Positions 1-64,000 of a DNA stretch of 64,000 bases are shown here, piece after piece. Location: assembly GCF_000022205.1 (NCBI RefSeq), contig NC_012029.1, positions 248,001 through 312,000 on the forward strand. Reading direction: 5' to 3'. The stretch is from Halorubrum lacusprofundi ATCC 49239 (lineage in GTDB: Archaea; Halobacteriota; Halobacteria; Halobacteriales; Haloferacaceae). Positions within the stretch are counted from its first letter, which is position 1. Every line of letters starts with the position of its first letter. Under the pieces are notes generated by a model. It had not been told where the DNA came from. It ran no database searches and saw nothing but the letters and a program-made list of their open reading frames with translations. A program made the translations under genes and the position numbers.

Positions 1-768
1 GTCGAGGATCGAACTGATGTACGGCGTGTAATCGCCCGTCTCCAGCGGCGGGAACTGTTCGGCGGTGAACTCGGCGTCGACACCGAGACCCGCACAGAAG
101 TCTTGGAAGTAGTCCCACGTCTCGTAGCCGAACGCGTAGTCGGGGCCGATCGTCGCCCACTCCGTGGCGTCGAGTTCGGCGGCGGTCAGTGCCGCCCCGT
201 AGATATCCTGCGAGAGGCTGTTGGAGTCGCGGAACACGTAGTCGTTGCCGACGGAGTCTTCGTGTTCGCCTTCGGGCGAGGTGACGAACGGAGTTGCCGC
301 GTGCGTGATCATGTACGGCATCTGGAGCTGTGCCGCCTGCGGCGCCACGGCCTGTGCGACGCCGCTGGAGTCTAGCCCGAACAACCCGTGGACGTTATCC
401 TCCTCGACGAGGCTCCGCATCTGCTGGATCGCCGTATCGGCGCTCGCCTCGGTGTCTCGGACGGTCACCTCCACGTCGCGTCCGTCGATGCCGCCGTTGT
501 CGTTGATCTCCGACTGGGCCATTTCGAGGCCCCGCTCGGCGGCCTCGCCGTACAGCGAGGCGAATCCGGAGAGAATGTACGTCGCCCCCAGCCGAACCAC
601 GTCGTCGTCGCCGCTCCCGCCCGAGCAGCCGGCCAACGCGACGGTCGCACCGGCGCCGGCGGCCTGCAGGAATCGTCGCCGACCGACCGGCGAGCGGCTT
701 TCCGAATTCGTCTCGATATCTCTGGTTCGGTTTCGCTTGTTTTCTTCATCCGGACTTGCAGTTACCAT
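1..768 (-). CDS. Branched-chain amino acid-type ABC transporter solute-binding lipoprotein (3' end outside window)
   Basis: The first 256 residues of a periplasmic-binding-fold type I protein are present; the rest lies beyond base 1. The N-terminus carries a Tat signal (GRRRFLQAAG) followed by an LAGC lipobox near residue 49, so it should be exported folded and lipid-anchored on the outer face of the membrane. After a Gly/Ser/Asp linker the sequence reads like LivJ/urea-type receptors (VVRLGATYILSG, then a region rich in GLFG and AVAPQAAQ). The start ATG at 768 is supported by a TATA-like box near 797-807 on the reverse strand, which predicts a leader of about 9 nt. It is divergent from the cobalamin operon. 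The ligand cannot be told from this part. Confidence 0.88.
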   Translation of the reverse strand, partial: MVTASPDEENKRNRTRDIETNSESRSPVGRRRFLQAAGAGATVALAGCSGGSGDDDVVRLGATYILSGFASLYGEAAERGLEMAQSEINDNGGIDGRDVEVTVRDTEASADTAIQQMRSLVEEDNVHGLFGLDSSGVAQAVAPQAAQLQMPYMITHAATPFVTSPEGEHEDSVGNDYVFRDSNSLSQDIYGAALTAAELDATEWATIGPDYAFGYETWDYFQDFCAGLGVDAEFTAEQFPPLETGDYTPYISSILD

Positions 769-796
769 TGTTAACGATTATCCGTGAGTGTCCGCC

Positions 797-807
797 CTAT
801 ATAAATA
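797..807 (-). promoter_or_regulatory. TATA-like box for the solute-binding protein
   Basis: The AT-rich run CTATATAAATA stands out in GC-rich surroundings and lies about 35 nt upstream of the ATG at 768 on the reverse strand. Haloarchaeal TATA boxes sit about 26 nt before the transcript start. Confidence 0.5.
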
Positions 808-1026
808 TTCAGGTCAATCATATGCACCGCTCCGTCTTTGAGTGGGGACCGGCAGCCGCTCGCTGCGTCACGGCTGCACCGCCGGGGGCGTCACCGTCTG
901 GTTGGGGCGAGTCCCGATCGATTAAAGTCAACTTGTGCTAATCAACCGCTAGTGGTTGTTACCGACCGAACGGGTGGTAGACGCGATCAACCGACCCAAA
1001 AACTCGACCGATCGGCGCAACGAGCC

Positions 1027-1032
1027 GGAGGT
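1027..1032 (+). promoter_or_regulatory. Shine-Dalgarno sequence before the first cobalamin gene
   Basis: GGAGGT lies 5 nt before the GTG at 1038. It supports that GTG as the start and implies a transcript with a leader, unlike the many leaderless genes in this window. No clear TATA box was found nearby; AT-rich stretches occur at 919-935 and near 1000. Confidence 0.5.
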
Positions 1033-1037
1033 ACGGC

Positions 1038-2108
1038 GTGACCGACGTGACCCTCGCGGTCGTCGCGGGGACGACTGCAACCGCCGCGATCGACGGGATC
1101 AGCGCCGCGGGCGCGGATCCGGAACTCCGGAAACACACCCCGAGCGCCGACATTGAGATCGTCGCCGACGGGCGGCCCGCACCCGACTCGGTGGTCCCAG
1201 TCAGCCCCTCGGGCTGTCCGACCCCCGCGGTCGTCACCCGAGCCGTGCGCGAGCTCGTCGGGTTCGAGTTCGTCGGGGTCGACGCCGGCCTCGCGGTCCC
1301 GACGGCCCCGACGGGGGCGCAGGTCCTCGACGCGGGTGCCGCGCCCGGCGGCGACGTGCGCGACCCGGAGCCCGTCCCGGACGCCGCGGCGATCTTCGAG
1401 GCGGCGCGCGGACTGGTGCCGGAGATAGTGGAGAGTCGGACGAACGCGTCCGACGGCGACGATGTCGACGCCGACGACGATCGCGAACTCCTCGTCGCCG
1501 AGACGATCCCCGGCGGCACGACGACCGCGCTCGGCGTCCTCACCGCGCTCGGCGAGCGCCCGGCCGTCTCTTCGTCGCTGCCGGCGAACCCCCTTGGAAC
1601 CAAGCGAGCGGTCGTCGACGAGGGGCTGGCCGCCAGCGAGATCGCCGCTGGTGACGCGGCCGACGACCCGCTCGACGCGCTCCGGCTGATGGGCGACCCC
1701 GTGCTCGCCGCGGCCGCCGGCCTCGTGGTCGGCGCGGTCGAGCGCGGCGTGCCGGTCACGCTCGCGGGCGGCACCCAAATGGCGACGGTCGCCGCGCTCG
1801 CCCGGCACGCGGGCGTGGAGGGCCGACTCCCGCTCGCGACGACCTCGTTCGTCGCCGACGACCCCTCCGCGGACGTGGGCGCGCTCGCGGACGATCTCGG
1901 GCTGACGCTCGCCGCGACCGACCCGGCGTTCGGCGAGAGCGACCACCCGGCGATGGCGGCGTACGCCCGCGGCGAGGCGAAGGAGGGCGTCGGGATGGGC
2001 GGCGCGTTGGCGCTCTCCGAGCGCGCCGGCGTCCCCGCGGGCGACGTGCGCGACCGGGTCGCTGCACTCACCGACCGCCTGCTGGCCGAGCGGGAGTCCC
2101 CGTCATGA
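1038..2108 (+). CDS. cobT: CobT-like nicotinate-nucleotide:dimethylbenzimidazole phosphoribosyltransferase
   Basis: A 356-residue protein resembling the archaeal CobT-like family (TIGR00303/UPF0284), thought to transfer phosphoribose from nicotinate mononucleotide to the lower-ligand base and so make the alpha-ribazole phosphate used by CobS. Visible family features are the glycine-rich [12 protein letters not shown] segment near residue 155 and the [12 protein letters not shown] segment near residue 240. It starts with GTG preceded by GGAGGT. Its stop overlaps the next start by 4 nt (ATGA), so it opens a translationally coupled operon. The lower base in haloarchaea is not certain, so the exact substrate is inferred. 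Confidence 0.85.
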
Positions 2109-3415
2109 AGGGCCTCGTCCTCGGTGGCACCGCTTCCGGGGTCGGCAAGACTGTCGCGACGCTCGCGACGATCCGGGCGCTGGAAGACGCCGGCCACGCC
2201 GTCCAGCCGGCGAAGGCAGGGCCGGACTTCATCGACCCGAGCCACCACGAGCGCGTGACGGGGCGTCCCTCGCGCACGCTCGACCTGTGGTTACAGGGTG
2301 AGGACGGACTTCGTCGGAACTACGCCCGCGGCGAGGGCGACGTCTGCGTCGTCGAGGGCGCCATGGGGCTGTACGACGGCGACGGGTCGAGCACGGCCGC
2401 GGTCGCCGAGACGCTCGGCCTTCCGGTCGTGCTCGTGGTCGACGCGAGCGCCGGCATGGAGAGCGTCGCGGCGACCGCACTCGGCTTCCGGGCGTACGCC
2501 GACCGGATCGGCCGCGGCATCGACGTGGTCGGCGTGATCGCCCAGCGCGCGCACGGCGGGCGCCACGCCGACGGAATCCGCGAGGCGCTCCCGGACGACC
2601 TCACGTACTTCGGCCGAATTCCGCCGAACGACGACCTCGCGGTACCCGACCGCCACCTCGGCCTACACATGGGCGACGAGTCGCCCGTGCCCGACGACGC
2701 GCTCGACGCGGCCGCGGAGGGACTCCGGACTGAGCGGCTCGTCGATATCTCGCGGGAGCCGGCGGGTGCGTTGGAGCCAGCGACAGCGGTCGAGTCGACC
2801 GACGGCGACCGCCCCCGCGTTGCGGTCGCCCGCGACGACGCCTTCCGGTTCATGTATCCAGCGACGATCGAACGCCTGCGCGAGCGAGCGACGGTGGAGC
2901 CGTTCGCGCCGATCGCGGGCGATTCCCTCCCGCCCTGTGACGGCGTCTACCTCCCCGGCGGTTACCCGGAGCTGCACGCCGCAGAACTGGCGATGAGCCC
3001 GGCGCTTGACGAGGTCGCGAGCGCGGCCGCCGAGGGGACTCCCGTGCTCGGCGAGTGCGGCGGGCTGATGGCGCTCGCCGAGTCGCTGACGACGGTCGAC
3101 GGCGAGACGCACGCGATGGCCGGCGTCCTCCCGGCCGACGTGCGAATGTGCGACCGGTATCAGGCGCTCGATCACGTCGAACTTCGGGCGACGCGGGACG
3201 CGCCGACGGCGTCGGCGGGGTCGACCCTGCGGGGTCACGAGTTCCACTACTCGACAGCCGAGATCGGGACCGACGCCCGGTTCGCCTTCGACGTCGAGCG
3301 CGGGACAGGGATCGACGGCGACAACGATGGCCTGATCGAACACCAAACGCTCGGAACGTACTGTCACGTCCACCCCGAAAGCGGGGCGTTCGACGCGTTT
3401 CTCGACGGACTGTGA
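2105..3415 (+). CDS. cbiA: Cobyrinic acid a,c-diamide synthase
   Basis: A glutamine- and ATP-dependent amidase that amidates the a and c side chains of cobyrinic acid. The 436-residue protein has the usual two-part layout. The N-terminal dethiobiotin-synthetase-like ATPase carries a P-loop at residues 7-16 ([10 protein letters not shown]) and the family segment [10 protein letters not shown]. The C-terminal class I glutaminase-like domain has its nucleophile Cys318 in GECGG and a late histidine-bearing segment ([10 protein letters not shown]). The length is normal for CbiA/CobB. It overlaps cobT by 4 nt and runs directly into cbiB. Confidence 0.93.
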
Positions 3416-3420
3416 TCGCG

Positions 3421-4425
3421 ATGGCGACTGCTCCCCTCCTTACCCCCGTACTCGCCTCCCTCGCCACGCTGGCGATCGCGGTCGCCCTCGACCTCGCGCT
3501 CGCGGAGCCACCCGCCCGAGTCCACCCCGTCGCGCTGTTCGGGTCGGTCGTCGGTCGGTTCGACCGCTCGTGGTCGCGCCCCCGGCTCGTCGGCGTCGCG
3601 GTCGCGGTCGGGCTCCCGATCGGTGTCGCGGCGTTTGCGGGCGGGATCGTCGCAGCCGCCTCCTTCGCTCTTCCCGCCTTCTCCGCCCTCCCCGTTCTCG
3701 TCGCCGGAACGATCCTCTTCACGACCGTCAGCCTCCGAATGCTGCTGGCGACGACCGCCGAGGTCGTCGAACTGACGGAAACGGATCCGGACGCGGCCCG
3801 GGAATCGGTGCGCGCGCTCGCGGGCCGGGACGCGACCGACCTCTCCCCGGCCGACCTCCGGAGCGCGGCCGTCGAGAGCGCGGCCGAGAACCTCGCCGAC
3901 GGGTTCGTCGCGCCCCTCGGCGGGTTCGCGCTCGGAGCGACGGTCGGACTCGCGGTCGGCGGTTCCGAAGTCGCGCTCCCGCTTGCCGCGGGGGTTGCCG
4001 CCGCGGTCTGGGTGAAGGCCGTCAACACGCTCGACTCGATGCTCGGCTACCGCTCGAAGCCGGTCGGGTGGGCGAGCGCTCGGCTCGACGACGCCGTGAT
4101 GTTCCTCCCGGCCCGCGTGACCGCCGGCTGTCTTTCGGTCGCGGCCGGATCGATCGAAGCCCTCCGCTGGGCCGCATCGTGGGCCGGGAAGCCCGGATCG
4201 CCGAACTCCGGGTGGCCGATGGCGACCGCCGCGGCCGCGCTCGACGTGCGACTGGAGAAACCCGGTCACTACGTCCTCAACCCGGACGCGAGCCCGCCCA
4301 GCGTCGTCGACGCGGAGCGGGCGGTACGGCTCGTCGGCGTTTCCGGCGGGGTCGCGGTCGCTCTCGCGGCGGGATGGCTACTCGCGACAAGATGGCTCCC
4401 GGCTCCTGCGGGGGTGATCGGATGA
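3421..4425 (+). CDS. cbiB: Adenosylcobinamide-phosphate synthase CbiB
   Basis: An integral membrane enzyme that joins the aminopropanol phosphate arm (made by CobD) to adenosylcobyric acid. The 334-residue protein opens with the family pattern ALDLALAEPPARVHPVALFG, has several hydrophobic segments, and contains the conserved VKAVNTLDSMLGYRS and the following ASARLDD region. ATG 3421 is chosen; an in-frame GTG at 3412 overlaps the cbiA stop and is also possible. A much longer open frame begins upstream, but it lies inside cbiA and lacks homology. The stop overlaps the cobS start by 4 nt (ATGA at 4422). Confidence 0.92.
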   Translation: MATAPLLTPVLASLATLAIAVALDLALAEPPARVHPVALFGSVVGRFDRSWSRPRLVGVAVAVGLPIGVAAFAGGIVAAASFALPAFSALPVLVAGTILFTTVSLRMLLATTAEVVELTETDPDAARESVRALAGRDATDLSPADLRSAAVESAAENLADGFVAPLGGFALGATVGLAVGGSEVALPLAAGVAAAVWVKAVNTLDSMLGYRSKPVGWASARLDDAVMFLPARVTAGCLSVAAGSIEALRWAASWAGKPGSPNSGWPMATAAAALDVRLEKPGHYVLNPDASPPSVVDAERAVRLVGVSGGVAVALAAGWLLATRWLPAPAGVIG

Positions 4426-5195
4426 TCCTGACCGCGCTCCGCGGGGCGCTCGGCTTCCTCACCCGAATCCCGGTCGGCCGCGACGAGGCGGCGTGGGCGG
4501 CGTTCGCGCGGTCGCCGTGGACGTTCCCGGTCGTCGGGTACCTCGTCGGCGGGCTCGTTGCCCTCTCCCTGTTCGTGCCTGCGCCCGCCCCTACGGTCGC
4601 GCTCGCGTTCGTCCTCGCCGTCTACGCCGTCACTGGGATCGGTCACCTCGACGGCGTGGCCGACATCGGCGACGCCGCGGCCGTCCACGGGGACCGCGAG
4701 GAGCGCCGGCGCGTGCTGAAAGACTCCGCGCTCGGCGTCGGCGGGACGGTCGCGCTCGCGCTCGTCGTGCTCGGGCTGGCGACCGCCGCGCTCGGACTGG
4801 TCGAGGTTGCGGCGACCGCGGGGGACGGGGGACCTCTCCCCCCTGTGATCGGAATCGTTGTCGCCGCCGAGGTCGGCGCGAAGGCCGCGACGGCGACGCT
4901 CGTCTGCGTCGGGGACGCGCCCCACGAAGGGCTCGGCTCCGCGCTGACCGGCGAGTCGTCTCCCGGCGCGACGCTCTCGGTCTTCGCGCTGGCGGCGCCG
5001 GCCGCCCTACTCACGTGGCCTCAGGTCCTACCGGGTCTCGCGGCGCTTCTTGTTGCGCTGGCGACGGCGGCGCTCGTCGCCCGGTGGTCCCGCCGACGAC
5101 TCGGCGGCGTCTCCGGCGACGTGCTCGGCGCGACCACCGAACTCGCGCGGGTCGCCGCGCTGCACGCGGGGGTGATCGCGTGGACGCGCTTCTGA
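4422..5195 (+). CDS. cobS: Cobalamin synthase CobS (adenosylcobinamide-GDP ribazoletransferase)
   Basis: A membrane enzyme that joins adenosylcobinamide-GDP to alpha-ribazole (phosphate), the closing step of nucleotide-loop assembly. The 257-residue protein starts with the family pattern RGALGFLTRIPVG and has the conserved acidic signature GHLDGVADIGDA at about residues 74-85, followed by alternating hydrophobic segments. The start ATG at 4422 overlaps the cbiB stop. It overlaps the following cobY by 16 nt. Confidence 0.92.
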   Translation: MILTALRGALGFLTRIPVGRDEAAWAAFARSPWTFPVVGYLVGGLVALSLFVPAPAPTVALAFVLAVYAVTGIGHLDGVADIGDAAAVHGDREERRRVLKDSALGVGGTVALALVVLGLATAALGLVEVAATAGDGGPLPPVIGIVVAAEVGAKAATATLVCVGDAPHEGLGSALTGESSPGATLSVFALAAPAALLTWPQVLPGLAALLVALATAALVARWSRRRLGGVSGDVLGATTELARVAALHAGVIAWTRF

Positions 5196-5848
5196 TGTGC
5201 GGCGGCCGCGGCACCCGCCTCGGCGGCGAGACGGAGAAGCCCCTCCGAGAGATCACGGGGCGGCCGATGGTCGACCGCGTGCTCGACGCGCTCGTCGAGA
5301 GCCGGATCGAGACGACCCATACAATCGTCTCTCCGCACGCGACGCGTACGCGGGAGCGCCTCGCTGCGCGGGCGAACGATTCCCCGTCGCTGTCGATAGT
5401 CGACGCGCCGGGGAACGGCTACGTCGCCGACCTGCAGTACGCGATGGGAACTGTCGGCGCGGGCGGAGCGCCCCTCCTGACGGTCGCCGCTGACCTCCCG
5501 CTTTTGGACGGCGCGGCGGTGAACGCGGTTCTCGACGCGGCCCGCACCGCCGACGGCGACTCGCTCACCGTCTGTGTACCGGCGGCCCGCAAGCGCGAAC
5601 TGGGCGTCAGCGCGGACGCGACGACCGAGATCGACGGTCGCGAGGTCGTTCCGGCCGGGATCAACGTCGTGGGCGGGAGCGACACATCCGAACGGGACGA
5701 CGGCGAGGATTCGACCGCCGACCACGGCGGCGCCGTCCACCTCACCGACGACGCCCGACTCGCCGTCAACGTCAACTACCCGTCGGACGTGCGGACCGCA
5801 GAGCGGCTACTGAACAGCGATTCAACGGGATACCACACCGACCAATGA
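5180..5848 (+). CDS. cobY: GTP:adenosylcobinamide-phosphate guanylyltransferase CobY
   Basis: The archaeal replacement for bacterial CobU, transferring GMP from GTP to adenosylcobinamide phosphate. The 222-residue protein starts at a GTG inside the cobS coding region. Its N-terminal nucleotidyltransferase motif MCGGRGTRLGGETEKPL (residues 6-22) is the MobA/CobY-type GTP site, and TVAADLPLLD near residue 100 supplies the metal-binding acidic residues. A 30-residue acidic, low-complexity stretch near the C-terminus is probably a haloarchaeal addition. The stop overlaps cobD by 4 nt. Confidence 0.9.
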   Translation: MDALLMCGGRGTRLGGETEKPLREITGRPMVDRVLDALVESRIETTHTIVSPHATRTRERLAARANDSPSLSIVDAPGNGYVADLQYAMGTVGAGGAPLLTVAADLPLLDGAAVNAVLDAARTADGDSLTVCVPAARKRELGVSADATTEIDGREVVPAGINVVGGSDTSERDDGEDSTADHGGAVHLTDDARLAVNVNYPSDVRTAERLLNSDSTGYHTDQ

Positions 5849-6906
5849 ACCTCGACACCGCGCTCGACCTCGAACGCGAACCGCACGGCAGCAGCGACGA
5901 CCCCGACCCGCTGGATTTCTCGGCGAACATCAACCCCGAGGTTCCGCCGGGCGTTGAGGAGGCGTACCGCGAGGCGTTCGCGGCCGCGCGGTCGTACCCG
6001 GTCGAGCCGCCCGAGTCGTTCCGCGAGGCCGCCGCCGAGTACGTCGACTGCGACCCGGACGCGGTCGTGCCGACGCCGGGTGGACTCGCCGCGATCCGCG
6101 CGGCGATCGCGCTCGCGGTCGATCCGGGGGACACCGCCCTGATTCCGGCACCGAGCTTCGGCGAGTACGCCCGCGAGGTGCGACTGCAGGGCGGCGAGCC
6201 CGCCTTCGTCGCTGCCGACGCGGTCCTCGACGCCGACCCGGCGGACCACGCGCTCGCGGTCGTCTGCGCCCCGAACAACCCCACGGGGACCGACTACGAG
6301 CGCGCGGAGCTGGAGGGGTTCGCGGCGCGGTGCCGCGCGGCCGACACGCTCCTGCTCGTCGACGAGGCGTTCCGCGGGTTCACCGATCGCCCCTCGCTCG
6401 CGGGGGAGGAGGGCGTCGTCGTCGCCCGGTCGCTGACGAAGCTGTTCGGGCTCCCCGGGATCCGGGCGGGGTTCGCGGTCGCGACGGGCAAGTTCGGCGC
6501 GGCGCTGGAGCGCGCTCGACGGCCGTGGAACGTGAGCGTTCCGGCGCTGGCGACCGGTGCGCACTGCATGCGGCAGGGGGGATTTATAAGGAGAACCCGC
6601 GAGCGCATTCGCTCGGAGCGGTCGCGGATGGCCGCGACGCTTGCGGAGCGGTACGACGTGGCCCCCTCCGAGGCGCCGTTTCTGCTGCTCGACGTGGGAG
6701 AGGGGGAGAGGGGGCGGTCCGTTGAGCAGGCCGTGGCCGACGCCCGCGACCGCGGCGTCGCGATTCGGGACGCAACCACCTTCCGCGGGCTCGACTCGCA
6801 CGTCCGGGTCGCGGTGCGCCGGCCCGCCGAGAACGACCGCCTGCTGGCGGCGCTGGGCGTTGGCGACGGGACGGCGACCGACCCCTCGGAGGCCGACGAT
6901 GTTTGA
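5845..6906 (+). CDS. cobD: L-threonine-O-3-phosphate decarboxylase CobD (PLP enzyme)
   Basis: A class I/II aminotransferase-fold, pyridoxal-phosphate enzyme that decarboxylates threonine phosphate to aminopropanol phosphate for CbiB. The 353-residue protein shows LDFSANINPEVPPGV near the start, the PNNPTG motif near residue 140, the acid of DEAFRGF, and the probable cofactor lysine Lys199 in RSLTKLFG. Histidinol-phosphate aminotransferase is the nearest alternative, but the SANINP start and operon position favour CobD. The codons around 6581-6590 (GGATTTATAA) look like a TATA box inside the gene. It overlaps cbiZ by 8 nt. Confidence 0.88.
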   Translation: MNLDTALDLEREPHGSSDDPDPLDFSANINPEVPPGVEEAYREAFAAARSYPVEPPESFREAAAEYVDCDPDAVVPTPGGLAAIRAAIALAVDPGDTALIPAPSFGEYAREVRLQGGEPAFVAADAVLDADPADHALAVVCAPNNPTGTDYERAELEGFAARCRAADTLLLVDEAFRGFTDRPSLAGEEGVVVARSLTKLFGLPGIRAGFAVATGKFGAALERARRPWNVSVPALATGAHCMRQGGFIRRTRERIRSERSRMAATLAERYDVAPSEAPFLLLDVGEGERGRSVEQAVADARDRGVAIRDATTFRGLDSHVRVAVRRPAENDRLLAALGVGDGTATDPSEADDV

Positions 6907-7645
6907 GGCGGCCGTGCGCGATGGCGTGCTCCGCCTGCGCCGACCCGAGACGCGCTGGCTCTCCACCGGCTGGAACGGGGGCCGGTTGCGGGCCGACGCC
7001 GCCTACAACGTCTCGGTGCCGGAGGGGTTCGACCGGACCGACCTCGGCGCGTACCGCGACGAGCGGCTGGCGCGGGCGGGGTTTAAAAGTGAAGAGGACC
7101 CGCCAACCCTGTTCACCGGCGTTTCGATGGTCCACGCGTACGGCGCACGTCTCGGATCGGTCGTCGCGTACGCGACCGTCGGGCTGTCGAACCCGGCGAT
7201 GTTGCCGATGGATCCGACGGGAGTGACAGGAGCGACGGACGATGCTGGCGACTCGGAGCCCGGCGCCGCGGCGTCGACCGGGGAACCGCCCCGGCGACCC
7301 GGTACGGTCAACCTGGTAGTCGGAACGACGCGGCGGCTCGCCGACGGCGCGGCGGCGAACCTCGTCGCGGTCGCGGCCGAGGCGAAGGCCGCGACGTTGC
7401 TCGCGACGGCGGGCGTGCCGGGGACGACGAGCGACGCGGTGGTCGTCGGCGACGACCCGACCGGGGAGCCGGCGGCCTTCTCGGGCAGCGCCACTCCGGT
7501 CGGCGCGGCGGCCCGCGTCTGCGTCCGGGACGCGGTCCGCGCGAGCCTGCGGTCGCGGTACCCGGACGGCGACCTGCCCGGTCCGGCCGCCGACGCCGAG
7601 CACGGCGTCGTCGCCGACGAACGAGCGGAGGTTTTCGAGCTATGA
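6899..7645 (+). CDS. cbiZ: Adenosylcobinamide amidohydrolase CbiZ
   Basis: A salvage enzyme that cuts the aminopropanol arm off adenosylcobinamide, giving adenosylcobyric acid that re-enters the pathway at CbiB. The 248-residue protein has family features RWLSTGWNGG near residue 20, NVSVP, TGVSM near residue 75 and the C-terminal GTTSDAVVVG. A non-conserved Asp/Gly/Pro-rich insert lies near residues 105-135. Start ATG 6899 overlaps the cobD end. The archaeal CbiZ salvage route is established knowledge; that this organism imports cobinamide is inferred. Confidence 0.88.
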   Translation: MFEAAVRDGVLRLRRPETRWLSTGWNGGRLRADAAYNVSVPEGFDRTDLGAYRDERLARAGFKSEEDPPTLFTGVSMVHAYGARLGSVVAYATVGLSNPAMLPMDPTGVTGATDDAGDSEPGAAASTGEPPRRPGTVNLVVGTTRRLADGAAANLVAVAAEAKAATLLATAGVPGTTSDAVVVGDDPTGEPAAFSGSATPVGAAARVCVRDAVRASLRSRYPDGDLPGPAADAEHGVVADERAEVFEL

Positions 7646-8400
7646 CAACAGACAACAACGACACCGACAGCACCACCGACGACGACGCAGACGCACCGAC
7701 GGACGGAGAACCGACCGAGAGCGACGAGAGCTCCGACCCCGCCGCCCGAACGCCCGGCGGGGGCTCGGCCCCCGAACCGGAGCCGATCGAGCCGGCCGCG
7801 CCCGAAGAGTTCGGGCTCGTGCAGGCGTGGTGGGGCGACGGGAAGGGGAAGACCACCGCGGCGATGGGGATGGGGTTCCGGGCCGCGGGCCACGGCTACC
7901 GCGTCCACATGCTCCAGTTCATGAAGGGCGGCGCCGACAGCGTCGAGGGCGTCAGGGGAGAGTACAACGCGATCGCCGCGATGCCGGGATTCAGCTACGA
8001 GAACGCCGGCCACTACGGCTGGCACGGACTCCTCGACGGCTCCGGCGACGACGAGCACGAGGCGAAGGCGAGCGCGGCGTTCGAGCGCGCGGAGGACCTC
8101 GTCGCGGGCGCGGCCGACGCCGACCTGGCCGCCCCGATCCCGCTCGACGGCGACCCCGACGACGGGGTCCACATGCTGATCCTCGACGAGGTGTTGTACG
8201 CGGCCGATCGCGGACTCGTCGACCCCGAGGAGGTCGTCGCGCTCGCGGAGTCGAAGCCGGAGACCCTCGAACTCGTCCTCACCGGAAGCCACGGCGAGCC
8301 CGACTACCTCGACGGGGTTGCCGACCTGATCACGAACGTCCGGAAGGACGCCCACCCGTTCGACGCGGGGCATCGCGCCCGGCGAGGGACGGAGTACTGA
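7642..8400 (+). CDS. cobA: Corrinoid adenosyltransferase, CobA/BtuR type
   Basis: Transfers the 5'-deoxyadenosyl group of ATP to reduced corrinoid. The P-loop GDGKGKTTAA begins at residue 65 and is followed by the family segments HMLQFMKGG, HMLILDEVLYA (acidic metal-binding motif) and LVLTGSHGEP. About 58 N-terminal residues, rich in Asp, Thr, Glu and Pro, precede the catalytic domain and are absent from bacterial CobA, whose usual length is about 200 residues; this tail looks like a disordered halophilic extension. It overlaps cbiZ by 4 nt and is followed 21 nt later by cbiP. Confidence 0.92.
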   Translation: MTTDNNDTDSTTDDDADAPTDGEPTESDESSDPAARTPGGGSAPEPEPIEPAAPEEFGLVQAWWGDGKGKTTAAMGMGFRAAGHGYRVHMLQFMKGGADSVEGVRGEYNAIAAMPGFSYENAGHYGWHGLLDGSGDDEHEAKASAAFERAEDLVAGAADADLAAPIPLDGDPDDGVHMLILDEVLYAADRGLVDPEEVVALAESKPETLELVLTGSHGEPDYLDGVADLITNVRKDAHPFDAGHRARRGTEY

Positions 8401-8421
8401 CGTGGCGCCGATCCGAGCCGC

Positions 8422-9978
8422 ATGACCGACCACAATCTCGACACCGAGACAATCCTCGTCGCCGGCACCGCGAGCCACGCCGGTAAGAGCACGCTCGTGG
8501 CCGGGCTCTGCCGACTCCTCGCGCGCCGGGGCGTCTCTGTCGCGCCTTTTAAGGCTCAGAACATGAGCAACAACGCTCGGGTCGCGCTCACGCCCGACGG
8601 CGAGTGGGGCGAGATTGGCGTCTCACAGCACGTGCAAGCGCGAGCCGCCCAGATCCCGGCGACGACCGACATGAACCCCGTCCTGCTCAAACCCCGCGGC
8701 GACGGCGAGAGCCAGTTGGTGATCAACGGGGGGGCGGTCGGCCACTTCGCGGCCGGCGAGTACTACGAGTCGCACTGGGACCAAGCACGGGACGCGGCGG
8801 TCGCGGCTCACCGTCGACTGGCGGCCGATCACGACGTGATCGTCGCGGAGGGAGCGGGGAGTATCGCCGAGATCAACCTCCACGACCGCGACCTCGCGAA
8901 CGTGGAGTGCGCCCGGTTCGCCGACGCCGCAATCGTGATCGCGGTCGACATCGAGCGCGGCGGCGCCTTCGCGAGCCTCTACGGCACCCTCGAACTCCTC
9001 CCCGACGACGTTCGCGAGCGCGTCGCCGGCGCCGTGATCACCAAATTCCGCGGCGACCCCGCCCTCTTGGAGCCCGGCATCGAGGAGATCGAAGCGCGGA
9101 CCGAGGTCCCGATCGTCGGCGTCGTCCCGCACGACGACCCCGGCCTCCCGGCCGAGGACAGTCTCTCGCTGCCGGACGCGGACGGTGAGGGCGGACCCGG
9201 CGTTTCCGGCACCGACGACGGCGTCCCCGAGGAGGAGACGGTCCGGATCGCGGTCCCCCGGCTCCCGCGCATCTCGAACTTCACCGATCTGACGCCGCTC
9301 GCTCGTGAGCCGGGGGTCCGGGTGGCGTACGTCCCGCTCGACGCGACCCTCGACGCCCCCCTCGCCGACGCCGACGCGGTCGTCCTCCCCGGCTCGAAGA
9401 ACACGGTCGACGACCTGCTCGCGCTGCGCGAGGCGGGCCTCGACGAGGCGATCCGCCGCTTCGAGGGCCCGATCGTCGGGATCTGCGGCGGCTACCAGCT
9501 GCTCGGCGAGCGGATCACCGGCGCCGATATCGAGGGCACCGGCTCGGAATCAACCGTCGAGGGCGTCGGCGTGCTCCCGGTCGAGACGCACTTCTCGCCC
9601 GACAAGCGCGTCGAGCGCGTAACGCGCACCGTCGCCGGTGTCGGCCCGCTGGCCGGGGCGACCGGAACCGCAGCTGGCTACGAGATCCACATGGGTCGAT
9701 CGTCACCGACCGGAGAGACCGCCCGCCCGCTGGGCCCGGAGAGCGCGGCGACGGGCCGGGCGCTGGGGACCTACCTCCACGGGCTCTTCGAGAACGGGGC
9801 GGTCCGTGACGCCTTCGTATCCACCGTCTTCGAGATGGCGGACGAGTCGCGGCCCACGGAGCCGTCGCGGTCGGCTGGAGATCCAGACGACACCGATCGA
9901 TCCTCCTACGACCGCGCCGCCGACCTCGTCGCCGAGAATGTCGACCTCGCGGCCGCAGGGCTCGGCGAGTTGGAGTGA
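8422..9978 (+). CDS. cbiP: Cobyric acid synthase CbiP
   Basis: Amidates the b, d, e and g side chains of adenosylcobyrinate a,c-diamide using glutamine and ATP. The 518-residue protein has the ATPase P-loop [10 protein letters not shown] (residues 14-23), the family segments [10 protein letters not shown] and HVQARAAQ, and a C-terminal glutaminase domain with nucleophile Cys355 ([10 protein letters not shown]) and His453 (GTYLHGLF). A roughly 25-residue acidic Gly/Pro insert sits between the domains near residue 255. It is the last gene of the operon; the next gene has its own promoter. Confidence 0.93.
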
Positions 9979-10068
9979 CCGTGCGGGACGCGGCGATCGC
10001 ATGGAATCGCGTAAAATCGCGGTCGATCCTGCGGCTCGGACGCGACCTCCGATACCGGTGCCGGAAGG

Positions 10069-10075
10069 TATATTG
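10069..10075 (+). promoter_or_regulatory. TATA-like box for the thioredoxin gene
   Basis: TATATTG lies about 27 nt before the ATG at 10099 and so predicts a leaderless transcript. It decides against an upstream in-frame start at 10078. Confidence 0.55.
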
Positions 10076-10098
10076 TTTTGAGTCCCCAATACTGGTGC

Positions 10099-10578
10099 AT
10101 GAGCGACACCGCAGACGCGACTGACGGGGGCGAATCGACGAAAAGCGAGCGCGAGCGCATCCGCGAGCGCAAGCTCCGGGAGCTTCAGGAGGAGCTGGAA
10201 CGCGAGGGCGAGATCGGCGGCGAGCCGGCCGAGAAGCTGGGCGAGGAGTCGACGGCGACCCCGGACGAGCCGATCGATGTCGCCGGACCGGAGGAGTTCC
10301 GCCGTGTCGTCGACGAGCACGACGTGGTGGTAGTCGACTGCTACGCCGACTGGTGCGGCCCCTGTCAGATGATGGAGCCGACGATCGAGGCGATCGCAAG
10401 CGACACCGACGCCGCCGTGGCGAAGGTCGATGTCGACGCCAACCCGGAGATCGCCCAGCAGCTCGGCGCACGCAGTATCCCGACCCTCCTCGTGTACGCC
10501 GACGGTGAGGCGGTCGACCGGTTTACGGGCGCGCAGGACCGAACGACGCTGGAGTCGGCGATCGAACGCGCGGCCTGA
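10099..10578 (+). CDS. trxA: Thioredoxin with charged N-terminal extension
   Basis: A 159-residue protein whose C-terminal 105 residues form a thioredoxin fold with the redox motif WCGPCQ and the cis-proline segment RSIPTLLVYADG. It should reduce protein disulfides in the cytoplasm. The first 50 residues are highly charged (ERERIRERKLRELQEEL and following) and predicted to be helical or coiled coil, which a plain thioredoxin lacks; this may bind a partner. The start is placed at 10099, 27 nt after a TATA-like box. Confidence 0.9.
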   Translation: MSDTADATDGGESTKSERERIRERKLRELQEELEREGEIGGEPAEKLGEESTATPDEPIDVAGPEEFRRVVDEHDVVVVDCYADWCGPCQMMEPTIEAIASDTDAAVAKVDVDANPEIAQQLGARSIPTLLVYADGEAVDRFTGAQDRTTLESAIERAA

Positions 10579-10692
10579 CCCCGGCCGGAACGTCGACGAG
10601 AATCGCTCACACCGCCCGACCTGTCCCCCTGCGACCGCGGCGAGGACGGCCGGTCGCGCAACCTCTAAGACGCGAGCGACGCGACTGATCGT

Positions 10693-11361
10693 ATGAAAAT
10701 CGCGATACTCGGCGGCACAGGGGATATCGGACAAGGCCTCGCGCTTCGGCTCGCAGCTGACACCCATCACGAGGTCACCATCGGCTCGCGCGACGCAGAG
10801 CGGGCGGAGACCAAAGCCGAGGAGTACACCACCGAACTCGACAGTCGCGGCCTCGACGCGACGGTGGCGGGCGCCGAGAACGAGACCGCCGCCGCTGCGG
10901 CCCGAGTCATCGTACTCGCGGTCCCACCGTACCACGTCGGCGACACCGTCGAGGCGATCGCCGATACGCTCGACGAGGGTGACGTGCTCGTCTCGCCCGC
11001 GACCGGGATGAAACGCGACGACGAAGGCTTTCACTACCACCGGCCCGGCGCCGGCTCAGTGACGCGGATCGCCGCGGACGCTGCACCCGATGGGGTCGAC
11101 GTCGTGGGTGCGTTCCACAACCTCGCGGCCGCTCGCCTCGCGAACCTCGACGCCGACCTCGGGATCGACACGCTCGTGATCGGTGACGACGAGGACGCGA
11201 AGGGGACCGTGATCGACGTCGCCGAGGGAATCGAGGGACTGCGTGCGCTCGACGCCGGAGGCATCGCCAACGCGCCGGAAATCGAGGGACTCACGCCGCT
11301 TCTAATCAACGTCGCCGAGAACAACGACGGGCTCAACGACCTCGGGATCAAGTTTACATAA
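10693..11361 (+). CDS. npdG: F420H2:NADP oxidoreductase-like protein (NpdG family)
   Basis: A 222-residue Rossmann-fold protein with the dinucleotide motif GGTGDIGQG at residues 7-15, followed by SRDAERAETKAEEY and the VIVLAVPPYHV segment, typical of F420-dependent NADP reductases, which pass hydride between F420 and NADP in the cytoplasm. The length matches the family. Halobacteria are known to make F420, so the role is plausible; a related NAD(P)-binding oxidoreductase of unknown substrate is the alternative. No tight operon partner: 114 nt from trxA and 58 nt from the prenyl synthase. Confidence 0.82.
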   Translation: MKIAILGGTGDIGQGLALRLAADTHHEVTIGSRDAERAETKAEEYTTELDSRGLDATVAGAENETAAAAARVIVLAVPPYHVGDTVEAIADTLDEGDVLVSPATGMKRDDEGFHYHRPGAGSVTRIAADAAPDGVDVVGAFHNLAAARLANLDADLGIDTLVIGDDEDAKGTVIDVAEGIEGLRALDAGGIANAPEIEGLTPLLINVAENNDGLNDLGIKFT

Positions 11362-11419
11362 CCCGAGGCCGGCGACCGTTCCGTTAGGCCTTTGCGCGAC
11401 CGGTCCCTCCGGGCGATAG

Positions 11420-12262
11420 ATGGAGTACCTGGAGCGCCGGGTCGCGCTGGCCGAGGACCGGCTGGAGGCCGTTATCGACGAGGTCGAGCCCGATGAGCTG
11501 TCCGAAGAGGTCGGCCACGTCGTCCTCGCCGGCGGCAAGCGGGTCCGCCCCGCCGTGACGATCCTCGCCTGCGAGGCGTTCGACGGCGACCCCGACGCAG
11601 CCGTCGACTTCGCGGCCGGGATCGAGTTCGTTCACAACGCGTCGCTCGTGATCGACGACATTATCGACCGATCTGAGGTGCGCCGCGGCACGCCGTCGGC
11701 GTGGGCTGAGTACGGCTACGGCCCGGCGATCATCGCCAGCGACGGACTCCTCGGCGAGGCGTTCGCGCTCTTCTCTGCCGACCCTCGCGCGATGCGGACC
11801 GTCGCCGAGGCGCTGGTCGAACTCGGGGAGGGCGAGGCCACCGAGCTGGCCGCCCGCCCCACCACCGAGGCGGAGTACATGGAGCTCGCCCGTCGGAAGA
11901 CCGGCGCGCTGTTCCGAGCGGCCGCCGAGCTGGGCGCGATCGCCGGCGGTGCCGATTCCCACGCGGTCGACTCGTTCGGCGAGTACGCCGAGCGCGTCGG
12001 CGTCGCCTTCCAGATGCGCGACGACGTGCTCGACGCGACCGCGGACGCCGACGATCTCGGCAAACCGACAGGGCAGGACGCAGAGATGGACCGCCCCTCG
12101 GTCCTGCAGGTCACATCGCTGTCGCCGGAAGAAATCGACGAGCGGGCCCGCGAGCAGTCCGAACTCGCCTTAGCTGCACTCGACGACGCCGACCCGCCGG
12201 AGACGGAGGCGATCGAGTACCTTCGGGATCTCGCGGAGTTCGTCGTCGTCCGCGAGCGGTAG
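11420..12262 (+). CDS. Short polyprenyl (geranylgeranyl-type) diphosphate synthase
   Basis: A trans-prenyltransferase of the isoprenoid synthase fold, which condenses isopentenyl diphosphate onto allylic diphosphates. It has GGKRVRP at 38-44, the first aspartate-rich motif DDIID at 79-83 and the second DDVLD at 201-205, so it should be catalytically active. At 280 residues it is shorter than typical haloarchaeal GGPP synthases of about 350. The residues five and four before the first motif are small (Ala74, Ser75), which in this family usually permits longer chains; the product length is thus an inference (C20 or longer). Confidence 0.85.
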   Translation: MEYLERRVALAEDRLEAVIDEVEPDELSEEVGHVVLAGGKRVRPAVTILACEAFDGDPDAAVDFAAGIEFVHNASLVIDDIIDRSEVRRGTPSAWAEYGYGPAIIASDGLLGEAFALFSADPRAMRTVAEALVELGEGEATELAARPTTEAEYMELARRKTGALFRAAAELGAIAGGADSHAVDSFGEYAERVGVAFQMRDDVLDATADADDLGKPTGQDAEMDRPSVLQVTSLSPEEIDERAREQSELALAALDDADPPETEAIEYLRDLAEFVVVRER

Positions 12263-12284
12263 GGAGGGAGAGAGGACGACCCGC

Positions 12285-12785
12285 CTAGGCGCCTCCGGTG
12301 TCCTGCGGCGGGAACAACGGGGTCGGGTCCTCGTGGTCGAACTCGATGCGCTCGTCCCCGGAGAGTGCGTGGACATAGGTCGTCATCGCGTCGCCGGCGC
12401 GCACGCGACCCAGCATGCGGTCCGCCTCGGCGACCCGATAGTACAGCGGGAGACAGAGTGCCGTCTCGGTCGCCGTCGCCCGAAACACCAGCGTCAGGTA
12501 GACGATACCGTTCTCGTGGGCCCGGAACGCCTCGAACTCGTCGAACCCGTCCGCCTCGACCAGTTCTGTGAGCCGATCGAACTCCTCGCTCGACAGCAGC
12601 ACGTCGAGTCCGACCTTTTCGTCGGCTGAGTCGCCGGGTGCGGGGACCGGCACCACGTCACCGGGGACGGCTGCGAACGCCGTCCATCCGCGATCCCGGT
12701 ACTCCTCGGCGGTCGCACGGCACTCCTCGATGACCGTGGTCCACGTGTCGTCGTCGTCCGCGAGCGGGTGATCTTCCACGTCCAT
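12285..12785 (-). CDS. Haloarchaeal acidic protein of the DUF7529-like family, copy A
   Basis: A 166-residue, soluble, very acidic protein of unknown function. It is clearly related to the protein at 26413-26868: both share ATAxEYRDRGWxAxAxxPGDVxP near the N-terminus, then LxVLLxxSEFD, and both end with an IEF/VEF-xxx-DPxxxF segment. The family name DUF7529 is from memory. It is divergent from the fused transporter ATPase gene (107 nt between starts), and a TATA-like box (CCTTTACC on its strand, near 12809-12816) gives a leaderless start. No catalytic motif is visible. Confidence 0.8.
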   Translation of the reverse strand: MDVEDHPLADDDDTWTTVIEECRATAEEYRDRGWTAFAAVPGDVVPVPAPGDSADEKVGLDVLLSSEEFDRLTELVEADGFDEFEAFRAHENGIVYLTLVFRATATETALCLPLYYRVAEADRMLGRVRAGDAMTTYVHALSGDERIEFDHEDPTPLFPPQDTGGA

Positions 12786-12856
12786 GCACGGCGTAGGCGG
12801 TCGGCGGCGGGTAAAGGTTCCCTCCTGTCTGCTGTCATCCGGCGGACGACTGAAGG

Positions 12857-12868
12857 CAAAAGTATATC
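12857..12868 (+). promoter_or_regulatory. TATA-like box for the first peptide transporter operon
   Basis: AAAAGTATATCC is an AT-rich run about 30 nt before the ATG at 12893 in a GC-rich background. Confidence 0.5.
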
Positions 12869-12892
12869 CATAGACGGTCGGAAACTCGCCAC

Positions 12893-15604
12893 ATGCCTCC
12901 TCTACTTTCGCTCTCTGACGTCCGTACCCAGTTCTCGACGGAACGGGGACAGGTGAAGGCGGTTGACGGAATCGATCTGGAGATCCGCGAAGGCGAGACC
13001 GTTGGACTCGTCGGCGAATCGGGCTCCGGGAAAAGCGTCACGGCGCTGTCGACGATGGGGCTCGTCGACGACCCCGGCGAGATCGTCGGCGGAACCGTCG
13101 AGCTGACGGACGCCCGAGTTGCGGACGAGCTCCGCGACCGGTACGACGCCGCTGAATTCGTCGACGGCGACACGATCGATCTCACGGCCGCCCCCGAGGA
13201 GGCGCTTCGGTTCGTCCGCGGCCGGGAGATAAGCATGATCTTCCAAGACCCGATGACGTCGCTGAACCCTTCAGTGACGGTCGGCGAGCAGGTCGCAGAG
13301 AGTCTCAAACTCCATCAGTACGGCGGGCGTCGCAAGGACTCGTGGTTCAACGCGGTGCGCGAGATCCTCCCGAAGATCAGCCGCGACGTGGACGACGAAG
13401 TCCGCGAAGAGACCATTGAGGTGCTTGAAGAGGTCGGCATCCCGGAACCGGGCGCGCGGATCGACGAGTACCCGCACGAGTTCTCCGGCGGGATGCGCCA
13501 GCGGGTGCTCATCGCGATCGCGTTAGCCTGTCAGCCGGGGCTGCTCGTGGCCGACGAGCCGACGACCGCGCTGGACGTGACCATTCAGGCGCAGATCCTC
13601 GACCTGATAGACGACCTGCAGGCCGACCTGGGGATGTCGGTGCTGATGATCACTCACGACCTCGGCGTCGTGGCCGAGACGTGCGACCGCGTCGCGGTGA
13701 TGTACGCCGGCGAGATCGTCGAAGAGGGCCCCGTCGAGGAAATCTTCGGGAACCCGTCGCACCCGTACACGTACACGCTCCTCGAGTCCCTCCCGAGCGA
13801 GGAGAAAGAGCGCCTCACGCCGATCGAGGGGAACGTCCCCGACCTCATCGATATGCCGTCGGGGTGTCACTTCGCGCCGCGGTGCCCGTGGGCGACCGAG
13901 GAGTGTACGAGCGGCGAGATCCCGTACCTCCAGCACGGCGCCGAGGATGTCGACCATCGGTCGAAGTGCATCATGGAGTCGTTCGACAAGAACGAGTACG
14001 GCGACGACGCTGTCGGCCCCGGGCGCGACCGGTCGATCGGCGAGCCCCTCGTCGAGATCGACGGACTCCGGAAGTACTACGAACAGACGGACAGCGTGCT
14101 CGACCGGGTTCTCGGTGCCGACGACCGCAGCGTGAAGGCGGTCGACGGGATCGACTTCACGATCAACCGCGGCGAAACGCTGGGACTCGTCGGCGAATCC
14201 GGTTGCGGGAAGTCGACGGCCGGGCGAGCGCTGTTACACCTCACCAAACCGACCGACGGCCGGGTGGTGTTCGCCGGGACCGACCTCACGGAACTCGACG
14301 GATCGGCGCTGCGAGAGCAGCGGAAGAACCTCCAGATGATCTTCCAAGACCCGCTCTCCTCGCTCGATCCGCGACAGACGGTCGGCCAGACGATCCGCGA
14401 GCCGCTGTCGATCCACGACTTGCCCGAGAGCGACCCGAGCGTGGCGACCGAGGCCGAGGTGACCGTCTCCGGGATCGCCCGCGACAGGGTCGGCGTGACG
14501 GTCGACGACGAGATCGACGCCGTCGTCGGCTCCGGGAGCGGCGTGGCGACGGCCCACGTCGACGTAACGGTCGCGGACGGCGAGGTTGACGTCGACGTGC
14601 GCGAACACCTCGGGGTCGAGGGGACGGTCGAGCGCACTGACGCCGGCGACGTGGAACGCGTCTCGGTGACGGTCTCTGCCGGCGACACCGACCGGCTCAG
14701 GCGGCGGCGTCGCGTCCGACAACTGCTGGAGGCAGTCGGTCTCGAGGTGGGCCAGTACGACCGGTACCCCCACGAGCTGTCCGGCGGCCAGCGCCAGCGC
14801 GTCGGCATCGCTCGGGCACTCGCGGTCGATCCGGAGTTCATCGTCGCCGACGAGCCGGTGTCGGCGCTCGACGTGAGCGTGCAGGCGCAGATCCTCAACC
14901 TGATGGAGGATCTTCAGGACCGGTTCGACCTGACGTACCTGTTCATCGCGCACGATCTCTCGGTGGTGCGCCACATCAGCGACCGCGTCGCCGTGATGTA
15001 CCTCGGCGAGATCGTCGAGGTGGCGGCGACCGACGAGCTGTTCGCGGACCCGCAACACCCGTACACGAAGGCGTTGCTCTCCGCGATCCCCGCGCCGGAC
15101 CCGACGGTGGACACCGACGATCGCGTCATCCTCGAAGGCGACGTGCCGTCGCCGATCGACCCGCCATCGGGGTGTCACTTCCGGACCCGGTGTCCGTCGG
15201 TGATCCCCCCCGCCGATCTCGACATCAAACAGGAGACGTACCGTGAGGTGATGAACTACCGACAGCGGGTCGATCGACAGGCGATCGACGTCGAGACGAT
15301 CCTCGAGGCGGCCGACGAATCGCCCGGACAGGTAGCGGCCGACGGCGGCACCGCGTCCGCTGCCCCGTCCGGGGGTGACGCGATTCCGCCCGGTGCGGTC
15401 GAGGCGGTCCGCGACGTCCAGTTCGATCAGTACCCGGACGGACGCGCCGGCGAGGTCGTCGATCGCTCCCTCAGACTGGTGATTGCCGGCGAGTGGGAGG
15501 AGGCGGCCGATATCCTCGAGGAGACGTTCGCCAGCGTCTGCGAGCGCGAGGAGCCCACGCTCCCCGACGGCGACCATCCGGCTGCGTGCCACCTGATCGA
15601 CTGA
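12893..15604 (+). CDS. Peptide/nickel-type ABC transporter, fused DppD-DppF ATPase
   Basis: A 903-residue protein joining two ATPase subunits that are usually separate. Domain 1 has Walker A at 41-48 (GESGSGKS), Q-loop FQDP at 117-120, signature FSGGMRQR at 197-204 and Walker B ending in DEP at 221-223. The OppD/F-type cysteine segment GCHFAPRC follows at 324-331. Domain 2 has Walker A at 434-442, FQDP at 484-487, signature LSGGQRQR at 629-636, Walker B ending in DEP at 653-655 and GCHFRTRC at 760-767. About 90 extra residues (about 511-600), Val/Asp/Gly-rich, interrupt domain 2 between Q-loop and signature. A haloarchaeal C-terminal tail ends with a Cys and GDHPAACHL. It should energise the permeases downstream. 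Confidence 0.9.
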
Positions 15605-15714
15605 CTGAGACGGCACCGCCCCCACGACTTGGACGACGCGCGGCTGAGACGGATCGGAACCGTGCCGTCCGAAATGATTTGGATCGGAACATTTCCACCG
15701 GTTCGTTCGGTAGG

Positions 15715-15720
15715 TTTATA
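15715..15720 (+). promoter_or_regulatory. TATA-like box for solute-binding protein 1
   Basis: TTTATA lies about 27 nt before the ATG at 15745, so the binding protein probably has its own leaderless transcript in addition to any read-through from the ATPase gene. It rules out upstream in-frame starts. Confidence 0.55.
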
Positions 15721-15744
15721 CCGGCAAGTGTTCAGATTCGATCC

Positions 15745-17472
15745 ATGTCATCCCGCGACGAGAGCGTTTCACGGAGAAAGTTCCTCGGTGCCGCCGGTGG
15801 CGCTGCAGTAACGGTCGGTCTCGCCGGCTGTTCCGACAACGACGGCGAGGATTCCGACGGTTCCGACGGCTCGGACGGCTCCGATGGTTCGAACGGTTCG
15901 GACGGCTCCGACGGTTCGGACGGCGGCGACGACACCAGCCTCCTCCGGTACGGCCGGGGGAGTCACTCGGCGACGCTGGACTTCCAGAACAGCACGAGCG
16001 GCGAGGTTGCGAAGGTGACCGAGCAGATCTACGACACGCTCATCAACTTCGAGCCGGGCGAGTCGACGCTCACCGACGGGCTCGCCTCGGACTACTCGCT
16101 CGACGGCGAGACGGCATCGCTCACGCTGAAGGAGGGGGTCACCTTCCACAACGGCGAGGAGTTCACCGCACAGGACTTCGAGGCGACGTACCGCCGCTTC
16201 GTCGACTCGGAGTACGAGTACTACGCTGGCGACGACTACGTCTCCGCGTACGGTCCCTTCACGCTCGGCAACTGGATCGACGAGATTCAGGTCGACGGCG
16301 ACTACGAGATGACGATCCAGCTCACGCAGACGTACGCGCCGTTCCTGCGTAACCTGGCGATGTTCGCGGCCGCTGTCCACTCCGAGGCCGCCATCGAGGA
16401 GTACGGCACCGACCTGTCCGAAAACGCGGTCGGAACGGGGCCGTTCGAGCTCAACACCCTCGACGACTCCAACGAGCAGATCCGACTCGACGCGTACGAC
16501 GACTACTGGGGCGACGGCCCGCAGGTCGACGAAGCCGTTTTCGTCACGGTCGGCGAGAACTCCACCCGAGCGCAGTCGCTCGCGAGCGGAGAACTCGACA
16601 TTATCGACGGGCTCGGCGCGCAGTCCTCCCAGCAGGTCGAAAGCGCCGACAGCGCCGAACTGGTCCGCACCGAGGGGATCAACATCGGCTACATGGCGTT
16701 CAACATCGCGGCGGTCGAGGAGTTCCAGGACCGCCGCGTCCGTCAGGCCGTCAGCCACGCGATCAACACCGAGGCGATCGTCAACCAGATCTACGCCGGC
16801 TTCGCGACGGAGGCCAGCCAGCCGCTGCCGCCGAACGTGCTGGGCCACAACGACGACATCGAGCCGTACCCGTACGACCCCGAGCAGGCACAGAGCCTGC
16901 TGGAGGAAGCCGGCTACGGCGACGGGTTCTCCTTCGAACTGGCGACGTTCCAGAACCCCCGCGGATACAACCCCTCGCCGCTCCAGACGGCCGAGACGGT
17001 CGCCTCCAACCTCGGCGAGGTCGGCATCGAGGTCGAGATCAACCAGCAGTCGTTCGCGCCGTTCCTTGAGTACACGGCTCAGGGCCGCCACGACGCCTGC
17101 TTCCTCGGCTGGTACACCGACAACGCGGACCCGGACAACTTCGCGTACGTACTCTTACACCCGCAGGTTGAGGAGAGCGAACTCACCGAGGGCCAGGACT
17201 GGGTGAGCTTCGATACCGAGGGGTACAACACGAGTAACCGCTCGGCGTGGGCGAACCAGGAATACATGGACCTCGTCGAGGAAGGTCAGCAGACGACCAC
17301 AGAGAGCGACCGCGCGGAGCTCTACAACGAGGCGATGCAGATCGCCCACGACGAGGCGCCGTGGGTGTACCTGGACTACGCCGAGGAGCTGCGGGGCGTC
17401 GCCAACCGGGTCAACGGGTTCCAGATCGCCGCGATCAGCGGCCCGTACCTGAACCTGGTCTCGCTGGAGTAG
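15745..17472 (+). CDS. Peptide/nickel-type ABC transporter solute-binding lipoprotein (family 5), first system
   Basis: A 575-residue extracytoplasmic receptor of the SBP_bac_5 family. It begins with a Tat signal (SRRKFLGAAGG) and lipobox LAGC, then a 25-residue Ser/Asp/Gly repeat linker that should hold it off the membrane. The mature part has the family pattern TLKEGVTFHNGEEFTAQDF near residue 135 and the PYDPEQAQSLLEEAGYGDG segment. The ligand is unknown; oligopeptides are the usual guess. It is followed 24 nt later by the permease genes. Confidence 0.92.
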   Translation: MSSRDESVSRRKFLGAAGGAAVTVGLAGCSDNDGEDSDGSDGSDGSDGSNGSDGSDGSDGGDDTSLLRYGRGSHSATLDFQNSTSGEVAKVTEQIYDTLINFEPGESTLTDGLASDYSLDGETASLTLKEGVTFHNGEEFTAQDFEATYRRFVDSEYEYYAGDDYVSAYGPFTLGNWIDEIQVDGDYEMTIQLTQTYAPFLRNLAMFAAAVHSEAAIEEYGTDLSENAVGTGPFELNTLDDSNEQIRLDAYDDYWGDGPQVDEAVFVTVGENSTRAQSLASGELDIIDGLGAQSSQQVESADSAELVRTEGINIGYMAFNIAAVEEFQDRRVRQAVSHAINTEAIVNQIYAGFATEASQPLPPNVLGHNDDIEPYPYDPEQAQSLLEEAGYGDGFSFELATFQNPRGYNPSPLQTAETVASNLGEVGIEVEINQQSFAPFLEYTAQGRHDACFLGWYTDNADPDNFAYVLLHPQVEESELTEGQDWVSFDTEGYNTSNRSAWANQEYMDLVEEGQQTTTESDRAELYNEAMQIAHDEAPWVYLDYAEELRGVANRVNGFQIAAISGPYLNLVSLE

Positions 17473-17496
17473 TCGGCCGCTTCAGTCTCACCTTCG

Positions 17497-18516
17497 ATGT
17501 TTCCAAAACGATTCGTACTCAAGCGGCTGCTGTTGCTTGTTCCGGTACTGATTGGAGTGGCGACGCTGGTCTTCTCCATCCTCCACCTCTCGCCGGGCGA
17601 TCCGGCGCTTACGATCGCCGGGGAGCGGGCAAGTCAGGAGTTCGTTGAGCGCATCCGCGCCGATCTCGGGCTCAACGACCCGATCTGGGTCCAATATCTC
17701 GACTTCCTCGGTAACGTCGCGCGGTTCGACTTCGGGGAGTCGTACGTCATCAACCGGAACACGTCCGTCCGGGAGGTACTCTCCGACACCCTCCCCGTCA
17801 CGCTCGAACTGGCGCTGTACGGCCAGTTATTCGGCATCCTGTTCGGTATCCCGCTCGGCGTACTGAGCGCGGTGAAACAGGACACGCTCACCGACCACAC
17901 CACTCGCGTCGGCGCGCTGGCCGGAATCAGCGTGCCGATCTTCTGGAGCGGTCCGCTGCTGATCTTGCTGTTCGCGCAGGTGCTCGGGGTACTCCCGACT
18001 AGCGGGCGGATCTCGTCGGTGTACAACGTCGGCGCAATCCGCGTCACCGGGATGGTAACGATCGACACGCTGCTTGCTGGCGACTGGGACATGTTCTGGT
18101 CGGCGGTCAGACACATGCTCCTGCCGTCGCTCGTGATCGGCGTCTACTCGATGGCGCTCATCTCGCGGATGATGCGCTCGTCGATGCTGGAGGTCGTTAG
18201 GCAAGACTACATGCGCACCGCCCGCGCGAAGGGCCAGGGTGCGAAGATCACCGTACTGAAACACGGCTTCCGTAACGCGTTGATCCCTGTTGTCACGATT
18301 ATCGGGATCCAGTTCGGCGGGCTCCTCGGCGGCGCGGTGCTGACCGAGACCGTGTTCGCGATCGGTGGGATCGGAACCCTCCTCGTCGAGGCGATCGAGG
18401 TCGGCGATTACCCGATCGTTCAAGGGACCGTCCTGACCTTCGCGTTCCTGTTCACCTTGGTGAACCTCGTCGTCGACGTGACCTACTCGTACCTCGATCC
18501 GAGGATCCAACAATGA
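17497..18516 (+). CDS. ABC transporter permease, DppB type, first system
   Basis: A 339-residue inner-membrane permease with the N-terminal helix typical of DppB (KRLLLLVPVLIGVATLVFSI), then about five further membrane segments and the cytoplasmic EAA loop (YMRTARAKGQGAKITVLKHG) that docks on the ATPase. It pairs with the DppC-type permease, whose start overlaps its stop by 4 nt. It belongs to the operon 12893-19442. Confidence 0.93.
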   Translation: MFPKRFVLKRLLLLVPVLIGVATLVFSILHLSPGDPALTIAGERASQEFVERIRADLGLNDPIWVQYLDFLGNVARFDFGESYVINRNTSVREVLSDTLPVTLELALYGQLFGILFGIPLGVLSAVKQDTLTDHTTRVGALAGISVPIFWSGPLLILLFAQVLGVLPTSGRISSVYNVGAIRVTGMVTIDTLLAGDWDMFWSAVRHMLLPSLVIGVYSMALISRMMRSSMLEVVRQDYMRTARAKGQGAKITVLKHGFRNALIPVVTIIGIQFGGLLGGAVLTETVFAIGGIGTLLVEAIEVGDYPIVQGTVLTFAFLFTLVNLVVDVTYSYLDPRIQQ

Positions 18517-19442
18517 GCACCGAAACACTCAGAGACGGGGAGACGGAGACGACGAGTCGCGGGCTCGTCGACCGCGTCCGTGCCTCGCCGTTCCTCTCAC
18601 AGCTGCTGTCGAATCGGCTCGCGCTGGCCGGGATCGCGATCATCGTCGCGATGCTCGTGATCGCCGTGTACGCCCGGCTGACGCTCGATCTCGAGATCAT
18701 CTCCCGGTCGCAGCTCGGTACGAACCCGAACCGTGCCGCGCCGAGCTTGGAGTACCCGTTCGGGACCGACGGGCAGGCGCGAGACCTGCTTCCGCGGGTC
18801 GGGTACGGCGCGTGGTACGCGATGCTGTTTGGCACGGTGACCGTCGGCGCGTCGACGGTGCTCGGCGTCGGTCTGGGCATCATCGCCGCCTACTACGGCG
18901 ACATCACCGACAACGTGATCATGCGGACGATGGACGTGCTGTTGGCGTTTCCCTCGCTACTCTTAGCGCTCGCGCTGGTCTCCATCTTCCCGGACGAACT
19001 GGGTCTCTGGCGGGCGGTCGCGGCCCTCACGCTCGTGTACACGCCCCGGTTCGCCCGCGTCGTCCGCGGAGCCGCACTCACCGTGTTGGAGAACGAGTAC
19101 ATCGACGCCACCGTCGCGCTCGGCGCCACGGACCCGCGGGTGCTCGTCAGACACGTGCTGCCGAACTGTCTCGCGCCGATCACCGTCCAGTCGACGCTGA
19201 ACTTCGGGCTGGCGATCATCGACTTGGCCGCGCTGTCGTTCCTCGGGTTCGGCGCCTCGGCCGGCACGCCCTCGTGGGGGCTCATGCTCTCGAACGGCGT
19301 GAGTCAGGGGCTGCTCACCGGCGTCTGGTGGTGGTCGTTCTTCCCCGGCCTGTTCCTCGCGTTGACCGTTCTCGGGTTCAACCTGCTTGGCGACGGGATG
19401 CGGGACGCGCTCGACCCCCGGATGCGGGAAGCGGTCGACTGA
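18513..19442 (+). CDS. ABC transporter permease, DppC type, first system
   Basis: A 309-residue permease with the DppC landmarks: an N-terminal cytoplasmic stretch and one helix, the segment PFGTDGQARDLLPRV (the 'GTD' loop), the EAA loop (EYIDATVALGATDPRVLVRH) and the C-terminal GDGMRDALDPRM. It forms the second half of the channel with the DppB-type protein and overlaps it by 4 nt. The next gene starts 3 nt after its stop. Confidence 0.93.
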   Translation: MSTETLRDGETETTSRGLVDRVRASPFLSQLLSNRLALAGIAIIVAMLVIAVYARLTLDLEIISRSQLGTNPNRAAPSLEYPFGTDGQARDLLPRVGYGAWYAMLFGTVTVGASTVLGVGLGIIAAYYGDITDNVIMRTMDVLLAFPSLLLALALVSIFPDELGLWRAVAALTLVYTPRFARVVRGAALTVLENEYIDATVALGATDPRVLVRHVLPNCLAPITVQSTLNFGLAIIDLAALSFLGFGASAGTPSWGLMLSNGVSQGLLTGVWWWSFFPGLFLALTVLGFNLLGDGMRDALDPRMREAVD

Positions 19443-19445
19443 TCG

Positions 19446-19796
19446 ATGCCGCTGTCGCCGGTCGTCCGGGAACGCGGGCGGCTCGTCGCCGGCGGTGTCG
19501 CCGTCGGCTCTGTCGCGACGCCTATCCTCGTAATCGGACTGGTCGTCGTCGGCGGGTTCGCTCCGCTAGCCGCGGCGGAGACGGCGTTCGCGTTCGGCGG
19601 GCTCTGGTTCGGTCTCGCCCTCCTCGGGTGGGCCGGCTCCGTCGCCTCCGGTCGAGCGATCGAGGCCGCACAGGAGCGCCTCGGCGCGGACACCGACTGG
19701 ACCGAGCGCCGGTCGCGCCGCGCGATGGCGCGGATCGTCGGATTCGGCGCCGGCATGATGCTCGTTGCACCGGTTATCGGAACCGTGGTCGGCTGA
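19446..19796 (+). CDS. Small haloarchaeal membrane protein in the transporter operon
   Basis: A 116-residue protein with about three to four hydrophobic segments (near 14-36, 43-66 and 94-115) and a charged loop (ERLGADTDWTERRSRR) between the last two. It resembles what I recall as haloarchaeal DUF7268, not checked. It starts 3 nt after the permease stop, so it is probably co-transcribed. No catalytic motif is visible, and an accessory role in the transporter is only a guess from position. Confidence 0.65.
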   Translation: MPLSPVVRERGRLVAGGVAVGSVATPILVIGLVVVGGFAPLAAAETAFAFGGLWFGLALLGWAGSVASGRAIEAAQERLGADTDWTERRSRRAMARIVGFGAGMMLVAPVIGTVVG

Positions 19797-19887
19797 CCCA
19801 AACAGCCGATCTGGCGGCACCGCTCGTGAGTGAATTGACGATTGAGGAGGCTGGATATTCTGACGATTCGGCGTTCTGACGGCTCAG

Positions 19888-19902
19888 GGATACGGAGTAT
19901 CC
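19888..19902. terminator. Hairpin between the two convergent transporter operons
   Basis: GGATAC-GGA-GTATCC forms a 6-bp stem with a 3-nt loop, right after the stop codon of the reverse-strand ATPase gene. No T-run follows on either strand, so its role as a terminator is uncertain. Confidence 0.35.
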
Positions 19903-19903
19903 G

Positions 19904-21235
19904 TTACTCCGAAGACGCGCCGACGCCCGGAGCGTCGTGGCTCGCCTCCCACTCTTCGTGAGCCGTCTCCACCTCATCAGGTTGCTCGTTCAGCAGACAC
20001 GCGGAGGGGTGGTCTCCCGCTGGCAACGCGGGTTCGATCGCCTCGCAGGGCGACCGGTACCGCTCCCGCAGCGTCGCCGCGGCGGCCTCGCGGTCCCCGT
20101 CGGCGAGCGCGCGGATCGCTTCGAGAATTACGTCCTCGTCGGCGGCGGGCAGCTCCTCGTCGAACGCCTCCGAGCGGAGCGAGTCGACGAACGCCGTCCG
20201 GTCCTCTCTATCCGGATCGTCGACCTGTTCCCACCGCAAGTCCACATCGATGTTGCCGTTCTCGATCCGCGTCCTAAACTCGCTTATCTCGCGAAACGCC
20301 GCCTGCGGCACGTCCAACCCCGGCGGCTGAATCAGCTCCGGACACCGCGTCCGGAACGAACACCCCGAGGGCGGGTTTCGTGGCGAGGGTACGTCGCCGC
20401 GGATCGTCTCGACGGTGCGGCTCCGTTCCTCGGTGTCCGCCCGTGGGACGGATTCCAACAGCGCCTTCGTGTACGGGTGTTGCGGATCCTCGAAGATCTC
20501 TTCGGTGGGACCGATCTCGACGACCTTCCCGAGGTACATCACGGCGACGCGGTCGCTAATGTGGCGAACCACCGAGAGATCGTGCGCGATGAACAGGTAC
20601 GTCAGGTCGCGCTCCGCCTGCATGTCGGCGAGCAGGTTCAACACCTGCGCCTGCACGCTCACGTCGAGCGCCGACACCGGCTCGTCGAGGACGATGAACT
20701 CCGGATCGATGGCGAGTGCGCGGGCGAATCCGATGCGCTGGCGCTGCCCGCCGGAGAACTCGTGGGGATACCGGTCGATCTGGTCGGCGGAGAGACCGAC
20801 CTCCTCAAGTAGACTCTCGGCGCGCTCGCGCCGCTCGGCACTGGTTCCCACGTCGTGGATCGCAAGCGGCTCCGTGATGATCTCGCCGGCAGTCATCCGC
20901 GGGTCCAGACTGGAGAACGGGTCCTGAAACATCACCTGTGCCCGCCGCCTGAACGCATCCAGATCGCCGCCGGACAACTCGAAGACCGGCTCGCCGTCGA
21001 ACGTCACGGACCCGCCGGTGGGGTCGCGGAGCCGCATCAGCGTCTCCGCGAGCGTCGACTTTCCGCAGCCGGACTCGCCGACGACGCCGAGCGTCTCGCC
21101 CTCGCGGACCTCGAAGGAGACGCCGTCGACCGCCTGCACCGCCTCCGGCTCCGCTCCGGTCAGCCGATCCAGCAGCGTATCGTTCTCGTAGTAGTACTTC
21201 TCGAGGCCGTCGACGGTCACGAGCGGGTCAGTCAT
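19904..21235 (-). CDS. Peptide/nickel-type ABC transporter ATPase, DppF type, second system
   Basis: A 443-residue ATPase: Walker A GESGCGKS near residue 57, Q-loop [11 protein letters not shown] near 107, signature FSGGQRQR near 164, Walker B FIVLDEP near 184, then the OppD/F cysteine segment SGCSFRTRC. It lacks the 90-residue insert found in the matching half of the fused ATPase at 12893-15604. The last 120 residues carry the haloarchaeal tail ending in [10 protein letters not shown]. It overlaps the DppD-type gene by 8 nt. Confidence 0.92.
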
Positions 21236-22454
21236 TGCTCACCTGGGCGTCGTGTGCGGCCGAGTCGTCATCCGTGGCCGCCCTGTCGTCCGTCGGCCCC
21301 GCGAGCCGCTCGGCGGAGACCGCGTCGGCCTCGCTGTACTCGCGCTCGGCGAGGACGCAGCGGGCGCGGTGGCTATCAGTTACTTCGTACTCCGGCAGTC
21401 GCGTGAGACAGTCTGTCATGGCTTTCGGACAGCGATCGGCGAAATAGCACCGGTCGGGCATGTTCGCGTCGACGAGGTCCGGCACGTTGCCCGCGATGGG
21501 TTCGAGCCGATCGTCTGGGCGATCGATGTCTGGTACCGAGCCCAACAGCCCCTTCGTATACGGGTGGACCGGATCGTCGAACACGTCTTGCAGGGTCCCG
21601 CGTTCGACCACCTCGCCGGCGTACATGACGCTTACTCGGTCGGCGATCCGGGCGATGACGCCTAAGTTGTGGGTGATGAGCACGACGCTCATCTCCATCG
21701 TTTCCTGAAGATCGGCGAGCAGATCGAGGATCTGCGCCTGGATGGTCACGTCCAGCGCGGTCGTCGGCTCGTCGGCCACGAGCAGATCCGGGTCGCCGGC
21801 GAGCGCCTGTGCGATCATCGCGCGCTGGAGCATCCCACCGGAGAACTGGTGCGGGTATTCTTCGGCGCGCTCGGCCGGGTCGGGAATGCCGACGCGTTCG
21901 AGCAGCTCGATCGCGCGGTCCCAGCTCTCCTCGGAGGTGTACGAGCGGTTGGGGAGGACGCCGTCGAGGAACATCTGGCCCAGCCCGTACCCCTGCGTCC
22001 GCGACCGGGTCGAGCGCGGGTTCGCGCTCGCCCGGCGCTGCACCTCGGCCGCCTCGGCGATCTGCTCACCGACGGTGATAGAGGGGTTGAAGCTGCTCAT
22101 CGGATCTTGGAAGATCATACTGAACGCAGACCCGCGGAGCGACCGGCGCTCCGCCTCGGAGAGTCGGCGGAGGTCGACGAAGTCGCCGTCGACCGCCTCG
22201 GGATCCTCCTCGCCGATCCGGTCTGCGAGGTCGGCGTTGTTGTACCAGATCTCTCCGCTCGTAATCTGCCCCGGCGACTCGACCAAGTCGATGAGCGAGA
22301 GCCCGGTGACGGACTTCCCGCTGCCGGACTCGCCGACGACGCCGAGGACGGATCCCGCCTCGACGGTGAACGAGACGTTCTCGACCGCGTTAATCTGGCC
22401 CTCCTCGGTGAAGAAGCGCGTCGAGAGGTCCCGGACGCGCAACAGGTCGGTCAC
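21228..22454 (-). CDS. Peptide/nickel-type ABC transporter ATPase, DppD type, second system
   Basis: A 408-residue ATPase with Walker A GESGSGKS near residue 40, Q-loop [11 protein letters not shown] near 115, signature FSGGMLQR near 206 (Leu-Gln replaces the common Arg-Gln), Walker B LLVADEP near 226, and the cysteine segment DRCYFADRC. An insert of about 25 residues (REEAE-like, around 80-105) and another near 140-165 are normal for haloarchaeal members. It overlaps the permease upstream by 4 nt. Confidence 0.92.
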
Positions 22455-23521
22455 GGCGCACCTCCCTGTCCCTCGATGCCCGGATCGAGCGCGTCGCGAA
22501 GCCAGTCGCCGATCAGGTTAATGCCGACGACGGCAGCAACGATGGCGAGCCCGGGCATGGTCGCGATCCACCACGACGACGAGAGGTACTGTCGCCCCTG
22601 CGCGATGTCGAAGCCCCACGAGAGCTGCGCCCCCGAGAAGCCGAGGAACGACAGCGAGGACTCAAGCAGGATGATCGCGGCGATCTGGATCGTCGCGAGC
22701 ACTAAGATCGGCGTCAGGCTGTTCGGGAGCACGTGTCTGAGTATCAGATGCAGGTCGCTTCCGCCCATCGATCGCGCCGCCTTCACGTACTCCTGATCGC
22801 GGACGGAGAGCGCCTCTCCGCGCGCGACGCGGGCGAACCACACCCAGTTCACGAGCGCGACGACGACGATAACGGTCCCCGGCAACACGATATTCTCCGG
22901 CATCTCTGCGGACGCGATCCCGAGTTCGACCAGCGGGTCGGGGATGCGCAGCGAGGCCTGCCCCCACAGCCCGATGAGCGCGATCGCGAGCACGAGCGAC
23001 GGGAACGCCAACATGACGTCGGCAAAACGCATCAGCGCGTCGTCGATCCGACCGCCGTAGTAGCCAGCCGTGATCCCGACGGTGACGCCGAGCACGACGG
23101 CGATGGAGGTCCCGAACAGGCCGACCAGAAGCGACGTGCGGGCGCCGAACATCGTCCGGGAGAGCACGTCGCGGCCCAGCGAGTCGGTACCGAGCGGATG
23201 CGCGGCCGTGGTGTTGACGACGACCTCCTCTTCGACGATCTGTACCTCGCCGTCGACCATCTGCGTGCTCGTCTGGTTCTCCGTCGCCATGAACCCGAGC
23301 GGCGGAATGTTCGTGTTGTCAAGATTCTGGTCAGTCGGATCGTGGGGTGCCAAGAGCGGGGCAAACATCGCCGTGAAGAGAATGACCGCGATGATCGCGA
23401 TCCCGAGCTTCGCGAGGAGGCTTCGTGAGAGTTCGCTCCGGAGGTTCCGGAGCGTCCGGGGAGAGATCACCGGGCGCTCACCTCCGGGGACATCGCGTCC
23501 GCCGCCTTGATCGTACGGCAC
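22451..23521 (-). CDS. ABC transporter permease, DppC type, second system
   Basis: A 356-residue permease with an N-terminal cytoplasmic stretch, first helix, a roughly 50-residue extracytoplasmic loop, then [19 protein letters not shown], the EAA loop ([20 protein letters not shown]) and the C-terminal [11 protein letters not shown]. The extracytoplasmic loop ([12 protein letters not shown] and following) is longer than in the first system's DppC protein. It starts 40 nt after the DppB-type gene, and its stop overlaps the DppD-type start. Confidence 0.92.
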
Positions 23522-23561
23522 TCAACACTGCCTGAGAGAGCGGAGCAATATCGGTTCGTCA

Positions 23562-24581
23562 TCAGTGGACCACCCGCGGATTGAGGTACGCGTACAGCGA
23601 GTCGACGAAGATGTTGATCAGCACGAACCCGGTCCCGATCACGATCAGCGACCCCTGGATCAGCGGCCAGTCGCGGACGTTGATCGCATCGATGACGAGC
23701 GTGCCGAGCCCGGGCCACGAGAACACGGCCTCGGTGATCACTGCGCCGCCGATCAGGGTCCCGAGCTGGAGTCCCAACACGGTGACAATCGGGATGAGGG
23801 TGTTCTGGAGCGCGTGTTTGTACTGTATCAGCGACTCCGGGAGCCCCTTCGCACGCGCCGCGCGGACGTACGGCTGTCCGAGCTCCTCGATCATCCCGCT
23901 CCGGGTGAGCCGGGTGACGAGCGCGGTGAAGTACGTGCCGAGCGTCACCGCCGGCAGTGTGATGTGCCACAGCCACGTCCGCAGTCCGTCGAGGAACGCG
24001 CCGACGTTCATCGGGACGGAGAGTCCGTTCTCGACCGTGACGAGGAACGTGAACGTCTCGAAGAAACCGATCGGCCGCCGGCTCGTCGGGAACAGATCGA
24101 ACTGCACCGACAACACCAGGATGAGCATGATCCCGAGCCAGAAGTTCGGTGTCGAGATGCCCACGAGCGAGAACAGGGTCGCCCCGTAGTCGGCGGGCTC
24201 GCGCCGGCGCGTCGCGCTGATGACGCCGAGCGGGATCGCGATGACGATCGCAACGATGGTCGCCGCGACCGCCAGCTCGACGGTGGCCGGCACGCGGGCG
24301 AACACGATGGTGCTCGCCTCAGTCCCGCGGAGGTACGAGTACCCCATGTCTCCCTGTAGGAGCCCGCCGATATAGTCGACGTACTGGATGTACAGCGGCT
24401 GATCGAGCCCCAGATCTGCGGCTATCTGCGCGCGAAGCTCCGCGCTCGCGTCCAGCGGTGCGACGAACGTCACTGGGTTGCCGGGGGTGATGAACCGCAG
24501 CAGGAACACCGCGGTCACGACCCCCCACACGACCAGCACGCCTTGGATCCCGCGTTTCAGGAGGAACCGTCCTAGCGCCAT
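23562..24581 (-). CDS. ABC transporter permease, DppB type, second system
   Basis: A 339-residue permease, the same length as its counterpart at 17497-18516. It has the N-terminal helix (KRGIQGVLVVWGVVTAVFLL), the loop GDMGYSYLRG, the EAA loop (PYVRAARAKGLPESLIQYKH) and the final DSLYAYLNPRV. It starts 6 nt after the stop of the solute-binding protein gene, so the two are surely co-transcribed. Confidence 0.93.
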   Translation of the reverse strand: MALGRFLLKRGIQGVLVVWGVVTAVFLLRFITPGNPVTFVAPLDASAELRAQIAADLGLDQPLYIQYVDYIGGLLQGDMGYSYLRGTEASTIVFARVPATVELAVAATIVAIVIAIPLGVISATRRREPADYGATLFSLVGISTPNFWLGIMLILVLSVQFDLFPTSRRPIGFFETFTFLVTVENGLSVPMNVGAFLDGLRTWLWHITLPAVTLGTYFTALVTRLTRSGMIEELGQPYVRAARAKGLPESLIQYKHALQNTLIPIVTVLGLQLGTLIGGAVITEAVFSWPGLGTLVIDAINVRDWPLIQGSLIVIGTGFVLINIFVDSLYAYLNPRVVH

Positions 24582-24587
24582 CGAACC

Positions 24588-26228
24588 TTAGTTTCCGCCC
24601 GGCAGGTTCTGGGACTCGGACATGAGCTCGTCGACCTCGTCGTCGCCCTGATAGCTGGAGAGCGCCCCGTCGGACGTGAGGAGCGGGATGATCGTCTGAC
24701 TGGCGTCGAACGTCGTGTTCCCCCAGCCGAGCAGGTAGAAGTGGGGCATGTTTTCGATATCACCACTCGTCACCTCGCCCGCGAGCGAGGCGAAGTCGCG
24801 CTGCTCGACCTCACAGGAGACGTTCGAGAGCTCGTCGATCTGGCTAGCGACCGCCTGTGCGATCTCCACGTCGCGGAGGTACCGTCCCACGGGCGTTTCG
24901 AGGGTGATCTCGGCGCCGGCGTGACCGGAGTCCTCGACGAGCTGTTCGGCTTGCTCGATGTCTTGCGGGTACGGATCGATCTCCTCGTTGTAGCCGACGA
25001 ACCCTTCGAGGGTCGGCTGGCCGGTCGCGTCGGCGAACCCTTGCAGGATGTTCTCGATGATGCTGTCTAAGTCGATGGCGTAGTTCATCGCCTGCCGGAA
25101 CTCCACGCTGGAGAACGGCTCTACGTCGTACCGCATGGCGTTGAACACGACACGAGTGCTCGGCACCGCTGTGACTTCCGTGGTGTCCTCGTCGCGGACG
25201 CGGCTCACTTCCTGCGGCGGCACGTTGACGATGAGGTCCGTCTCGCCGGCCAGCAGCTGCGAGACGCGCGTGCTCGCCTCGCTGGCCGACCGGATCGTCA
25301 GCTCTTCGATCTCCGGCGCGTCGCCCCAGTACCCCTCGTAGGGCTCGTAGACGATCTCGACGTCCTGCTCGTACTCGACGACTTGGAACGGGCCGGTCCC
25401 GTTCATGTCGGAGTTTATCGCCGAGGTGTCGCGCGACTCGATCCAGTCCTGCTGAACGACCTTACAGTACGAGGCGAAAAGCGAGAACACGATCGGGTTG
25501 ATCCCGTCGGAGGTCACCTCGACCCCGCCGTCGACGACCTCGGCGCCCGTGACGCCGGCGAGCTGGTCGTTTTGCGGGCTCGAGATTCCGACCTCGGGGT
25601 CGACGACCCGGTTGACGCTGTAGGCGATGTCCGACGGCTGGAGCTCGTCGCCGTTGTGGAAGGTGACGCCGTCGCGGATCTCGAATCGGACGCGACCGTC
25701 TTCGAGCCGCTCGTAGTCCGTCGCGAGCGCGTCGATGATGTCGCCGTCGGCGTTGCGACCGAGCACGCCGTCGTAGGCCTGCACGACGATGTTGTCGGTC
25801 GGCGTCTCACGGTGGTCGTGGGGGTCGAGCCCCGAATCCATCGACGACTGGGTGATCGCGACCGACGGCTCGCCCTCCGTCACCGAGATGGCTTGCGCTT
25901 CGATCCGCTCGTCGCGGCGAGCGTCCCAGCCGAGTCGGCTCGCGATGCCGTACACGCTGTACTGGCGGTTGAGGAAGATCCACGGGGCGCGCTGGTTGAG
26001 CCGGAGGTTCGCGCGCTGGAGGTGCTCTTCGCGGGTCTCCGGCTCCGGAAGCTGCTCTTCGTCCCCGCCATCGCTGCCGTCGCTGCCGTCGCTGCCGTCA
26101 CTGCCGTTTTCGTTGTCCTCGCCCGAGCCGCCGTTGTCCGAACAGCCGGCCAACCCGACGGTGGCCGCAGTTCCTCCGACGTACGTGAGGTACGTCCGGC
26201 GGTTCACGTTCGAGTGATCGCGTGACAT
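24588..26228 (-). CDS. Peptide/nickel-type ABC transporter solute-binding lipoprotein (family 5), second system
   Basis: A 546-residue receptor. The signal has a twin-arginine-like start (NRRTYLTYVGG) and lipobox LAGC, then a Gly/Ser/Asp repeat linker. The mature part has FEIRDGVTFHNGDELQPSDI near residue 185 and DPYPQDIEQAEQLVEDSG. Before the usual start of the family fold there is an extra segment (about residues 60-110: REEHLQRANLRLNQRAPWIF) that resembles the C-terminal helix region of family members, an oddity worth modelling. Start 26228 is set by a TATA-like box 27 nt upstream. Confidence 0.9.
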   Translation of the reverse strand: MSRDHSNVNRRTYLTYVGGTAATVGLAGCSDNGGSGEDNENGSDGSDGSDGSDGGDEEQLPEPETREEHLQRANLRLNQRAPWIFLNRQYSVYGIASRLGWDARRDERIEAQAISVTEGEPSVAITQSSMDSGLDPHDHRETPTDNIVVQAYDGVLGRNADGDIIDALATDYERLEDGRVRFEIRDGVTFHNGDELQPSDIAYSVNRVVDPEVGISSPQNDQLAGVTGAEVVDGGVEVTSDGINPIVFSLFASYCKVVQQDWIESRDTSAINSDMNGTGPFQVVEYEQDVEIVYEPYEGYWGDAPEIEELTIRSASEASTRVSQLLAGETDLIVNVPPQEVSRVRDEDTTEVTAVPSTRVVFNAMRYDVEPFSSVEFRQAMNYAIDLDSIIENILQGFADATGQPTLEGFVGYNEEIDPYPQDIEQAEQLVEDSGHAGAEITLETPVGRYLRDVEIAQAVASQIDELSNVSCEVEQRDFASLAGEVTSGDIENMPHFYLLGWGNTTFDASQTIIPLLTSDGALSSYQGDDEVDELMSESQNLPGGN

Positions 26229-26251
26229 AGGGAGTTCAATACTATTGGGGG

Positions 26252-26257
26252 ATATAA
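26252..26257 (-). promoter_or_regulatory. TATA-like box for the second peptide transporter operon
   Basis: On the reverse strand TTATAT lies about 27 nt before the ATG at 26228, giving a leaderless transcript and excluding a 14-codon-longer start. Confidence 0.55.
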
Positions 26258-26335
26258 GACCTGTGGTCACGTAAAATGACGTTTAATAGCGACTAACGCC
26301 GGTAACTCCGCCGATTTCCATGTCTCGCACTCGAC

Positions 26336-26371
26336 GCGAGAGTGGCGAAGCGAGAGTGGCGAAGCGAGAGT
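26336..26371. repeat. 14-bp tandem repeat
   Basis: GCGAGAGTGGCGAA occurs twice head to tail (26336-26349 and 26350-26363), followed by a partial third copy. It lies between the divergent starts of the second transporter operon and the DUF7529-like copy B, upstream of the latter's TATA-like box. Confidence 0.85.
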
Positions 26372-26412
26372 ACCGAGGAAGGTTTAATTCCCCGCGGCGA
26401 CGCCACCACCCT

Positions 26413-26868
26413 ATGAGCAGAGCCGATCTCGGCGAGCGGTGGCAGCGCGTGTTCGACGACACCGAGGCGACCGCGGCTGAGTACCGCGACCGCGGGTGGG
26501 AGGCGCTCGCGCTTCACCCCGGCGACGTGAATCCGATCGCGGACGAAGCGCAGCTCCACGTCCTGCTCCCCGGCTCGGAGTTCGACGCGGTCAACGAACT
26601 GCTCTCTGGGGTGCCGATCGAGTCGATTCGGGTGTATGCGGCGGGGAGTGAGACGGCCAGCTATCGGCTGGTGGTCGCGGAGAACGCCACGGCGGAGGTC
26701 GCCGTCTGCGTCCCGACGTTTGTCCTCGACTCGGACAACGAAGCACTCGAAGCGGCCGCGACCGACGCCGGCGAACTGGTAATTCGACTCCGACCGCTCG
26801 ATGACCGTGATCACGTCGAGTTCGCCGTCGACGACCCGAGCCTCTTCTTCCAAGATCCGGCAGAATAG
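26413..26868 (+). CDS. Haloarchaeal acidic protein of the DUF7529-like family, copy B
   Basis: A 151-residue soluble acidic protein, paralogous to the one at 12285-12785: it shares ATAAEYRDRGWEALALHPGD with conservative changes, the LHVLLPGSEFD segment and the closing VEFAVDDPSLFF. It is divergent from the second transporter operon, just as copy A is divergent from the first. ATG 26413 is chosen because a TATA-like run (GGTTTAAT, 26380-26387) lies about 28 nt upstream; the longer open frame starts with a basic, unrelated 31 residues. Function unknown. Confidence 0.8.
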   Translation: MSRADLGERWQRVFDDTEATAAEYRDRGWEALALHPGDVNPIADEAQLHVLLPGSEFDAVNELLSGVPIESIRVYAAGSETASYRLVVAENATAEVAVCVPTFVLDSDNEALEAAATDAGELVIRLRPLDDRDHVEFAVDDPSLFFQDPAE

Positions 26869-26968
26869 CGCGAGTTGCGCCGCGTAGTCAGTTAATAATC
26901 ACGTTCGTGGCGATCGGCCCATCCGACGACTTCGACGTATTCATACTTGTGCGATCACGATCATCTAC

Positions 26969-27682
26969 ATGAACCGAGCAGAGAAGGCGGCCCTCCAGCT
27001 CCAGGCGGTCGCCGTGTTGCGGATGTTGAAGGAGACTCGAACCTACGAGGAGCTGTCCGAGGTGACGGGGTTGCCCGCGGGCGACCTGAATCGGTACGTC
27101 AACGGTCACGTGCTTCCTGGTACCGACCGCGCGAGCGAAGTCGTCGAGGCGGTCGGTCGCGACGCGCTCGCCGACGAGCTGCTCGCTCGCGTCGAGTTCG
27201 ACGACGAGGGGTACGTCGACAACTCGGGAGTCGTCTTCGACCAGTCGTTCCTCGACCTGGTCGCACCCGTCGCCGCGGAGACGTTCGAGTTCGAGTCGCC
27301 GGACGTGGTGCTCACCGCGGCCACGGACGGGATCACCCTCGGCGCGGCGATGGCCTCCTTCTTCGACGCGCGGCTCGCGTACGCGAAGAAGTCGAAGGAG
27401 ACAGCCGTCGAGGAGTTCATCGAGTCCCGCCAGCGGCTCGCCTCCGGCATCGAACTCACCTACTACCTCCCCGCGAGCGCGATCAACGCCGGCGACACGG
27501 TTCTCGTCGTCGACGACCTGATCCGGTCGGGCGAGACGCAGGAACTGCTCTTGGACATCGCGTTGCAGGCCGACGCCGACGTCACCGGCGTGTTCACGCT
27601 GATCGCCGTCGGCGACAAGGGGATGAAGCGCGCGCGGGAGATCACCGACGCCCCGGTTGGCGCGCTGACGACCTTCGAGTAG
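26969..27682 (+). CDS. HTH-phosphoribosyltransferase fusion, likely transcription regulator (GfcR/PurR-like)
   Basis: A 237-residue protein. Residues 1-60 look like a helix-turn-helix (TYEELSEVTGLPAGDLNRYV). Residues 85-237 form a type I phosphoribosyltransferase fold with the PRPP loop VLVVDDLIRSGET at 178-190. Such fusions act as effector-sensing regulators in archaea (GfcR in Haloferax) and bacteria (PurR). The neighbour on the same strand is a purine permease, so a purine-linked role is suggested. The sequence ATTCATAC overlaps its own promoter position (about 26938-26945) and recurs upstream of the permease (27769-27776). Catalytic phosphoribosyltransferase activity is the alternative. 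Confidence 0.78.
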   Translation: MNRAEKAALQLQAVAVLRMLKETRTYEELSEVTGLPAGDLNRYVNGHVLPGTDRASEVVEAVGRDALADELLARVEFDDEGYVDNSGVVFDQSFLDLVAPVAAETFEFESPDVVLTAATDGITLGAAMASFFDARLAYAKKSKETAVEEFIESRQRLASGIELTYYLPASAINAGDTVLVVDDLIRSGETQELLLDIALQADADVTGVFTLIAVGDKGMKRAREITDAPVGALTTFE

Positions 27683-27774
27683 TGCGTTCGCGTTTCGAGT
27701 GGGGGGCATCACCGCCCTGAGTAAGCACGTTCGCGCATTTCTCTTGGCTCTCTAACGTTTTAAACCGAATTCAT

Positions 27775-27786
27775 ACGCATATGCGT
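27775..27786. promoter_or_regulatory. 12-bp perfect palindrome, candidate operator for the purine permease
   Basis: ACGCATATGCGT is a perfect 12-bp palindrome about 65 nt before the permease start, in a 70-nt AT-rich stretch (27745-27830) that should hold the promoter; a TATA-like CTTATC lies near 27814-27819. Confidence 0.45.
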
Positions 27787-27850
27787 GCATACGTTTCGCT
27801 AGCGTTCAGCAAAGCTTATCACTCGATCCCGGGGTACACTCACCCGTTCA

Positions 27851-29230
27851 ATGGGGCTTTCAGACACGCTGGCCGCGCGGTTCGACGTAGAGTCGCACGG
27901 ATCGGACGTCCGCACCGAACTGGTTGCCGGGCTCACGACGTTCCTTGCGATGTCGTACATCATCGTCGTGAACCCCGCGATCCTCTCGGACGCGATCCAG
28001 ATCGAGGGGTACGGACAGGGCGAGGTGTTCCAGATGATCGCCATCGCGACGATCCTCTCGGCGGCGATCGGGACGGTCGTGATGGCGCTGTACGCGAACC
28101 GGCCGTTCGGGCTTGCGCCCGGTCTCGGGCTCAACGCCTTCTTCGCGTACACGGTCGTGTTGGGGCTCGGGATCCCGTGGCAGACGGCGCTCGCGGCGGT
28201 GTTCGTCGAGGGCGTCGCGTTCATGCTGCTCACCCTAGTCGGCGCGCGCAAGTACGTCATCCAACTGTTCCCCGAGCCGGTGAAGCGCTCGGTCGGCGCG
28301 GGTATCGGCCTGTTCCTGCTGTTTATCGGCTTCCAGGAGCTCCAGATCGTCGTCCCCGACGACGCAACGCTAGTCACGCTCGGCGGGATCTTCGGGAACC
28401 CGTGGGCAATCTTAGGACTGCTCGGGCTCGCGTTCACCTTCGGCCTCTGGGCCCGCGGGATCACGGGATCGATCGTGATCGGCATCCTGACGACCGCCGC
28501 CGTCGGCTGGGGGCTCACCCTCGCCGGCGTTTTCGAGCGCGGCGTAATCACCCCGGAGACGCTCCCGAGCGCACAGTACGACATCACGCCGCTGGCGGGC
28601 GCGTTCGTCGACGGGCTGGGACAGATCGAGCCGCTCACGTTCGTCTTGGTCGTGTTCACGTTCTTCTTCGTCGACTTCTTCGACACCGCCGGGACGCTCA
28701 TCGGGGTCTCGCAGTTCGGTGACTTCCTCGACGAGGACGGTGACCTCCCCGACATGGACAAGCCGCTGATGGCCGACGCGGTGGGGACGACCGCCGGCGC
28801 GATGCTCGGCACCTCTACGGTGACGACATTCATCGAGTCGTCGACGGGCGTCGAGGAGGGCGGCCGAACCGGGCTCACTGCGCTGGCCGTCGCTGGCCTC
28901 TTCGTCGCGTCACTCGCCGTGATCCCGATCGTCGCCGCCATCCCGTCGTACGCCTCCTTTATCGCGCTGATCGTCGTCGGCGTAATGATGCTGCAGGGAC
29001 TCGTCGAGGTCGATTGGGACGACCCCGCGTGGGCCGTCTCCGCGGGACTCACCGTCACCGTGATGCCGTTCGCCTACTCGATCGCCGACGGACTGGCCGC
29101 CGGCATTATCGCGTACCCGCTGATCAAGGTCGCGGTCGGCGAGTACGATGACGTCGCGCCCGGCCAGTACGTCATCGCGGCGCTGCTTGTGGTCTACTAC
29201 GTGTTACAGACGCGCGGCGTTATCCTCTGA
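27851..29230 (+). CDS. Purine permease of the AzgA-type NCS2 family
   Basis: A 459-residue membrane protein with some 12-14 hydrophobic segments. The start (TELVAGLTTFLAMSYIIVVN, about residues 22-41) and the segments ANRPFGLAPGLGLNAFFAYT, FVDFFDTAGTLIGV and GTSTVTTFIESSTGV are the signatures of the adenine/guanine/hypoxanthine permeases rather than the uracil/xanthine branch. It should import purine bases by proton or sodium symport. The neighbouring phosphoribosyltransferase-type regulator is a natural controller. Substrate choice within the purines cannot be read from the sequence. Confidence 0.88.
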   Translation: MGLSDTLAARFDVESHGSDVRTELVAGLTTFLAMSYIIVVNPAILSDAIQIEGYGQGEVFQMIAIATILSAAIGTVVMALYANRPFGLAPGLGLNAFFAYTVVLGLGIPWQTALAAVFVEGVAFMLLTLVGARKYVIQLFPEPVKRSVGAGIGLFLLFIGFQELQIVVPDDATLVTLGGIFGNPWAILGLLGLAFTFGLWARGITGSIVIGILTTAAVGWGLTLAGVFERGVITPETLPSAQYDITPLAGAFVDGLGQIEPLTFVLVVFTFFFVDFFDTAGTLIGVSQFGDFLDEDGDLPDMDKPLMADAVGTTAGAMLGTSTVTTFIESSTGVEEGGRTGLTALAVAGLFVASLAVIPIVAAIPSYASFIALIVVGVMMLQGLVEVDWDDPAWAVSAGLTVTVMPFAYSIADGLAAGIIAYPLIKVAVGEYDDVAPGQYVIAALLVVYYVLQTRGVIL

Positions 29231-29274
29231 GCGGCGTCGACGACGCGGTTTCTCTTTAAATACGGATGCCGCCC

Positions 29275-29291
29275 GTGCGCGGCCCGCGCAC
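29275..29291. terminator. 17-nt GC-rich inverted repeat between permease and glutaredoxin genes
   Basis: GTGCGCGG-C-CCGCGCAC is perfectly symmetric around one base. It lies 45 nt after the permease stop and about 15 nt before the glutaredoxin promoter, so it could be part of a terminator or an operator. Confidence 0.35.
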
Positions 29292-29329
29292 CGACCACCG
29301 TACTTCTTTACACGTCTGTCTCGTATCCG

Positions 29330-29590
29330 ATGGTGATGACGGATCTGACGCTCTACGAACTGGAGGGGTGCCCGTACTGCGCGAAGGTGAAGGCCAAGCT
29401 TGCCGACCTCGATCTTGAGTACGAGTCGGTGATGGTCCCACGCTCGCACGGCAAGCGCACCGAAGTCGAGGAGATCTCCGGACAGACCGGCGTGCCGGTT
29501 CTCGTCGACGAGGAACACGGGATCGACGCGATGCCCGAGAGCGACGACATCGTTGAGTACCTCGAAGAGACGTACGGCGACGCGAGCTAA
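29330..29590 (+). CDS. Glutaredoxin-like protein
   Basis: An 86-residue thioredoxin-fold protein with the redox motif CPYC near residue 14 (LEGCPYCAKVK) and the cis-proline segment TGVPVLVDEEHG, ending with the SDDIVEYLEETYG pattern shared by glutaredoxins and GST N-terminal domains. It likely carries out thiol transfer in the cytoplasm; haloarchaea use gamma-glutamylcysteine rather than glutathione, so the partner thiol is inferred. A second ATG at 29336 fits better to the TATA-like TCTTTACA (29304-29311) if the mRNA is leaderless. Confidence 0.85.
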   Translation: MVMTDLTLYELEGCPYCAKVKAKLADLDLEYESVMVPRSHGKRTEVEEISGQTGVPVLVDEEHGIDAMPESDDIVEYLEETYGDAS

Positions 29591-29659
29591 CTCGACGGCT
29601 GCTCCCGACTGCGACCCCGATCGCGAGGCTATTTATCCAACCGCGTCGACGTGCCCAGC

Positions 29660-30019
29660 GTGCGCCTCGTCCACCGCTCAGGCCCGTCCGACGACCGTGA
29701 GAGCCAGCTCCTTGCGAGCGACGTCGACGTGGCGCGCTCGACGCTCGAACAGGGGCGGGGGCTGATGTTCCGGCGGTCGATCCCCGACGACTACGCGCTC
29801 GTGTTCCCGTTCGACGCCCCGGATATCCAGTGGCTCCACATGCTGTTCGTCCCCTTCGCGATCGACGCGCTGTGGCTCGTCGACGGCGAGGTACAGAAGA
29901 CGAAGCGACTCGCCCCATTTGTCGGGCTGGGCCGCGGCCGCGCGGATACAGTGGTCGAACTCCCGGCCGGCGCGGCCGACGGGGTCGCCGTCGGCGACGA
30001 GGTCCGACTCGTCGAGTGA
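29660..30019 (+). CDS. DUF192 family protein
   Basis: A small protein of the DUF192 fold (119 residues from GTG 29660, or 122 from GTG 29651). It has the family features GLMFRRSIPDDYALVF and the WLHMLFVPFAIDALWLVDG core, where most relatives read 'MxNTxxPLDxxFID'. The GTG at 29660 is preferred because the TATA-like TATTTATC (29630-29637) lies 26 nt upstream. The function of the family is unknown; some bacterial members are exported, but no signal is seen here. Confidence 0.82.
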   Translation: MRLVHRSGPSDDRESQLLASDVDVARSTLEQGRGLMFRRSIPDDYALVFPFDAPDIQWLHMLFVPFAIDALWLVDGEVQKTKRLAPFVGLGRGRADTVVELPAGAADGVAVGDEVRLVE

Positions 30020-30038
30020 CACCGATCGTTGGGCCGAC

Positions 30039-31457
30039 TCACCCGTCGTCCAGCGTCCGGAGCTCCATCTCGATCCGTGTCCCGCCGGCCGATGCGGAGC
30101 TGATATCGAAGGATCCACCGCCGGCGCTGACGATCCAGTTGACGTACCAGAGACCGAGCCCGCTCGCGTGCTCCAGCGGCGTCTCCTCGCCGGTGAGTAC
30201 CGACCGCTCGGTTGGGGGAATCCCCGGCCCGTCGTCGGCGACGACGAGCGAGGTCCACGACTCGCTCGGAAGTTCGGCGGCCGTGATCTCGACACGTGAG
30301 CGCTCGGTGTCGCTGTGGCGGATCGCGTTCTCGACGAGCTCCGCGATCGCCTCGGCGAGGTAGCCGATCGCCGACACCGTGATCCCCTCGGGCACGTCGA
30401 CCTCGATGTCGGCGCCCTCGCGGAGTTCCGACGGGAGCGAGACGAGCGCCTCATCGACGGCGTTGTCGAGGTCGATCCGGCTGGGTGCGGGTCGATCGGC
30501 GAGAAGCCGCTCGACGCGCCGGGAGGTCTCGCCCACGCGGAGCAGGCGCTCGGCGGTATCGACGACTCGTTCGAGCTCCGACGCCAGCTCCGGGTCGTCG
30601 ACGGTGTCGATAGCCCGCTCGGTGAACCCGGTCACCACGTTGAGATCGTTTCGGAAGTTGTGCCGCAGCACCCGCGCCAGAACGGCAAGCCGCTCCTCGC
30701 GGAGCGACGCTTCCGTGCGATCCTCGCCGACGCCGATCGCGCCGACGAGCTCGTCGCCGTCGACGACCGGCCCCAGCGCGAGCTGGTACGGGACGCGCTC
30801 GCCCGACCGGGTGAAAAGCGTCGCCTCGCACTCGGCCGGTTCGCGCTCGCGGTACACGCGGCGAAGCGCCTCGGCGACGGTATCGCGAGTCTCGTCATCG
30901 AACAGCGCTGTTAGGTCGGTCCCGGATAGCTCCTCGCCATCGCGTTCGGTGTCAGCGGCGAGCTGGTCGTTCCACCGTGCGAGCGTCCCGTCTGCGCTAC
31001 ACTGGAACAGCGCGGCGGGCATCGTCGAAGCGATGGCGTCGACGACGTGCTGCTGCGACCGGAGTTCCTCCTCGGCAGTGACGCGGTCGGTCACGTCGGT
31101 CAACCCGACGATCAGCCACCGCTCGTCGGCGATCGTCGTCGTGTGGAGGGAAAGCGAGAGCCGGCGCCGCTCCCACTCCCCACCGGTCTCCCACTCGAGC
31201 TCGGTAACTCCCTCTCGGTCGATCGCCTCGTCAACTGCCGCGGCTACCGGCTCGCCGTCGACCGTCTCGTCGGCCTCGCCGAGGTCGGTGAGTCCCATCA
31301 AGGTCAACGTCCTGCGGTCCTGCCCGAGCAGCGCGGCCGCCGCGGCGTTCGCCGCCCGGATCGCGTGCGTCTCGGGATCGCAGGCTACCGCCGGCGTCGG
31401 AACCGCCTCGACGAACGATTGCACCACGCGGGGTGTCGACTCGCCGTCACGATCCAT
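30039..31457 (-). CDS. PAS-domain sensor histidine kinase
   Basis: A 472-residue soluble kinase. Two PAS-like sensor domains occupy about 10-125 and 135-250; the phospho-acceptor His266 lies in the haloarchaeal H-box RVLRHNFRNDLNVVTGF; the ATPase domain has the N-box LVENAIRH and the G-box DDGPGIP, then GLGLWYVNWIV. No membrane segment is seen, so it senses a cytoplasmic cue. No response regulator gene is adjacent, which is common for haloarchaeal kinases. The upstream region has an AT-rich run (GGGATTATAAATATC, near 31472-31486) suitable as a TATA box. Confidence 0.9.
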   Translation of the reverse strand: MDRDGESTPRVVQSFVEAVPTPAVACDPETHAIRAANAAAAALLGQDRRTLTLMGLTDLGEADETVDGEPVAAAVDEAIDREGVTELEWETGGEWERRRLSLSLHTTTIADERWLIVGLTDVTDRVTAEEELRSQQHVVDAIASTMPAALFQCSADGTLARWNDQLAADTERDGEELSGTDLTALFDDETRDTVAEALRRVYREREPAECEATLFTRSGERVPYQLALGPVVDGDELVGAIGVGEDRTEASLREERLAVLARVLRHNFRNDLNVVTGFTERAIDTVDDPELASELERVVDTAERLLRVGETSRRVERLLADRPAPSRIDLDNAVDEALVSLPSELREGADIEVDVPEGITVSAIGYLAEAIAELVENAIRHSDTERSRVEITAAELPSESWTSLVVADDGPGIPPTERSVLTGEETPLEHASGLGLWYVNWIVSAGGGSFDISSASAGGTRIEMELRTLDDG

Positions 31458-31523
31458 TCATACCCCGCCCGATGGGCTCAGGGATTATAAATATCGAGGG
31501 GAGTTCCCCCCTCGGTCGAGAGC

Positions 31524-34118
31524 TTAGTCCGCCTTCGCCTGCCAGTCGCGGACCGTGTCCGCGCCCACGCCGTCGACGTCGGCCGCCAACTCGTCCGGAT
31601 CGATCGACTTGAGGTCGTCGACGCCGTCGACGCCGGCGTCTTTCAGCTTCTCGGCGGTCTTCTCGCCGATCCCTTCGACGGTCTGGAGCTCCGAGCCCTC
31701 CTGCCGGGCGGTGAACTCCCGGTAGTTGCAGATGGGACAGCCGAGCTCCCACGGCTCGTCGCCGGAGTGGACCCGGAGGTGCGGAAGGCCGTGCTCCTCG
31801 CAGATTTCGTCGGTGACCTCGATCTCACCGCGCCGGGGGAGCGGCAGCGAGTAGTCGCAGTCGGGGTAGCGCGTGCAGCCGACGAGTCGGGAGCCAGAGC
31901 GGAGCCGCTTGATAGCTAACTCTCCGCCGTGCTCCTCGCCACACTCCGGACACGCCCCGATAACCTCGTCTTCCTGCTCGTCGGCCTCGTCGGCCTTGCA
32001 CTGCGGGCAGCCGTGGACGAACGTCTTCCGGCCTGCGAGCATCTTCACGTGCCGGAGTTCGTGCTCCTCGCAGGTCTCGTCTAAGAGCAGCGGCTTCCCG
32101 CTGGAGGGGAGCGGAAGGGTGTACTCACAGTCCGGGTAGCCGTCGCAGCCGACGAAGTACGACCCCTGTCGAGACTTTCGGACGAGGAGGTCGGAGCCGC
32201 ATTCCGGGCAGGGGCCGAGCGTCTTATCCGCCTTCAGCGACTTCTGGAGGTGGTCGCCGACCGCCTCGCGCGACTCGGTGAGGTCGTCGAACACGCGGTT
32301 GAGCAGCTCGCGGGATGCCTCGGTCACCTCGTCGTACCCCTTCTCGCCGGCCGCGATCGCCTGCATGTCGCGTTCGAGCTGGGCGGTCATCTCCTCGCTC
32401 ACGACGTGTTCCGCGAACTCTTCTGCGGCCTCGACGACCGCCTCCGCGAGCCGGGTCGGCCGCGGCGGGTCGCTCTCGATGTAGTTGCGGTCGTACAGCT
32501 TTTCGAGGGTACGGTGTCGGGTCGCCTTCGTGCCGACGCCGCGCTTCTCCATCTCCTCGATGAGCCGGGACTGCCCGTATCGACGGGGCGGCTGAGTCTC
32601 CTTCGCGTCCGTCCGCCGGTCGGTGAGCGCGAGCGTCTCGCCGACCTCGACGTCGGGGACGATCCGCTCGTCGCTGGAGCGGTACGGGTACACGTCGTGG
32701 TAGCCGGCCTCCAACAGGCGCTTCCCGTTCGCCTTCAGCCGGAGCCCGCCGTCGGCGACGAGGTCGCCGGGGCCGCTCGCCTCCTCGGGATTGCGGAGAG
32801 CGGCGAGCCCGTCCGCGCGCTCGGCGATCGCGGTCGCCTCGTCGTTCGCGAGCGCGACGACGCGGAGCCGCTCCCACGTCGCGGGCTCGGCGCAGGTCGC
32901 GAGGAAGCGGCGGACGATCAGCTCGTACACCTCCCACTCGTCCTCCGAGAGGTCGGAAGCGGAGGGAAGCTCCCCGGTCGGGTGGATCGGCGGGTGATCG
33001 GTCGTCTCCTCGTCGCCCTCGGTGGGCTCGATCTCCTCCTGTTCGAGGAGGCTCTTCGCGTCTTTCCCGAACGTCGAGGCGACCGACAGCTCCTCGATCA
33101 GCTCGCGGGGGTCGAGATCCTCTGGGTACACCGTGTTATCAGTCCGGGGGTAGGTGACGTAGCCAGCCGTGTACAAGTCCTCAGCGAGCGACATCGCGCG
33201 TTGCGCGGAGTGTCCGAGCGAGCCTGCGGCGCGGATGAACGCCGTGGTGTTGAACGGGGTCGGCGGGTCGTCGGTGCGGGTCCGCCGGCGCACGTCGTCG
33301 ACGACCGCCTCGTCGGCCGCGTCGAACGCCTCCGTGAGGACCTCCGCGACGTCGCCGTTCCAGACGCGCTCGGCCTCGTTGCCCTCGTCGTTCAGGTAGA
33401 AGTAGCGCGCCTCGAAGGGGTCGCCGCCGGACTTGGTCAGGTTCCCGTACAGCTCCCAGTACGCTTCGGGATCGAACGCTTTGATCTCTCGCTCGCGGTC
33501 GACGATCAGCTTGAGCGTCGGTCCCTGCACCCGGCCCACGGAGATGAAGTCCTCGCCGAGCTGGCGGGCGGACAGCGAGAGGAAGCGGGTGAGCGCCGCG
33601 CCCCACGTCAGGTCGATCACCTGCCGGGCCTCCCCGGCGGCGGCCAGATCGAAGTCGAGCTCGTCGGGGTTCGCGAACGCCTCGTTTACCTCGTTGTCGG
33701 TGATCGAGGAGAACCGGACGCGGTCGATGGGAGCGTCCTCGTTCACCTCGCGCACCAGCTCGTACGCCTCCTTGCCGATCAGCTCGCCCTCGCGGTCGTA
33801 GTCGGTCGCGATGACGACTCGGGAGGCGTTGCGCGCCAGTTTCCGGAGGGCCGCGACGATTCCCTCTTGGGTGGGCTCTTTGGTGATCGGTGCGTCGATC
33901 AGTTCGACGGGTTCCACGTCGCGCCAATCGTTGTACTCGGCGGGGAAGTCGACGCCGACGACGTGACCCGAGAGGCCGATACAGCGCTTGCCGCCCCACT
34001 TGTACACGTTCACGTCGTTTTCCCGCTCCGCCGTTGCGGACTCGCCGCTCAGGATGTCGGCGATGCGACGCGCCGCGTTGTCTTTCTCCGTGATTATCAG
34101 TTCGGGGCCGCGACTCAT
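31524..34118 (-). CDS. topA: DNA topoisomerase I (type IA)
   Basis: Relaxes negatively supercoiled DNA through a single-strand break held on a tyrosine. The 864-residue protein has the Toprim start LIITEKDNAARRIADIL, the acidic triad region ATDYDREGELIG near 115, the GRVQGPTLKLIVDRE segment and the active Tyr323 in GYVTYPRTDNT. Four cysteine-rich zinc modules follow (CPECGS...CDGYPDC, CEEH...CPQC, CPECGE...CTRYPDC, CEEH...CPIC), then a C-terminal helix-hairpin-helix region (VEGIGEKTAEKLKDAGVDG). ATG 34118 is chosen; the 60 upstream codons encode a Thr-Pro-Arg repeat from the tandem repeat there and are not part of the family. Confidence 0.94.
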   Translation of the reverse strand: MSRGPELIITEKDNAARRIADILSGESATAERENDVNVYKWGGKRCIGLSGHVVGVDFPAEYNDWRDVEPVELIDAPITKEPTQEGIVAALRKLARNASRVVIATDYDREGELIGKEAYELVREVNEDAPIDRVRFSSITDNEVNEAFANPDELDFDLAAAGEARQVIDLTWGAALTRFLSLSARQLGEDFISVGRVQGPTLKLIVDREREIKAFDPEAYWELYGNLTKSGGDPFEARYFYLNDEGNEAERVWNGDVAEVLTEAFDAADEAVVDDVRRRTRTDDPPTPFNTTAFIRAAGSLGHSAQRAMSLAEDLYTAGYVTYPRTDNTVYPEDLDPRELIEELSVASTFGKDAKSLLEQEEIEPTEGDEETTDHPPIHPTGELPSASDLSEDEWEVYELIVRRFLATCAEPATWERLRVVALANDEATAIAERADGLAALRNPEEASGPGDLVADGGLRLKANGKRLLEAGYHDVYPYRSSDERIVPDVEVGETLALTDRRTDAKETQPPRRYGQSRLIEEMEKRGVGTKATRHRTLEKLYDRNYIESDPPRPTRLAEAVVEAAEEFAEHVVSEEMTAQLERDMQAIAAGEKGYDEVTEASRELLNRVFDDLTESREAVGDHLQKSLKADKTLGPCPECGSDLLVRKSRQGSYFVGCDGYPDCEYTLPLPSSGKPLLLDETCEEHELRHVKMLAGRKTFVHGCPQCKADEADEQEDEVIGACPECGEEHGGELAIKRLRSGSRLVGCTRYPDCDYSLPLPRRGEIEVTDEICEEHGLPHLRVHSGDEPWELGCPICNYREFTARQEGSELQTVEGIGEKTAEKLKDAGVDGVDDLKSIDPDELAADVDGVGADTVRDWQAKAD

Positions 34119-34429
34119 TGTCCCGAGATAGGCCGCTCTCCCGTCTAAAGGTTTCGCGATACGCTTAAGATCGCCCGCACGCGCGGGAATGGCCGCCTCC
34201 GCTCGCGGTGTTCGCGGTGTCCGCTGTGTTCGCGGTGTCCGCTGTGTTCGCGGTGTCCGCACCGATCGGTAGGACGGTGTCGACGACGGGCGCTTCAAAA
34301 GAGGGTTCTGTTGAGATTGAACACTTCGGCAACTCTCTCTCTCAGTGGTTGATTTCTCTCCACACGAGAGGATTTTCGAAAGTGTACGAGCGAGACAGCA
34401 CTTTTTGCCTGCATTTCCGTAGATGAGGT
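34119..34429. other. 311-nt gap between topA and the YihY-type gene
   Basis: No gene is seen. It holds the topA promoter region, the 18-bp tandem repeat at 34211-34260, and from about 34295 a sharp drop in GC leading into the next gene. The sequence GGGTTCTGTTGAGATTGAAC (34302-34321) resembles the terminal repeats I recall for IS6-family elements, but no second copy or transposase is present. Confidence 0.6.
34211..34260. repeat. 18-bp tandem repeat, 2.8 copies
   Basis: TTCGCGGTGTCCGCTGTG occurs at 34211-34228 and 34229-34246, with a 14-base partial copy at 34247-34260. It lies about 93 nt upstream of the topA start. Confidence 0.9.
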
Positions 34430-35242
34430 ATGAAACGCTTGGGCCACGCCGTCGAAGTCGCGTTGACTGTCGGTCAGATGGCCAGGGAGCATGACATCAA
34501 GTATCCGGCGGCCGCACTCGCGTATTACGCCTTTGTCTCCCAAGTTCCGCTGCTGATATTAGTGCTAGCCGTCGTCAGCGACCAACTCGTCGGACAGATT
34601 CAAACAACCACGCCCGACTTCCTCACGCCTGGGGCCCAGCAGCTACTCTCCGAGGCATTGGTTACCGCATCGGGGCGAACGTGGGCGGCGTTGCTCGCGG
34701 TCGGCGTACTTGTTTGGAGCGGGGCAAACATTGTGATTGGCTTTCAGACGGTCGTTAACCGAGTTGAAAACACTCCACGGGAATCATTTCGCACTCAGCT
34801 TCACGATGCCGGTAGCATTATCGGCTCCTTCGGCCTCGTCATTCTCGCGGTTATCCTCACCAACGTGATATTTGCGCTCCTACCGGTCGGTCGAGTGCTT
34901 TCCTATAGCAAGCCGTTCGTTCAGTTTGGCACGCTGACGATCGCGTTCCTTCCGCTCTATTATGCTCCATCGCGGCTGGTATCATCGCTGACAGAGGCGC
35001 TCCCAGGTGCGCTGACAGCCGCAGTTGGGTGGACCGTCTTGCTGACAGCCGTCAGCTTTTACGCCGCTAATGCCACTCAATACGCGCTCTATGGCGTTCT
35101 CAGTGGGATCATCATCATCCTGACGAGCTTCTATCTGGGCGCGATTATACTCATGATCGGAGCAATTGTGAACGCGGTGATCGCCGATGCGGATGACACT
35201 GAGGGAGTGTCGCGGAGGTACCGAAGACAAGAATCGCTCTGA
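34430..35242 (+). CDS. YihY/BrkB-family membrane protein
   Basis: A 270-residue protein with about six hydrophobic segments and the family start KYPAAALAYYAFVSQVPLLI (residues 24-43), plus LVWSGANIVIGFQTVVNRVE in the middle and AIILMIGAIVNAVI near the end. It was once called ribonuclease BN, wrongly for most members; the function is uncertain. Codon use is clearly more AT-rich than that of its neighbours, suggesting later arrival. The charged C-terminal tail is short. Confidence 0.85.
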   Translation: MKRLGHAVEVALTVGQMAREHDIKYPAAALAYYAFVSQVPLLILVLAVVSDQLVGQIQTTTPDFLTPGAQQLLSEALVTASGRTWAALLAVGVLVWSGANIVIGFQTVVNRVENTPRESFRTQLHDAGSIIGSFGLVILAVILTNVIFALLPVGRVLSYSKPFVQFGTLTIAFLPLYYAPSRLVSSLTEALPGALTAAVGWTVLLTAVSFYAANATQYALYGVLSGIIIILTSFYLGAIILMIGAIVNAVIADADDTEGVSRRYRRQESL

Positions 35243-35291
35243 CCAAAGGCAGATAGTCACTATTTCTCATCGCAACCCGACACAGCGCGCC

Positions 35292-36497
35292 TTACTCCTC
35301 GTCTTCCTCGTCCGGCCCGGTCGGCACGCCGCCGAGGTTCCCTTCGTCGTCGAACCGTTTGGCGCGCAGGAAGCGCGTCCGGTAGCGGTTCGCGCCCTCC
35401 TTCGTGTCGGCCTCGCGGATCTCGTCGATCCGGCCATCGGCGACCGCGTCGATGATCTCCTCGACCTGCTCCTTCTCGCTCGGCGTCAACTCGAACTCGT
35501 AGGTCCGGGGCTGTTCGCTTTCGAGGCGAGTCCACTTGCGGGCGGCCGAGACGACGACCGAGCAGGGCTCGCGGCAGGGGAAGACACCGTCGCCGCCGTC
35601 GACGTCGAGCTCCGTCTCGTCGTCGTACTGCCACTCCCGACGCTTCAGACACTGCGAGTCGTCACAGCACGCCTCCTCGACCCAGTCGACGTGCTCGTGG
35701 CCCTCGCCGCGGTCCCACGTCTTCACGACGCCGTAGATGCCGGACTGCCGCGCCATCGTCTCGCGCCAGTGGGTCACGTCGAGTTCGCCCTCGCGCTCGC
35801 GGTGCCAGTTGGCGACCGTCGCGGGGTAGATCGTCTCGACCGCCTCGTACGCGTCGCGCGGGCCGAGGTCGGGGAACACCCACCCGCCGGCCAGCGACGG
35901 CGCGGTCTTGAGGGGACGGTACCGCCCCTTCTCGTCGAGCGTCACGAGTTCGCGAGCGTCGAGGGGGTCGTCGTACGCGTCGAGCTCGTCAATCTGGACG
36001 CCCGCGTCGTCGGCGTGGCGCACGTCGTATCGACGCTCGCCGCGGTCGGTGACCGTGGCCGTAATCTTCAGCTCGCCCCACGCGCGTTCGATCCCCTCGT
36101 CGAGCGCGGCGTACCGGGTCGCCACCGTCGCGCCGTCGGCGTCCTCCAACCAGCGCAGGAACGCCCGGCGCGGGCCGAACTCGCCGACGACGCGCTCGAA
36201 GGCGTACCAGTCCGTCACCGCGGCGGCACGGTCGTCGAGCGCCTCGTGGAGGTCGCGCTCGGACAGTCCGGTCTGGCGGTCGCCGTTGGCGAGGACGTAC
36301 TCGTCAGGGGCGTCCTCGTCGCTCTCGTCGTCCCTGTCGCTCCCGGCGCCCCGCGCGACGCTGAACCCCTCGAAGTGGAGGGAGTCTCCGGGCTCGCGGT
36401 CGGCGAGCGCGTCGAGGACCGCGTCGAAGGCGTCGCTCGGGAGGTCGATGTCGGGGACTTCGGGTTCGTCGGCCGCGACGGCAGTGGCGTCGCTCAT
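35292..36497 (-). CDS. DR2241-type iron-sulfur protein next to cbiX
   Basis: A 401-residue acidic protein resembling the DR2241 family, whose members carry a stabilising domain and a [4Fe-4S]-binding domain (from memory). In the last third there are clustered cysteines: ACCDDSQC near residue 275, and PCREPC about 35 residues on, giving five candidate iron ligands. No membrane or signal segments. It starts 2 nt after the cbiX stop, so the two are co-transcribed and probably act together in corrin synthesis; an electron-transfer or tetrapyrrole-related role is inferred. Confidence 0.75.
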   Translation of the reverse strand: MSDATAVAADEPEVPDIDLPSDAFDAVLDALADREPGDSLHFEGFSVARGAGSDRDDESDEDAPDEYVLANGDRQTGLSERDLHEALDDRAAAVTDWYAFERVVGEFGPRRAFLRWLEDADGATVATRYAALDEGIERAWGELKITATVTDRGERRYDVRHADDAGVQIDELDAYDDPLDARELVTLDEKGRYRPLKTAPSLAGGWVFPDLGPRDAYEAVETIYPATVANWHREREGELDVTHWRETMARQSGIYGVVKTWDRGEGHEHVDWVEEACCDDSQCLKRREWQYDDETELDVDGGDGVFPCREPCSVVVSAARKWTRLESEQPRTYEFELTPSEKEQVEEIIDAVADGRIDEIREADTKEGANRYRTRFLRAKRFDDEGNLGGVPTGPDEEDEE

Positions 36498-36499
36498 TA

Positions 36500-37369
36500 T
36501 CAGTCCCCCGTGGCGACGCGGGTCGTCTCGCGCACGTCGTCGAGCGCGGTCCCGAGGTCGGCGCCGGCGTCGGCCGCGCGCTCGAGTATTACGTCGGCCA
36601 TCAGGGGTTCGGTGCCGACCGCGCCCGCGTACCAGATCCGGGTGCCGTCGACCTCAGTGGGCACATCGTACCCCTCTGTATGGTCCTCACAGAGTCCCAC
36701 GTCCTCCGGGATGTCCTCTTGGGTGTGGTAGCCGTCGGCGATAAAGAGCGGGACCAGAACCACGTCGTCGCTCTCGAAGAACTCGGGGAGGTCGTCGACC
36801 TCGGGATCTTCGTCCATGTAGAGCGCCTTCACCTCGTCGAAGCGGTCGCGCTCGGCGATCCGGTCGGCGTGGTACTGGACCGCTTTCGCCGAGTTCTCGT
36901 TGCGCTCGGTACCGTGGCCGACGACGGCGAGCCCGAACCCCTCGCCCACGTCGGAGTTGCCGGTGACCGACTCCGCGCGCCGGACGATCACGTCGGTCAT
37001 CGCGCGGTGGGTCCCCACTGGACCGCAGTAGTGGACCTCCCGGTCGATGTCTTCGGCGATGAGGGTGGCCTGATCGGCGGAGAGGCCGTCGGAGTTCCAC
37101 TCGGAAACGTCCCAGCCGTCGAGGCGGAGTTCGCGGGGAATCACCTGCTCGGTGAAGTAGCCCTCCGAGATGAACAGCGGGACGACGTAGATCTCGTCGC
37201 CCTCGACGGTGCGGAGCACTTCTCGGAAGTGCGGCTCCTCTTTCCAGAAACCGGTTTTCACCTCGTCGAAGGCCCCGGTCGCGCGGATCGTGTCCGCGTG
37301 GTCGTACGTCGGCGCGCTCGACCCCGGATTGAGGTGCGAGCCGTGTGCGACGATGACGAGCGACTGCAT
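36500..37369 (-). CDS. cbiX: Sirohydrochlorin cobaltochelatase CbiX
   Basis: Inserts cobalt into sirohydrochlorin at the start of anaerobic cobalamin synthesis. The 289-residue protein has two CbiX-like halves: the first starts SLVIVAHGSHLNPGS with the metal-binding histidine, followed by VVPLFISEGYFTEQVIP; the second has LAVVGHGTERN and VLVPLFIADGYHTQEDIP. This is the long, two-domain form. ATG 37369 is chosen over a GTG two codons upstream because a TATA-like TAAGAG (37391-37396, reverse) fits a leaderless start there. It is about 27 kb from the late cobalamin operon. Confidence 0.9.
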   Translation of the reverse strand: MQSLVIVAHGSHLNPGSSAPTYDHADTIRATGAFDEVKTGFWKEEPHFREVLRTVEGDEIYVVPLFISEGYFTEQVIPRELRLDGWDVSEWNSDGLSADQATLIAEDIDREVHYCGPVGTHRAMTDVIVRRAESVTGNSDVGEGFGLAVVGHGTERNENSAKAVQYHADRIAERDRFDEVKALYMDEDPEVDDLPEFFESDDVVLVPLFIADGYHTQEDIPEDVGLCEDHTEGYDVPTEVDGTRIWYAGAVGTEPLMADVILERAADAGADLGTALDDVRETTRVATGD

Positions 37370-37508
37370 ACACACGCTGGGGGCGCGCCGCTCTTAGGGA
37401 CTTCGGCATGTGCGAGGCCGCGGGAACGCGGCGCGCGTCGCGGGTAGCTGCCGGCGGTCACCGATCCCGACCGAAACCGCCATGCCGCCCCGCGCCGCAG
37501 ATCCGGCC

Positions 37509-38024
37509 ATGTCGCTCGCAGCCGAGACCCGCGAGGCGGCCCGGGCGCGTCCCTTCGTCCTCGATGCGCTCCGCGCCGGCGTCCTCAACCACAGCGCCGC
37601 CGCCGCGTGGCTGGCCGACGAGGCCGGCCTCGACGGCGACCCCGACGCGATCGCGACCGCGCTCCGCCGGTTTCGCGAGGAACTGTCCGACTACGCGACC
37701 GCCGACCGCGCGGCCAGCGTGTCGATGCGGAGCGGAGTGGGGGTCGTCGACGGCGACAGCCTCGAAGACGCCGACCCCCTCCTCCGCGTCGGTGGCGCAG
37801 CGGTCGTCCCGGAGGGTCGTGACACCGCGATTCTCGCAACTGGGACGGTCGACGCTGCGGCGCTCGCGGCGGTCCTCCGCCGGCTTGCGGCCGCCGACGT
37901 TGCGGTCGAGGCCGCGGGTGTCGCCGGGGAGACGCTCGTCGTCGTCGTGGGGCGGCGCGACGGCGCGATCGCGGTTCGGATCGCGGAGGCGTCGCTGGCG
38001 GTGGTGCCGAGCCAGGAGGACTGA
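37509..38024 (+). CDS. Small haloarchaeal protein (DUF7523-like) upstream of pheA
   Basis: A 171-residue protein, unknown function. The first 70 residues are helical (SLAAETREAARARPFVLDAL, then LNHSAAAAWLADEAG), reminiscent of a winged-helix region. The last 75 residues alternate beta and alpha (AAALAAVLRRLAAADVAVEA, then ETLVVVVGRRDGAIAVRI) in a way that suits an ACT-like ligand-binding fold. ATG 37509 is chosen; an in-frame ATG at 37482 is possible. It precedes prephenate dehydratase on the same strand, so amino-acid-responsive regulation is conceivable. Confidence 0.65.
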   Translation: MSLAAETREAARARPFVLDALRAGVLNHSAAAAWLADEAGLDGDPDAIATALRRFREELSDYATADRAASVSMRSGVGVVDGDSLEDADPLLRVGGAAVVPEGRDTAILATGTVDAAALAAVLRRLAAADVAVEAAGVAGETLVVVVGRRDGAIAVRIAEASLAVVPSQED

Positions 38025-38079
38025 CATTTCACTCCCACTACCCGCACGCTTTTCTAATGCCGTCTGATAGGTAGGGGCG

Positions 38080-38886
38080 ATGAACGCCGTCACGCTCGGT
38101 CCCGCCGGCACGTACTCGCACCGTGCGGCGCGGGCCGTCGCCGCCGAGGTGTCGTTCCGCGAGTCGGTCACCGCCATCGTCGACGCCGTCGCGGCCGGCG
38201 AGTTCGAGCGCGGGGTCGTCCCCATCGAAAACAGCATCGAGGGCTCCGTCACGGAGAGTCTCGACGCCTTGGCCGACTACGACGTCTCGGTCACCCGCGA
38301 GATCGTCACCCCGATCCGACACGCCCTCCTCGCGCAGGGACCGGAGTTCGAGGTCGTCGCCAGCCACTCGCAGGCGCTCGCGCAGTGTCGCAACTGGCTC
38401 GAAGAGCACTACCCGAACGCGGGACTCGAAGCGGTCGCGTCCACGGCTCGCGGGGTCGAGCGCGCCCGCGAGGACGCCCGGGTCGCCGGGATCGGGCATC
38501 CGGACAACGCCGGCGACGATCTGGAAATTCTCGCCGAAGACATCCAGGACCGCACCTCCAACGCGACTCGCTTCCTCGTCGTGGCGCCCGAGTCCGCACG
38601 GTCCGACGCCGGTGGGAAGACGACCCTGATCGTCTACCCGAACGCGAACTACCCCGGTCTGCTGCTGGAACTCTTGGAAGCGTTCGCCGACCGCAACCTC
38701 AACCTCTCGCGGATCGAGTCGCGCCCGAGCGGCGAGCGCCTCGGCGACTACCTGTTTCACTTCGACGTCGACGCCGGGCTCTACGAGGAGCACATGGCGA
38801 AGGCGGTCGAGGATGTCGAGGCGATCGCCGACAACGGCTGGGTGCGCGTGCTCGGGTCGTACGACACCGAACATGTGTTAGAATGA
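38080..38886 (+). CDS. pheA: Prephenate dehydratase
   Basis: Converts prephenate to phenylpyruvate in phenylalanine synthesis. The 268-residue protein starts with the family pattern AVTLGPAGTYSHRAA; the segment VPIENSIEGSVTESLD (about 48-63) and TSNATRFLVVAPE (about 163-175) are further catalytic-domain signatures. A C-terminal ACT domain (about 180-265) carries NLNLSRIESRPSG, the phenylalanine-binding ESRP motif, so feedback inhibition is expected. No chorismate mutase domain is fused. Confidence 0.94.
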   Translation: MNAVTLGPAGTYSHRAARAVAAEVSFRESVTAIVDAVAAGEFERGVVPIENSIEGSVTESLDALADYDVSVTREIVTPIRHALLAQGPEFEVVASHSQALAQCRNWLEEHYPNAGLEAVASTARGVERAREDARVAGIGHPDNAGDDLEILAEDIQDRTSNATRFLVVAPESARSDAGGKTTLIVYPNANYPGLLLELLEAFADRNLNLSRIESRPSGERLGDYLFHFDVDAGLYEEHMAKAVEDVEAIADNGWVRVLGSYDTEHVLE

Positions 38887-39159
38887 CACTCACCTCGGCG
38901 ACACCGCAAGGAGCGACCAACGTGAGTGACTGAGGCGCGTGGTTCGAGAGAGCGAAGCTCTCTCGGTATCGCCGGAAATCGGAAACTTCCGGCTAGCAGT
39001 CAGAATCCGACGGATTCTGACGATATCACGAGACGCCAAAGGCGTCTCGAACGAAGGACACCTCAGCGGCGCTTCTCACCGCGTCGCCAGTCGCGATCGC
39101 TTATAAATAGACGATCGCGTCGTCACCCGATTGAGACCTGATCGAACGCCGACACGCGT
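38887..39159. other. 273-nt gap between convergent pheA and lhr, filled with perfect hairpins
   Basis: No gene with a credible composition is seen. It holds four consecutive perfect inverted repeats (38945-39049, listed separately), plus a further 7-bp pair CACTCAC/GTGAGTG at 38887-38893 and 38922-38928. The remainder to 39159 is ordinary spacer with a small AT-rich run (CTTATAAATAGACG, about 39100-39113). Confidence 0.7.
38945..39049. repeat. Row of four perfect short hairpins
   Basis: Hairpin 1, 38945-38965: 9-bp stem CGAGAGAGC, loop GAA. Hairpin 2, 38971-38993: 7-bp stem GCCGGAA, loop of 9. Hairpin 3, 38999-39021: 10-bp stem GTCAGAATCC, loop GAC. Hairpin 4, 39029-39049: 9-bp stem CGAGACGCC, loop AAA. 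The stems differ in sequence but are evenly spaced (starts 26, 28 and 30 nt apart). No T-run follows. Confidence 0.85.
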
Positions 39160-42078
39160 CTAGTCCCAGAACGACTGCGTCCGCGCGTACTCCCGCTCCT
39201 GTCGGAGCACGTCGCGGTAGAACTCGTCTTCGTCCTCGCGCAGCTTGTTGATGATCCGCGCGGCGTTGTGCGGGCCGACGCCGCGCGCCGCCAGCGCGAT
39301 CACCGCGCGCTTCCCGTGGGTCTGGACGAGGCTTGCGGCGCGGTGGGCGCGCTTCGTGCGCCGCTCCTGCTCCTCGTCCTTCTCAGTCGCCCGGACCGCC
39401 GTGACCGTCTCCTCGTCCCACGGGTTCAACGTGGCGACGCGCGTCGAGCCGCAGTCGGGGCACTTCGGCTGGTCGGGGACGCGCCGCACCTTTGTCGTTC
39501 GCTTCCAGTCGGCACAGTGGAGACAGAAGAGGATGACCCGGTCGTTCCGGATGCGCTCGCGGATCGTCTCGATCACGTCGGCGTCGGCGTTTTCGGGAAC
39601 GAGGAACTCCGTCCCAGACGATCGGCCGGCGATCCCCAGCGGCGTGCGTTCGCGGGCGATCGCGAGATCGATCGACCCGTCCTGCACGTCCTCCAACAGC
39701 TCCGCCGTCTCTCCGACCGCGAGGTCGGCGTGGAACACCTCGCGGAGCGCCTCGTCGTAGACGGGCGTTCCCTCCAGCGCCGCGAGCAGGCGGTCACCGC
39801 CGAACCGGCCTCTCCCCTCGCGGTAGCGCTTGATCGAACCGAACTTCGCGGCGACCTGCGCGAGCGTGAACTTGAGCGCGTCGGAGTTTTTTAAGGCGAG
39901 TTCGAGGTACGCCTCCAACCGGTCGGGGTCGGTCGTCTCCAACACCTCGCGGAAGGTGCCGGGACCGACGCCGTGAGGCACCTCGAACTCGATCCGGTAC
40001 GGGTCCACGTCCATCCCGATCGACGAGCCCGCGCGCTGGCCCACGAGCGCCGCGAGCAGGCGCGCGAGCGTCTCGTTGACTTCGTGGCCGAAGGCGGCGT
40101 TGACCGCGACGGTGCGAGCGCTCCCCTCGATCACGATCCGACGATCTGTGGGGACCGGGTGGTCGGCGTCGACGTGGTCGACGACGGGCTTCAACGCGGT
40201 CGCGATCGTTCTTTCGTCAGCGGGGTACCGCTCGGCGAGGTCGCCCGCGACCGCCTCGGGCGTCGACCCCGCCGCGAGCGCCTCGGCGGCCTCGCCGCGA
40301 ATCCGCCCGACCTCCTCCGCAACGGGCTTCGGGACCGGAATCTCCCGCCCGATCCACGAGGGCACCTCGCCGGCGGGGTCGGCGATGGGCGTGACGTTCA
40401 CGCGCTCCTCCTCCTCGTCGACCTCGGTGATCCGCCACATCTCGCCGCGCTGGATGAACGTCTCGCCCGGCCCGGCGAAGTTGACGACGAACCGCTCGTC
40501 GAGGGTGCCGATACCCCGACGCGAGGACATATCGTACACCTCGTAGGTTGACTCGTCGGGGATCATCGAGAGGTTCGCGTAGAAGTACTGCCACGTGCCG
40601 CCCGACTTTTCGAGCGTGTCCGACGCCTCGTCGAGCCACAGCAGATGGTTGCCGTCCAGTTCGCGGACGATCTCCTGGAACGTCTCCTCGGCGAGGTCTC
40701 GGAAGGGATACGCGCTCGTGACGATCTGGTACGCCTCGCGGGCGTGTACGTCGCCCTCGTCCATCACGACCCCGACGATCTGGTTCGCGACCGTATCGAG
40801 GCTGCCGTGGTGGATCGCGGCCGGCTCCACGAGTTCGGCGCCGGCGCGTCGCGCGATCGCGAGCGCTTCGAGGGTGTCGTCGCCGCCCTGCGTCACGACG
40901 GTGCCCTCGGAGACCAGATCGCGGCGGTGTCCGGCGCGCCCGACCCGTTGGAGTAGGCGGGCAACCTCGCGCGGACTCCCGTACTGCACCACGTGGTCGA
41001 CGCGCCCCACGTCGATGCCGAGTTCCATCGAGGAGGTGCAGACGAGGCCGTCGAGCTCGCCCGACTTGAACCGGTCCTCAACGTCGATCCGCACGTCCTT
41101 CGAGAGCGAGCCGTGGTGGACCTCGATCTCAGTGGGATCGTCGATACTTCCCGCCTTCTCCTCCCGCTCCGCGAGCGTCTTGAACCGCGAGCCGAGTGCC
41201 TCGGCTGTCTGCCGCGTGTTGACGAAGATCAGCGTCGACTCGTGGTCGGCGACGATCTCGCGGATCGTCCGGACGTGACTCGCGGTTGTCTCGTCGACCG
41301 CCAGCTCCCCGGCGAGGGTCGTGTCGCGGTCCGTAATCGGCGGGTCGAGCACGCGCACGTCGGTCCGGGTCCCGGCCGCGACCTCGACTATCTCGAACTC
41401 CCGGTCGCCGGGATGGTCGGGGTCGCGCTTGCCGCTCCCGACGAGGAACTTCCCGACCTCCTCGGGGGTCCCCACGGTCGCGGAGAGCCCGATCCGCTGG
41501 AACGGCCCCGCCACGCGCCGGAGGCGTTCGAGTCCGACCGTAAGCTGGGCACCGCGCTTCGCCGAGGCGAGCTCGTGAACCTCGTCTATCACGACGTGCG
41601 CGACGTCTTCGAGGGCGACCCGCATCTTCGAGCCCGTCAAGATCGCTTGGAGGCTCTCCGGTGTCGTGATCAGCACGTCCGGCGGGTCGTCGGCCTGCTT
41701 GCTCCGCTCGTATCGCGTGGTGTCGCCGTGGCGCACCGCGACCTCGACGCCGAGCCGGTCGCCCCACCACTCCAATCGGTCCATCATGTCGCGGTTGAGC
41801 GCCCGGAGAGGCGTGATGTAGAGCGCGGAGATGCCCGAGCGAGGCTGGTCGCCGGGCGCGTCGCGGGCGTCGACGATGGCGTCGAAGACGGGGAGCATCG
41901 CCGTCTCCGTCTTCCCGGTGCCCGTCGGGGCGAGGACGAGGGCGTTCTTCCCGTCGGCCAGCGGCGGGATCGCTTCGCGCTGCGGCTCCGTCGGCGTCGA
42001 GAACCCCTGCTCGGAGAGCGCCGTGCGGAGTTCGCTCCCGAGGTGGGCGAAGGCGTCCATGCCCGACAGTTCCGCCAT
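39160..42078 (-). CDS. Large Lhr-type ATP-dependent helicase
   Basis: A 972-residue superfamily 2 helicase. Walker A (PTGTGKTET) is at 51-59, the DEVH box at 165-168, then the SAT motif LSATVGTPE and the second RecA-like domain with VCTSSMELGIDVGRVD and QRVGRAGHR. The long C-terminal part matches the Lhr-core layout. Near residues 850-890 two CxxC pairs (CLHCADWK and KCPDCGST) form a zinc site. Lhr proteins unwind DNA or RNA:DNA hybrids in repair; the exact task here is inferred. The start ATG at 42078 has a possible TATA (CCTTAATC, reverse, 42109-42116). Confidence 0.88.
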   Translation of the reverse strand: MAELSGMDAFAHLGSELRTALSEQGFSTPTEPQREAIPPLADGKNALVLAPTGTGKTETAMLPVFDAIVDARDAPGDQPRSGISALYITPLRALNRDMMDRLEWWGDRLGVEVAVRHGDTTRYERSKQADDPPDVLITTPESLQAILTGSKMRVALEDVAHVVIDEVHELASAKRGAQLTVGLERLRRVAGPFQRIGLSATVGTPEEVGKFLVGSGKRDPDHPGDREFEIVEVAAGTRTDVRVLDPPITDRDTTLAGELAVDETTASHVRTIREIVADHESTLIFVNTRQTAEALGSRFKTLAEREEKAGSIDDPTEIEVHHGSLSKDVRIDVEDRFKSGELDGLVCTSSMELGIDVGRVDHVVQYGSPREVARLLQRVGRAGHRRDLVSEGTVVTQGGDDTLEALAIARRAGAELVEPAAIHHGSLDTVANQIVGVVMDEGDVHAREAYQIVTSAYPFRDLAEETFQEIVRELDGNHLLWLDEASDTLEKSGGTWQYFYANLSMIPDESTYEVYDMSSRRGIGTLDERFVVNFAGPGETFIQRGEMWRITEVDEEEERVNVTPIADPAGEVPSWIGREIPVPKPVAEEVGRIRGEAAEALAAGSTPEAVAGDLAERYPADERTIATALKPVVDHVDADHPVPTDRRIVIEGSARTVAVNAAFGHEVNETLARLLAALVGQRAGSSIGMDVDPYRIEFEVPHGVGPGTFREVLETTDPDRLEAYLELALKNSDALKFTLAQVAAKFGSIKRYREGRGRFGGDRLLAALEGTPVYDEALREVFHADLAVGETAELLEDVQDGSIDLAIARERTPLGIAGRSSGTEFLVPENADADVIETIRERIRNDRVILFCLHCADWKRTTKVRRVPDQPKCPDCGSTRVATLNPWDEETVTAVRATEKDEEQERRTKRAHRAASLVQTHGKRAVIALAARGVGPHNAARIINKLREDEDEFYRDVLRQEREYARTQSFWD

Positions 42079-42164
42079 TACGTGATCGTTGGATGTTGGG
42101 CGCTCAGCCGATTAAGGTCGTCGCTGCACGAGGTGCGCGTATGAAAACCGCCGGCGACAGTCGC

Positions 42165-42611
42165 CTACTGTTCCAGTTCCGCGAACACGGTGTCGACCAT
42201 CTCGCCGGTGTCGGCGATGATCGCGTCCATCTCCTCGTCGTCGGTCGGGAGCCCGAGCAGCCTTGCGATCTTCATGATCGAGACGTGATAGACGACCTGT
42301 TCGTTCGGCGACTCCTGGCGGATGACCATGTTACACGGGAACAGGGCACCGATCCGGCCGTCGGTCGCGTCGAGCGCGCGGTCGGCCATCGCGGGGTTAC
42401 AGGCGCCGAGGACGTAGTAGGGGTCGCGGTCGGCGTCGACTTTCTCGTTAAGCATCTCGGACGGGGAGAACTCGACCGGGATCCCGAAACCGGCGTCGAG
42501 ACACACCTTGCGGACGCGCTCGATCGCCGACTCGTGATCGGTTTCGAGCGTCGTCTGCGTCTCGCCGTACTCCTCGGGGTCGAGATCGTGCGGATCGAAC
42601 GGGATCGACAT
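42165..42611 (-). CDS. DUF302 family protein
   Basis: A 148-residue protein. The segment HESAIERVRKVCLDAGFGIP followed by the YVLGACNPAMADRALD pattern and ALFPCNMVIRQ is the DUF302 signature; the conserved cysteine of ACNP and that of FPCN may bind metal or sulfur. Cytoplasmic, no signal. Members often occur near redox or sulfur genes, but the neighbours here give no clue. A homopolymeric A-run (42636-42641) upstream can serve as its TATA region. Confidence 0.85.
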   Translation of the reverse strand: MSIPFDPHDLDPEEYGETQTTLETDHESAIERVRKVCLDAGFGIPVEFSPSEMLNEKVDADRDPYYVLGACNPAMADRALDATDGRIGALFPCNMVIRQESPNEQVVYHVSIMKIARLLGLPTDDEEMDAIIADTGEMVDTVFAELEQ

Positions 42612-42733
42612 ACTTCGGGTTCGCGTCGCCCGGACAAAAAACTCGCGACGGCAGAGAGACGGAGCGCCAGAGAGTCGAAACGGAGGGGGACGAAAGAGAC
42701 GGCGGAGAGCGGACCGAAACCGAACCGGGACAG

Positions 42734-43030
42734 TTACTCGGTCGCGACCGGACCGCGCCCGACGAGCTCCTCGACCTCGGCCACGAACTCGCTCCGGCTC
42801 TCGAACAGCGGGACCGACGACTCCGCGAGCACGTCGTCGAGTTCGCGGGCGCCCTCCGGCGTGCGGATCGTCGCGTCGCCCTCCTGAGCGCGCAGGTCGC
42901 TGCGCTTCGCGGGCCACGTGAGTCGGGACGCGACGCGGGCGATCGGCTCGCCCGCCACGTCCGGCCCCTCGCCCAGCTCGACGGCCGGCTCTTCCGGCTC
43001 CTCCGCCTCGGCCTCGTCGTTGTCGCTCAT
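42734..43030 (-). CDS. Small acidic haloarchaeal protein (DUF5789-like)
   Basis: A 98-residue protein with a 30-residue acidic, disordered start and a compact second half (PIARVASRLTWPAKRSDLRA, then TIRTPEGARELDDVL) resembling what I recall as DUF5789. No cysteines, no membrane segments. Function unknown. It is separated from its neighbours by 122 nt and 58 nt. Confidence 0.7.
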   Translation of the reverse strand: MSDNDEAEAEEPEEPAVELGEGPDVAGEPIARVASRLTWPAKRSDLRAQEGDATIRTPEGARELDDVLAESSVPLFESRSEFVAEVEELVGRGPVATE

Positions 43031-43088
43031 GCCCCGCGCTTTCGCTCCGTCGACACTAATGGTTTCGATGCGAACCGGGGGTTTCTCC

Positions 43089-44255
43089 TCACCGCCAGCC
43101 GCGGTCGGTGTCGTTCAGCCGCTCACACCCGTCCTCGGTGACGACGACGAGGTCCTCGATCCGACAGCCGAACCGCCCGTCGAGGTAGATCCCCGGCTCC
43201 ACCGAGAACACCATCCCCGGCTCCAGTTCCCGGTCGTTGCCGGCCACGATGTACGGCTCCTCGTGGACGTCGAGCCCGACCCCGTGGCCGGTGCGGTGGA
43301 AGAACGCGTCGCCGTACCCGGCGTCCTCGATGACATCGCGGGCGGCCCGATCGATCGCCTCGGCGGCGACGCCCGGTTCGACCGCCTCGACCGCGGCGGC
43401 CTGCGCCGCCCTGACGGTCTCGTGGACACGCTCGTACTCGGCGGGCGGCTCGCCGTCGAAGACGAGCGTCCGCGTCTGATCCGAGGGGTAGCCGTCGACT
43501 CGGGTGCCAAAGTCGAGTACGACCGGCTCGCCCGCCCGGATCTCGCGGTCGCCACAGCCGTGGTGGGGCTTCGCCCCGTTCGGCCCCGACCCGACGATCG
43601 TCTCGAAGGAGGTTCCCTCGCCGCCGTGGGCGGCCAGTCGGTCCGCGATCCAGTCGGTGAGGTCGCGTTCGGTCATCCCGACCGCGTCCGCGCCGAGATC
43701 GCGGAGGTCCCGGACCGTCTCGTCGGCGGCCGCCGCGGCGGCGCGCATCGCGTCCAACTCGGCCTCGTCCTTCCGCACGCGGAGGTCGGCGAGCGCCTCG
43801 CTCGCGAGTCCCCACTCCGCGTCGGGCGCGGCGGCCCGGAGGTCCTGCGTGAACGTCGCCCACATCGTGTCGTCGACGAGGAGCCGCCCTTCGCTGAGTC
43901 CGAGGTCGCCGAGGAGGTCCTGGACGGCGGCGGTCGGGTCGTCGCCGTCGGCCCACGTCCGCACCGCACCGACCGTGGTCTCCTCCTTGACCTGCGTCTC
44001 GTAGAGGGCCGGCACGAGGAGGGCCGGCACGAGGAGGGTCGGTTCGGCGGCGGTCTGGTCGCCACCGTCGGGGGTGTCAGAGCTCCGATCGGCCGCCGGC
44101 ACGACGAGCAGGAGGTGTCGCTCGCCCGGCTCCTCGGCGAAGCCGGTGAGGTACTGGAGGTTCCGACTGGGGAAACAGACGAGCCCGTCGGCGCCGGTCT
44201 CCCGGAGCCGCGCCGCCGCGCGCTCGCGCCGTTCCGCGTGGACGTCTTCGGTCAC
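43089..44255 (-). CDS. Xaa-Pro peptidase (M24 family)
   Basis: A 388-residue metallopeptidase of the creatinase/prolidase group. The N-terminal domain starts RRERAAARLRETGADGLVCF; the catalytic 'pita-bread' domain has the five metal ligands in VVLDFGT, YPSDQTRT, HRTGHGVGLDVHE, VFSVEPGIY and CRIEDLVVV. It likely cleaves X-Pro dipeptides in the cytoplasm. A 15-bp duplication in the DNA gives the peptide LLVPALLVPAL near residue 75. The ATG at 44255 is supported by the TATA-like CTTATAAG (44279-44286). Confidence 0.9.
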   Translation of the reverse strand: MTEDVHAERRERAAARLRETGADGLVCFPSRNLQYLTGFAEEPGERHLLLVVPAADRSSDTPDGGDQTAAEPTLLVPALLVPALYETQVKEETTVGAVRTWADGDDPTAAVQDLLGDLGLSEGRLLVDDTMWATFTQDLRAAAPDAEWGLASEALADLRVRKDEAELDAMRAAAAAADETVRDLRDLGADAVGMTERDLTDWIADRLAAHGGEGTSFETIVGSGPNGAKPHHGCGDREIRAGEPVVLDFGTRVDGYPSDQTRTLVFDGEPPAEYERVHETVRAAQAAAVEAVEPGVAAEAIDRAARDVIEDAGYGDAFFHRTGHGVGLDVHEEPYIVAGNDRELEPGMVFSVEPGIYLDGRFGCRIEDLVVVTEDGCERLNDTDRGWR

Positions 44256-44278
44256 GCTTGAGCTCGGGCCGGCGATCG

Positions 44279-44286
44279 CTTATAAG
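44279..44286 (-). promoter_or_regulatory. TATA-like box for the M24 peptidase
   Basis: CTTATAAG, a palindromic TATA element, lies about 27 nt upstream of the ATG at 44255 on the reverse strand. Being symmetric it might also serve the forward strand, about 68 nt before the zinc-finger gene. Confidence 0.5.
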
Positions 44287-44350
44287 TAGGGATGCGTTGA
44301 GGAGCCATAGGCGACCCATAACCATATGCGAAGCGTTCACAGGAGAGGGT

Positions 44351-44494
44351 ATGAGCATCCAGAAGGGGTCGACGTTCGACTGTCCCGCGTGCGACGTGAC
44401 GGCGCCATCGGCGTCGGTGCCGTACGACGCTCTCGGCTACGCAGTCTGTCCCGTCTGTTCGCACACGACGGCGCCGGGAGCCGACGGGAAGTGA
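44351..44494 (+). CDS. Tiny zinc-finger protein
   Basis: A 47-residue protein with two CxxC knuckles, FDCPACDV near residue 10 and AVCPVCSH near residue 33, expected to bind one zinc ion. Such micro-proteins are common in haloarchaea and mostly uncharacterised. The ATG at 44351 follows AGGAGAGGGT, a plausible ribosome binding site. The longer open frame upstream is basic and lacks support. Confidence 0.75.
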   Translation: MSIQKGSTFDCPACDVTAPSASVPYDALGYAVCPVCSHTTAPGADGK

Positions 44495-44564
44495 CCGGGT
44501 CGGAGCTTCTCAGTCGCCGACCGCGAACCGCGCCGCTTTAGCCGCGTCGCCCGCCCTCTCCGGT

Positions 44565-44795
44565 ATGCCCTGGTCACTGGGACGCGAAGACGACGTGATC
44601 ACCGAGTGGGAGCGCTCCGACGGCTACGCGACGGTCCGGGTCCGCGAGCGCGGCGACGGCGGGTTCGTCGCCCGTCTCGACGTGATGGAGCAGGCCGCCG
44701 ACGAGTCGGCCTACGAGCGCGAGCGGTTCGACGACCGCGAGGCCGCGCTCGACCGCGCGGCGGCGTGGCGCGAGGAACGCGACATCGACGCCTGA
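44565..44795 (+). CDS. Small haloarchaeal protein (DUF7543-like)
   Basis: A 76-residue, acidic, soluble protein with a predicted beta hairpin (GYATVRVRERGDGGFVARLD) followed by a helix (DREAALDRAAAWREERDI). It recalls short haloarchaeal families such as DUF7543; not checked. Function unknown. The frame is acidic while the overlapping reverse frames are strongly basic, which supports coding on this strand. Confidence 0.68.
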   Translation: MPWSLGREDDVITEWERSDGYATVRVRERGDGGFVARLDVMEQAADESAYERERFDDREAALDRAAAWREERDIDA

Positions 44796-44879
44796 TCGTC
44801 GGGGGAGCCCCCGAGCCGCCTCGTGAGCGCAACGCCGAGGAGCGTGCCTTTTTATTCTCGCTGGGGGTAGGGGACCACC

Positions 44880-46217
44880 ATGACCGAACCTACGCGTCGC
44901 GACTGGCTGCGGGCCCTCGGCGCCGCAAGCACCGCGGGCGCCGCGGGACTGGCCGGGTGTTCCGCCTTCGACGCCGGTGGACCGACCGGAGACGACACGC
45001 CCGGAAACGGGGGTCCCGGAAACGGGACCGATGACGGAGGCTCAGACGGAGGCGATCGCCCGACCGAAGCATCCGACGACGGGGTGAAGACTCAGTTCCG
45101 ACAGGGCCTCCGGAACACCGGATACATCGACGCGACGATACCCGAGAGCGTCGAGACCGCGTGGGAGGTACCGGCGAACAGCGGCGACCACTCGGCCTCG
45201 AAGGGGAGCCCGATAGAGGCGCCGAACGGGGCGATCGTGCTCGCCGACGACACCGGCCGCGTGCAGTCGATCGCGCCGGACGGATCGGTGAACTGGGCGA
45301 CCTCGATCAGCGACGACGACCGCGGCAGCCACGGGACGCCGGCGATCGCGGACGGGAGCCTCTACGTCGGCACCTACGACGGCGTGGTCTCGGCGGTGGC
45401 GCTCGACGACGGCGAGATCCTGTGGCAGACCGACGCCGGCGACGCGGCCGCCGCCAGCCCGACCTACCTCGACGGGAAGCTCTACGTCGCCATCGAGCAC
45501 GCGACCCCGAGCGGGAGCGTCGTCAAGATGGACGCGGAAAGCGGCGAGATCGAGTGGCGCGACGAGCGGCCCACCAACCACCCGCACTCGACGGTCGCGA
45601 TCGACCGGGAGCACGGCCGCCTCATCTTCGGCTCCAACGACGGCCACTGCTACGCGTGGTCGTTCCCCGAGTTGGAGCGCGAGTGGGCCTACGACACCGG
45701 CGGCGACGTGAAGCTCCCCCTCGCGATCAGCGAGGGGATCGCGGTCGTCCCCTCGTGGGCGGGAACCGTCACGGGACTCGACGTCGAGGACGGATCCCAG
45801 CTGTGGGAGTTCGAGACCGACGGCGGGGAGACGTCGAGGGGCGATCCGTCCCCGGGGGACACGGGCGGCGTCATGTGCGCCCCGGCGGTGCACGACGGCG
45901 AGGTGTACGTCGGCAGCCACGACAGCAACGCCTACGCGATCGACCTCCAGACCGGCGAGAAGCTGTGGTCGACCGCGACGGGCGGCTGGATCACCGGAAG
46001 CGCGGTCGCCACGAACGACCACGTGCTCGTCGGCTCGTACGACGCGAAGCTGTACGCGCTCGACCGCGACGACGGGTCGGTCACCTGGACCGCCGAGGGA
46101 CGCGGCGACGTGACCAGCGCGCCCATCGTGACCGACGACGGGATCTACTACGCGGAGCGCGCCCCGCAGGACTCCGACGAGGCCGGGATGTGCTACAAGC
46201 TGGTCGCGAGCGAGTGA
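44880..46217 (+). CDS. PQQ-repeat beta-propeller lipoprotein
   Basis: A 445-residue exported protein: Tat signal RRDWLRALG, lipobox LAGC near residue 27, Gly/Asp/Asn-rich linker to about residue 65, then repeated beta-propeller blades with the tryptophan-docking pattern (GEILWQTDAGD, GSQLWEFETDG, GEKLWSTATGG, GSVTWTAEGRG). It probably acts as a scaffold or assembly factor on the outer surface, like BamB-type propellers, rather than a PQQ dehydrogenase, since no catalytic residues stand out. A TATA-like TTTTTATTC (44848-44856) lies about 28 nt upstream. Confidence 0.88.
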   Translation: MTEPTRRDWLRALGAASTAGAAGLAGCSAFDAGGPTGDDTPGNGGPGNGTDDGGSDGGDRPTEASDDGVKTQFRQGLRNTGYIDATIPESVETAWEVPANSGDHSASKGSPIEAPNGAIVLADDTGRVQSIAPDGSVNWATSISDDDRGSHGTPAIADGSLYVGTYDGVVSAVALDDGEILWQTDAGDAAAASPTYLDGKLYVAIEHATPSGSVVKMDAESGEIEWRDERPTNHPHSTVAIDREHGRLIFGSNDGHCYAWSFPELEREWAYDTGGDVKLPLAISEGIAVVPSWAGTVTGLDVEDGSQLWEFETDGGETSRGDPSPGDTGGVMCAPAVHDGEVYVGSHDSNAYAIDLQTGEKLWSTATGGWITGSAVATNDHVLVGSYDAKLYALDRDDGSVTWTAEGRGDVTSAPIVTDDGIYYAERAPQDSDEAGMCYKLVASE

Positions 46218-46257
46218 CTGAGCACCTCACTCCCGCACCGCTCAGACCCCCGCCAAC

Positions 46258-47703
46258 TCACCGCTCCGGATGAATCGGGCCGTCGAACCCGCCGCGGACG
46301 AGCGGCTTCGCGACGTGTCGCCGGGCGCTCGGCGGGACCTCGTACCAACCGGGTTCTAACTCCCGATCGATCGACTCTTCGACCTTGCCGGGTGCGTCCG
46401 TTCCGCAGTCGCGACAGCGGTACCCCTGCCCCCGCCCCGCCGAGGACATCGACCGCCCGCAGTCGGGGCAGGTCGGCACGGCGGGCTCGGTCTCGACGAG
46501 GTCGCGCACGGCGAACTTCTCCAGTTTCAGCGTCGCGGTCGACTGACCGCTATCGGGGCCGTCGTTTCCGTCGTCTTCGGCGCCCCCAGAATCCCCGATC
46601 AGCCGGACCTCGTGCTCGCCGCACACCGTCACCCGGTCGCCGGGACGGAGAGCGCGCACGCGGTCGCGGAACCGACCGGTCGGTTTGAACGCGACACACC
46701 GGAGGCGCGGAACGCGATCATCGTCGGGCGCAGCCACGTCGACGTGGACGTGTCCCCCGCGTTTCGTCTCCGGCTCGCTCGCGACGACGCCGGCGACGCG
46801 ATACCCCGCGCCGTCGCGGAGGTCGCCGATCGCGCCCGGCGCGAGGTGCGCGTCGGTGCCCTGATTCGTCAGAAACGTCGCGGTGCGCTCGACCGGCTCA
46901 GAGGCGATCTCCTCGGCGATCTCGCGACACGCGTTGGCGTCGTCCCCGCGGATCCCGTGTAAGATCGGTCCGGGGGCGTTGGGGACGCAGACCGCCTCGC
47001 CCGTCCCGCGGTCGACGGTGTCCCAGACGGTCGGGTATCCCCGGTCGGCGGCCGCGAAGACGCTCTCGATATCGACGTCGCGGGGCGTACCGCAGCGATC
47101 GAGCTCGCGGTAGGAGATGCGCTCGACGGTCCAGTCGTCGAACGCTGCGGGGGCGCCGACCGCCGCGAGCGCGCCGATCCGGCCGCGCCCGGCGACGGCC
47201 TCCGTATTCGTCTCCCCGCCGGATCCGAACGCCGCGTGGCGGAAGCCGTGATCGTCGGCGAGTGTGAGCGCCTCGTCGAGCGAGAGGCGGTGCCGGAGCG
47301 CGCGTCGGGCGAAGTCCGCCACGTCGGCGGGAATCGGTGCGGTGCTCGCGGCGCTCGGAGGGAACGGCGGGGCGCTCGCGCTTGGGTCAGACGGGTCGCC
47401 CGCCACGTCGATGTCGGCGACGACGACGCCGGGCGAGGTCCGGGGGTCGTCGGCCGCCGCGAACTCCCGGACGGTCTCCGCGGCGAGGTCGAACGCCGCC
47501 TCGGCCTCGACGCCAGAGACGTGGAGCGCGACCGCGGCGTTGCCCCGGGTCTTGTGTTTCACCGCGGGGTTGAGCCGAACGAGGAGTCGGCGACGGACGC
47601 GACCTCCGGCCGCGTCAAGCCGTTCGGCCAGCCGCGCGCCGACGTATGTCGTGCACATCCCGCGCTCGCGGGAGTCGGTGTCGTCGACGGCGACGATGGG
47701 CAT
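46258..47703 (-). CDS. tiaS: tRNA(Ile2) 2-agmatinylcytidine synthetase TiaS
   Basis: Attaches agmatine to C34 of the tRNA that reads AUA, using ATP, an archaea-specific modification. The 481-residue protein begins [20 protein letters not shown], the TiaS kinase-like N-terminal motif; the middle has [16 protein letters not shown] and [13 protein letters not shown]; an OB-fold near 310-390 precedes a C-terminal zinc ribbon (CPDCGRSM and YRCRDCG). ATG 47703 is chosen over an 88-codon upstream extension that lacks family similarity and runs through the divergent promoter region. Confidence 0.92.
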
Positions 47704-47769
47704 ACGCGCTCTTTCGCGCTCCCGGACAAACCGGTTTCGGGGTGCAGACGGAGTCACCGCTGACCAAGA

Positions 47770-47777
47770 GATATATA
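47770..47777. promoter_or_regulatory. TATA-like element in the tiaS/HTH divergent region
   Basis: GATATATA is AT-rich and nearly symmetric. It could start the tiaS transcript with a leader of about 45 nt, or a second, longer transcript of the forward gene. Confidence 0.35.
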
Positions 47778-47849
47778 ACTGCATCGACACCCCGATCAGG
47801 AAAATCGCAAGCGGGCGGGCGTTTCGGGCACATACGGCTGACACAACGC

Positions 47850-47856
47850 ATATATA
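47850..47856 (+). promoter_or_regulatory. TATA-like box for the HTH regulator
   Basis: ATATATA lies 26 nt before the ATG at 47879, matching a leaderless start, and so decides against longer open frames upstream. Confidence 0.6.
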
Positions 47857-47878
47857 CGGCGAGCCGCTTATTTCGACC

Positions 47879-48850
47879 ATGTCCCGGACTGCGCTGATCG
47901 AAAACATCACCGCGATGCTGGAGGACGCAGACTTCCTCGTTAGCGACCGGTGTGCGGTCCGGCCCAAGAGCTTCGACGTGGCGGCCCGGCGCGACGAGGA
48001 CCTCGTCCTCTTGAAGATCCTCGGAAACGTCGACGCGCTCGACGCGGAGACCGGCGCGGAGATGCGCCGACTCGGCGAGTATCTACAGGCGACGCCGATG
48101 GTGATCGGGATCCGGACCCGCGACGAGGAGCTGAAGCCGGGCGTCGTCTACTTCCGGCACGGCGTCCCGGTGATAAATCCCGATACGGGGTACGACCTGT
48201 TCGTCGAGGGGATGCCCCCGCTCATCTACGCGGCCCCCGGCGGGCTCTACGTCAGCCTCGACGGCGACCTGCTGGCCGACGAGCGCGAGGAGCGCGGCTG
48301 GTCGCTCGGCCGTCTCGCCACCGAACTCGGCGTCTCGCGACGCACCGTCTCGAAGTACGAAGACGGGATGAACGCCTCCATCGAGGTGGCGATCCAGCTG
48401 GAAGATCTGTTCAACGAGCCGTTCTCCAGCCCGGTCGACGTGCTGGACGGCGCCGGCGAGGTCCGCGACGCCGACCCCACCCCCTCGGCGCCCGAGACCG
48501 ACCCCGACGACGAGCACGTCCTCCACGTGCTCACGAACGCGGGATTCACGGTCCACCCGACCGCCCGGGCGCCGTTCAAGGCCGTCTCGGAGGACGAGGG
48601 GAGCTCCCCCGCGCGGGTGCTGACCGGTCACTCGACGTTCACGCCGGCCGCGGAGAAGCGCGCGCGGATCATGTCCTCGATCGGCGAGGTAGCGCGCACC
48701 CGCTCCGTCTACTTCACCGAGGAGAACGAGGATCGCGAGTCGGTCGACGGAACCGCCCTCGTCTCCTGTGAGGAGCTCGCAGATATCTCCGACCCCGAGG
48801 GAATCCGCGAGCTCATCCGCGACCGGGCGAAGGCGCCGTCCGAGGCCTGA
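47879..48850 (+). CDS. Putative archaeal HTH transcription regulator (COG1395 family)
   Basis: A 323-residue protein conserved in archaea. The N-terminal 125 residues ([20 protein letters not shown] and following) form a nuclease-like or sensory domain of unknown role; a Cro/CI-type HTH follows at about 135-190 ([20 protein letters not shown]). The last 100 residues include [17 protein letters not shown] and [19 protein letters not shown], which recur in the family. It is expected to bind DNA; target genes are unknown. It is divergent from tiaS. Confidence 0.85.
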
Positions 48851-48901
48851 CCGGCCTCGCCCGCGCCCCTGTCAACCTAACTTCCGAGAGCGCCGCGGCC
48901 G

Positions 48902-50563
48902 CTACCGACCGAACAGCCGGCTGAAGAAGCCGCCGTTCTCGTCGTCATCGTCGTCATCGTCATCGTCGTCATCCTCTGAGAAGGCGGTGTTCATCGTTCC
49001 GGTGTCGTCGTCGCGGAACGGGACGCTGCCGGCGAGTTCGTCGTCCGGGTCAGGCTCTGTCTCCTCGTTCGGGCCGGATTCAGCTTCCGGCACAGGCTCC
49101 GGTTCAGACTCCGACACAGACACCGATTCTCCGTCCGATTTGGGTTCCTCGTCCGGTGGCGACTCAACGGAACTCTCGGATCCCGCCGGCTCGTCGCCTG
49201 CGGTCGGCTCGGCGGTCGAGTCGCCCTCGTCGTCGAAGGTCTCCGGTTCGAGGTCCTCCTCGATCATTGCTTCGAGATCGTCGCCATCGACGTGGTCTTC
49301 TCCCACGGTCTCCGTCTTGCCGTCGACGGCGTCGACCGCAGTCGCCTCCGGGTCGCTCTCGGCGTCAGTCGCCTCGGTATCTGCCTTCTCGGTATCAGCC
49401 TTCTCGGTATCAGCCTTCTCGGCGTCGGTCGCCTCGGCCTCCTCGATGTCCTCAACGGGCGACTCCGCGGCGACGATGATATCCTCTTCGTCGCCCGGTT
49501 CTCCGAGGCCGGCTTGCTCGGAATCGGCGACAATAATGTCTTCGTCGTCTTGTGCGTCCGCTTCGTCGGGGACTTCCTCGGATTCGCCGATTTCCTCGGA
49601 TTCGTCGGCTTTTTCGGACTCGTCCGAGGCTTCGGCGTCCGGGATCGAGTCGTCCTCGCGGGACGTCTCAGTCACGTCTCCGGAGTCGTCTGCGTCGCCG
49701 GAGCCGGCCTCGTCGAGGGGTTCAGCTTTCCCCGTGCGTTCGGCGTCCGCACCGGAGTATGCACCGCCTGCGGCCGTATCCTCGTTTTCCGTCTCCACGT
49801 CGGTTTTTTCCGTCTCTGCGTCGCTTCCGTCGACGAGTCCGAGACCGTCGATTGCCGCGCCGGTCAGCGCCCGCGTCAGGTCCCGATACGCGCGGGTCGC
49901 CGGGGCGTCCGGCGCGAAGACGGGAAGCGGCTGGGCCGCCTCCACCGCGCGCAACACCGCGTCGTCCTCGGGGATCCGTCCGAGGACGGGAACGTCGAGC
50001 GTCTCCGCGACCGCGTCGACCGGGCGGTCGTCTGCGGCGGTCGCGGGGTCGAGGCGGGTGATCGCGACGCCCGCGACGGAGCCGCCGAGCCGCTCGGTCA
50101 GCTGGCGGGTCTTCTCGGTGTCGCCGAGGGCGCTCCGCTCCGCCGTAGAGACGAGAAGAGTCTCGTCCGCGAGCCCGAGCGGGAGCGTGGAGTCGTGCGA
50201 GAGCCCCGCGCCGGCGTCCACAAACACGTAGTCGGCGTCGTCGAACGCGGCGACGACCTCCCGGAGCCCGGAGGGGTCGGCCGCCGCGTACGCCTCGAGG
50301 TCCGCCGCGCCGGGGACGACGCGGAGGCCGGCCGGACCTGCGTGAACCGCGTCGGGGGGATCGGCCGCTCCCGCCAGCACGTCGTGAAGGGTGATCCCGC
50401 CGGGAGTCACGCCCACCGACTCCGCGAGGTTCGCCATGCCGAGGTCGGCGTCGATCGCGACGACATCAGCGCCCGAGTCTGCCAGGAGTGTCGCCACCGC
50501 CGCGGTCGTGGTGGTTTTCCCGACCCCACCTTTCGCCGACGCGACCGCATACACCGTTGCCAT
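48902..50563 (-). CDS. minD4: MinD4-like ATPase with long acidic tail
   Basis: A 553-residue ParA/MinD ATPase. The deviant Walker A KGGVGKTTT is at 11-19, followed by AIDADLGMANLAE and the switch region VFVDAGAGLSHDS. The ATPase core ends near 240; the remaining 310 residues are very acidic and disordered, with EKADT repeats and a run of 11 aspartates, finishing in the hydrophobic-basic GGFFSRLFGR. In Haloferax, MinD4 has a similar tail, lies near the ATP synthase genes, and directs chemosensory arrays and archaella to the poles. The same order here supports the assignment. It is divergent from atpH. Confidence 0.82.
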   Translation of the reverse strand: MATVYAVASAKGGVGKTTTTAAVATLLADSGADVVAIDADLGMANLAESVGVTPGGITLHDVLAGAADPPDAVHAGPAGLRVVPGAADLEAYAAADPSGLREVVAAFDDADYVFVDAGAGLSHDSTLPLGLADETLLVSTAERSALGDTEKTRQLTERLGGSVAGVAITRLDPATAADDRPVDAVAETLDVPVLGRIPEDDAVLRAVEAAQPLPVFAPDAPATRAYRDLTRALTGAAIDGLGLVDGSDAETEKTDVETENEDTAAGGAYSGADAERTGKAEPLDEAGSGDADDSGDVTETSREDDSIPDAEASDESEKADESEEIGESEEVPDEADAQDDEDIIVADSEQAGLGEPGDEEDIIVAAESPVEDIEEAEATDAEKADTEKADTEKADTEATDAESDPEATAVDAVDGKTETVGEDHVDGDDLEAMIEEDLEPETFDDEGDSTAEPTAGDEPAGSESSVESPPDEEPKSDGESVSVSESEPEPVPEAESGPNEETEPDPDDELAGSVPFRDDDTGTMNTAFSEDDDDDDDDDDDENGGFFSRLFGR

Positions 50564-50682
50564 ACGGTGAGGGTCCGGCGACTGGTACTTAAATGTAGGC
50601 GGCAACGGGGCGATCCCGGCGACATTCCGGCGGGATCGGCCGCCTAAATCGGCGGAACCGCGCGCGCACTTTCGCAAACACC

Positions 50683-50689
50683 TTATACG
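50683..50689 (+). promoter_or_regulatory. TATA-like box for the ATP synthase operon
   Basis: TTATACG lies about 34 nt before the atpH ATG, predicting a leader of some 8-10 nt. It is divergent from the MinD4-like gene, whose start is 157 nt from atpH. Confidence 0.5.
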
Positions 50690-50719
50690 TCGCTTGTGGA
50701 GTTTCAGGCGATTAGTAGC

Positions 50720-51076
50720 ATGGCGAGACCAGAGGTGCTCGACCGGATCAAAGAGGCTGAAACGGAGGCGGACGAGATCATCGCGACGGCGGAATCGGAC
50801 GCCGACGAGCGCCTCGCCGAGGCTCGACAGCGCGCGGAGGAGATCCGCGCGGAGGCCGAGGAAGAGGCGGACTCTGAGGCCGACGATCGGCTGGTGGCGG
50901 CCCGCGAGGAGATCGAGGAACGCCGCGAGGAGATCCTCGAATCGGGTCGTGCCGACCGCGACGAGCTCGAACGCGAGGCCCGCGACCGCGTGGACTCGGC
51001 CGTCGACTACGCTGTCGAACGGTTCGAAGAAGCGGTGAACCAACAGGCGGAGGAGGCGGTGGATGCTCAGGCCTGA
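50720..51076 (+). CDS. atpH: A-type ATP synthase subunit H
   Basis: A 118-residue, almost wholly helical protein of the peripheral stalk. It is rich in Glu, Arg and Ala with a long coiled coil (AEEIRAEAEEEADSEADDRL in the middle). It pairs with subunit E to hold the catalytic head static against the membrane part. ATG 50720 is chosen over an upstream one because the MARPEVLDRIKEAE start is usual for the haloarchaeal protein. It overlaps atpI by 14 nt. Confidence 0.88.
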   Translation: MARPEVLDRIKEAETEADEIIATAESDADERLAEARQRAEEIRAEAEEEADSEADDRLVAAREEIEERREEILESGRADRDELEREARDRVDSAVDYAVERFEEAVNQQAEEAVDAQA

Positions 51077-53264
51077 GCGGATGAGCAAGGTGTCGGTGAC
51101 GGGCTCGAAGCGCGTCATCGACGACGTGATCGAGGCGACGTACGAACACCACTCGCTGCACGTCACCGACTACGACGAGCGCTACGAGGGCTTTTCGCCC
51201 GGCGAGTCGCTCGACGGCGCGGAGAGCGTCAACGAGCGGCTCGTCACCGTGCGCTCGCTGGAGAGCATCCTCGATGTCGAAGACGACGAGGCCGACAAGA
51301 GCCGCGCGCTCGACGACGAGGAGCTCGAAGCGGAGCTTGCCGACGTGCGCGACCGCGTCAACGATCTCAACGACCGGCGCGACGACTTCAAAGCGGAGAT
51401 CCGCGACCGGGAGGAGGAGATCGACCGAATGGAGCCGTTCGCGGATCTTGGCATCGAGCTCGATCTGCTCGGCGGCTACGACTCGCTCGAAGTCGTCGTC
51501 GGCGAGGCGAAGCCGGACGCGGTCGAGGCGACGCTCGCCGACGCGGACGGGATCGATGCGTTCGAGGTGTTCGCCGGGAGCGATATCGTCGCGATCTTCG
51601 CGCGCCCCGCCGACGGGGCCGACGAGGGCGTCCTGCAGGACTCGCTCGTCGGCGTCGACATCGCACTGCTGGAGGTACCGGATGCGGACGCCAGCCCGAG
51701 CGAGTACGTCGCGGAGCTGGAACGCGAACGCGAGGACCTCCGGAACAACCTCGACGAGGTTGAGTCCGAACTCGCGGCGGTAAAGGAGGAAGCGGCCGGC
51801 TTCCTGCTGCGCGCCGAAGAGCAGCTCACCATCGAGGCCGAAAAGAAGCAGGCGCCGCTCTCTTTCGCGACCACCGAAAACGCCTTTATCGCCGAGGGGT
51901 GGGTTCCGACCGAGACGTTCCCCGACCTGCAGGCGGCCATCGCCAACGCGGTCGGCGACCACGCCGAGGTCGAAGAGCTTGAGCGCGCGTCGTTCACACC
52001 CGACGGCGACCATCACACGGAGGCGGTCGCAGACGGCGGCTCCGCGGGCGATGCCGAGCGCGAGGCGGCCACGGACGGCGGCCACGCGACGCACGGCAGC
52101 GACGACCCGCCGGTCGTCCAGGACAACGGGGGCGCAGCCGGTCCCTTCGAAGTGCTCGTCCAGGGCTTCGGGCGGCCGAAGTACTCGGAGTTCGACCCGA
52201 CGCTGTTAGTCTTCCTCACGTTCCCGCTCATGTTCGGCTTCATGATCGGCGACGTGGGATACGGCGTGTTGTACGCCGCCATCGGCTTCTTCCTGTACAG
52301 CAGGTACGACGGAACGTTCCGCGAACTCGGCGCCGTCGCGCTGTGGGCCGGCGGCTTCACGATCCTGTTCGGGATCTACTTCGGGATCGACGTGTTCGGC
52401 TACCACGCCTACCAGTTGCTGCCGGGCGAGGTCCACTGGCCCGTTGACGGGAAGGGACTCTCGCCGGCCGACATCGACTGGGCGCTGTCGTTCCTCGTCG
52501 CCAGCGTGCTGTTCGGGCTCGCTCATCTGAACGTGGGGCACATCCTCTCGTTCGTGAGCAACTACCAGCAGCACGACCTAAAACACGCGATGTACGAGGG
52601 CGGCTCGTGGCTGTTGATCCTCAATGGCGCGTGGATCTGGATCTTCAGCCAGCACGTCCCCGGTCCGAAGCCGGACTTCCTCTTCGAGGCGTTCTCGATT
52701 CTCACCTTCGGGGCGGTGTCGTTCACCGGCTTCCCGGTCGCGGTCGGGTACGCCGCCATCGTGGCCATCGTACTCGGTGTCGTTCTGCTCGCGATCGGCG
52801 AGCCGCCGGAGCTCGCCGAGGTGCTCGCGCCGATCGTCAACGTCATCTCGTACGCTCGGATCATGGCGGTGCTGCTCGCGAAGGGCGGGATGGCGCTCGC
52901 GGTGAACCTGCTGGCGTTCGGGGCGTACATCGACGAGGGTGGGGAGGGAAGCTTCCACTTCATCTTCTCCGCCGATTACCTCGAGTACGTCCAGAACCAC
53001 CCCGGTGACTACGAGCTGGTGTTCGCCGGGATCACGACTGCGTTCGACCCGGCCTCGATCGGCGCGGTCGGCATCCTCGCGCTCGTGGGCGGGATCGTCG
53101 TCGCGGTCGTCGGCCACATCGTCGTTCTCGCGCTCGGGGTCACCTCCGCCGGCATTCAGGCGGTGCGTCTCGAGTACGTGGAGTTCTTCGGGAACTTCTA
53201 CGAGGGCGGCGGCGACGCGTACCTGCCGTTCGGGTACGACCGACAGTACACCTCCGACGAGTAG
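51063..53264 (+). CDS. atpI: A-type ATP synthase subunit I (a-subunit)
   Basis: The membrane stator that forms the ion half-channels against the K ring. The 733-residue protein has a cytoplasmic N-terminal half with coiled coils (LADVRDRVNDLNDRRDDFKA near 95), a His/Asp/Gly-rich insert near 318-355, then the membrane half starting FDPTLLVFLTFPLMFGFMIG near 380. The conserved arginine region is VISYARIMAVLLAKGGMALA near 600. The start MLRPERMSKVSV is typical for the family. A hairpin with a T-run follows the stop. Confidence 0.93.
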   Translation: MLRPERMSKVSVTGSKRVIDDVIEATYEHHSLHVTDYDERYEGFSPGESLDGAESVNERLVTVRSLESILDVEDDEADKSRALDDEELEAELADVRDRVNDLNDRRDDFKAEIRDREEEIDRMEPFADLGIELDLLGGYDSLEVVVGEAKPDAVEATLADADGIDAFEVFAGSDIVAIFARPADGADEGVLQDSLVGVDIALLEVPDADASPSEYVAELEREREDLRNNLDEVESELAAVKEEAAGFLLRAEEQLTIEAEKKQAPLSFATTENAFIAEGWVPTETFPDLQAAIANAVGDHAEVEELERASFTPDGDHHTEAVADGGSAGDAEREAATDGGHATHGSDDPPVVQDNGGAAGPFEVLVQGFGRPKYSEFDPTLLVFLTFPLMFGFMIGDVGYGVLYAAIGFFLYSRYDGTFRELGAVALWAGGFTILFGIYFGIDVFGYHAYQLLPGEVHWPVDGKGLSPADIDWALSFLVASVLFGLAHLNVGHILSFVSNYQQHDLKHAMYEGGSWLLILNGAWIWIFSQHVPGPKPDFLFEAFSILTFGAVSFTGFPVAVGYAAIVAIVLGVVLLAIGEPPELAEVLAPIVNVISYARIMAVLLAKGGMALAVNLLAFGAYIDEGGEGSFHFIFSADYLEYVQNHPGDYELVFAGITTAFDPASIGAVGILALVGGIVVAVVGHIVVLALGVTSAGIQAVRLEYVEFFGNFYEGGGDAYLPFGYDRQYTSDE

Positions 53265-53299
53265 TCGTCGAGCAGCATTCGACGATCTGTCGATTTTTT
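53265..53299 (+). terminator. Hairpin plus T-run after atpI
   Basis: TCGTCGA (53265-53271) pairs with TCGACGA (53279-53285): a 7-bp perfect stem with a 7-nt loop, and a run of six Ts follows at 53294-53299. It begins right after the atpI stop codon and looks like an intrinsic terminator inside the ATP synthase cluster. Confidence 0.5.
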
Positions 53300-53370
53300 C
53301 GCGGGTCGATACCGCCGAAAGTCCCGTCTCTGCCTGCGTCACGGCGATTCCGTTCGGTCGTTTTGGGAAG

Positions 53371-53377
53371 CTTTATG
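53371..53377 (+). promoter_or_regulatory. TATA-like box for atpK
   Basis: CTTTATG lies 60 nt before the atpK start, predicting a transcript with a leader of roughly 34 nt. With the hairpin upstream it suggests atpK is expressed separately from atpHI. Confidence 0.45.
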
Positions 53378-53433
53378 ACTCCTGTAGGGGCAACTAGCAA
53401 CTGTTCGGAGACGAGCAACCGCAACTACTACCA

Positions 53434-53685
53434 ATGCTTGAAGCTACCAACGAACTCGGGAATGTCGCACTGCAGGCCGGAGGAACGCTCACTGACCCCA
53501 GCGCCGCGGCGGCGCTCGCCGTCGGACTGGCGGCGCTCGGTGCGGGCTACGCAGAGCGTGGAATCGGATCGGCCGCTGTCGGCGCGATGGCCGAAGACGA
53601 CGACCTCTTCGTCAACGGGCTTATTCTGACGGTCCTCCCCGAGACGATTGTCATCCTCGCGCTCGTCGTCGTCTTCATCGTCTAA
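53434..53685 (+). CDS. atpK: A-type ATP synthase subunit K (rotor ring)
   Basis: An 83-residue hydrophobic protein with one helical hairpin: a first helix of small residues (AAAALAVGLAALGAGYAERG) and a second with the ion-carrying Glu70 in VLPETIVILAL. Many copies form the rotating membrane ring. The unprocessed N-terminus of about 20 polar residues is usual in haloarchaea. No sodium-site pattern (Gln/Thr near the Glu) is convincing, so protons are the likely ion. Confidence 0.93.
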   Translation: MLEATNELGNVALQAGGTLTDPSAAAALAVGLAALGAGYAERGIGSAAVGAMAEDDDLFVNGLILTVLPETIVILALVVVFIV

Positions 53686-53706
53686 GCGGTACTCCCTTTC
53701 ACACCA

Positions 53707-54285
53707 ATGAGTTTGGACACTGTCGTTGAGGACGTTCGAGACGAAGCCCGCGCGCGTGCAGAGGATATCCGCGAGGCGGCGGAGTCCGAGGCGGACGAGA
53801 TCGTCGCTGAGGCGGAGGCCGATGCCGAGCGCATCCGCGAAGAGCGGCTCGCCGAGGTCGATCGCCAGATCGATCAGGAGCGCGAGCAGACGCTCTCCTC
53901 GGCCAAACTCGAGGCCAAACAAGAGCGGCTCGGCGCCCGTCGAGACGTCCTCGAAGACGTCTACGACGATGTCGAGGCGGCCATCGAGGGGCTCGACGGC
54001 GACCGACGCCGCGAGCTGACCGAGACGCTGCTCGACGCCACCCTCGCGGAGTTCGACGACGACGAAGATGTCGCCGTCTACACCCATACAGAGGACGTCG
54101 ATCTCGTCGAGGAACTCGTCGAGGACCGCAACGCCGTGGTCGACGGAGAAATCGACTGCCTCGGCGGGGTCGTCGCGGAGAGCGACACCTCTCGCGTTCG
54201 CGTGAACAACACGTTCGACTCGATCCTGGAGTCCGTCTGGGACGACGAGTTGAAGAACATCTCGGAGCGACTGTTCGACCAATGA
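53707..54285 (+). CDS. atpE: A-type ATP synthase subunit E
   Basis: A 192-residue peripheral-stalk protein. The first half is a highly charged coiled coil (AEDIREAAESEADEIVAEAE and following); the second half is the globular head that contacts the catalytic subunits, with the family pattern GGVVAESDTSRVRVNNTFDS. It pairs with subunit H. It lies 21 nt after atpK and overlaps atpC by 4 nt. Confidence 0.92.
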   Translation: MSLDTVVEDVRDEARARAEDIREAAESEADEIVAEAEADAERIREERLAEVDRQIDQEREQTLSSAKLEAKQERLGARRDVLEDVYDDVEAAIEGLDGDRRRELTETLLDATLAEFDDDEDVAVYTHTEDVDLVEELVEDRNAVVDGEIDCLGGVVAESDTSRVRVNNTFDSILESVWDDELKNISERLFDQ

Positions 54286-55328
54286 GCGCCGTCGGGAGCT
54301 CGAACCCAGAGTACGTCGTCGCGCGGGTTCGTGCCCGCCGCGGCAGCCTCTACGGGGACGAGGAGTACCGGAAGCTGACCCGGATGGGCCCGGCGGAGAT
54401 CGCCCGGTTCATGGAGGAGTCGAGCTACGGCACGGAGATCAACGCCCTCGGGAGTCTTCACGGCGGCGTGGACCTGATCGAGTACGCGTTAAATCGGAAC
54501 CTCGCTGGGCAGTTCGACGATATTCTCGACTGGAGCGAAGGGTCGCTGTACGGCCTGATCGCTCGGTACCTCCGTAAGTTCGACGCCTGGAACGTGAAGA
54601 CGGTTATTCGCGGCGTCTACACGGACGCAGATCAGTCGGAAATCGAGGTCGACCTGATCCGCGCCGGCGAGTTCGACGACCGGCGGATCCGTCGGCTGCT
54701 TGAAGCCGACTCGATCGACGCAGTCGTCGAAGTGCTCGAAGACACTATCTACGGAGACCCGCTGCGAGAGGCGTACGCTGAGTACGAGGAGACGGGCGTG
54801 CTGGTGCCTCTCGAAAACGCCGTCGACCGTGCGTTCTACGAGCGGCTCCTGTCGGGGCTCGGCAACGACGAGCCGACCCGCCAGTACGAGGCGTTCCTCA
54901 AAGCGGAGGTCGACTTCCGAAACGCGGCGAACGCCCTCCGGCTCGCCCGGTCGGGCGCGGATATCGACCCCGCAGCGTACTTCATCGAGGGCGGCGAGCT
55001 GTTCACTCGCGGGTCGCTCGCGCGACTCGCGCGGAACCTCGACGAACTCGTGGAGTATATCGCGGACAGCCAGTACGGTGACGAGCTCGGACCCGCGTTG
55101 CGCGAACTCGAGGAGGCGAACAGCCTCATCGCGTTCGAACACGCGACCGACGCCGCCTTGCTGGCGTACGGCGACCAGCTCGGCACGATCCACCCGGTAT
55201 CGGTGACCCCGGTGATCTCGTACATCCTCGCGAAGGAGCGCGAAGTCGAGAACATCCGGGCGATCGCCCGCGGAAAGGAGGCCGGCCTGTCGGCCGACGA
55301 GATCGAATCGGAGCTGGTGATAACATGA
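54282..55328 (+). CDS. atpC: A-type ATP synthase subunit C
   Basis: A 348-residue funnel-shaped protein that links the K ring to the central axle D-F. It shows the repeated three-domain helical layout of the family with YVVARVRARRGSLYGDEEYR at the start and ISYILAKEREVENIRAIARG near the end. The overlaps with atpE and atpF (4 nt each) indicate translational coupling. Confidence 0.93.
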   Translation: MSAVGSSNPEYVVARVRARRGSLYGDEEYRKLTRMGPAEIARFMEESSYGTEINALGSLHGGVDLIEYALNRNLAGQFDDILDWSEGSLYGLIARYLRKFDAWNVKTVIRGVYTDADQSEIEVDLIRAGEFDDRRIRRLLEADSIDAVVEVLEDTIYGDPLREAYAEYEETGVLVPLENAVDRAFYERLLSGLGNDEPTRQYEAFLKAEVDFRNAANALRLARSGADIDPAAYFIEGGELFTRGSLARLARNLDELVEYIADSQYGDELGPALRELEEANSLIAFEHATDAALLAYGDQLGTIHPVSVTPVISYILAKEREVENIRAIARGKEAGLSADEIESELVIT

Positions 55329-55654
55329 GCCAGGAGATCGCCGTCGTCGGGAGCCCGGAGTTCACGACTGGATTCCGGCTCGCCGGCGTGCGGAAGTTCG
55401 AGAACATACCGGACGACGAGAAGGACGAGCGGCTCGACGATGCCGTCGAACGGACCCTCGACGACGAGGGAACCGGCATCATCGTGATGCACACCGACGA
55501 CCTCGACCATCTCTCGCGGGGGACCCGCGAAGCGGTCGAGGGAAGCATTGAGCCCGTGCTCGTGACGCTCGGCGGATCCGGCGCCGGCAGCGGCGGGCTG
55601 CGCGACCAGATCAAACGAGCCATCGGGATCGACCTGATGGAGGAGGACGACTAA
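55325..55654 (+). CDS. atpF: A-type ATP synthase subunit F
   Basis: A 109-residue Rossmann-like protein of the central stalk, which together with D couples rotation to catalysis. Family features: [20 protein letters not shown] at the start and [15 protein letters not shown] near residue 50. It overlaps atpC by 4 nt and ends 1 nt before atpA. Confidence 0.93.
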
Positions 55655-55655
55655 T

Positions 55656-57431
55656 ATGAGTAAAGCAGAATCCACGGATACCACCGCTGAAAACGGTGTC
55701 ATCCAAAGCGTGAGCGGTCCGGTCGTGAGCGCCCGCGATCTCGACGCCCGCATGAACGACGTCGTCTACGTCGGCGACGAAGGCCTCATGGGGGAAGTGA
55801 TCGAGATCGAAGGCGACATCACGACCGTTCAGGTGTACGAGGAAACCTCCGGGGTCGCCCCCGGCGAACCCGTCGAGAATACGGGCGAGCCGCTGTCGGT
55901 CGACCTTGGTCCGGGGATGCTGGACTCCATCTACGACGGTGTCCAGCGTCCCCTGGACGTGCTGGAGGGCAAGATGGGCAGTCCGTACCTCGATCGTGGG
56001 GTCGACGCGCCCGGTATCGACCTCGAAAAGAAGTGGGAGTTCGAGCCCACCGTCGAGGTCGGCGACGAGGTCGGCCGCGGCGACGTGGTCGGTGTCGTCG
56101 AGGAGACGGTCACCATCGACCACAAGGTGATGGTGCCGCCGGACGCCCTCGAAGAGGACGAGACCACAGAGGTCACCGCCATCGAGGCGGGCTCGTTCGA
56201 CGTCACCGAGACGGTGGCCGAACTCGCCAACGGGACGAACGTCTCGATGCACCAGGAGTGGCCCGTCCGCGAGGCGCGTCCCTCGGAGAACAAGAAGACG
56301 CCCCGGACGCCGCTGGTGTCCGGTCAGCGCATTCTCGACGGCCTCTTCCCCATCGCGAAGGGCGGGACGGCCGCGATTCCGGGGCCGTTCGGCTCCGGGA
56401 AGACGGTCACGCAGCACCAGCTCGCGAAGTACGCCGACGCGGACATCATCGTCTACGTCGGCTGCGGCGAGCGCGGCAACGAGATGACCGAGGTCATCGA
56501 GGACTTCCCCGAGCTTGAGGACCCGGCCAACGGCAACCCGCTGATGGCCCGCACCTCGCTCATCGCGAACACCTCGAACATGCCCGTCGCGGCGCGTGAG
56601 TCCTGTATCTACACCGGGATCACGATCGCCGAGTACTACCGCGACATGGGGTACGACGTGGCGCTGATGGCCGACTCCACCTCGCGGTGGGCGGAGGCGA
56701 TGCGCGAGATCTCCTCCCGGCTGGAGGAGATGCCCGGCGAGGAGGGGTACCCGGCGTACCTCGCCGCCCGTCTCGCGCAGTTCTACGAGCGCGCCGGCTA
56801 CTTCGAGAACATCAACGGGACGGAAGGGTCCGTCTCGGCGATCGGCGCGGTGTCGCCGCCCGGCGGTGACTTCTCCGAGCCGGTCACCCAGAACACGCTG
56901 CGCATCGTGAAGACGTTCTGGGCGCTCGACGCGGACCTGGCGGAACGGCGCCACTTCCCGTCGATCAACTGGAACGAGTCGTACTCGCTGTACAAGGATC
57001 AGCTCGACCCGTGGTTCGAGAACGAAGTCGCCGACGACTGGGCGGAGAAGCGCCAGTGGGCGGTCGACGTGCTCGACGAGGAGACTGAGCTGCAAGAGAT
57101 CGTCCAGCTCGTCGGGAAGGACGCCCTCCCCGACGACCAGCAGCTCACCCTGGAGGTCGCCCGCTACCTGCGCGAGGCGTACCTCCAGCAGAACGCGTTC
57201 CACCCGGTCGACACATTCTGTCCGCCGGAGAAGACGTACCTCATGCTGACGACGATCGAGACGTTCAACGACGAGGCGTTCGACGCGCTCGAAGCGGGCG
57301 TCCCGGTCGAGGATCTCGTCGACACCGAGGCCGCCCCCGGGATCAACCGGATCGGCGTCCAGGAGGACTACGAAGAGTATATCGAGGAGCTCAAAGCGGA
57401 GATCTCCGAGGAACTCCGGAGCCTCTACTAA
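55656..57431 (+). CDS. atpA: A-type ATP synthase catalytic subunit A
   Basis: The catalytic subunit (591 residues), three copies per head. The nucleotide P-loop GPFGSGKT is at 243-250, followed by [15 protein letters not shown], and [15 protein letters not shown] carries further catalytic residues. The archaeal 'non-homologous region' (about 110-200) is present. No intein interrupts the P-loop, a site where other archaea can have one. Start ATG 55656 lies 1 nt after the atpF stop; atpB follows 1 nt after its own stop. Confidence 0.96.
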
Positions 57432-57432
57432 C

Positions 57433-58857
57433 ATGAAAGAGTACCAAACTATCACCGAGATCAGCGGCCCCCTCGTGTACGCCGAGGTCGACGAGGCGAT
57501 CGGCTACGACGAGATCGTCGAGATCGAGACGGCACAGGGAGAGACGCTGCGCGGACAGGTGCTCGAATCCTCGGAGGGCGTCGTCGCCATCCAGGTGTTC
57601 GAGGGCACCTCCGGTATCGACCAGAACGCGTCCGTCCGCTTCCTAGGCGAGACGATGAAGATGCCCGTCACCGAGGATCTGCTCGGGCGGGTCCTCGACG
57701 GCTCCGGCCGCCCGATCGATGACGGCCCGGAGATCGTCCCCGAGGAGCGCCAGGACATCGTCGGCGCGGCGATCAACCCGTACTCCCGGGAATACCCCGA
57801 GGAGTTTATCGAGACGGGCGTCTCCGCCATCGACGGGATGAACACGCTCGTTCGCGGCCAGAAACTTCCGATCTTCTCCAGCTCGGGCCAGCCGCACAGC
57901 CAACTGGCGATGCAGATCGCACGGCAGGCCAGCGTGCCGGAAGAGGAGGAGGGCGGCGACGACGAGGAGGGCTCGGAGTTCGCCGTCATCTTCGGCGCGA
58001 TGGGGATCACGGCCGAGGAGGCAAACGAGTTCATGCAGGACTTCGAGCGAACCGGTGCGCTGGAGCGCTCCGTCGTCTTCATGAACCTCGCGGACGACCC
58101 CGCTGTCGAGCGGACGGTCACCCCGCGAATGGTACTCACCACGGCCGAGTACCTCGCCTTCGAGAAGGACTACCACGTCCTCGTCATCCTGACGGACATG
58201 ACCAACTACTGCGAAGCGCTCCGAGAGATCGGGGCGGCTCGCGAGGAGGTCCCGGGTCGACGCGGCTACCCCGGGTACATGTACACCGACCTGGCGCAGC
58301 TGTACGAGCGCGCCGGCCGGATTCAAGGTCGTGACGGGTCGGTGACGCAGATCCCGATCCTCACCATGCCGGGCGACGACGACACCCACCCCATCCCGGA
58401 CCTGACCGGGTACATCACGGAGGGGCAGATCTACGTCGACCCCGACCTGAACAGTCAGGGCCTGCAGCCCCCGATCAACGTGCTCCCCAGCCTGTCGCGG
58501 CTGATGGACGACGGGATCGGCGAGGGGCTCACCCGCGAGGACCACGCCGACGTGAAAGATCAGATGTTCGCGGCGTACGCGGAGGGCGAGGACCTGCGCG
58601 ACCTCGTGAACATCGTCGGTCGCGAGGCACTCTCGGAACTCGACAACAAGTACCTCGACTTCGCGGACGACTTCGAGTCGGAGTTCGTCGATCAGGGCTT
58701 CGACCAGAACCGCAGCATCGAGGAGACACTGGAGATCGGCTGGGACCTGCTCTCGATGCTCCCGAAGGACGCCCTCAACCGGATCGACGAGGAGTTCATC
58801 GAGAAGTACTACCGCGAGGACGACTCCGATCGTCAGGTCGTCGAAGCGGCCGACTAA
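57433..58857 (+). CDS. atpB: A-type ATP synthase regulatory subunit B
   Basis: The non-catalytic partner of subunit A (474 residues), alternating with it in the head. It starts [20 protein letters not shown] and has [20 protein letters not shown] in place of a P-loop, as expected for a regulatory subunit, and [16 protein letters not shown] later. An acidic insert ([11 protein letters not shown], about residues 172-182) is a haloarchaeal feature. Confidence 0.96.
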
Positions 58858-58941
58858 TCGCGGCTTCTTTCTACTCTTTCGCCCTCGAACAGCGGCTGCG
58901 CTGGCGGGCGCCGCTCGCGCGCGACACGTCACGACTGGAAA

Positions 58942-58950
58942 GAATTATCC
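58942..58950 (+). promoter_or_regulatory. TATA-like box for atpD
   Basis: GAATTATCC is an AT-rich run in a GC-rich gap, about 33 nt before the atpD ATG. A pyrimidine-rich stretch (58865-58883) just after atpB could aid termination upstream of it. Confidence 0.4.
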
Positions 58951-58978
58951 GCCTCGGAGCGGAACGTTCCCCCAATAG

Positions 58979-59665
58979 ATGGCCAAGGACGTCAAACCGA
59001 CACGCAAGAACCTGATGGCGATCGAGGACCGCATCGATCTCTCCGAGCGCGGTCACGACACGCTCGAACAGAAGCGTGACGGCCTCATCATGGAGTTCAT
59101 GGACATCCTCGATCAGGCGCAGGATGTCCGTTCGGACGTCTCCGAGAACTACGAGACGGCCCAGCGCAAGATCGACATGGCCCGTGCGATGGAGGGCGAC
59201 GTCGCCGTCCGCGGCGCGGCCGCGGCGCTGAAAGAGCACCCCGAGATCACGACCCAGTCGAAGAACATCATGGGCGTCGTGGTCCCGCAGATCGAGTCCT
59301 CGAAGGTGAAAAAGAGTCTCGATGAGCGTGGCTACGGGCTGCTCGGCTCCTCTGCGCGGATCGACGAGGCTGCGGACGCCTACGAGGAACTGTTGGAGAA
59401 GGTCATCCTCGCCGCCGAGGTCGAGACAGCGATGAAGAAGATGCTCACGGAGATCGAGACCACCAAGCGCCGTGTGAACGCCTTGGAATTCACCCTCCTC
59501 CCCCGCTTGTACGAGAACCAGGAGTACATCGAGCAGAAGCTCGAAGAGCAGGAGCGCGAGGAGATCTTCCGGCTGAAGAAGATCAAGGCGAAAAAGGAAG
59601 AAGAGGAGAAGGCCGAGGCGGCCGCCGAGGCCGCGGCGGTCGAGGATCCCGAACCCGCCGACTGA
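58979..59665 (+). CDS. atpD: A-type ATP synthase subunit D (central axle)
   Basis: A 228-residue helical protein that forms the rotating coiled-coil shaft. It starts [20 protein letters not shown] and carries the C-terminal helix pattern [20 protein letters not shown]. The last 35 residues are a Lys/Glu/Ala-rich tail. It is separated from atpB by 121 nt and probably has its own promoter. Confidence 0.94.
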
Positions 59666-60261
59666 AACAGTCGTTCAGTTCCGTATCGCACTGTCTCCCT
59701 CTTGTCCGACGTCTGATCGCCTTTCTCTCCGTCTCTCAGCCTCTGCCTCCCTCCGTCGTCCGTGTAGCGCACCTTCGTTGCGCTGTCCGCCCCTGGCGGT
59801 TCGGAAACGACCGATGTGAATTGCGATAGGCGCTATATAGAATTTCATAAACACACAACACTACGGTATCGAGAGCGACAGTCGTTACGGGTGAAGCGGT
59901 GTCGATCGACATCGTCCGGCGGACATCGATCAGCCGCTTCGGGCGGTCAGTCGGAGAAATCAGTACGGTATCTTTCCGTTCTTTGCGTGTCGACACCTGA
60001 GAGAAAACCTTCAATTCGGCGGCTATCGAGGGACCAGTACGCACTTTGAGGCTACACAGCCGACGCGGATCATAACTCAACCGTCGGACGGGTTGACGAT
60101 TGAAAACTCACTCATAAGTTATCCATGGTCGGGTGAAGGTTACGGAGATATAGAATTGTGCGTTTAAGACACAACTGTTTTACCTACGAACGGGATAGAG
60201 AGTAGTGAGCAGAAATGTGCAAAGCCAAAATTACTGTTCGCAGTGATCGGAGGGCAGAGTG
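59666..60261. other. 596-nt gene-free gap after the ATP synthase cluster
   Basis: First comes a C/T-rich tract (59690-59765, for example CCTTTCTCTCCGTCTCTC), a likely termination zone for atpD. AT-rich runs follow at 59832-59852 (CTATATAGAATTTCATAAAC) and 60105-60185. Open frames here on both strands code for basic proteins, unlike real haloarchaeal ones. A short inverted pair TTGTG/CACAA (about 60155-60174) lies near the promoter region of the next gene. No RNA gene was recognised. Confidence 0.6.
60249..60254 (+). promoter_or_regulatory. Shine-Dalgarno sequence before the tiny membrane protein
   Basis: GGAGGG lies 7 nt before the ATG at 60262. It supports the start of a 54-codon gene and implies a transcript with a leader. 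Confidence 0.5.
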
Positions 60262-60426
60262 ATGTCAGGACTAGAGATTCCCACGTGGGATCCGGAGACG
60301 GCGATTCTGATCGGGACGATCCTGATGGAAGCAGTCTTGCTTTACGTTGGATACGCGGGGCTCGAACGGATCGTGGGTCCTCGTCTCATGAAGTTGCTCG
60401 TCGGAGGGTCGACCGATGCTCAGTAG
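60262..60426 (+). CDS. Tiny membrane protein (DUF7512-like) coupled to the exporter
   Basis: A 54-residue protein with one hydrophobic segment (AILIGTILMEAVLLYVGYAG, about residues 14-33) and a short basic-ended tail (LERIVGPRLMKLLVGG). It matches my memory of haloarchaeal DUF7512 proteins, which lie before TauE/SafE exporters. Its stop codon overlaps the exporter start by 11 nt, so translation is probably coupled. It has a clear ribosome binding site. A role as small subunit or stabiliser of the exporter is inferred. Confidence 0.75.
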   Translation: MSGLEIPTWDPETAILIGTILMEAVLLYVGYAGLERIVGPRLMKLLVGGSTDAQ

Positions 60427-61468
60427 CCTGACAGGGATCCTCGACAGTTCGCCGGAGATGCTGGCACTTTTCGTCGGGTTCGGGCTCGTCGTCGGACTTC
60501 TCTTCGGCTTCTTCGGTATGGGAGGCTCCTTCCTCGTGACGCCCGCTCTGTTGATGTTGGGGTATCCGGCCACCGTCGCCGTCGGAAGTGGGATGGCGTT
60601 CGTCTTCGGGACGGCAGTGATCGCGACGCTAAAGCACCACGACCTCGGACAGGTCGATTACAAGCTCGGGGCGATCATGATCGCGGGGACGACCGTCGGA
60701 ATCGAGGTCGGCCGAGCCAGCGTGTTCTACTTGGAGGAGCTCGGGCTCGCCGACGGGATCATCAGTGTGGTCTACGTGTTCCTGCTCGGCGGTATCGGGC
60801 TGATGATTACGCGCGAATCACTCGCAAGCGACGGCGGTGGCGGCATCGACCACGACGCGGCCGCCGCCGAGGATCTGAGTGAGTACGAGATCCCCGACAT
60901 CGCCAAGAAGATTCAACAGACCGTCCGGATCCCGCCGATGGTCACGCTCCGCGGTGACATCCGCGTTTCGGTGTGGGTGATCACCGCCGTCGCCTTCTCG
61001 ACGGGAATACTCTCGGGATTCCTCGGCGTCGGCGGCGGGTTCATCAGGATGCCGGCGATGATCTACGCGATCGGCGTCCCCACGCCGGTCGCCGTCGGAA
61101 CCGACCTCTTCGAGATCGTGTTCTCCGGCGGGATCGGGAGCTACCTGTACGGGCAGAGCGGCGGCGTGGATCTCGGTATCGTCGTCCCGCTTCTGTTCGG
61201 GAGCGCACTCGGTGCCCGCATCGGCTCGGCGGCGACCGCCGTCGTCGATGCCGACGACATCAAGGTGTATTTCGGCGGCATGCTGCTCGCCGGCTCCGTC
61301 GCGGTCGGCATCGGCGAAATCGGGACGTACCTCGGAAACGAGACCTTGGAGACGCTGGGACTCGTTCTCGTTATCGGCGCTGCGGTCGTCGTGGCCGCGG
61401 CGATCGTCTTCACCACGCTTCGGTCGCTCCGGGCGACTCGTAATCACGTGTCCGCTACGGCCGACTAA
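60416..61468 (+). CDS. TauE/SafE-family sulfite/anion exporter
   Basis: A 350-residue membrane protein with two homologous halves of about four helices each. The first half has VGLLFGFFGMGGSFLVTPAL (about 24-43), the second has STGILSGFLGVGGGFIRMPA (about 197-216): the paired glycine-rich signature of the TauE/SafE family. A cytoplasmic acidic loop (about 138-175) separates the halves. Members export sulfite, sulfoacetate or related anions; the substrate here is unknown. Starts inside the tiny gene before it. Confidence 0.88.
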   Translation: MLSSLTGILDSSPEMLALFVGFGLVVGLLFGFFGMGGSFLVTPALLMLGYPATVAVGSGMAFVFGTAVIATLKHHDLGQVDYKLGAIMIAGTTVGIEVGRASVFYLEELGLADGIISVVYVFLLGGIGLMITRESLASDGGGGIDHDAAAAEDLSEYEIPDIAKKIQQTVRIPPMVTLRGDIRVSVWVITAVAFSTGILSGFLGVGGGFIRMPAMIYAIGVPTPVAVGTDLFEIVFSGGIGSYLYGQSGGVDLGIVVPLLFGSALGARIGSAATAVVDADDIKVYFGGMLLAGSVAVGIGEIGTYLGNETLETLGLVLVIGAAVVVAAAIVFTTLRSLRATRNHVSATAD

Positions 61469-61597
61469 TTCGCGTTCGCCGGCAGCCGGACAACTTCGCC
61501 GCCGCGCGACTGCACCGACGGACCGCACGCGATGACCAACTCACCGACGGTGCGGCCGACGGCCACATTCATACCCGTCACGGTCGTCGTTCCGAAC

Positions 61598-61987
61598 ATG
61601 TCCTGTCCTCGCTGTGACGCCGACGTCGTCGCGTTCGCGGTCCCGGCCGCGATTCGGGACCACGCCCCGGCAGCGGAGACTGCGATATGCACCCGCTGTC
61701 TCCGGACGTTCCCTGCCGCCGAAGCCGGCGCCGTCGGAGCGATCGAGGACGCCCCCGATCTCTCGGCGATCGATCCCGCGTTCCCCGCGGGCGAGGGGGG
61801 TGTCGCGCTCGCGCTCGCCTGCGGTCACCTCGAGTCGCTCGCGCTCAACCGGGCGTCGATCGAGGCGCTTGTCGAGCACGCGGAGCGGTCGGGGGCGGAC
61901 GCCTTCGCCTTCTTCGAGCGGCTCGACGTTCCCGATGCCGCGTTCGACCTCGAACGACGGCGGTCGGCGCTGCTCGACATGGTGTAG
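61598..61987 (+). CDS. Small zinc-binding haloarchaeal protein (DUF6276-like)
   Basis: A 129-residue protein whose N-terminal third has two CxxC pairs, MSCPRCDADV at the start and ICTRCLRTF near residue 30, a likely zinc site; a later part (ALACGHLESLALNRASIEAL) is helical. It resembles what I recall as DUF6276. ATG 61598 is chosen because the TATA-like ATTCATAC (61567-61574) lies about 27 nt upstream and because the 22 codons before it are unconserved-looking. Function unknown. Confidence 0.75.
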   Translation: MSCPRCDADVVAFAVPAAIRDHAPAAETAICTRCLRTFPAAEAGAVGAIEDAPDLSAIDPAFPAGEGGVALALACGHLESLALNRASIEALVEHAERSGADAFAFFERLDVPDAAFDLERRRSALLDMV

Positions 61988-62028
61988 CCGTTTCGACGGC
62001 CGTCGGCTCAGTCGGCTCTCTCCTCGTC

Positions 62029-62406
62029 TCAGCCGTCGTCGTCGATATCGATCCCGTCCGGGTCGTTCCACTCGTCTTCCGCTTCGTCTTCGCCTTCGTC
62101 AGCGTCGTCCGCCTCGGTCCCGGCCGGACCGAGCCCCTTCTCCCCGCGCCGCCGCTCGTGGACCGCAAATCCGGCCGTACGCGCGTCGCTTCCCTGCGCG
62201 TAGGGGTCCTCGGACGGGTCGTAGTCGCGCTCGCCGCGCTCGAACACGTACGCGAAGAAGCCGAAAAGCGGGACGAAAAAGCAGATGAGCGCCCATTTCC
62301 GGCGGTCCATCCCGTGATTCGGCGCGTCGAGGTACGCGTAGGCCGCGAAGACGACGAGCCACGCGAGCGGGACGCCGACGAGGATGACGGCGACGAGCGG
62401 TTGCAT
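62029..62406 (-). CDS. Small membrane protein with phospholipase D N-terminal-like domain
   Basis: A 125-residue protein with two hydrophobic segments (VAVILVGVPLAWLVVFAAYA at 5-24 and WALICFFVPLFGFFAYVFER at 38-57) joined by a short loop (DAPNHGMDRRK), the layout of the PLDc_N/'PLD nuclease N-terminal' family. The last 65 residues are a very acidic cytoplasmic tail ending in DDDG. Function unknown. Confidence 0.75.
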   Translation of the reverse strand: MQPLVAVILVGVPLAWLVVFAAYAYLDAPNHGMDRRKWALICFFVPLFGFFAYVFERGERDYDPSEDPYAQGSDARTAGFAVHERRRGEKGLGPAGTEADDADEGEDEAEDEWNDPDGIDIDDDG

Positions 62407-62552
62407 ATCTCCCGCTTCGGGCTCTTCGGCTTAAGCGCACGGGTGGATTTCGGGTGGAGCGCGGCCGTGCTCGTCCTCATGCGAGCCCGCGGTCGGATGT
62501 CCGCGATCCGGCCGGCCGAAGGACAGTAGCCGGTAGAATCCGTACCGATCGC

Positions 62553-63950
62553 ATGCAGCTATTTTGGCACCGACGCGATCCGCGCACCCGGGACAACGTC
62601 GGACTCGCGGCGGCCGCACGGACGGGGACCGTCGTCCCCGTCTTCGTCTACGACACCGACCTGTTCGGGACGATGGGTGCACGCCAGCGGGCCTTCTTCC
62701 TCCGACACGTAAAGCGACTGAAGGAGCGCTACCGAGAGTTCGGAAGCGACCTCGTCGTCCGCGCGGGCGACCCGGAGAAGGTCCTCGTCGATCTCGCCGA
62801 CGAGTACGACGCGGAGGCGGTCTTCTACAACGAGTACTACCGTCCCGCGAGGCGGAACCGCCAGCGGGCCGTCGAGGGGGCGCTCGAGGGCTTCGGTGTC
62901 GAAACGAATGCACGGACCGATGCCGTGTTAGTCGATCCCGGCCGGCTGGAGGAGCGCTACGCGAATCACGGTCGATTTCACGATGAGTGGGAGACCGTCC
63001 CTAAGCCCGAGCCGTCCCCGGAACCAGACGCGGACGCGCTCGTGAACATGCGCGACGAAAAAACGGTCTCTGAGATTGACCCCGACATCGACCCCGACAT
63101 CGACCTGCCGGCGACCGGCTACCGGGCCGCACGCGAGCGGTTCGACGGCTTCCTCGAACACGGAATCCGGTCGTACGCCGACACGCGCGACGACCTTGCC
63201 CGGGCCGTCGAGGCGCCGACGCACGCGGTCTCGCGAATGTCGCCGTACCTCGCAACGGGGGCGATCGGGATCCGGGAGATGTGGGCGGACGCGACCGACG
63301 CGTTCGAGGCGGCGACGGGCGACGAGCGCCGCAACGTCGACAAGTACCGCGACGAGCTGTCGTGGCGCGAGCAGATGTACCACCTGCTGTACTACACCCC
63401 CGATCTGGCCGTCGCGAACTACAAATCGTTCCCGAACGAGATCGCGTGGCGCGAGGACGACACGGCGTTCGAGGCGTGGACGCGCGGCGAGACCGGCTAC
63501 CCGCTCGTCGACGCCGGGATGCGCCAGCTGAACGCGGAGGGGTACGTCCACAACCGCCCGCGACAGGTGGTCGCGAGCTTTCTCACGAAACACCTCCTGA
63601 TCGACTGGCGGCGCGGGGCGCGCTACTTCACCACACAGCTGATCGACCACGACCACGCCTCGAACCACGGCGCGTGGCAGTGGACCGCCTCCACCGGCAC
63701 CGATTCGGTGGATGTGCGCATCTTCGATCCGGTGGCACAGATGGCGAAGTACGACGCTGACGCGACGTTTGTGAAAGAATACGTCCCCGAACTGCGAGAC
63801 GTGCCCGCCGAGGAGATAGTCGACTGGCCGACTCTCTCGCGGGTCGAGCGCGAGACGCTGGCGCCGGAGTACCCGCATCCGATCGTCGACCGGAACGAGG
63901 GGTACGAGCGGGCGCAGCGGGTGTTCGAGGAAGCGCTCGGGAAGCGGTGA
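62553..63950 (+). CDS. phr: DNA photolyase (class I cryptochrome/photolyase family)
   Basis: Repairs UV pyrimidine dimers with light, using FAD. The 465-residue protein has the N-terminal antenna domain (LFWHRRDPRTRDNVGLAAAA) and the FAD-binding C-terminal domain with SRMSPYLATGAIGIREMW, ELSWREQMYHLLYYTP, GYPLVDAGMRQLNAEGYVHN and the electron-chain segment WRRGARYFTTQLIDHDHASN. The AWQWTASTGTD segment suits a CPD photolyase. ATG 62553 is chosen at the conserved start; an upstream in-frame ATG adds 33 basic residues. A 12-bp tandem duplication gives DPDIDPDID near residue 178. Confidence 0.92.
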   Translation: MQLFWHRRDPRTRDNVGLAAAARTGTVVPVFVYDTDLFGTMGARQRAFFLRHVKRLKERYREFGSDLVVRAGDPEKVLVDLADEYDAEAVFYNEYYRPARRNRQRAVEGALEGFGVETNARTDAVLVDPGRLEERYANHGRFHDEWETVPKPEPSPEPDADALVNMRDEKTVSEIDPDIDPDIDLPATGYRAARERFDGFLEHGIRSYADTRDDLARAVEAPTHAVSRMSPYLATGAIGIREMWADATDAFEAATGDERRNVDKYRDELSWREQMYHLLYYTPDLAVANYKSFPNEIAWREDDTAFEAWTRGETGYPLVDAGMRQLNAEGYVHNRPRQVVASFLTKHLLIDWRRGARYFTTQLIDHDHASNHGAWQWTASTGTDSVDVRIFDPVAQMAKYDADATFVKEYVPELRDVPAEEIVDWPTLSRVERETLAPEYPHPIVDRNEGYERAQRVFEEALGKR

Positions 63951-64000
63951 AACCGATCCGACTCCGTTCCGCAACCGAGTCCTTTTCTGGGATCCCCGAG

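Follow-up and report, generated by a model that had tools for sequence, protein, structure and literature searches.

A four-hairpin array between pheA and lhr of Halorubrum lacusprofundi belongs to a dispersed palindromic repeat whose arms are probably maintained by template switching

The pheA-lhr gap

The window analysed in this study is the whole 64,000-nucleotide stretch of contig NC_012029.1 of Halorubrum lacusprofundi ATCC 49239 (positions 248,001 to 312,000), and all coordinates below refer to it unless another sequence is named. The gap between two convergent genes of the window contains four hairpins and an additional inverted pair, as follows:

38080-38886, plus strand: pheA, convergent with lhr
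38887-38893 with 38922-38928: additional 7-bp pair, in the element remnant that flanks the W domain described below
38945-38953 with 38957-38965: hairpin A, 9 bp, perfect, loop GAA
38971-38977 with 38987-38993: hairpin B, 7 bp, perfect, 9-nt loop, two decayed pairs inside
38999-39008 with 39012-39021: hairpin C, 10 bp, perfect, loop GAC
39029-39037 with 39041-39049: hairpin D, 9 bp, perfect, loop AAA
39160-42078, minus strand: lhr, convergent with pheA

The four perfect stems (9, 7, 10 and 9 bp) and the extra 7-bp pair were found at the positions given in an earlier note on this DNA; in hairpin C the palindrome extends to 11 bp about a single central base. No T-run is present in the pheA-lhr gap, which agrees with the previous remark that the array is not a standard intrinsic terminator, in which a hairpin is followed by a T-run. 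The hairpin total of the window was slightly over the first-order Markov expectation (112 stems of at least 7 bp vs 66-93 expected; 10 stems of at least 9 bp vs 6-9 expected), and lone hairpins of 7-9 bp are frequent in the window, as a chance cluster of hairpins in GC-rich DNA would suppose. However, the cluster of four is exceptional. When the 64-kb window was simulated 60 times with a second-order Markov model, no 105-nt span held more than three stems of at least 7 bp or more than two of at least 9 bp, against four and three observed; the observed count was never attained, and the array recurs across the genus Halorubrum. Chance clustering, which retains practically no probability, is already refuted, and the four-hairpin observation is confirmed as genuine and beyond chance. 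Comparison of the whole window with Rfam returned no matches.

The W domain and the larger element

The four-hairpin array corresponds to W, a domain of a Halorubrum repeat that is non-coding, palindromic and about 250 bp long and that is present in the window as a truncated copy. The parts of this copy in the window are the following:

38887-38938, minus strand: element remnant on the 3' side of W in the sense direction, recognised by similarity to other copies
38939-39054, minus strand: W domain, 116 bp, delimited by homologous matches in relatives and a 19-copy alignment
39055-39080, minus strand: element remnant on the 5' side of W, from sequence comparison by eye
39100-39107, minus strand: TTTATAAG box, kept in nearly all copies

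The sense strand of the larger element at the window is the minus strand, with W antisense (minus). Read on the plus strand, W consists of GTGGTTCGA, four hairpins with invariant linkers, and CGAACGA. W was found by matching in 43 of 52 Halorubrum genomes, and its borders are marked by matches in relatives that begin at query positions 1-3 and end at 119. In 19 copies, W measures 114-118 bp and ends in GTTCGA/TCGAAC or similar. The alignment of these copies, from which L259 was left out as a chance match, has a mean column identity of 85%; the linkers GTGGTTCGA, CGTCATCGCC, GGCTAGCAGTCAGA, TTCTGACGACATC and CGAACGA are almost constant, and entire stems are exchanged, with a few interchangeable versions of each. 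The arms found elsewhere are GAGAGAGC, GAAACGGC or GAGACGCC in hairpin A, GCCGGAAATC, GCCAGAAATC, GCCGGAAGTC and others in hairpin B, TCAGAATCC or TCAGAACGC in hairpin C, and GAGACGCC, AAAGGCGC or CGAAAATC in hairpin D. The four stems had been described as mutually unlike, and within the array they are, but each recurs at the matching position of W elsewhere as one of these versions. The B-C hairpin pair is doubled in loci L384, L389 and L395 (by eye).

The larger element shows a conserved spine with paired arms, of which there are at least three (P1, P2 and P3). In the sense direction, a complete copy carries a TTTATAA box, followed about 21 nt on by GGTGAACACCTCCAAAGCCCCAGCCGCG..., the long arm P1 closed by ...CGCGGCTGCCCCTTTGAGTCCC, a C-rich spacer, CCTCACGCCTCCCCAGCCTCG, hairpin P2, CTCCCTCG and arm P3; the 3' end, ...GCGCGCCACCG, can pair with the element start. 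The TATA-like box lies about 28 nt ahead of a constant GGTGAAC start in complete copies. W is an optional part of the element and sits in the P1 loop, at one scaffold site in most copies (by eye); no clean pair with W present and absent at one orthologous site was found. In many copies the TTTATAA box and the 5' end are tandemly duplicated in 54-57-bp units, and additional hairpin blocks occur at several points of the element. In L206 (G000:C2:464242-469339) and further copies, up to five such units were seen. L008 (about 1690-1790) and L206 contain another block of four hairpins, about 97 nt long and with the layout GTCG-H1-TGCC-H2-GCTGT-H3-TTGC-H4-CCCT, which was observed by eye in both orientations, at several sites of the larger element and also in two-hairpin forms. 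Some copies run on to inverted GATCGATRRCGGGAGT-like ends, which lie about 420-490 nt apart in the long copies L012, L020, L021, L028, L029, L117 and L120.

The window copy retains the TTTATAA box and the GGTGA start, has W where the P1 loop would lie and is without P1, P2 and P3. Its 5' remnant ends in GGTGAG (39075-39080), which resembles the GGTGAAC start of complete copies, and the spacing from the TTTATAAG box (39100-39107) to the GGTGA start is about as usual; this box may be either TATA-like or an element end. In a fold of the minus strand, CTGAGG (38930-38935) is able to pair with CCTCAG (39061-39066). A covariance model of the 3' half of the element (R2), which superseded a model lacking P2 (R1), gave no match in 38887-39107 of the window.

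Dispersal in the genome, the genus and beyond

A dispersed haloarchaeal hairpin element had been among the earlier suggestions, and this one was borne out by genome-wide matches, by the occurrence of the element in all 35 sampled Halorubrum genomes and by the wide occurrence of W. A whole-genome search for the array had also been proposed; positions 38890-39150 matched seven places of the own genome. The array recurs with 87-93% identity in two of these copies, and others have it within a longer repeat. The longer repeat as query gave at least 93 matches in the own genome, and a second larger copy gave at least 52 (40 candidates scored in each search).

R2 yielded 69 matches in the own genome at E <= 0.001, every one on contig 2, the main replicon, which makes up 2.735 of 3.693 Mb (replicons of 2,735,295, 525,943 and 431,338 bp). 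The secondary replicons, 26% of the genome, held 0 of the 69 copies, an outcome with a chance of about 1e-9 under even placement.

In a class-wide sample of 292 genomes, all 35 Halorubrum genomes contained the element, which was also matched in named Halorubrum species. The other 38 of the 73 matching genomes in this sample belong to non-Halorubrum genera, with weaker matches. Exact pattern search of viral sequences returned no match, and one of 72,556 plasmid records had a match. The match in this lone record (L374; NZ_CP053942.1, pHAR01 of Halorubrum salinarum) covers 58% of the query, is 78% identical and has a YeeE/YedE gene on one side and a convergent rhodanese gene on the other. Rfam comparison of four element loci returned only one tRNA and a sub-threshold CRISPR repeat. 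No account of the element was found in the openly licensed papers searched, and the repeat family is large and apparently undescribed. A TnpB guide RNA or IS605 end was considered as a separate candidate and rejected, since clear element stretches occur in only 3 of 27 tnpB loci.

Genomic setting and orthologous sites

The setting was scored for 60 of the 69 copies using a simple codon-based gene caller. Convergent genes flank 26 copies, the two tandem arrangements 18 and 11, and divergent genes 5. By comparison, the 156 remaining pairs of neighbours in the same stretches divide into 29 convergent, 91 tandem and 36 divergent (Fisher p 0.0004 for the convergent excess and 0.012 for the divergent deficit). 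A weak predicted gene is overlapped by 2 of the 60 copies. The convergent excess would suit a 3'-end element, with copies between convergent genes stopping transcription both ways or protecting mRNA ends, and a hairpin terminated 59% of transcripts in the Haloferax volcanii experiments reported in the cited part of PMC7237163. However, the excess is equally expected of copies that merely avoid genes and promoters, the window array has no T-run, and the element is absent at pheA and at lhr in over half of the relatives. A function at 3' ends, such as the bidirectional termination zone suggested earlier, is conceivable but unlikely.

Comparison of flanking genes gave 37 orthologous pairs; six in which the gap is smaller on the relative's side were inspected, and five of these were aligned. 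L196 is occupied in the present genome and its orthologue L356 (Halorubrum salsamenti) is empty; likewise, L187 is occupied and L302 (Halobellus captivus) is empty. L206 and L218 share the element; L206 alone has two additional hairpin blocks and a tandem of five 5' units, the relative's L218 having a single 5' unit. Orthologous sites are thus occupied or empty between species, and hairpin blocks are gained inside the element. The empty site L356 (about 5324-5440) carries a pair of TTTATAA boxes, inverted in order and separated by about 22 nt. Because they are present at an empty site, TTTATAA boxes may mark the ends of the element or form an independent small repeat instead of being promoters.

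These presence and absence pairs and the blocks gained at L206 would be expected of a mobile element of the MITE, SMR or PATE kind, moved by a transposase in trans, with the palindromes as recognition sites and with W and the hairpin blocks as nested inserts. The GATCGATRRCGGGAGT-like inverted repeats at the ends of some long copies fit as well, and nested small repeats are described for Haloquadratum in the cited part of PMC3119063. On the other hand, no target duplication was seen by eye and no transposase-bearing version was found; the scarcity of the element at tnpB loci, its absence from the secondary replicons and the single scaffold site of W in most copies also speak against mobility of this kind, which we regard as possible but doubtful.

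Exchange at the pheA and lhr junctions

The neighbours of pheA and lhr differ between the present genome and its relatives. A gene that we take to be cysS, from its C-terminus, lies within 1.5 kb of pheA in 20 of 29 relatives at the pheA locus. At the lhr locus, lhr has the gene N within 1.5 kb in 4 of 29 relatives and pheA adjoins lhr in none of the 29. The element occurs 3' of pheA in 12 of 29 relatives, antisense every time (the L090 copy 1.2 kb off); on the 3' side of lhr it occurs in 13 of 29 relatives, in lhr sense every time. In the own genome, the window array separates pheA and lhr, which face each other. A further element copy, oriented as expected, lies 29 kb away (315.8-316.1 kb in the genome) and separates cysS and N, which likewise face each other. 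Both swapped junctions carry the element, which fits an exchange between cysS-element-pheA and lhr-element-N. Copies probably recombine with each other, and pheA-element-lhr and cysS-element-N would be partner-swapped versions of the relatives' junctions; the present positions would call for one more event, for example a reinsertion or an inversion. Changes of gene order in Halorubrum are thus likely to be caused by the element.

Retention of pairing

The earlier idea that something keeps the structure was upheld, as pairing persists through complete changes of the stems in relatives. In the A4 set (41 sequences), 87.8% of cells were paired, compared with 74.5% after shuffling and 34-44% with the partners slid. 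The corresponding values were 90.7% vs 72.9% shuffled for 63 distinct rows of the own genome and 95.1% vs 76.9% shuffled for 82 distinct rows of named genomes, two alignments that were fitted by a model to its own structure and lean towards structure. The observed paired-cell fraction was reached by 0 of 500 shuffles. In the W arms, 636 of 665 pairs are Watson-Crick. Other copies have fixed linkers, swapped stems and retained pairing, a pattern that resembles RNA covariation.

Strand test of the stems

Read on one strand, a G-C or A-U pair hit by one transition becomes either G-U, which RNA tolerates, or A-C, which it does not. The counts were as follows:

P2 and P3 columns: 57 G-U, 56 A-C, 155 other, 2851 Watson-Crick
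W arms: 9 G-U, 10 A-C, 10 other, 636 Watson-Crick
P1 arms (109 distinct arm pairs): 15 G-U, 20 A-C, 10 other, 1562 Watson-Crick
P1 arms without position 1: 13 G-U, 9 A-C
Archaeal SRP RNA control: 42 G-U, 2 A-C, 9 other, 2497 Watson-Crick
26 tRNAs: 40 G-U, 0 A-C

The SRP control covers 30 of 51 matching Halorubrum genomes and those Rfam pairs with a Watson-Crick majority, and the tRNA finder is itself biased against A-C. The 57:56 count is partly alignment noise because of its 155 other mismatches, and the W and P1 counts are less affected. An earlier P1 count with loose offsets gave 18:47, in the opposite direction, and was superseded by 15:20. To the contrary, the pairs chosen by RNAalifold for the element gave 36 G-U and 12 A-C, a count rejected as a test because the program picks pairs tolerant of G-U. 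The control outcome depends on the restriction to majority Watson-Crick pairs, with all Rfam-listed SRP pairs giving 371:173 and a single-sequence fold 86:62; neither count was used because many of these pairs fail here (641 other mismatches in the all-pair count). A one-mismatch hairpin scan was too sparse, with 7 G-U and 5 A-C in the larger element and none in SRP. An energy-based comparison of the strands, in which the antisense strand folds better, was dropped because mononucleotide shuffles behave likewise and the difference reflects base composition.

A structured RNA had been offered as one explanation, and the stems do not bear it out, since G-U equals A-C in them, unlike in SRP RNA and tRNA. 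In its fuller form, the complete copy would be a TATA-driven RNA gene of about 250 nt and the window copy a decayed one. The near-constant distance of the TATA-like box ahead of GGTGAAC, the strong covariation, stable folds (z -7.3, -5.6 and -7.8) and the almost exclusively intergenic copies are in favour of such a gene. Parity in three counts, the TTTATAA pair at an empty site, the lack of an Rfam match in the window and the four element loci, and loops that flip freely make it improbable.

Flipped loops and template switching

Three-nucleotide loops and their reverse complements are both common in the element regions (TTC 25 and GAA 18, TCC 7 and GGA 7, GTA 8 and TAC 6), and both forms are present in 9 of 17 multi-member arm families. 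In W, whose flanks fix the orientation, both forms occur in 6 of 12 arm alleles; hairpin A with the arm GAGAGAGC, for instance, has the loops AAA (3), GAA (3), TTT (1) and TTC (2). Template switching between inverted repeats yields homogenised arms and inverted spacers, according to the cited parts of PMC8604942 and PMC8794818.

The parity of G-U and A-C and the two-way loops are better accommodated by template switching in DNA than by RNA selection. Template switching between palindrome arms is the best-supported process that we infer from these sequences. A polymerase would switch template inside the palindrome at DNA replication (quasi-palindrome correction) and rewrite one arm from the other, thereby maintaining complementarity; it would sometimes flip the loop and would leave no G-U excess. 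A self-correcting palindrome would account for stems that are unlike in sequence but like in design, with RNA selection not needed. Gene conversion from another copy could likewise replace both arms together, but alone it would not explain loop flips between unchanged flanks. We therefore consider it probable that the window holds the W domain of a truncated dispersed repeat, with arms kept by template switching and with copies that recombine.

Implications

Perfect covariation is commonly read as proof of functional RNA. Palindrome correction at the DNA level accounts for the structure described here better than a functional RNA does, and strong covariation without strand asymmetry and with flipped loops provides a natural test of template switching imitating RNA selection. 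This calls for caution when RNA motifs are sought in high-GC archaea. With dozens of comparable palindromes in each genome, the family also makes palindrome correction measurable in archaea. A wider proposal, speculative and rather less likely to be right than wrong, is that genus-wide self-correcting palindromes confined to the main replicon mimic RNA covariation without RNA and, as recombination partners, reshuffle gene neighbourhoods. If true, each copy rewrites its own arms, flips loops, and gains and swaps hairpin blocks, and the absence of copies from the secondary replicons would point to a replicon-level role over plain selfish spread.

Comparison with known systems

REP/BIME and ERIC sequences of bacteria are dispersed, modular, intergenic palindromic repeats present in tens to hundreds of copies per genome. 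The element differs from them in being archaeal and longer, with several stems and wholesale stem exchange. MITEs have terminal inverted repeats that match a transposon, together with a target duplication; here, inverted ends occur in some long copies only, and no duplication was seen by eye.

Template-switch hairpins in the cited parts of PMC8794818 and PMC8604942 share arm homogenisation, multiple simultaneous compensatory changes and inverted loops with the present case; theirs lie in rRNA genes and yeast coding genes, whereas ours lie in a dispersed non-coding archaeal repeat.

The following comparisons draw on the portions of PMC3119063 that deal with SMRs and PATEs. SMR-A of Haloquadratum walsbyi is about 110 bp long, has inverted-repeat ends, is described there without a transposase and reaches up to 54 copies per genome; whole units of it enter the palindromes of other elements, and the target is not duplicated. 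W resembles SMR-A in length (114-118 bp in 19 copies), in terminal inverted repeats (GTTCGA/TCGAAC) and in having no transposase, and both lie within palindromes of a larger repeat. Identity within an SMR type commonly exceeds 95%, whereas the mean column identity of W is 85%; SMRs are seen as separate insertions, whereas W, with its freely variable stems, is an optional domain whose site is fixed in most copies. PATEs are like the element in being short, non-coding, palindrome-bearing, heterogeneous and numerous, but their near-terminal palindromes match IS605-type transposon ends, whereas most tnpB loci here (all but 3 of 27) are without clear element stretches. SMRs and PATEs, as portrayed in those portions, are the nearest described elements, and membership is claimed for neither.
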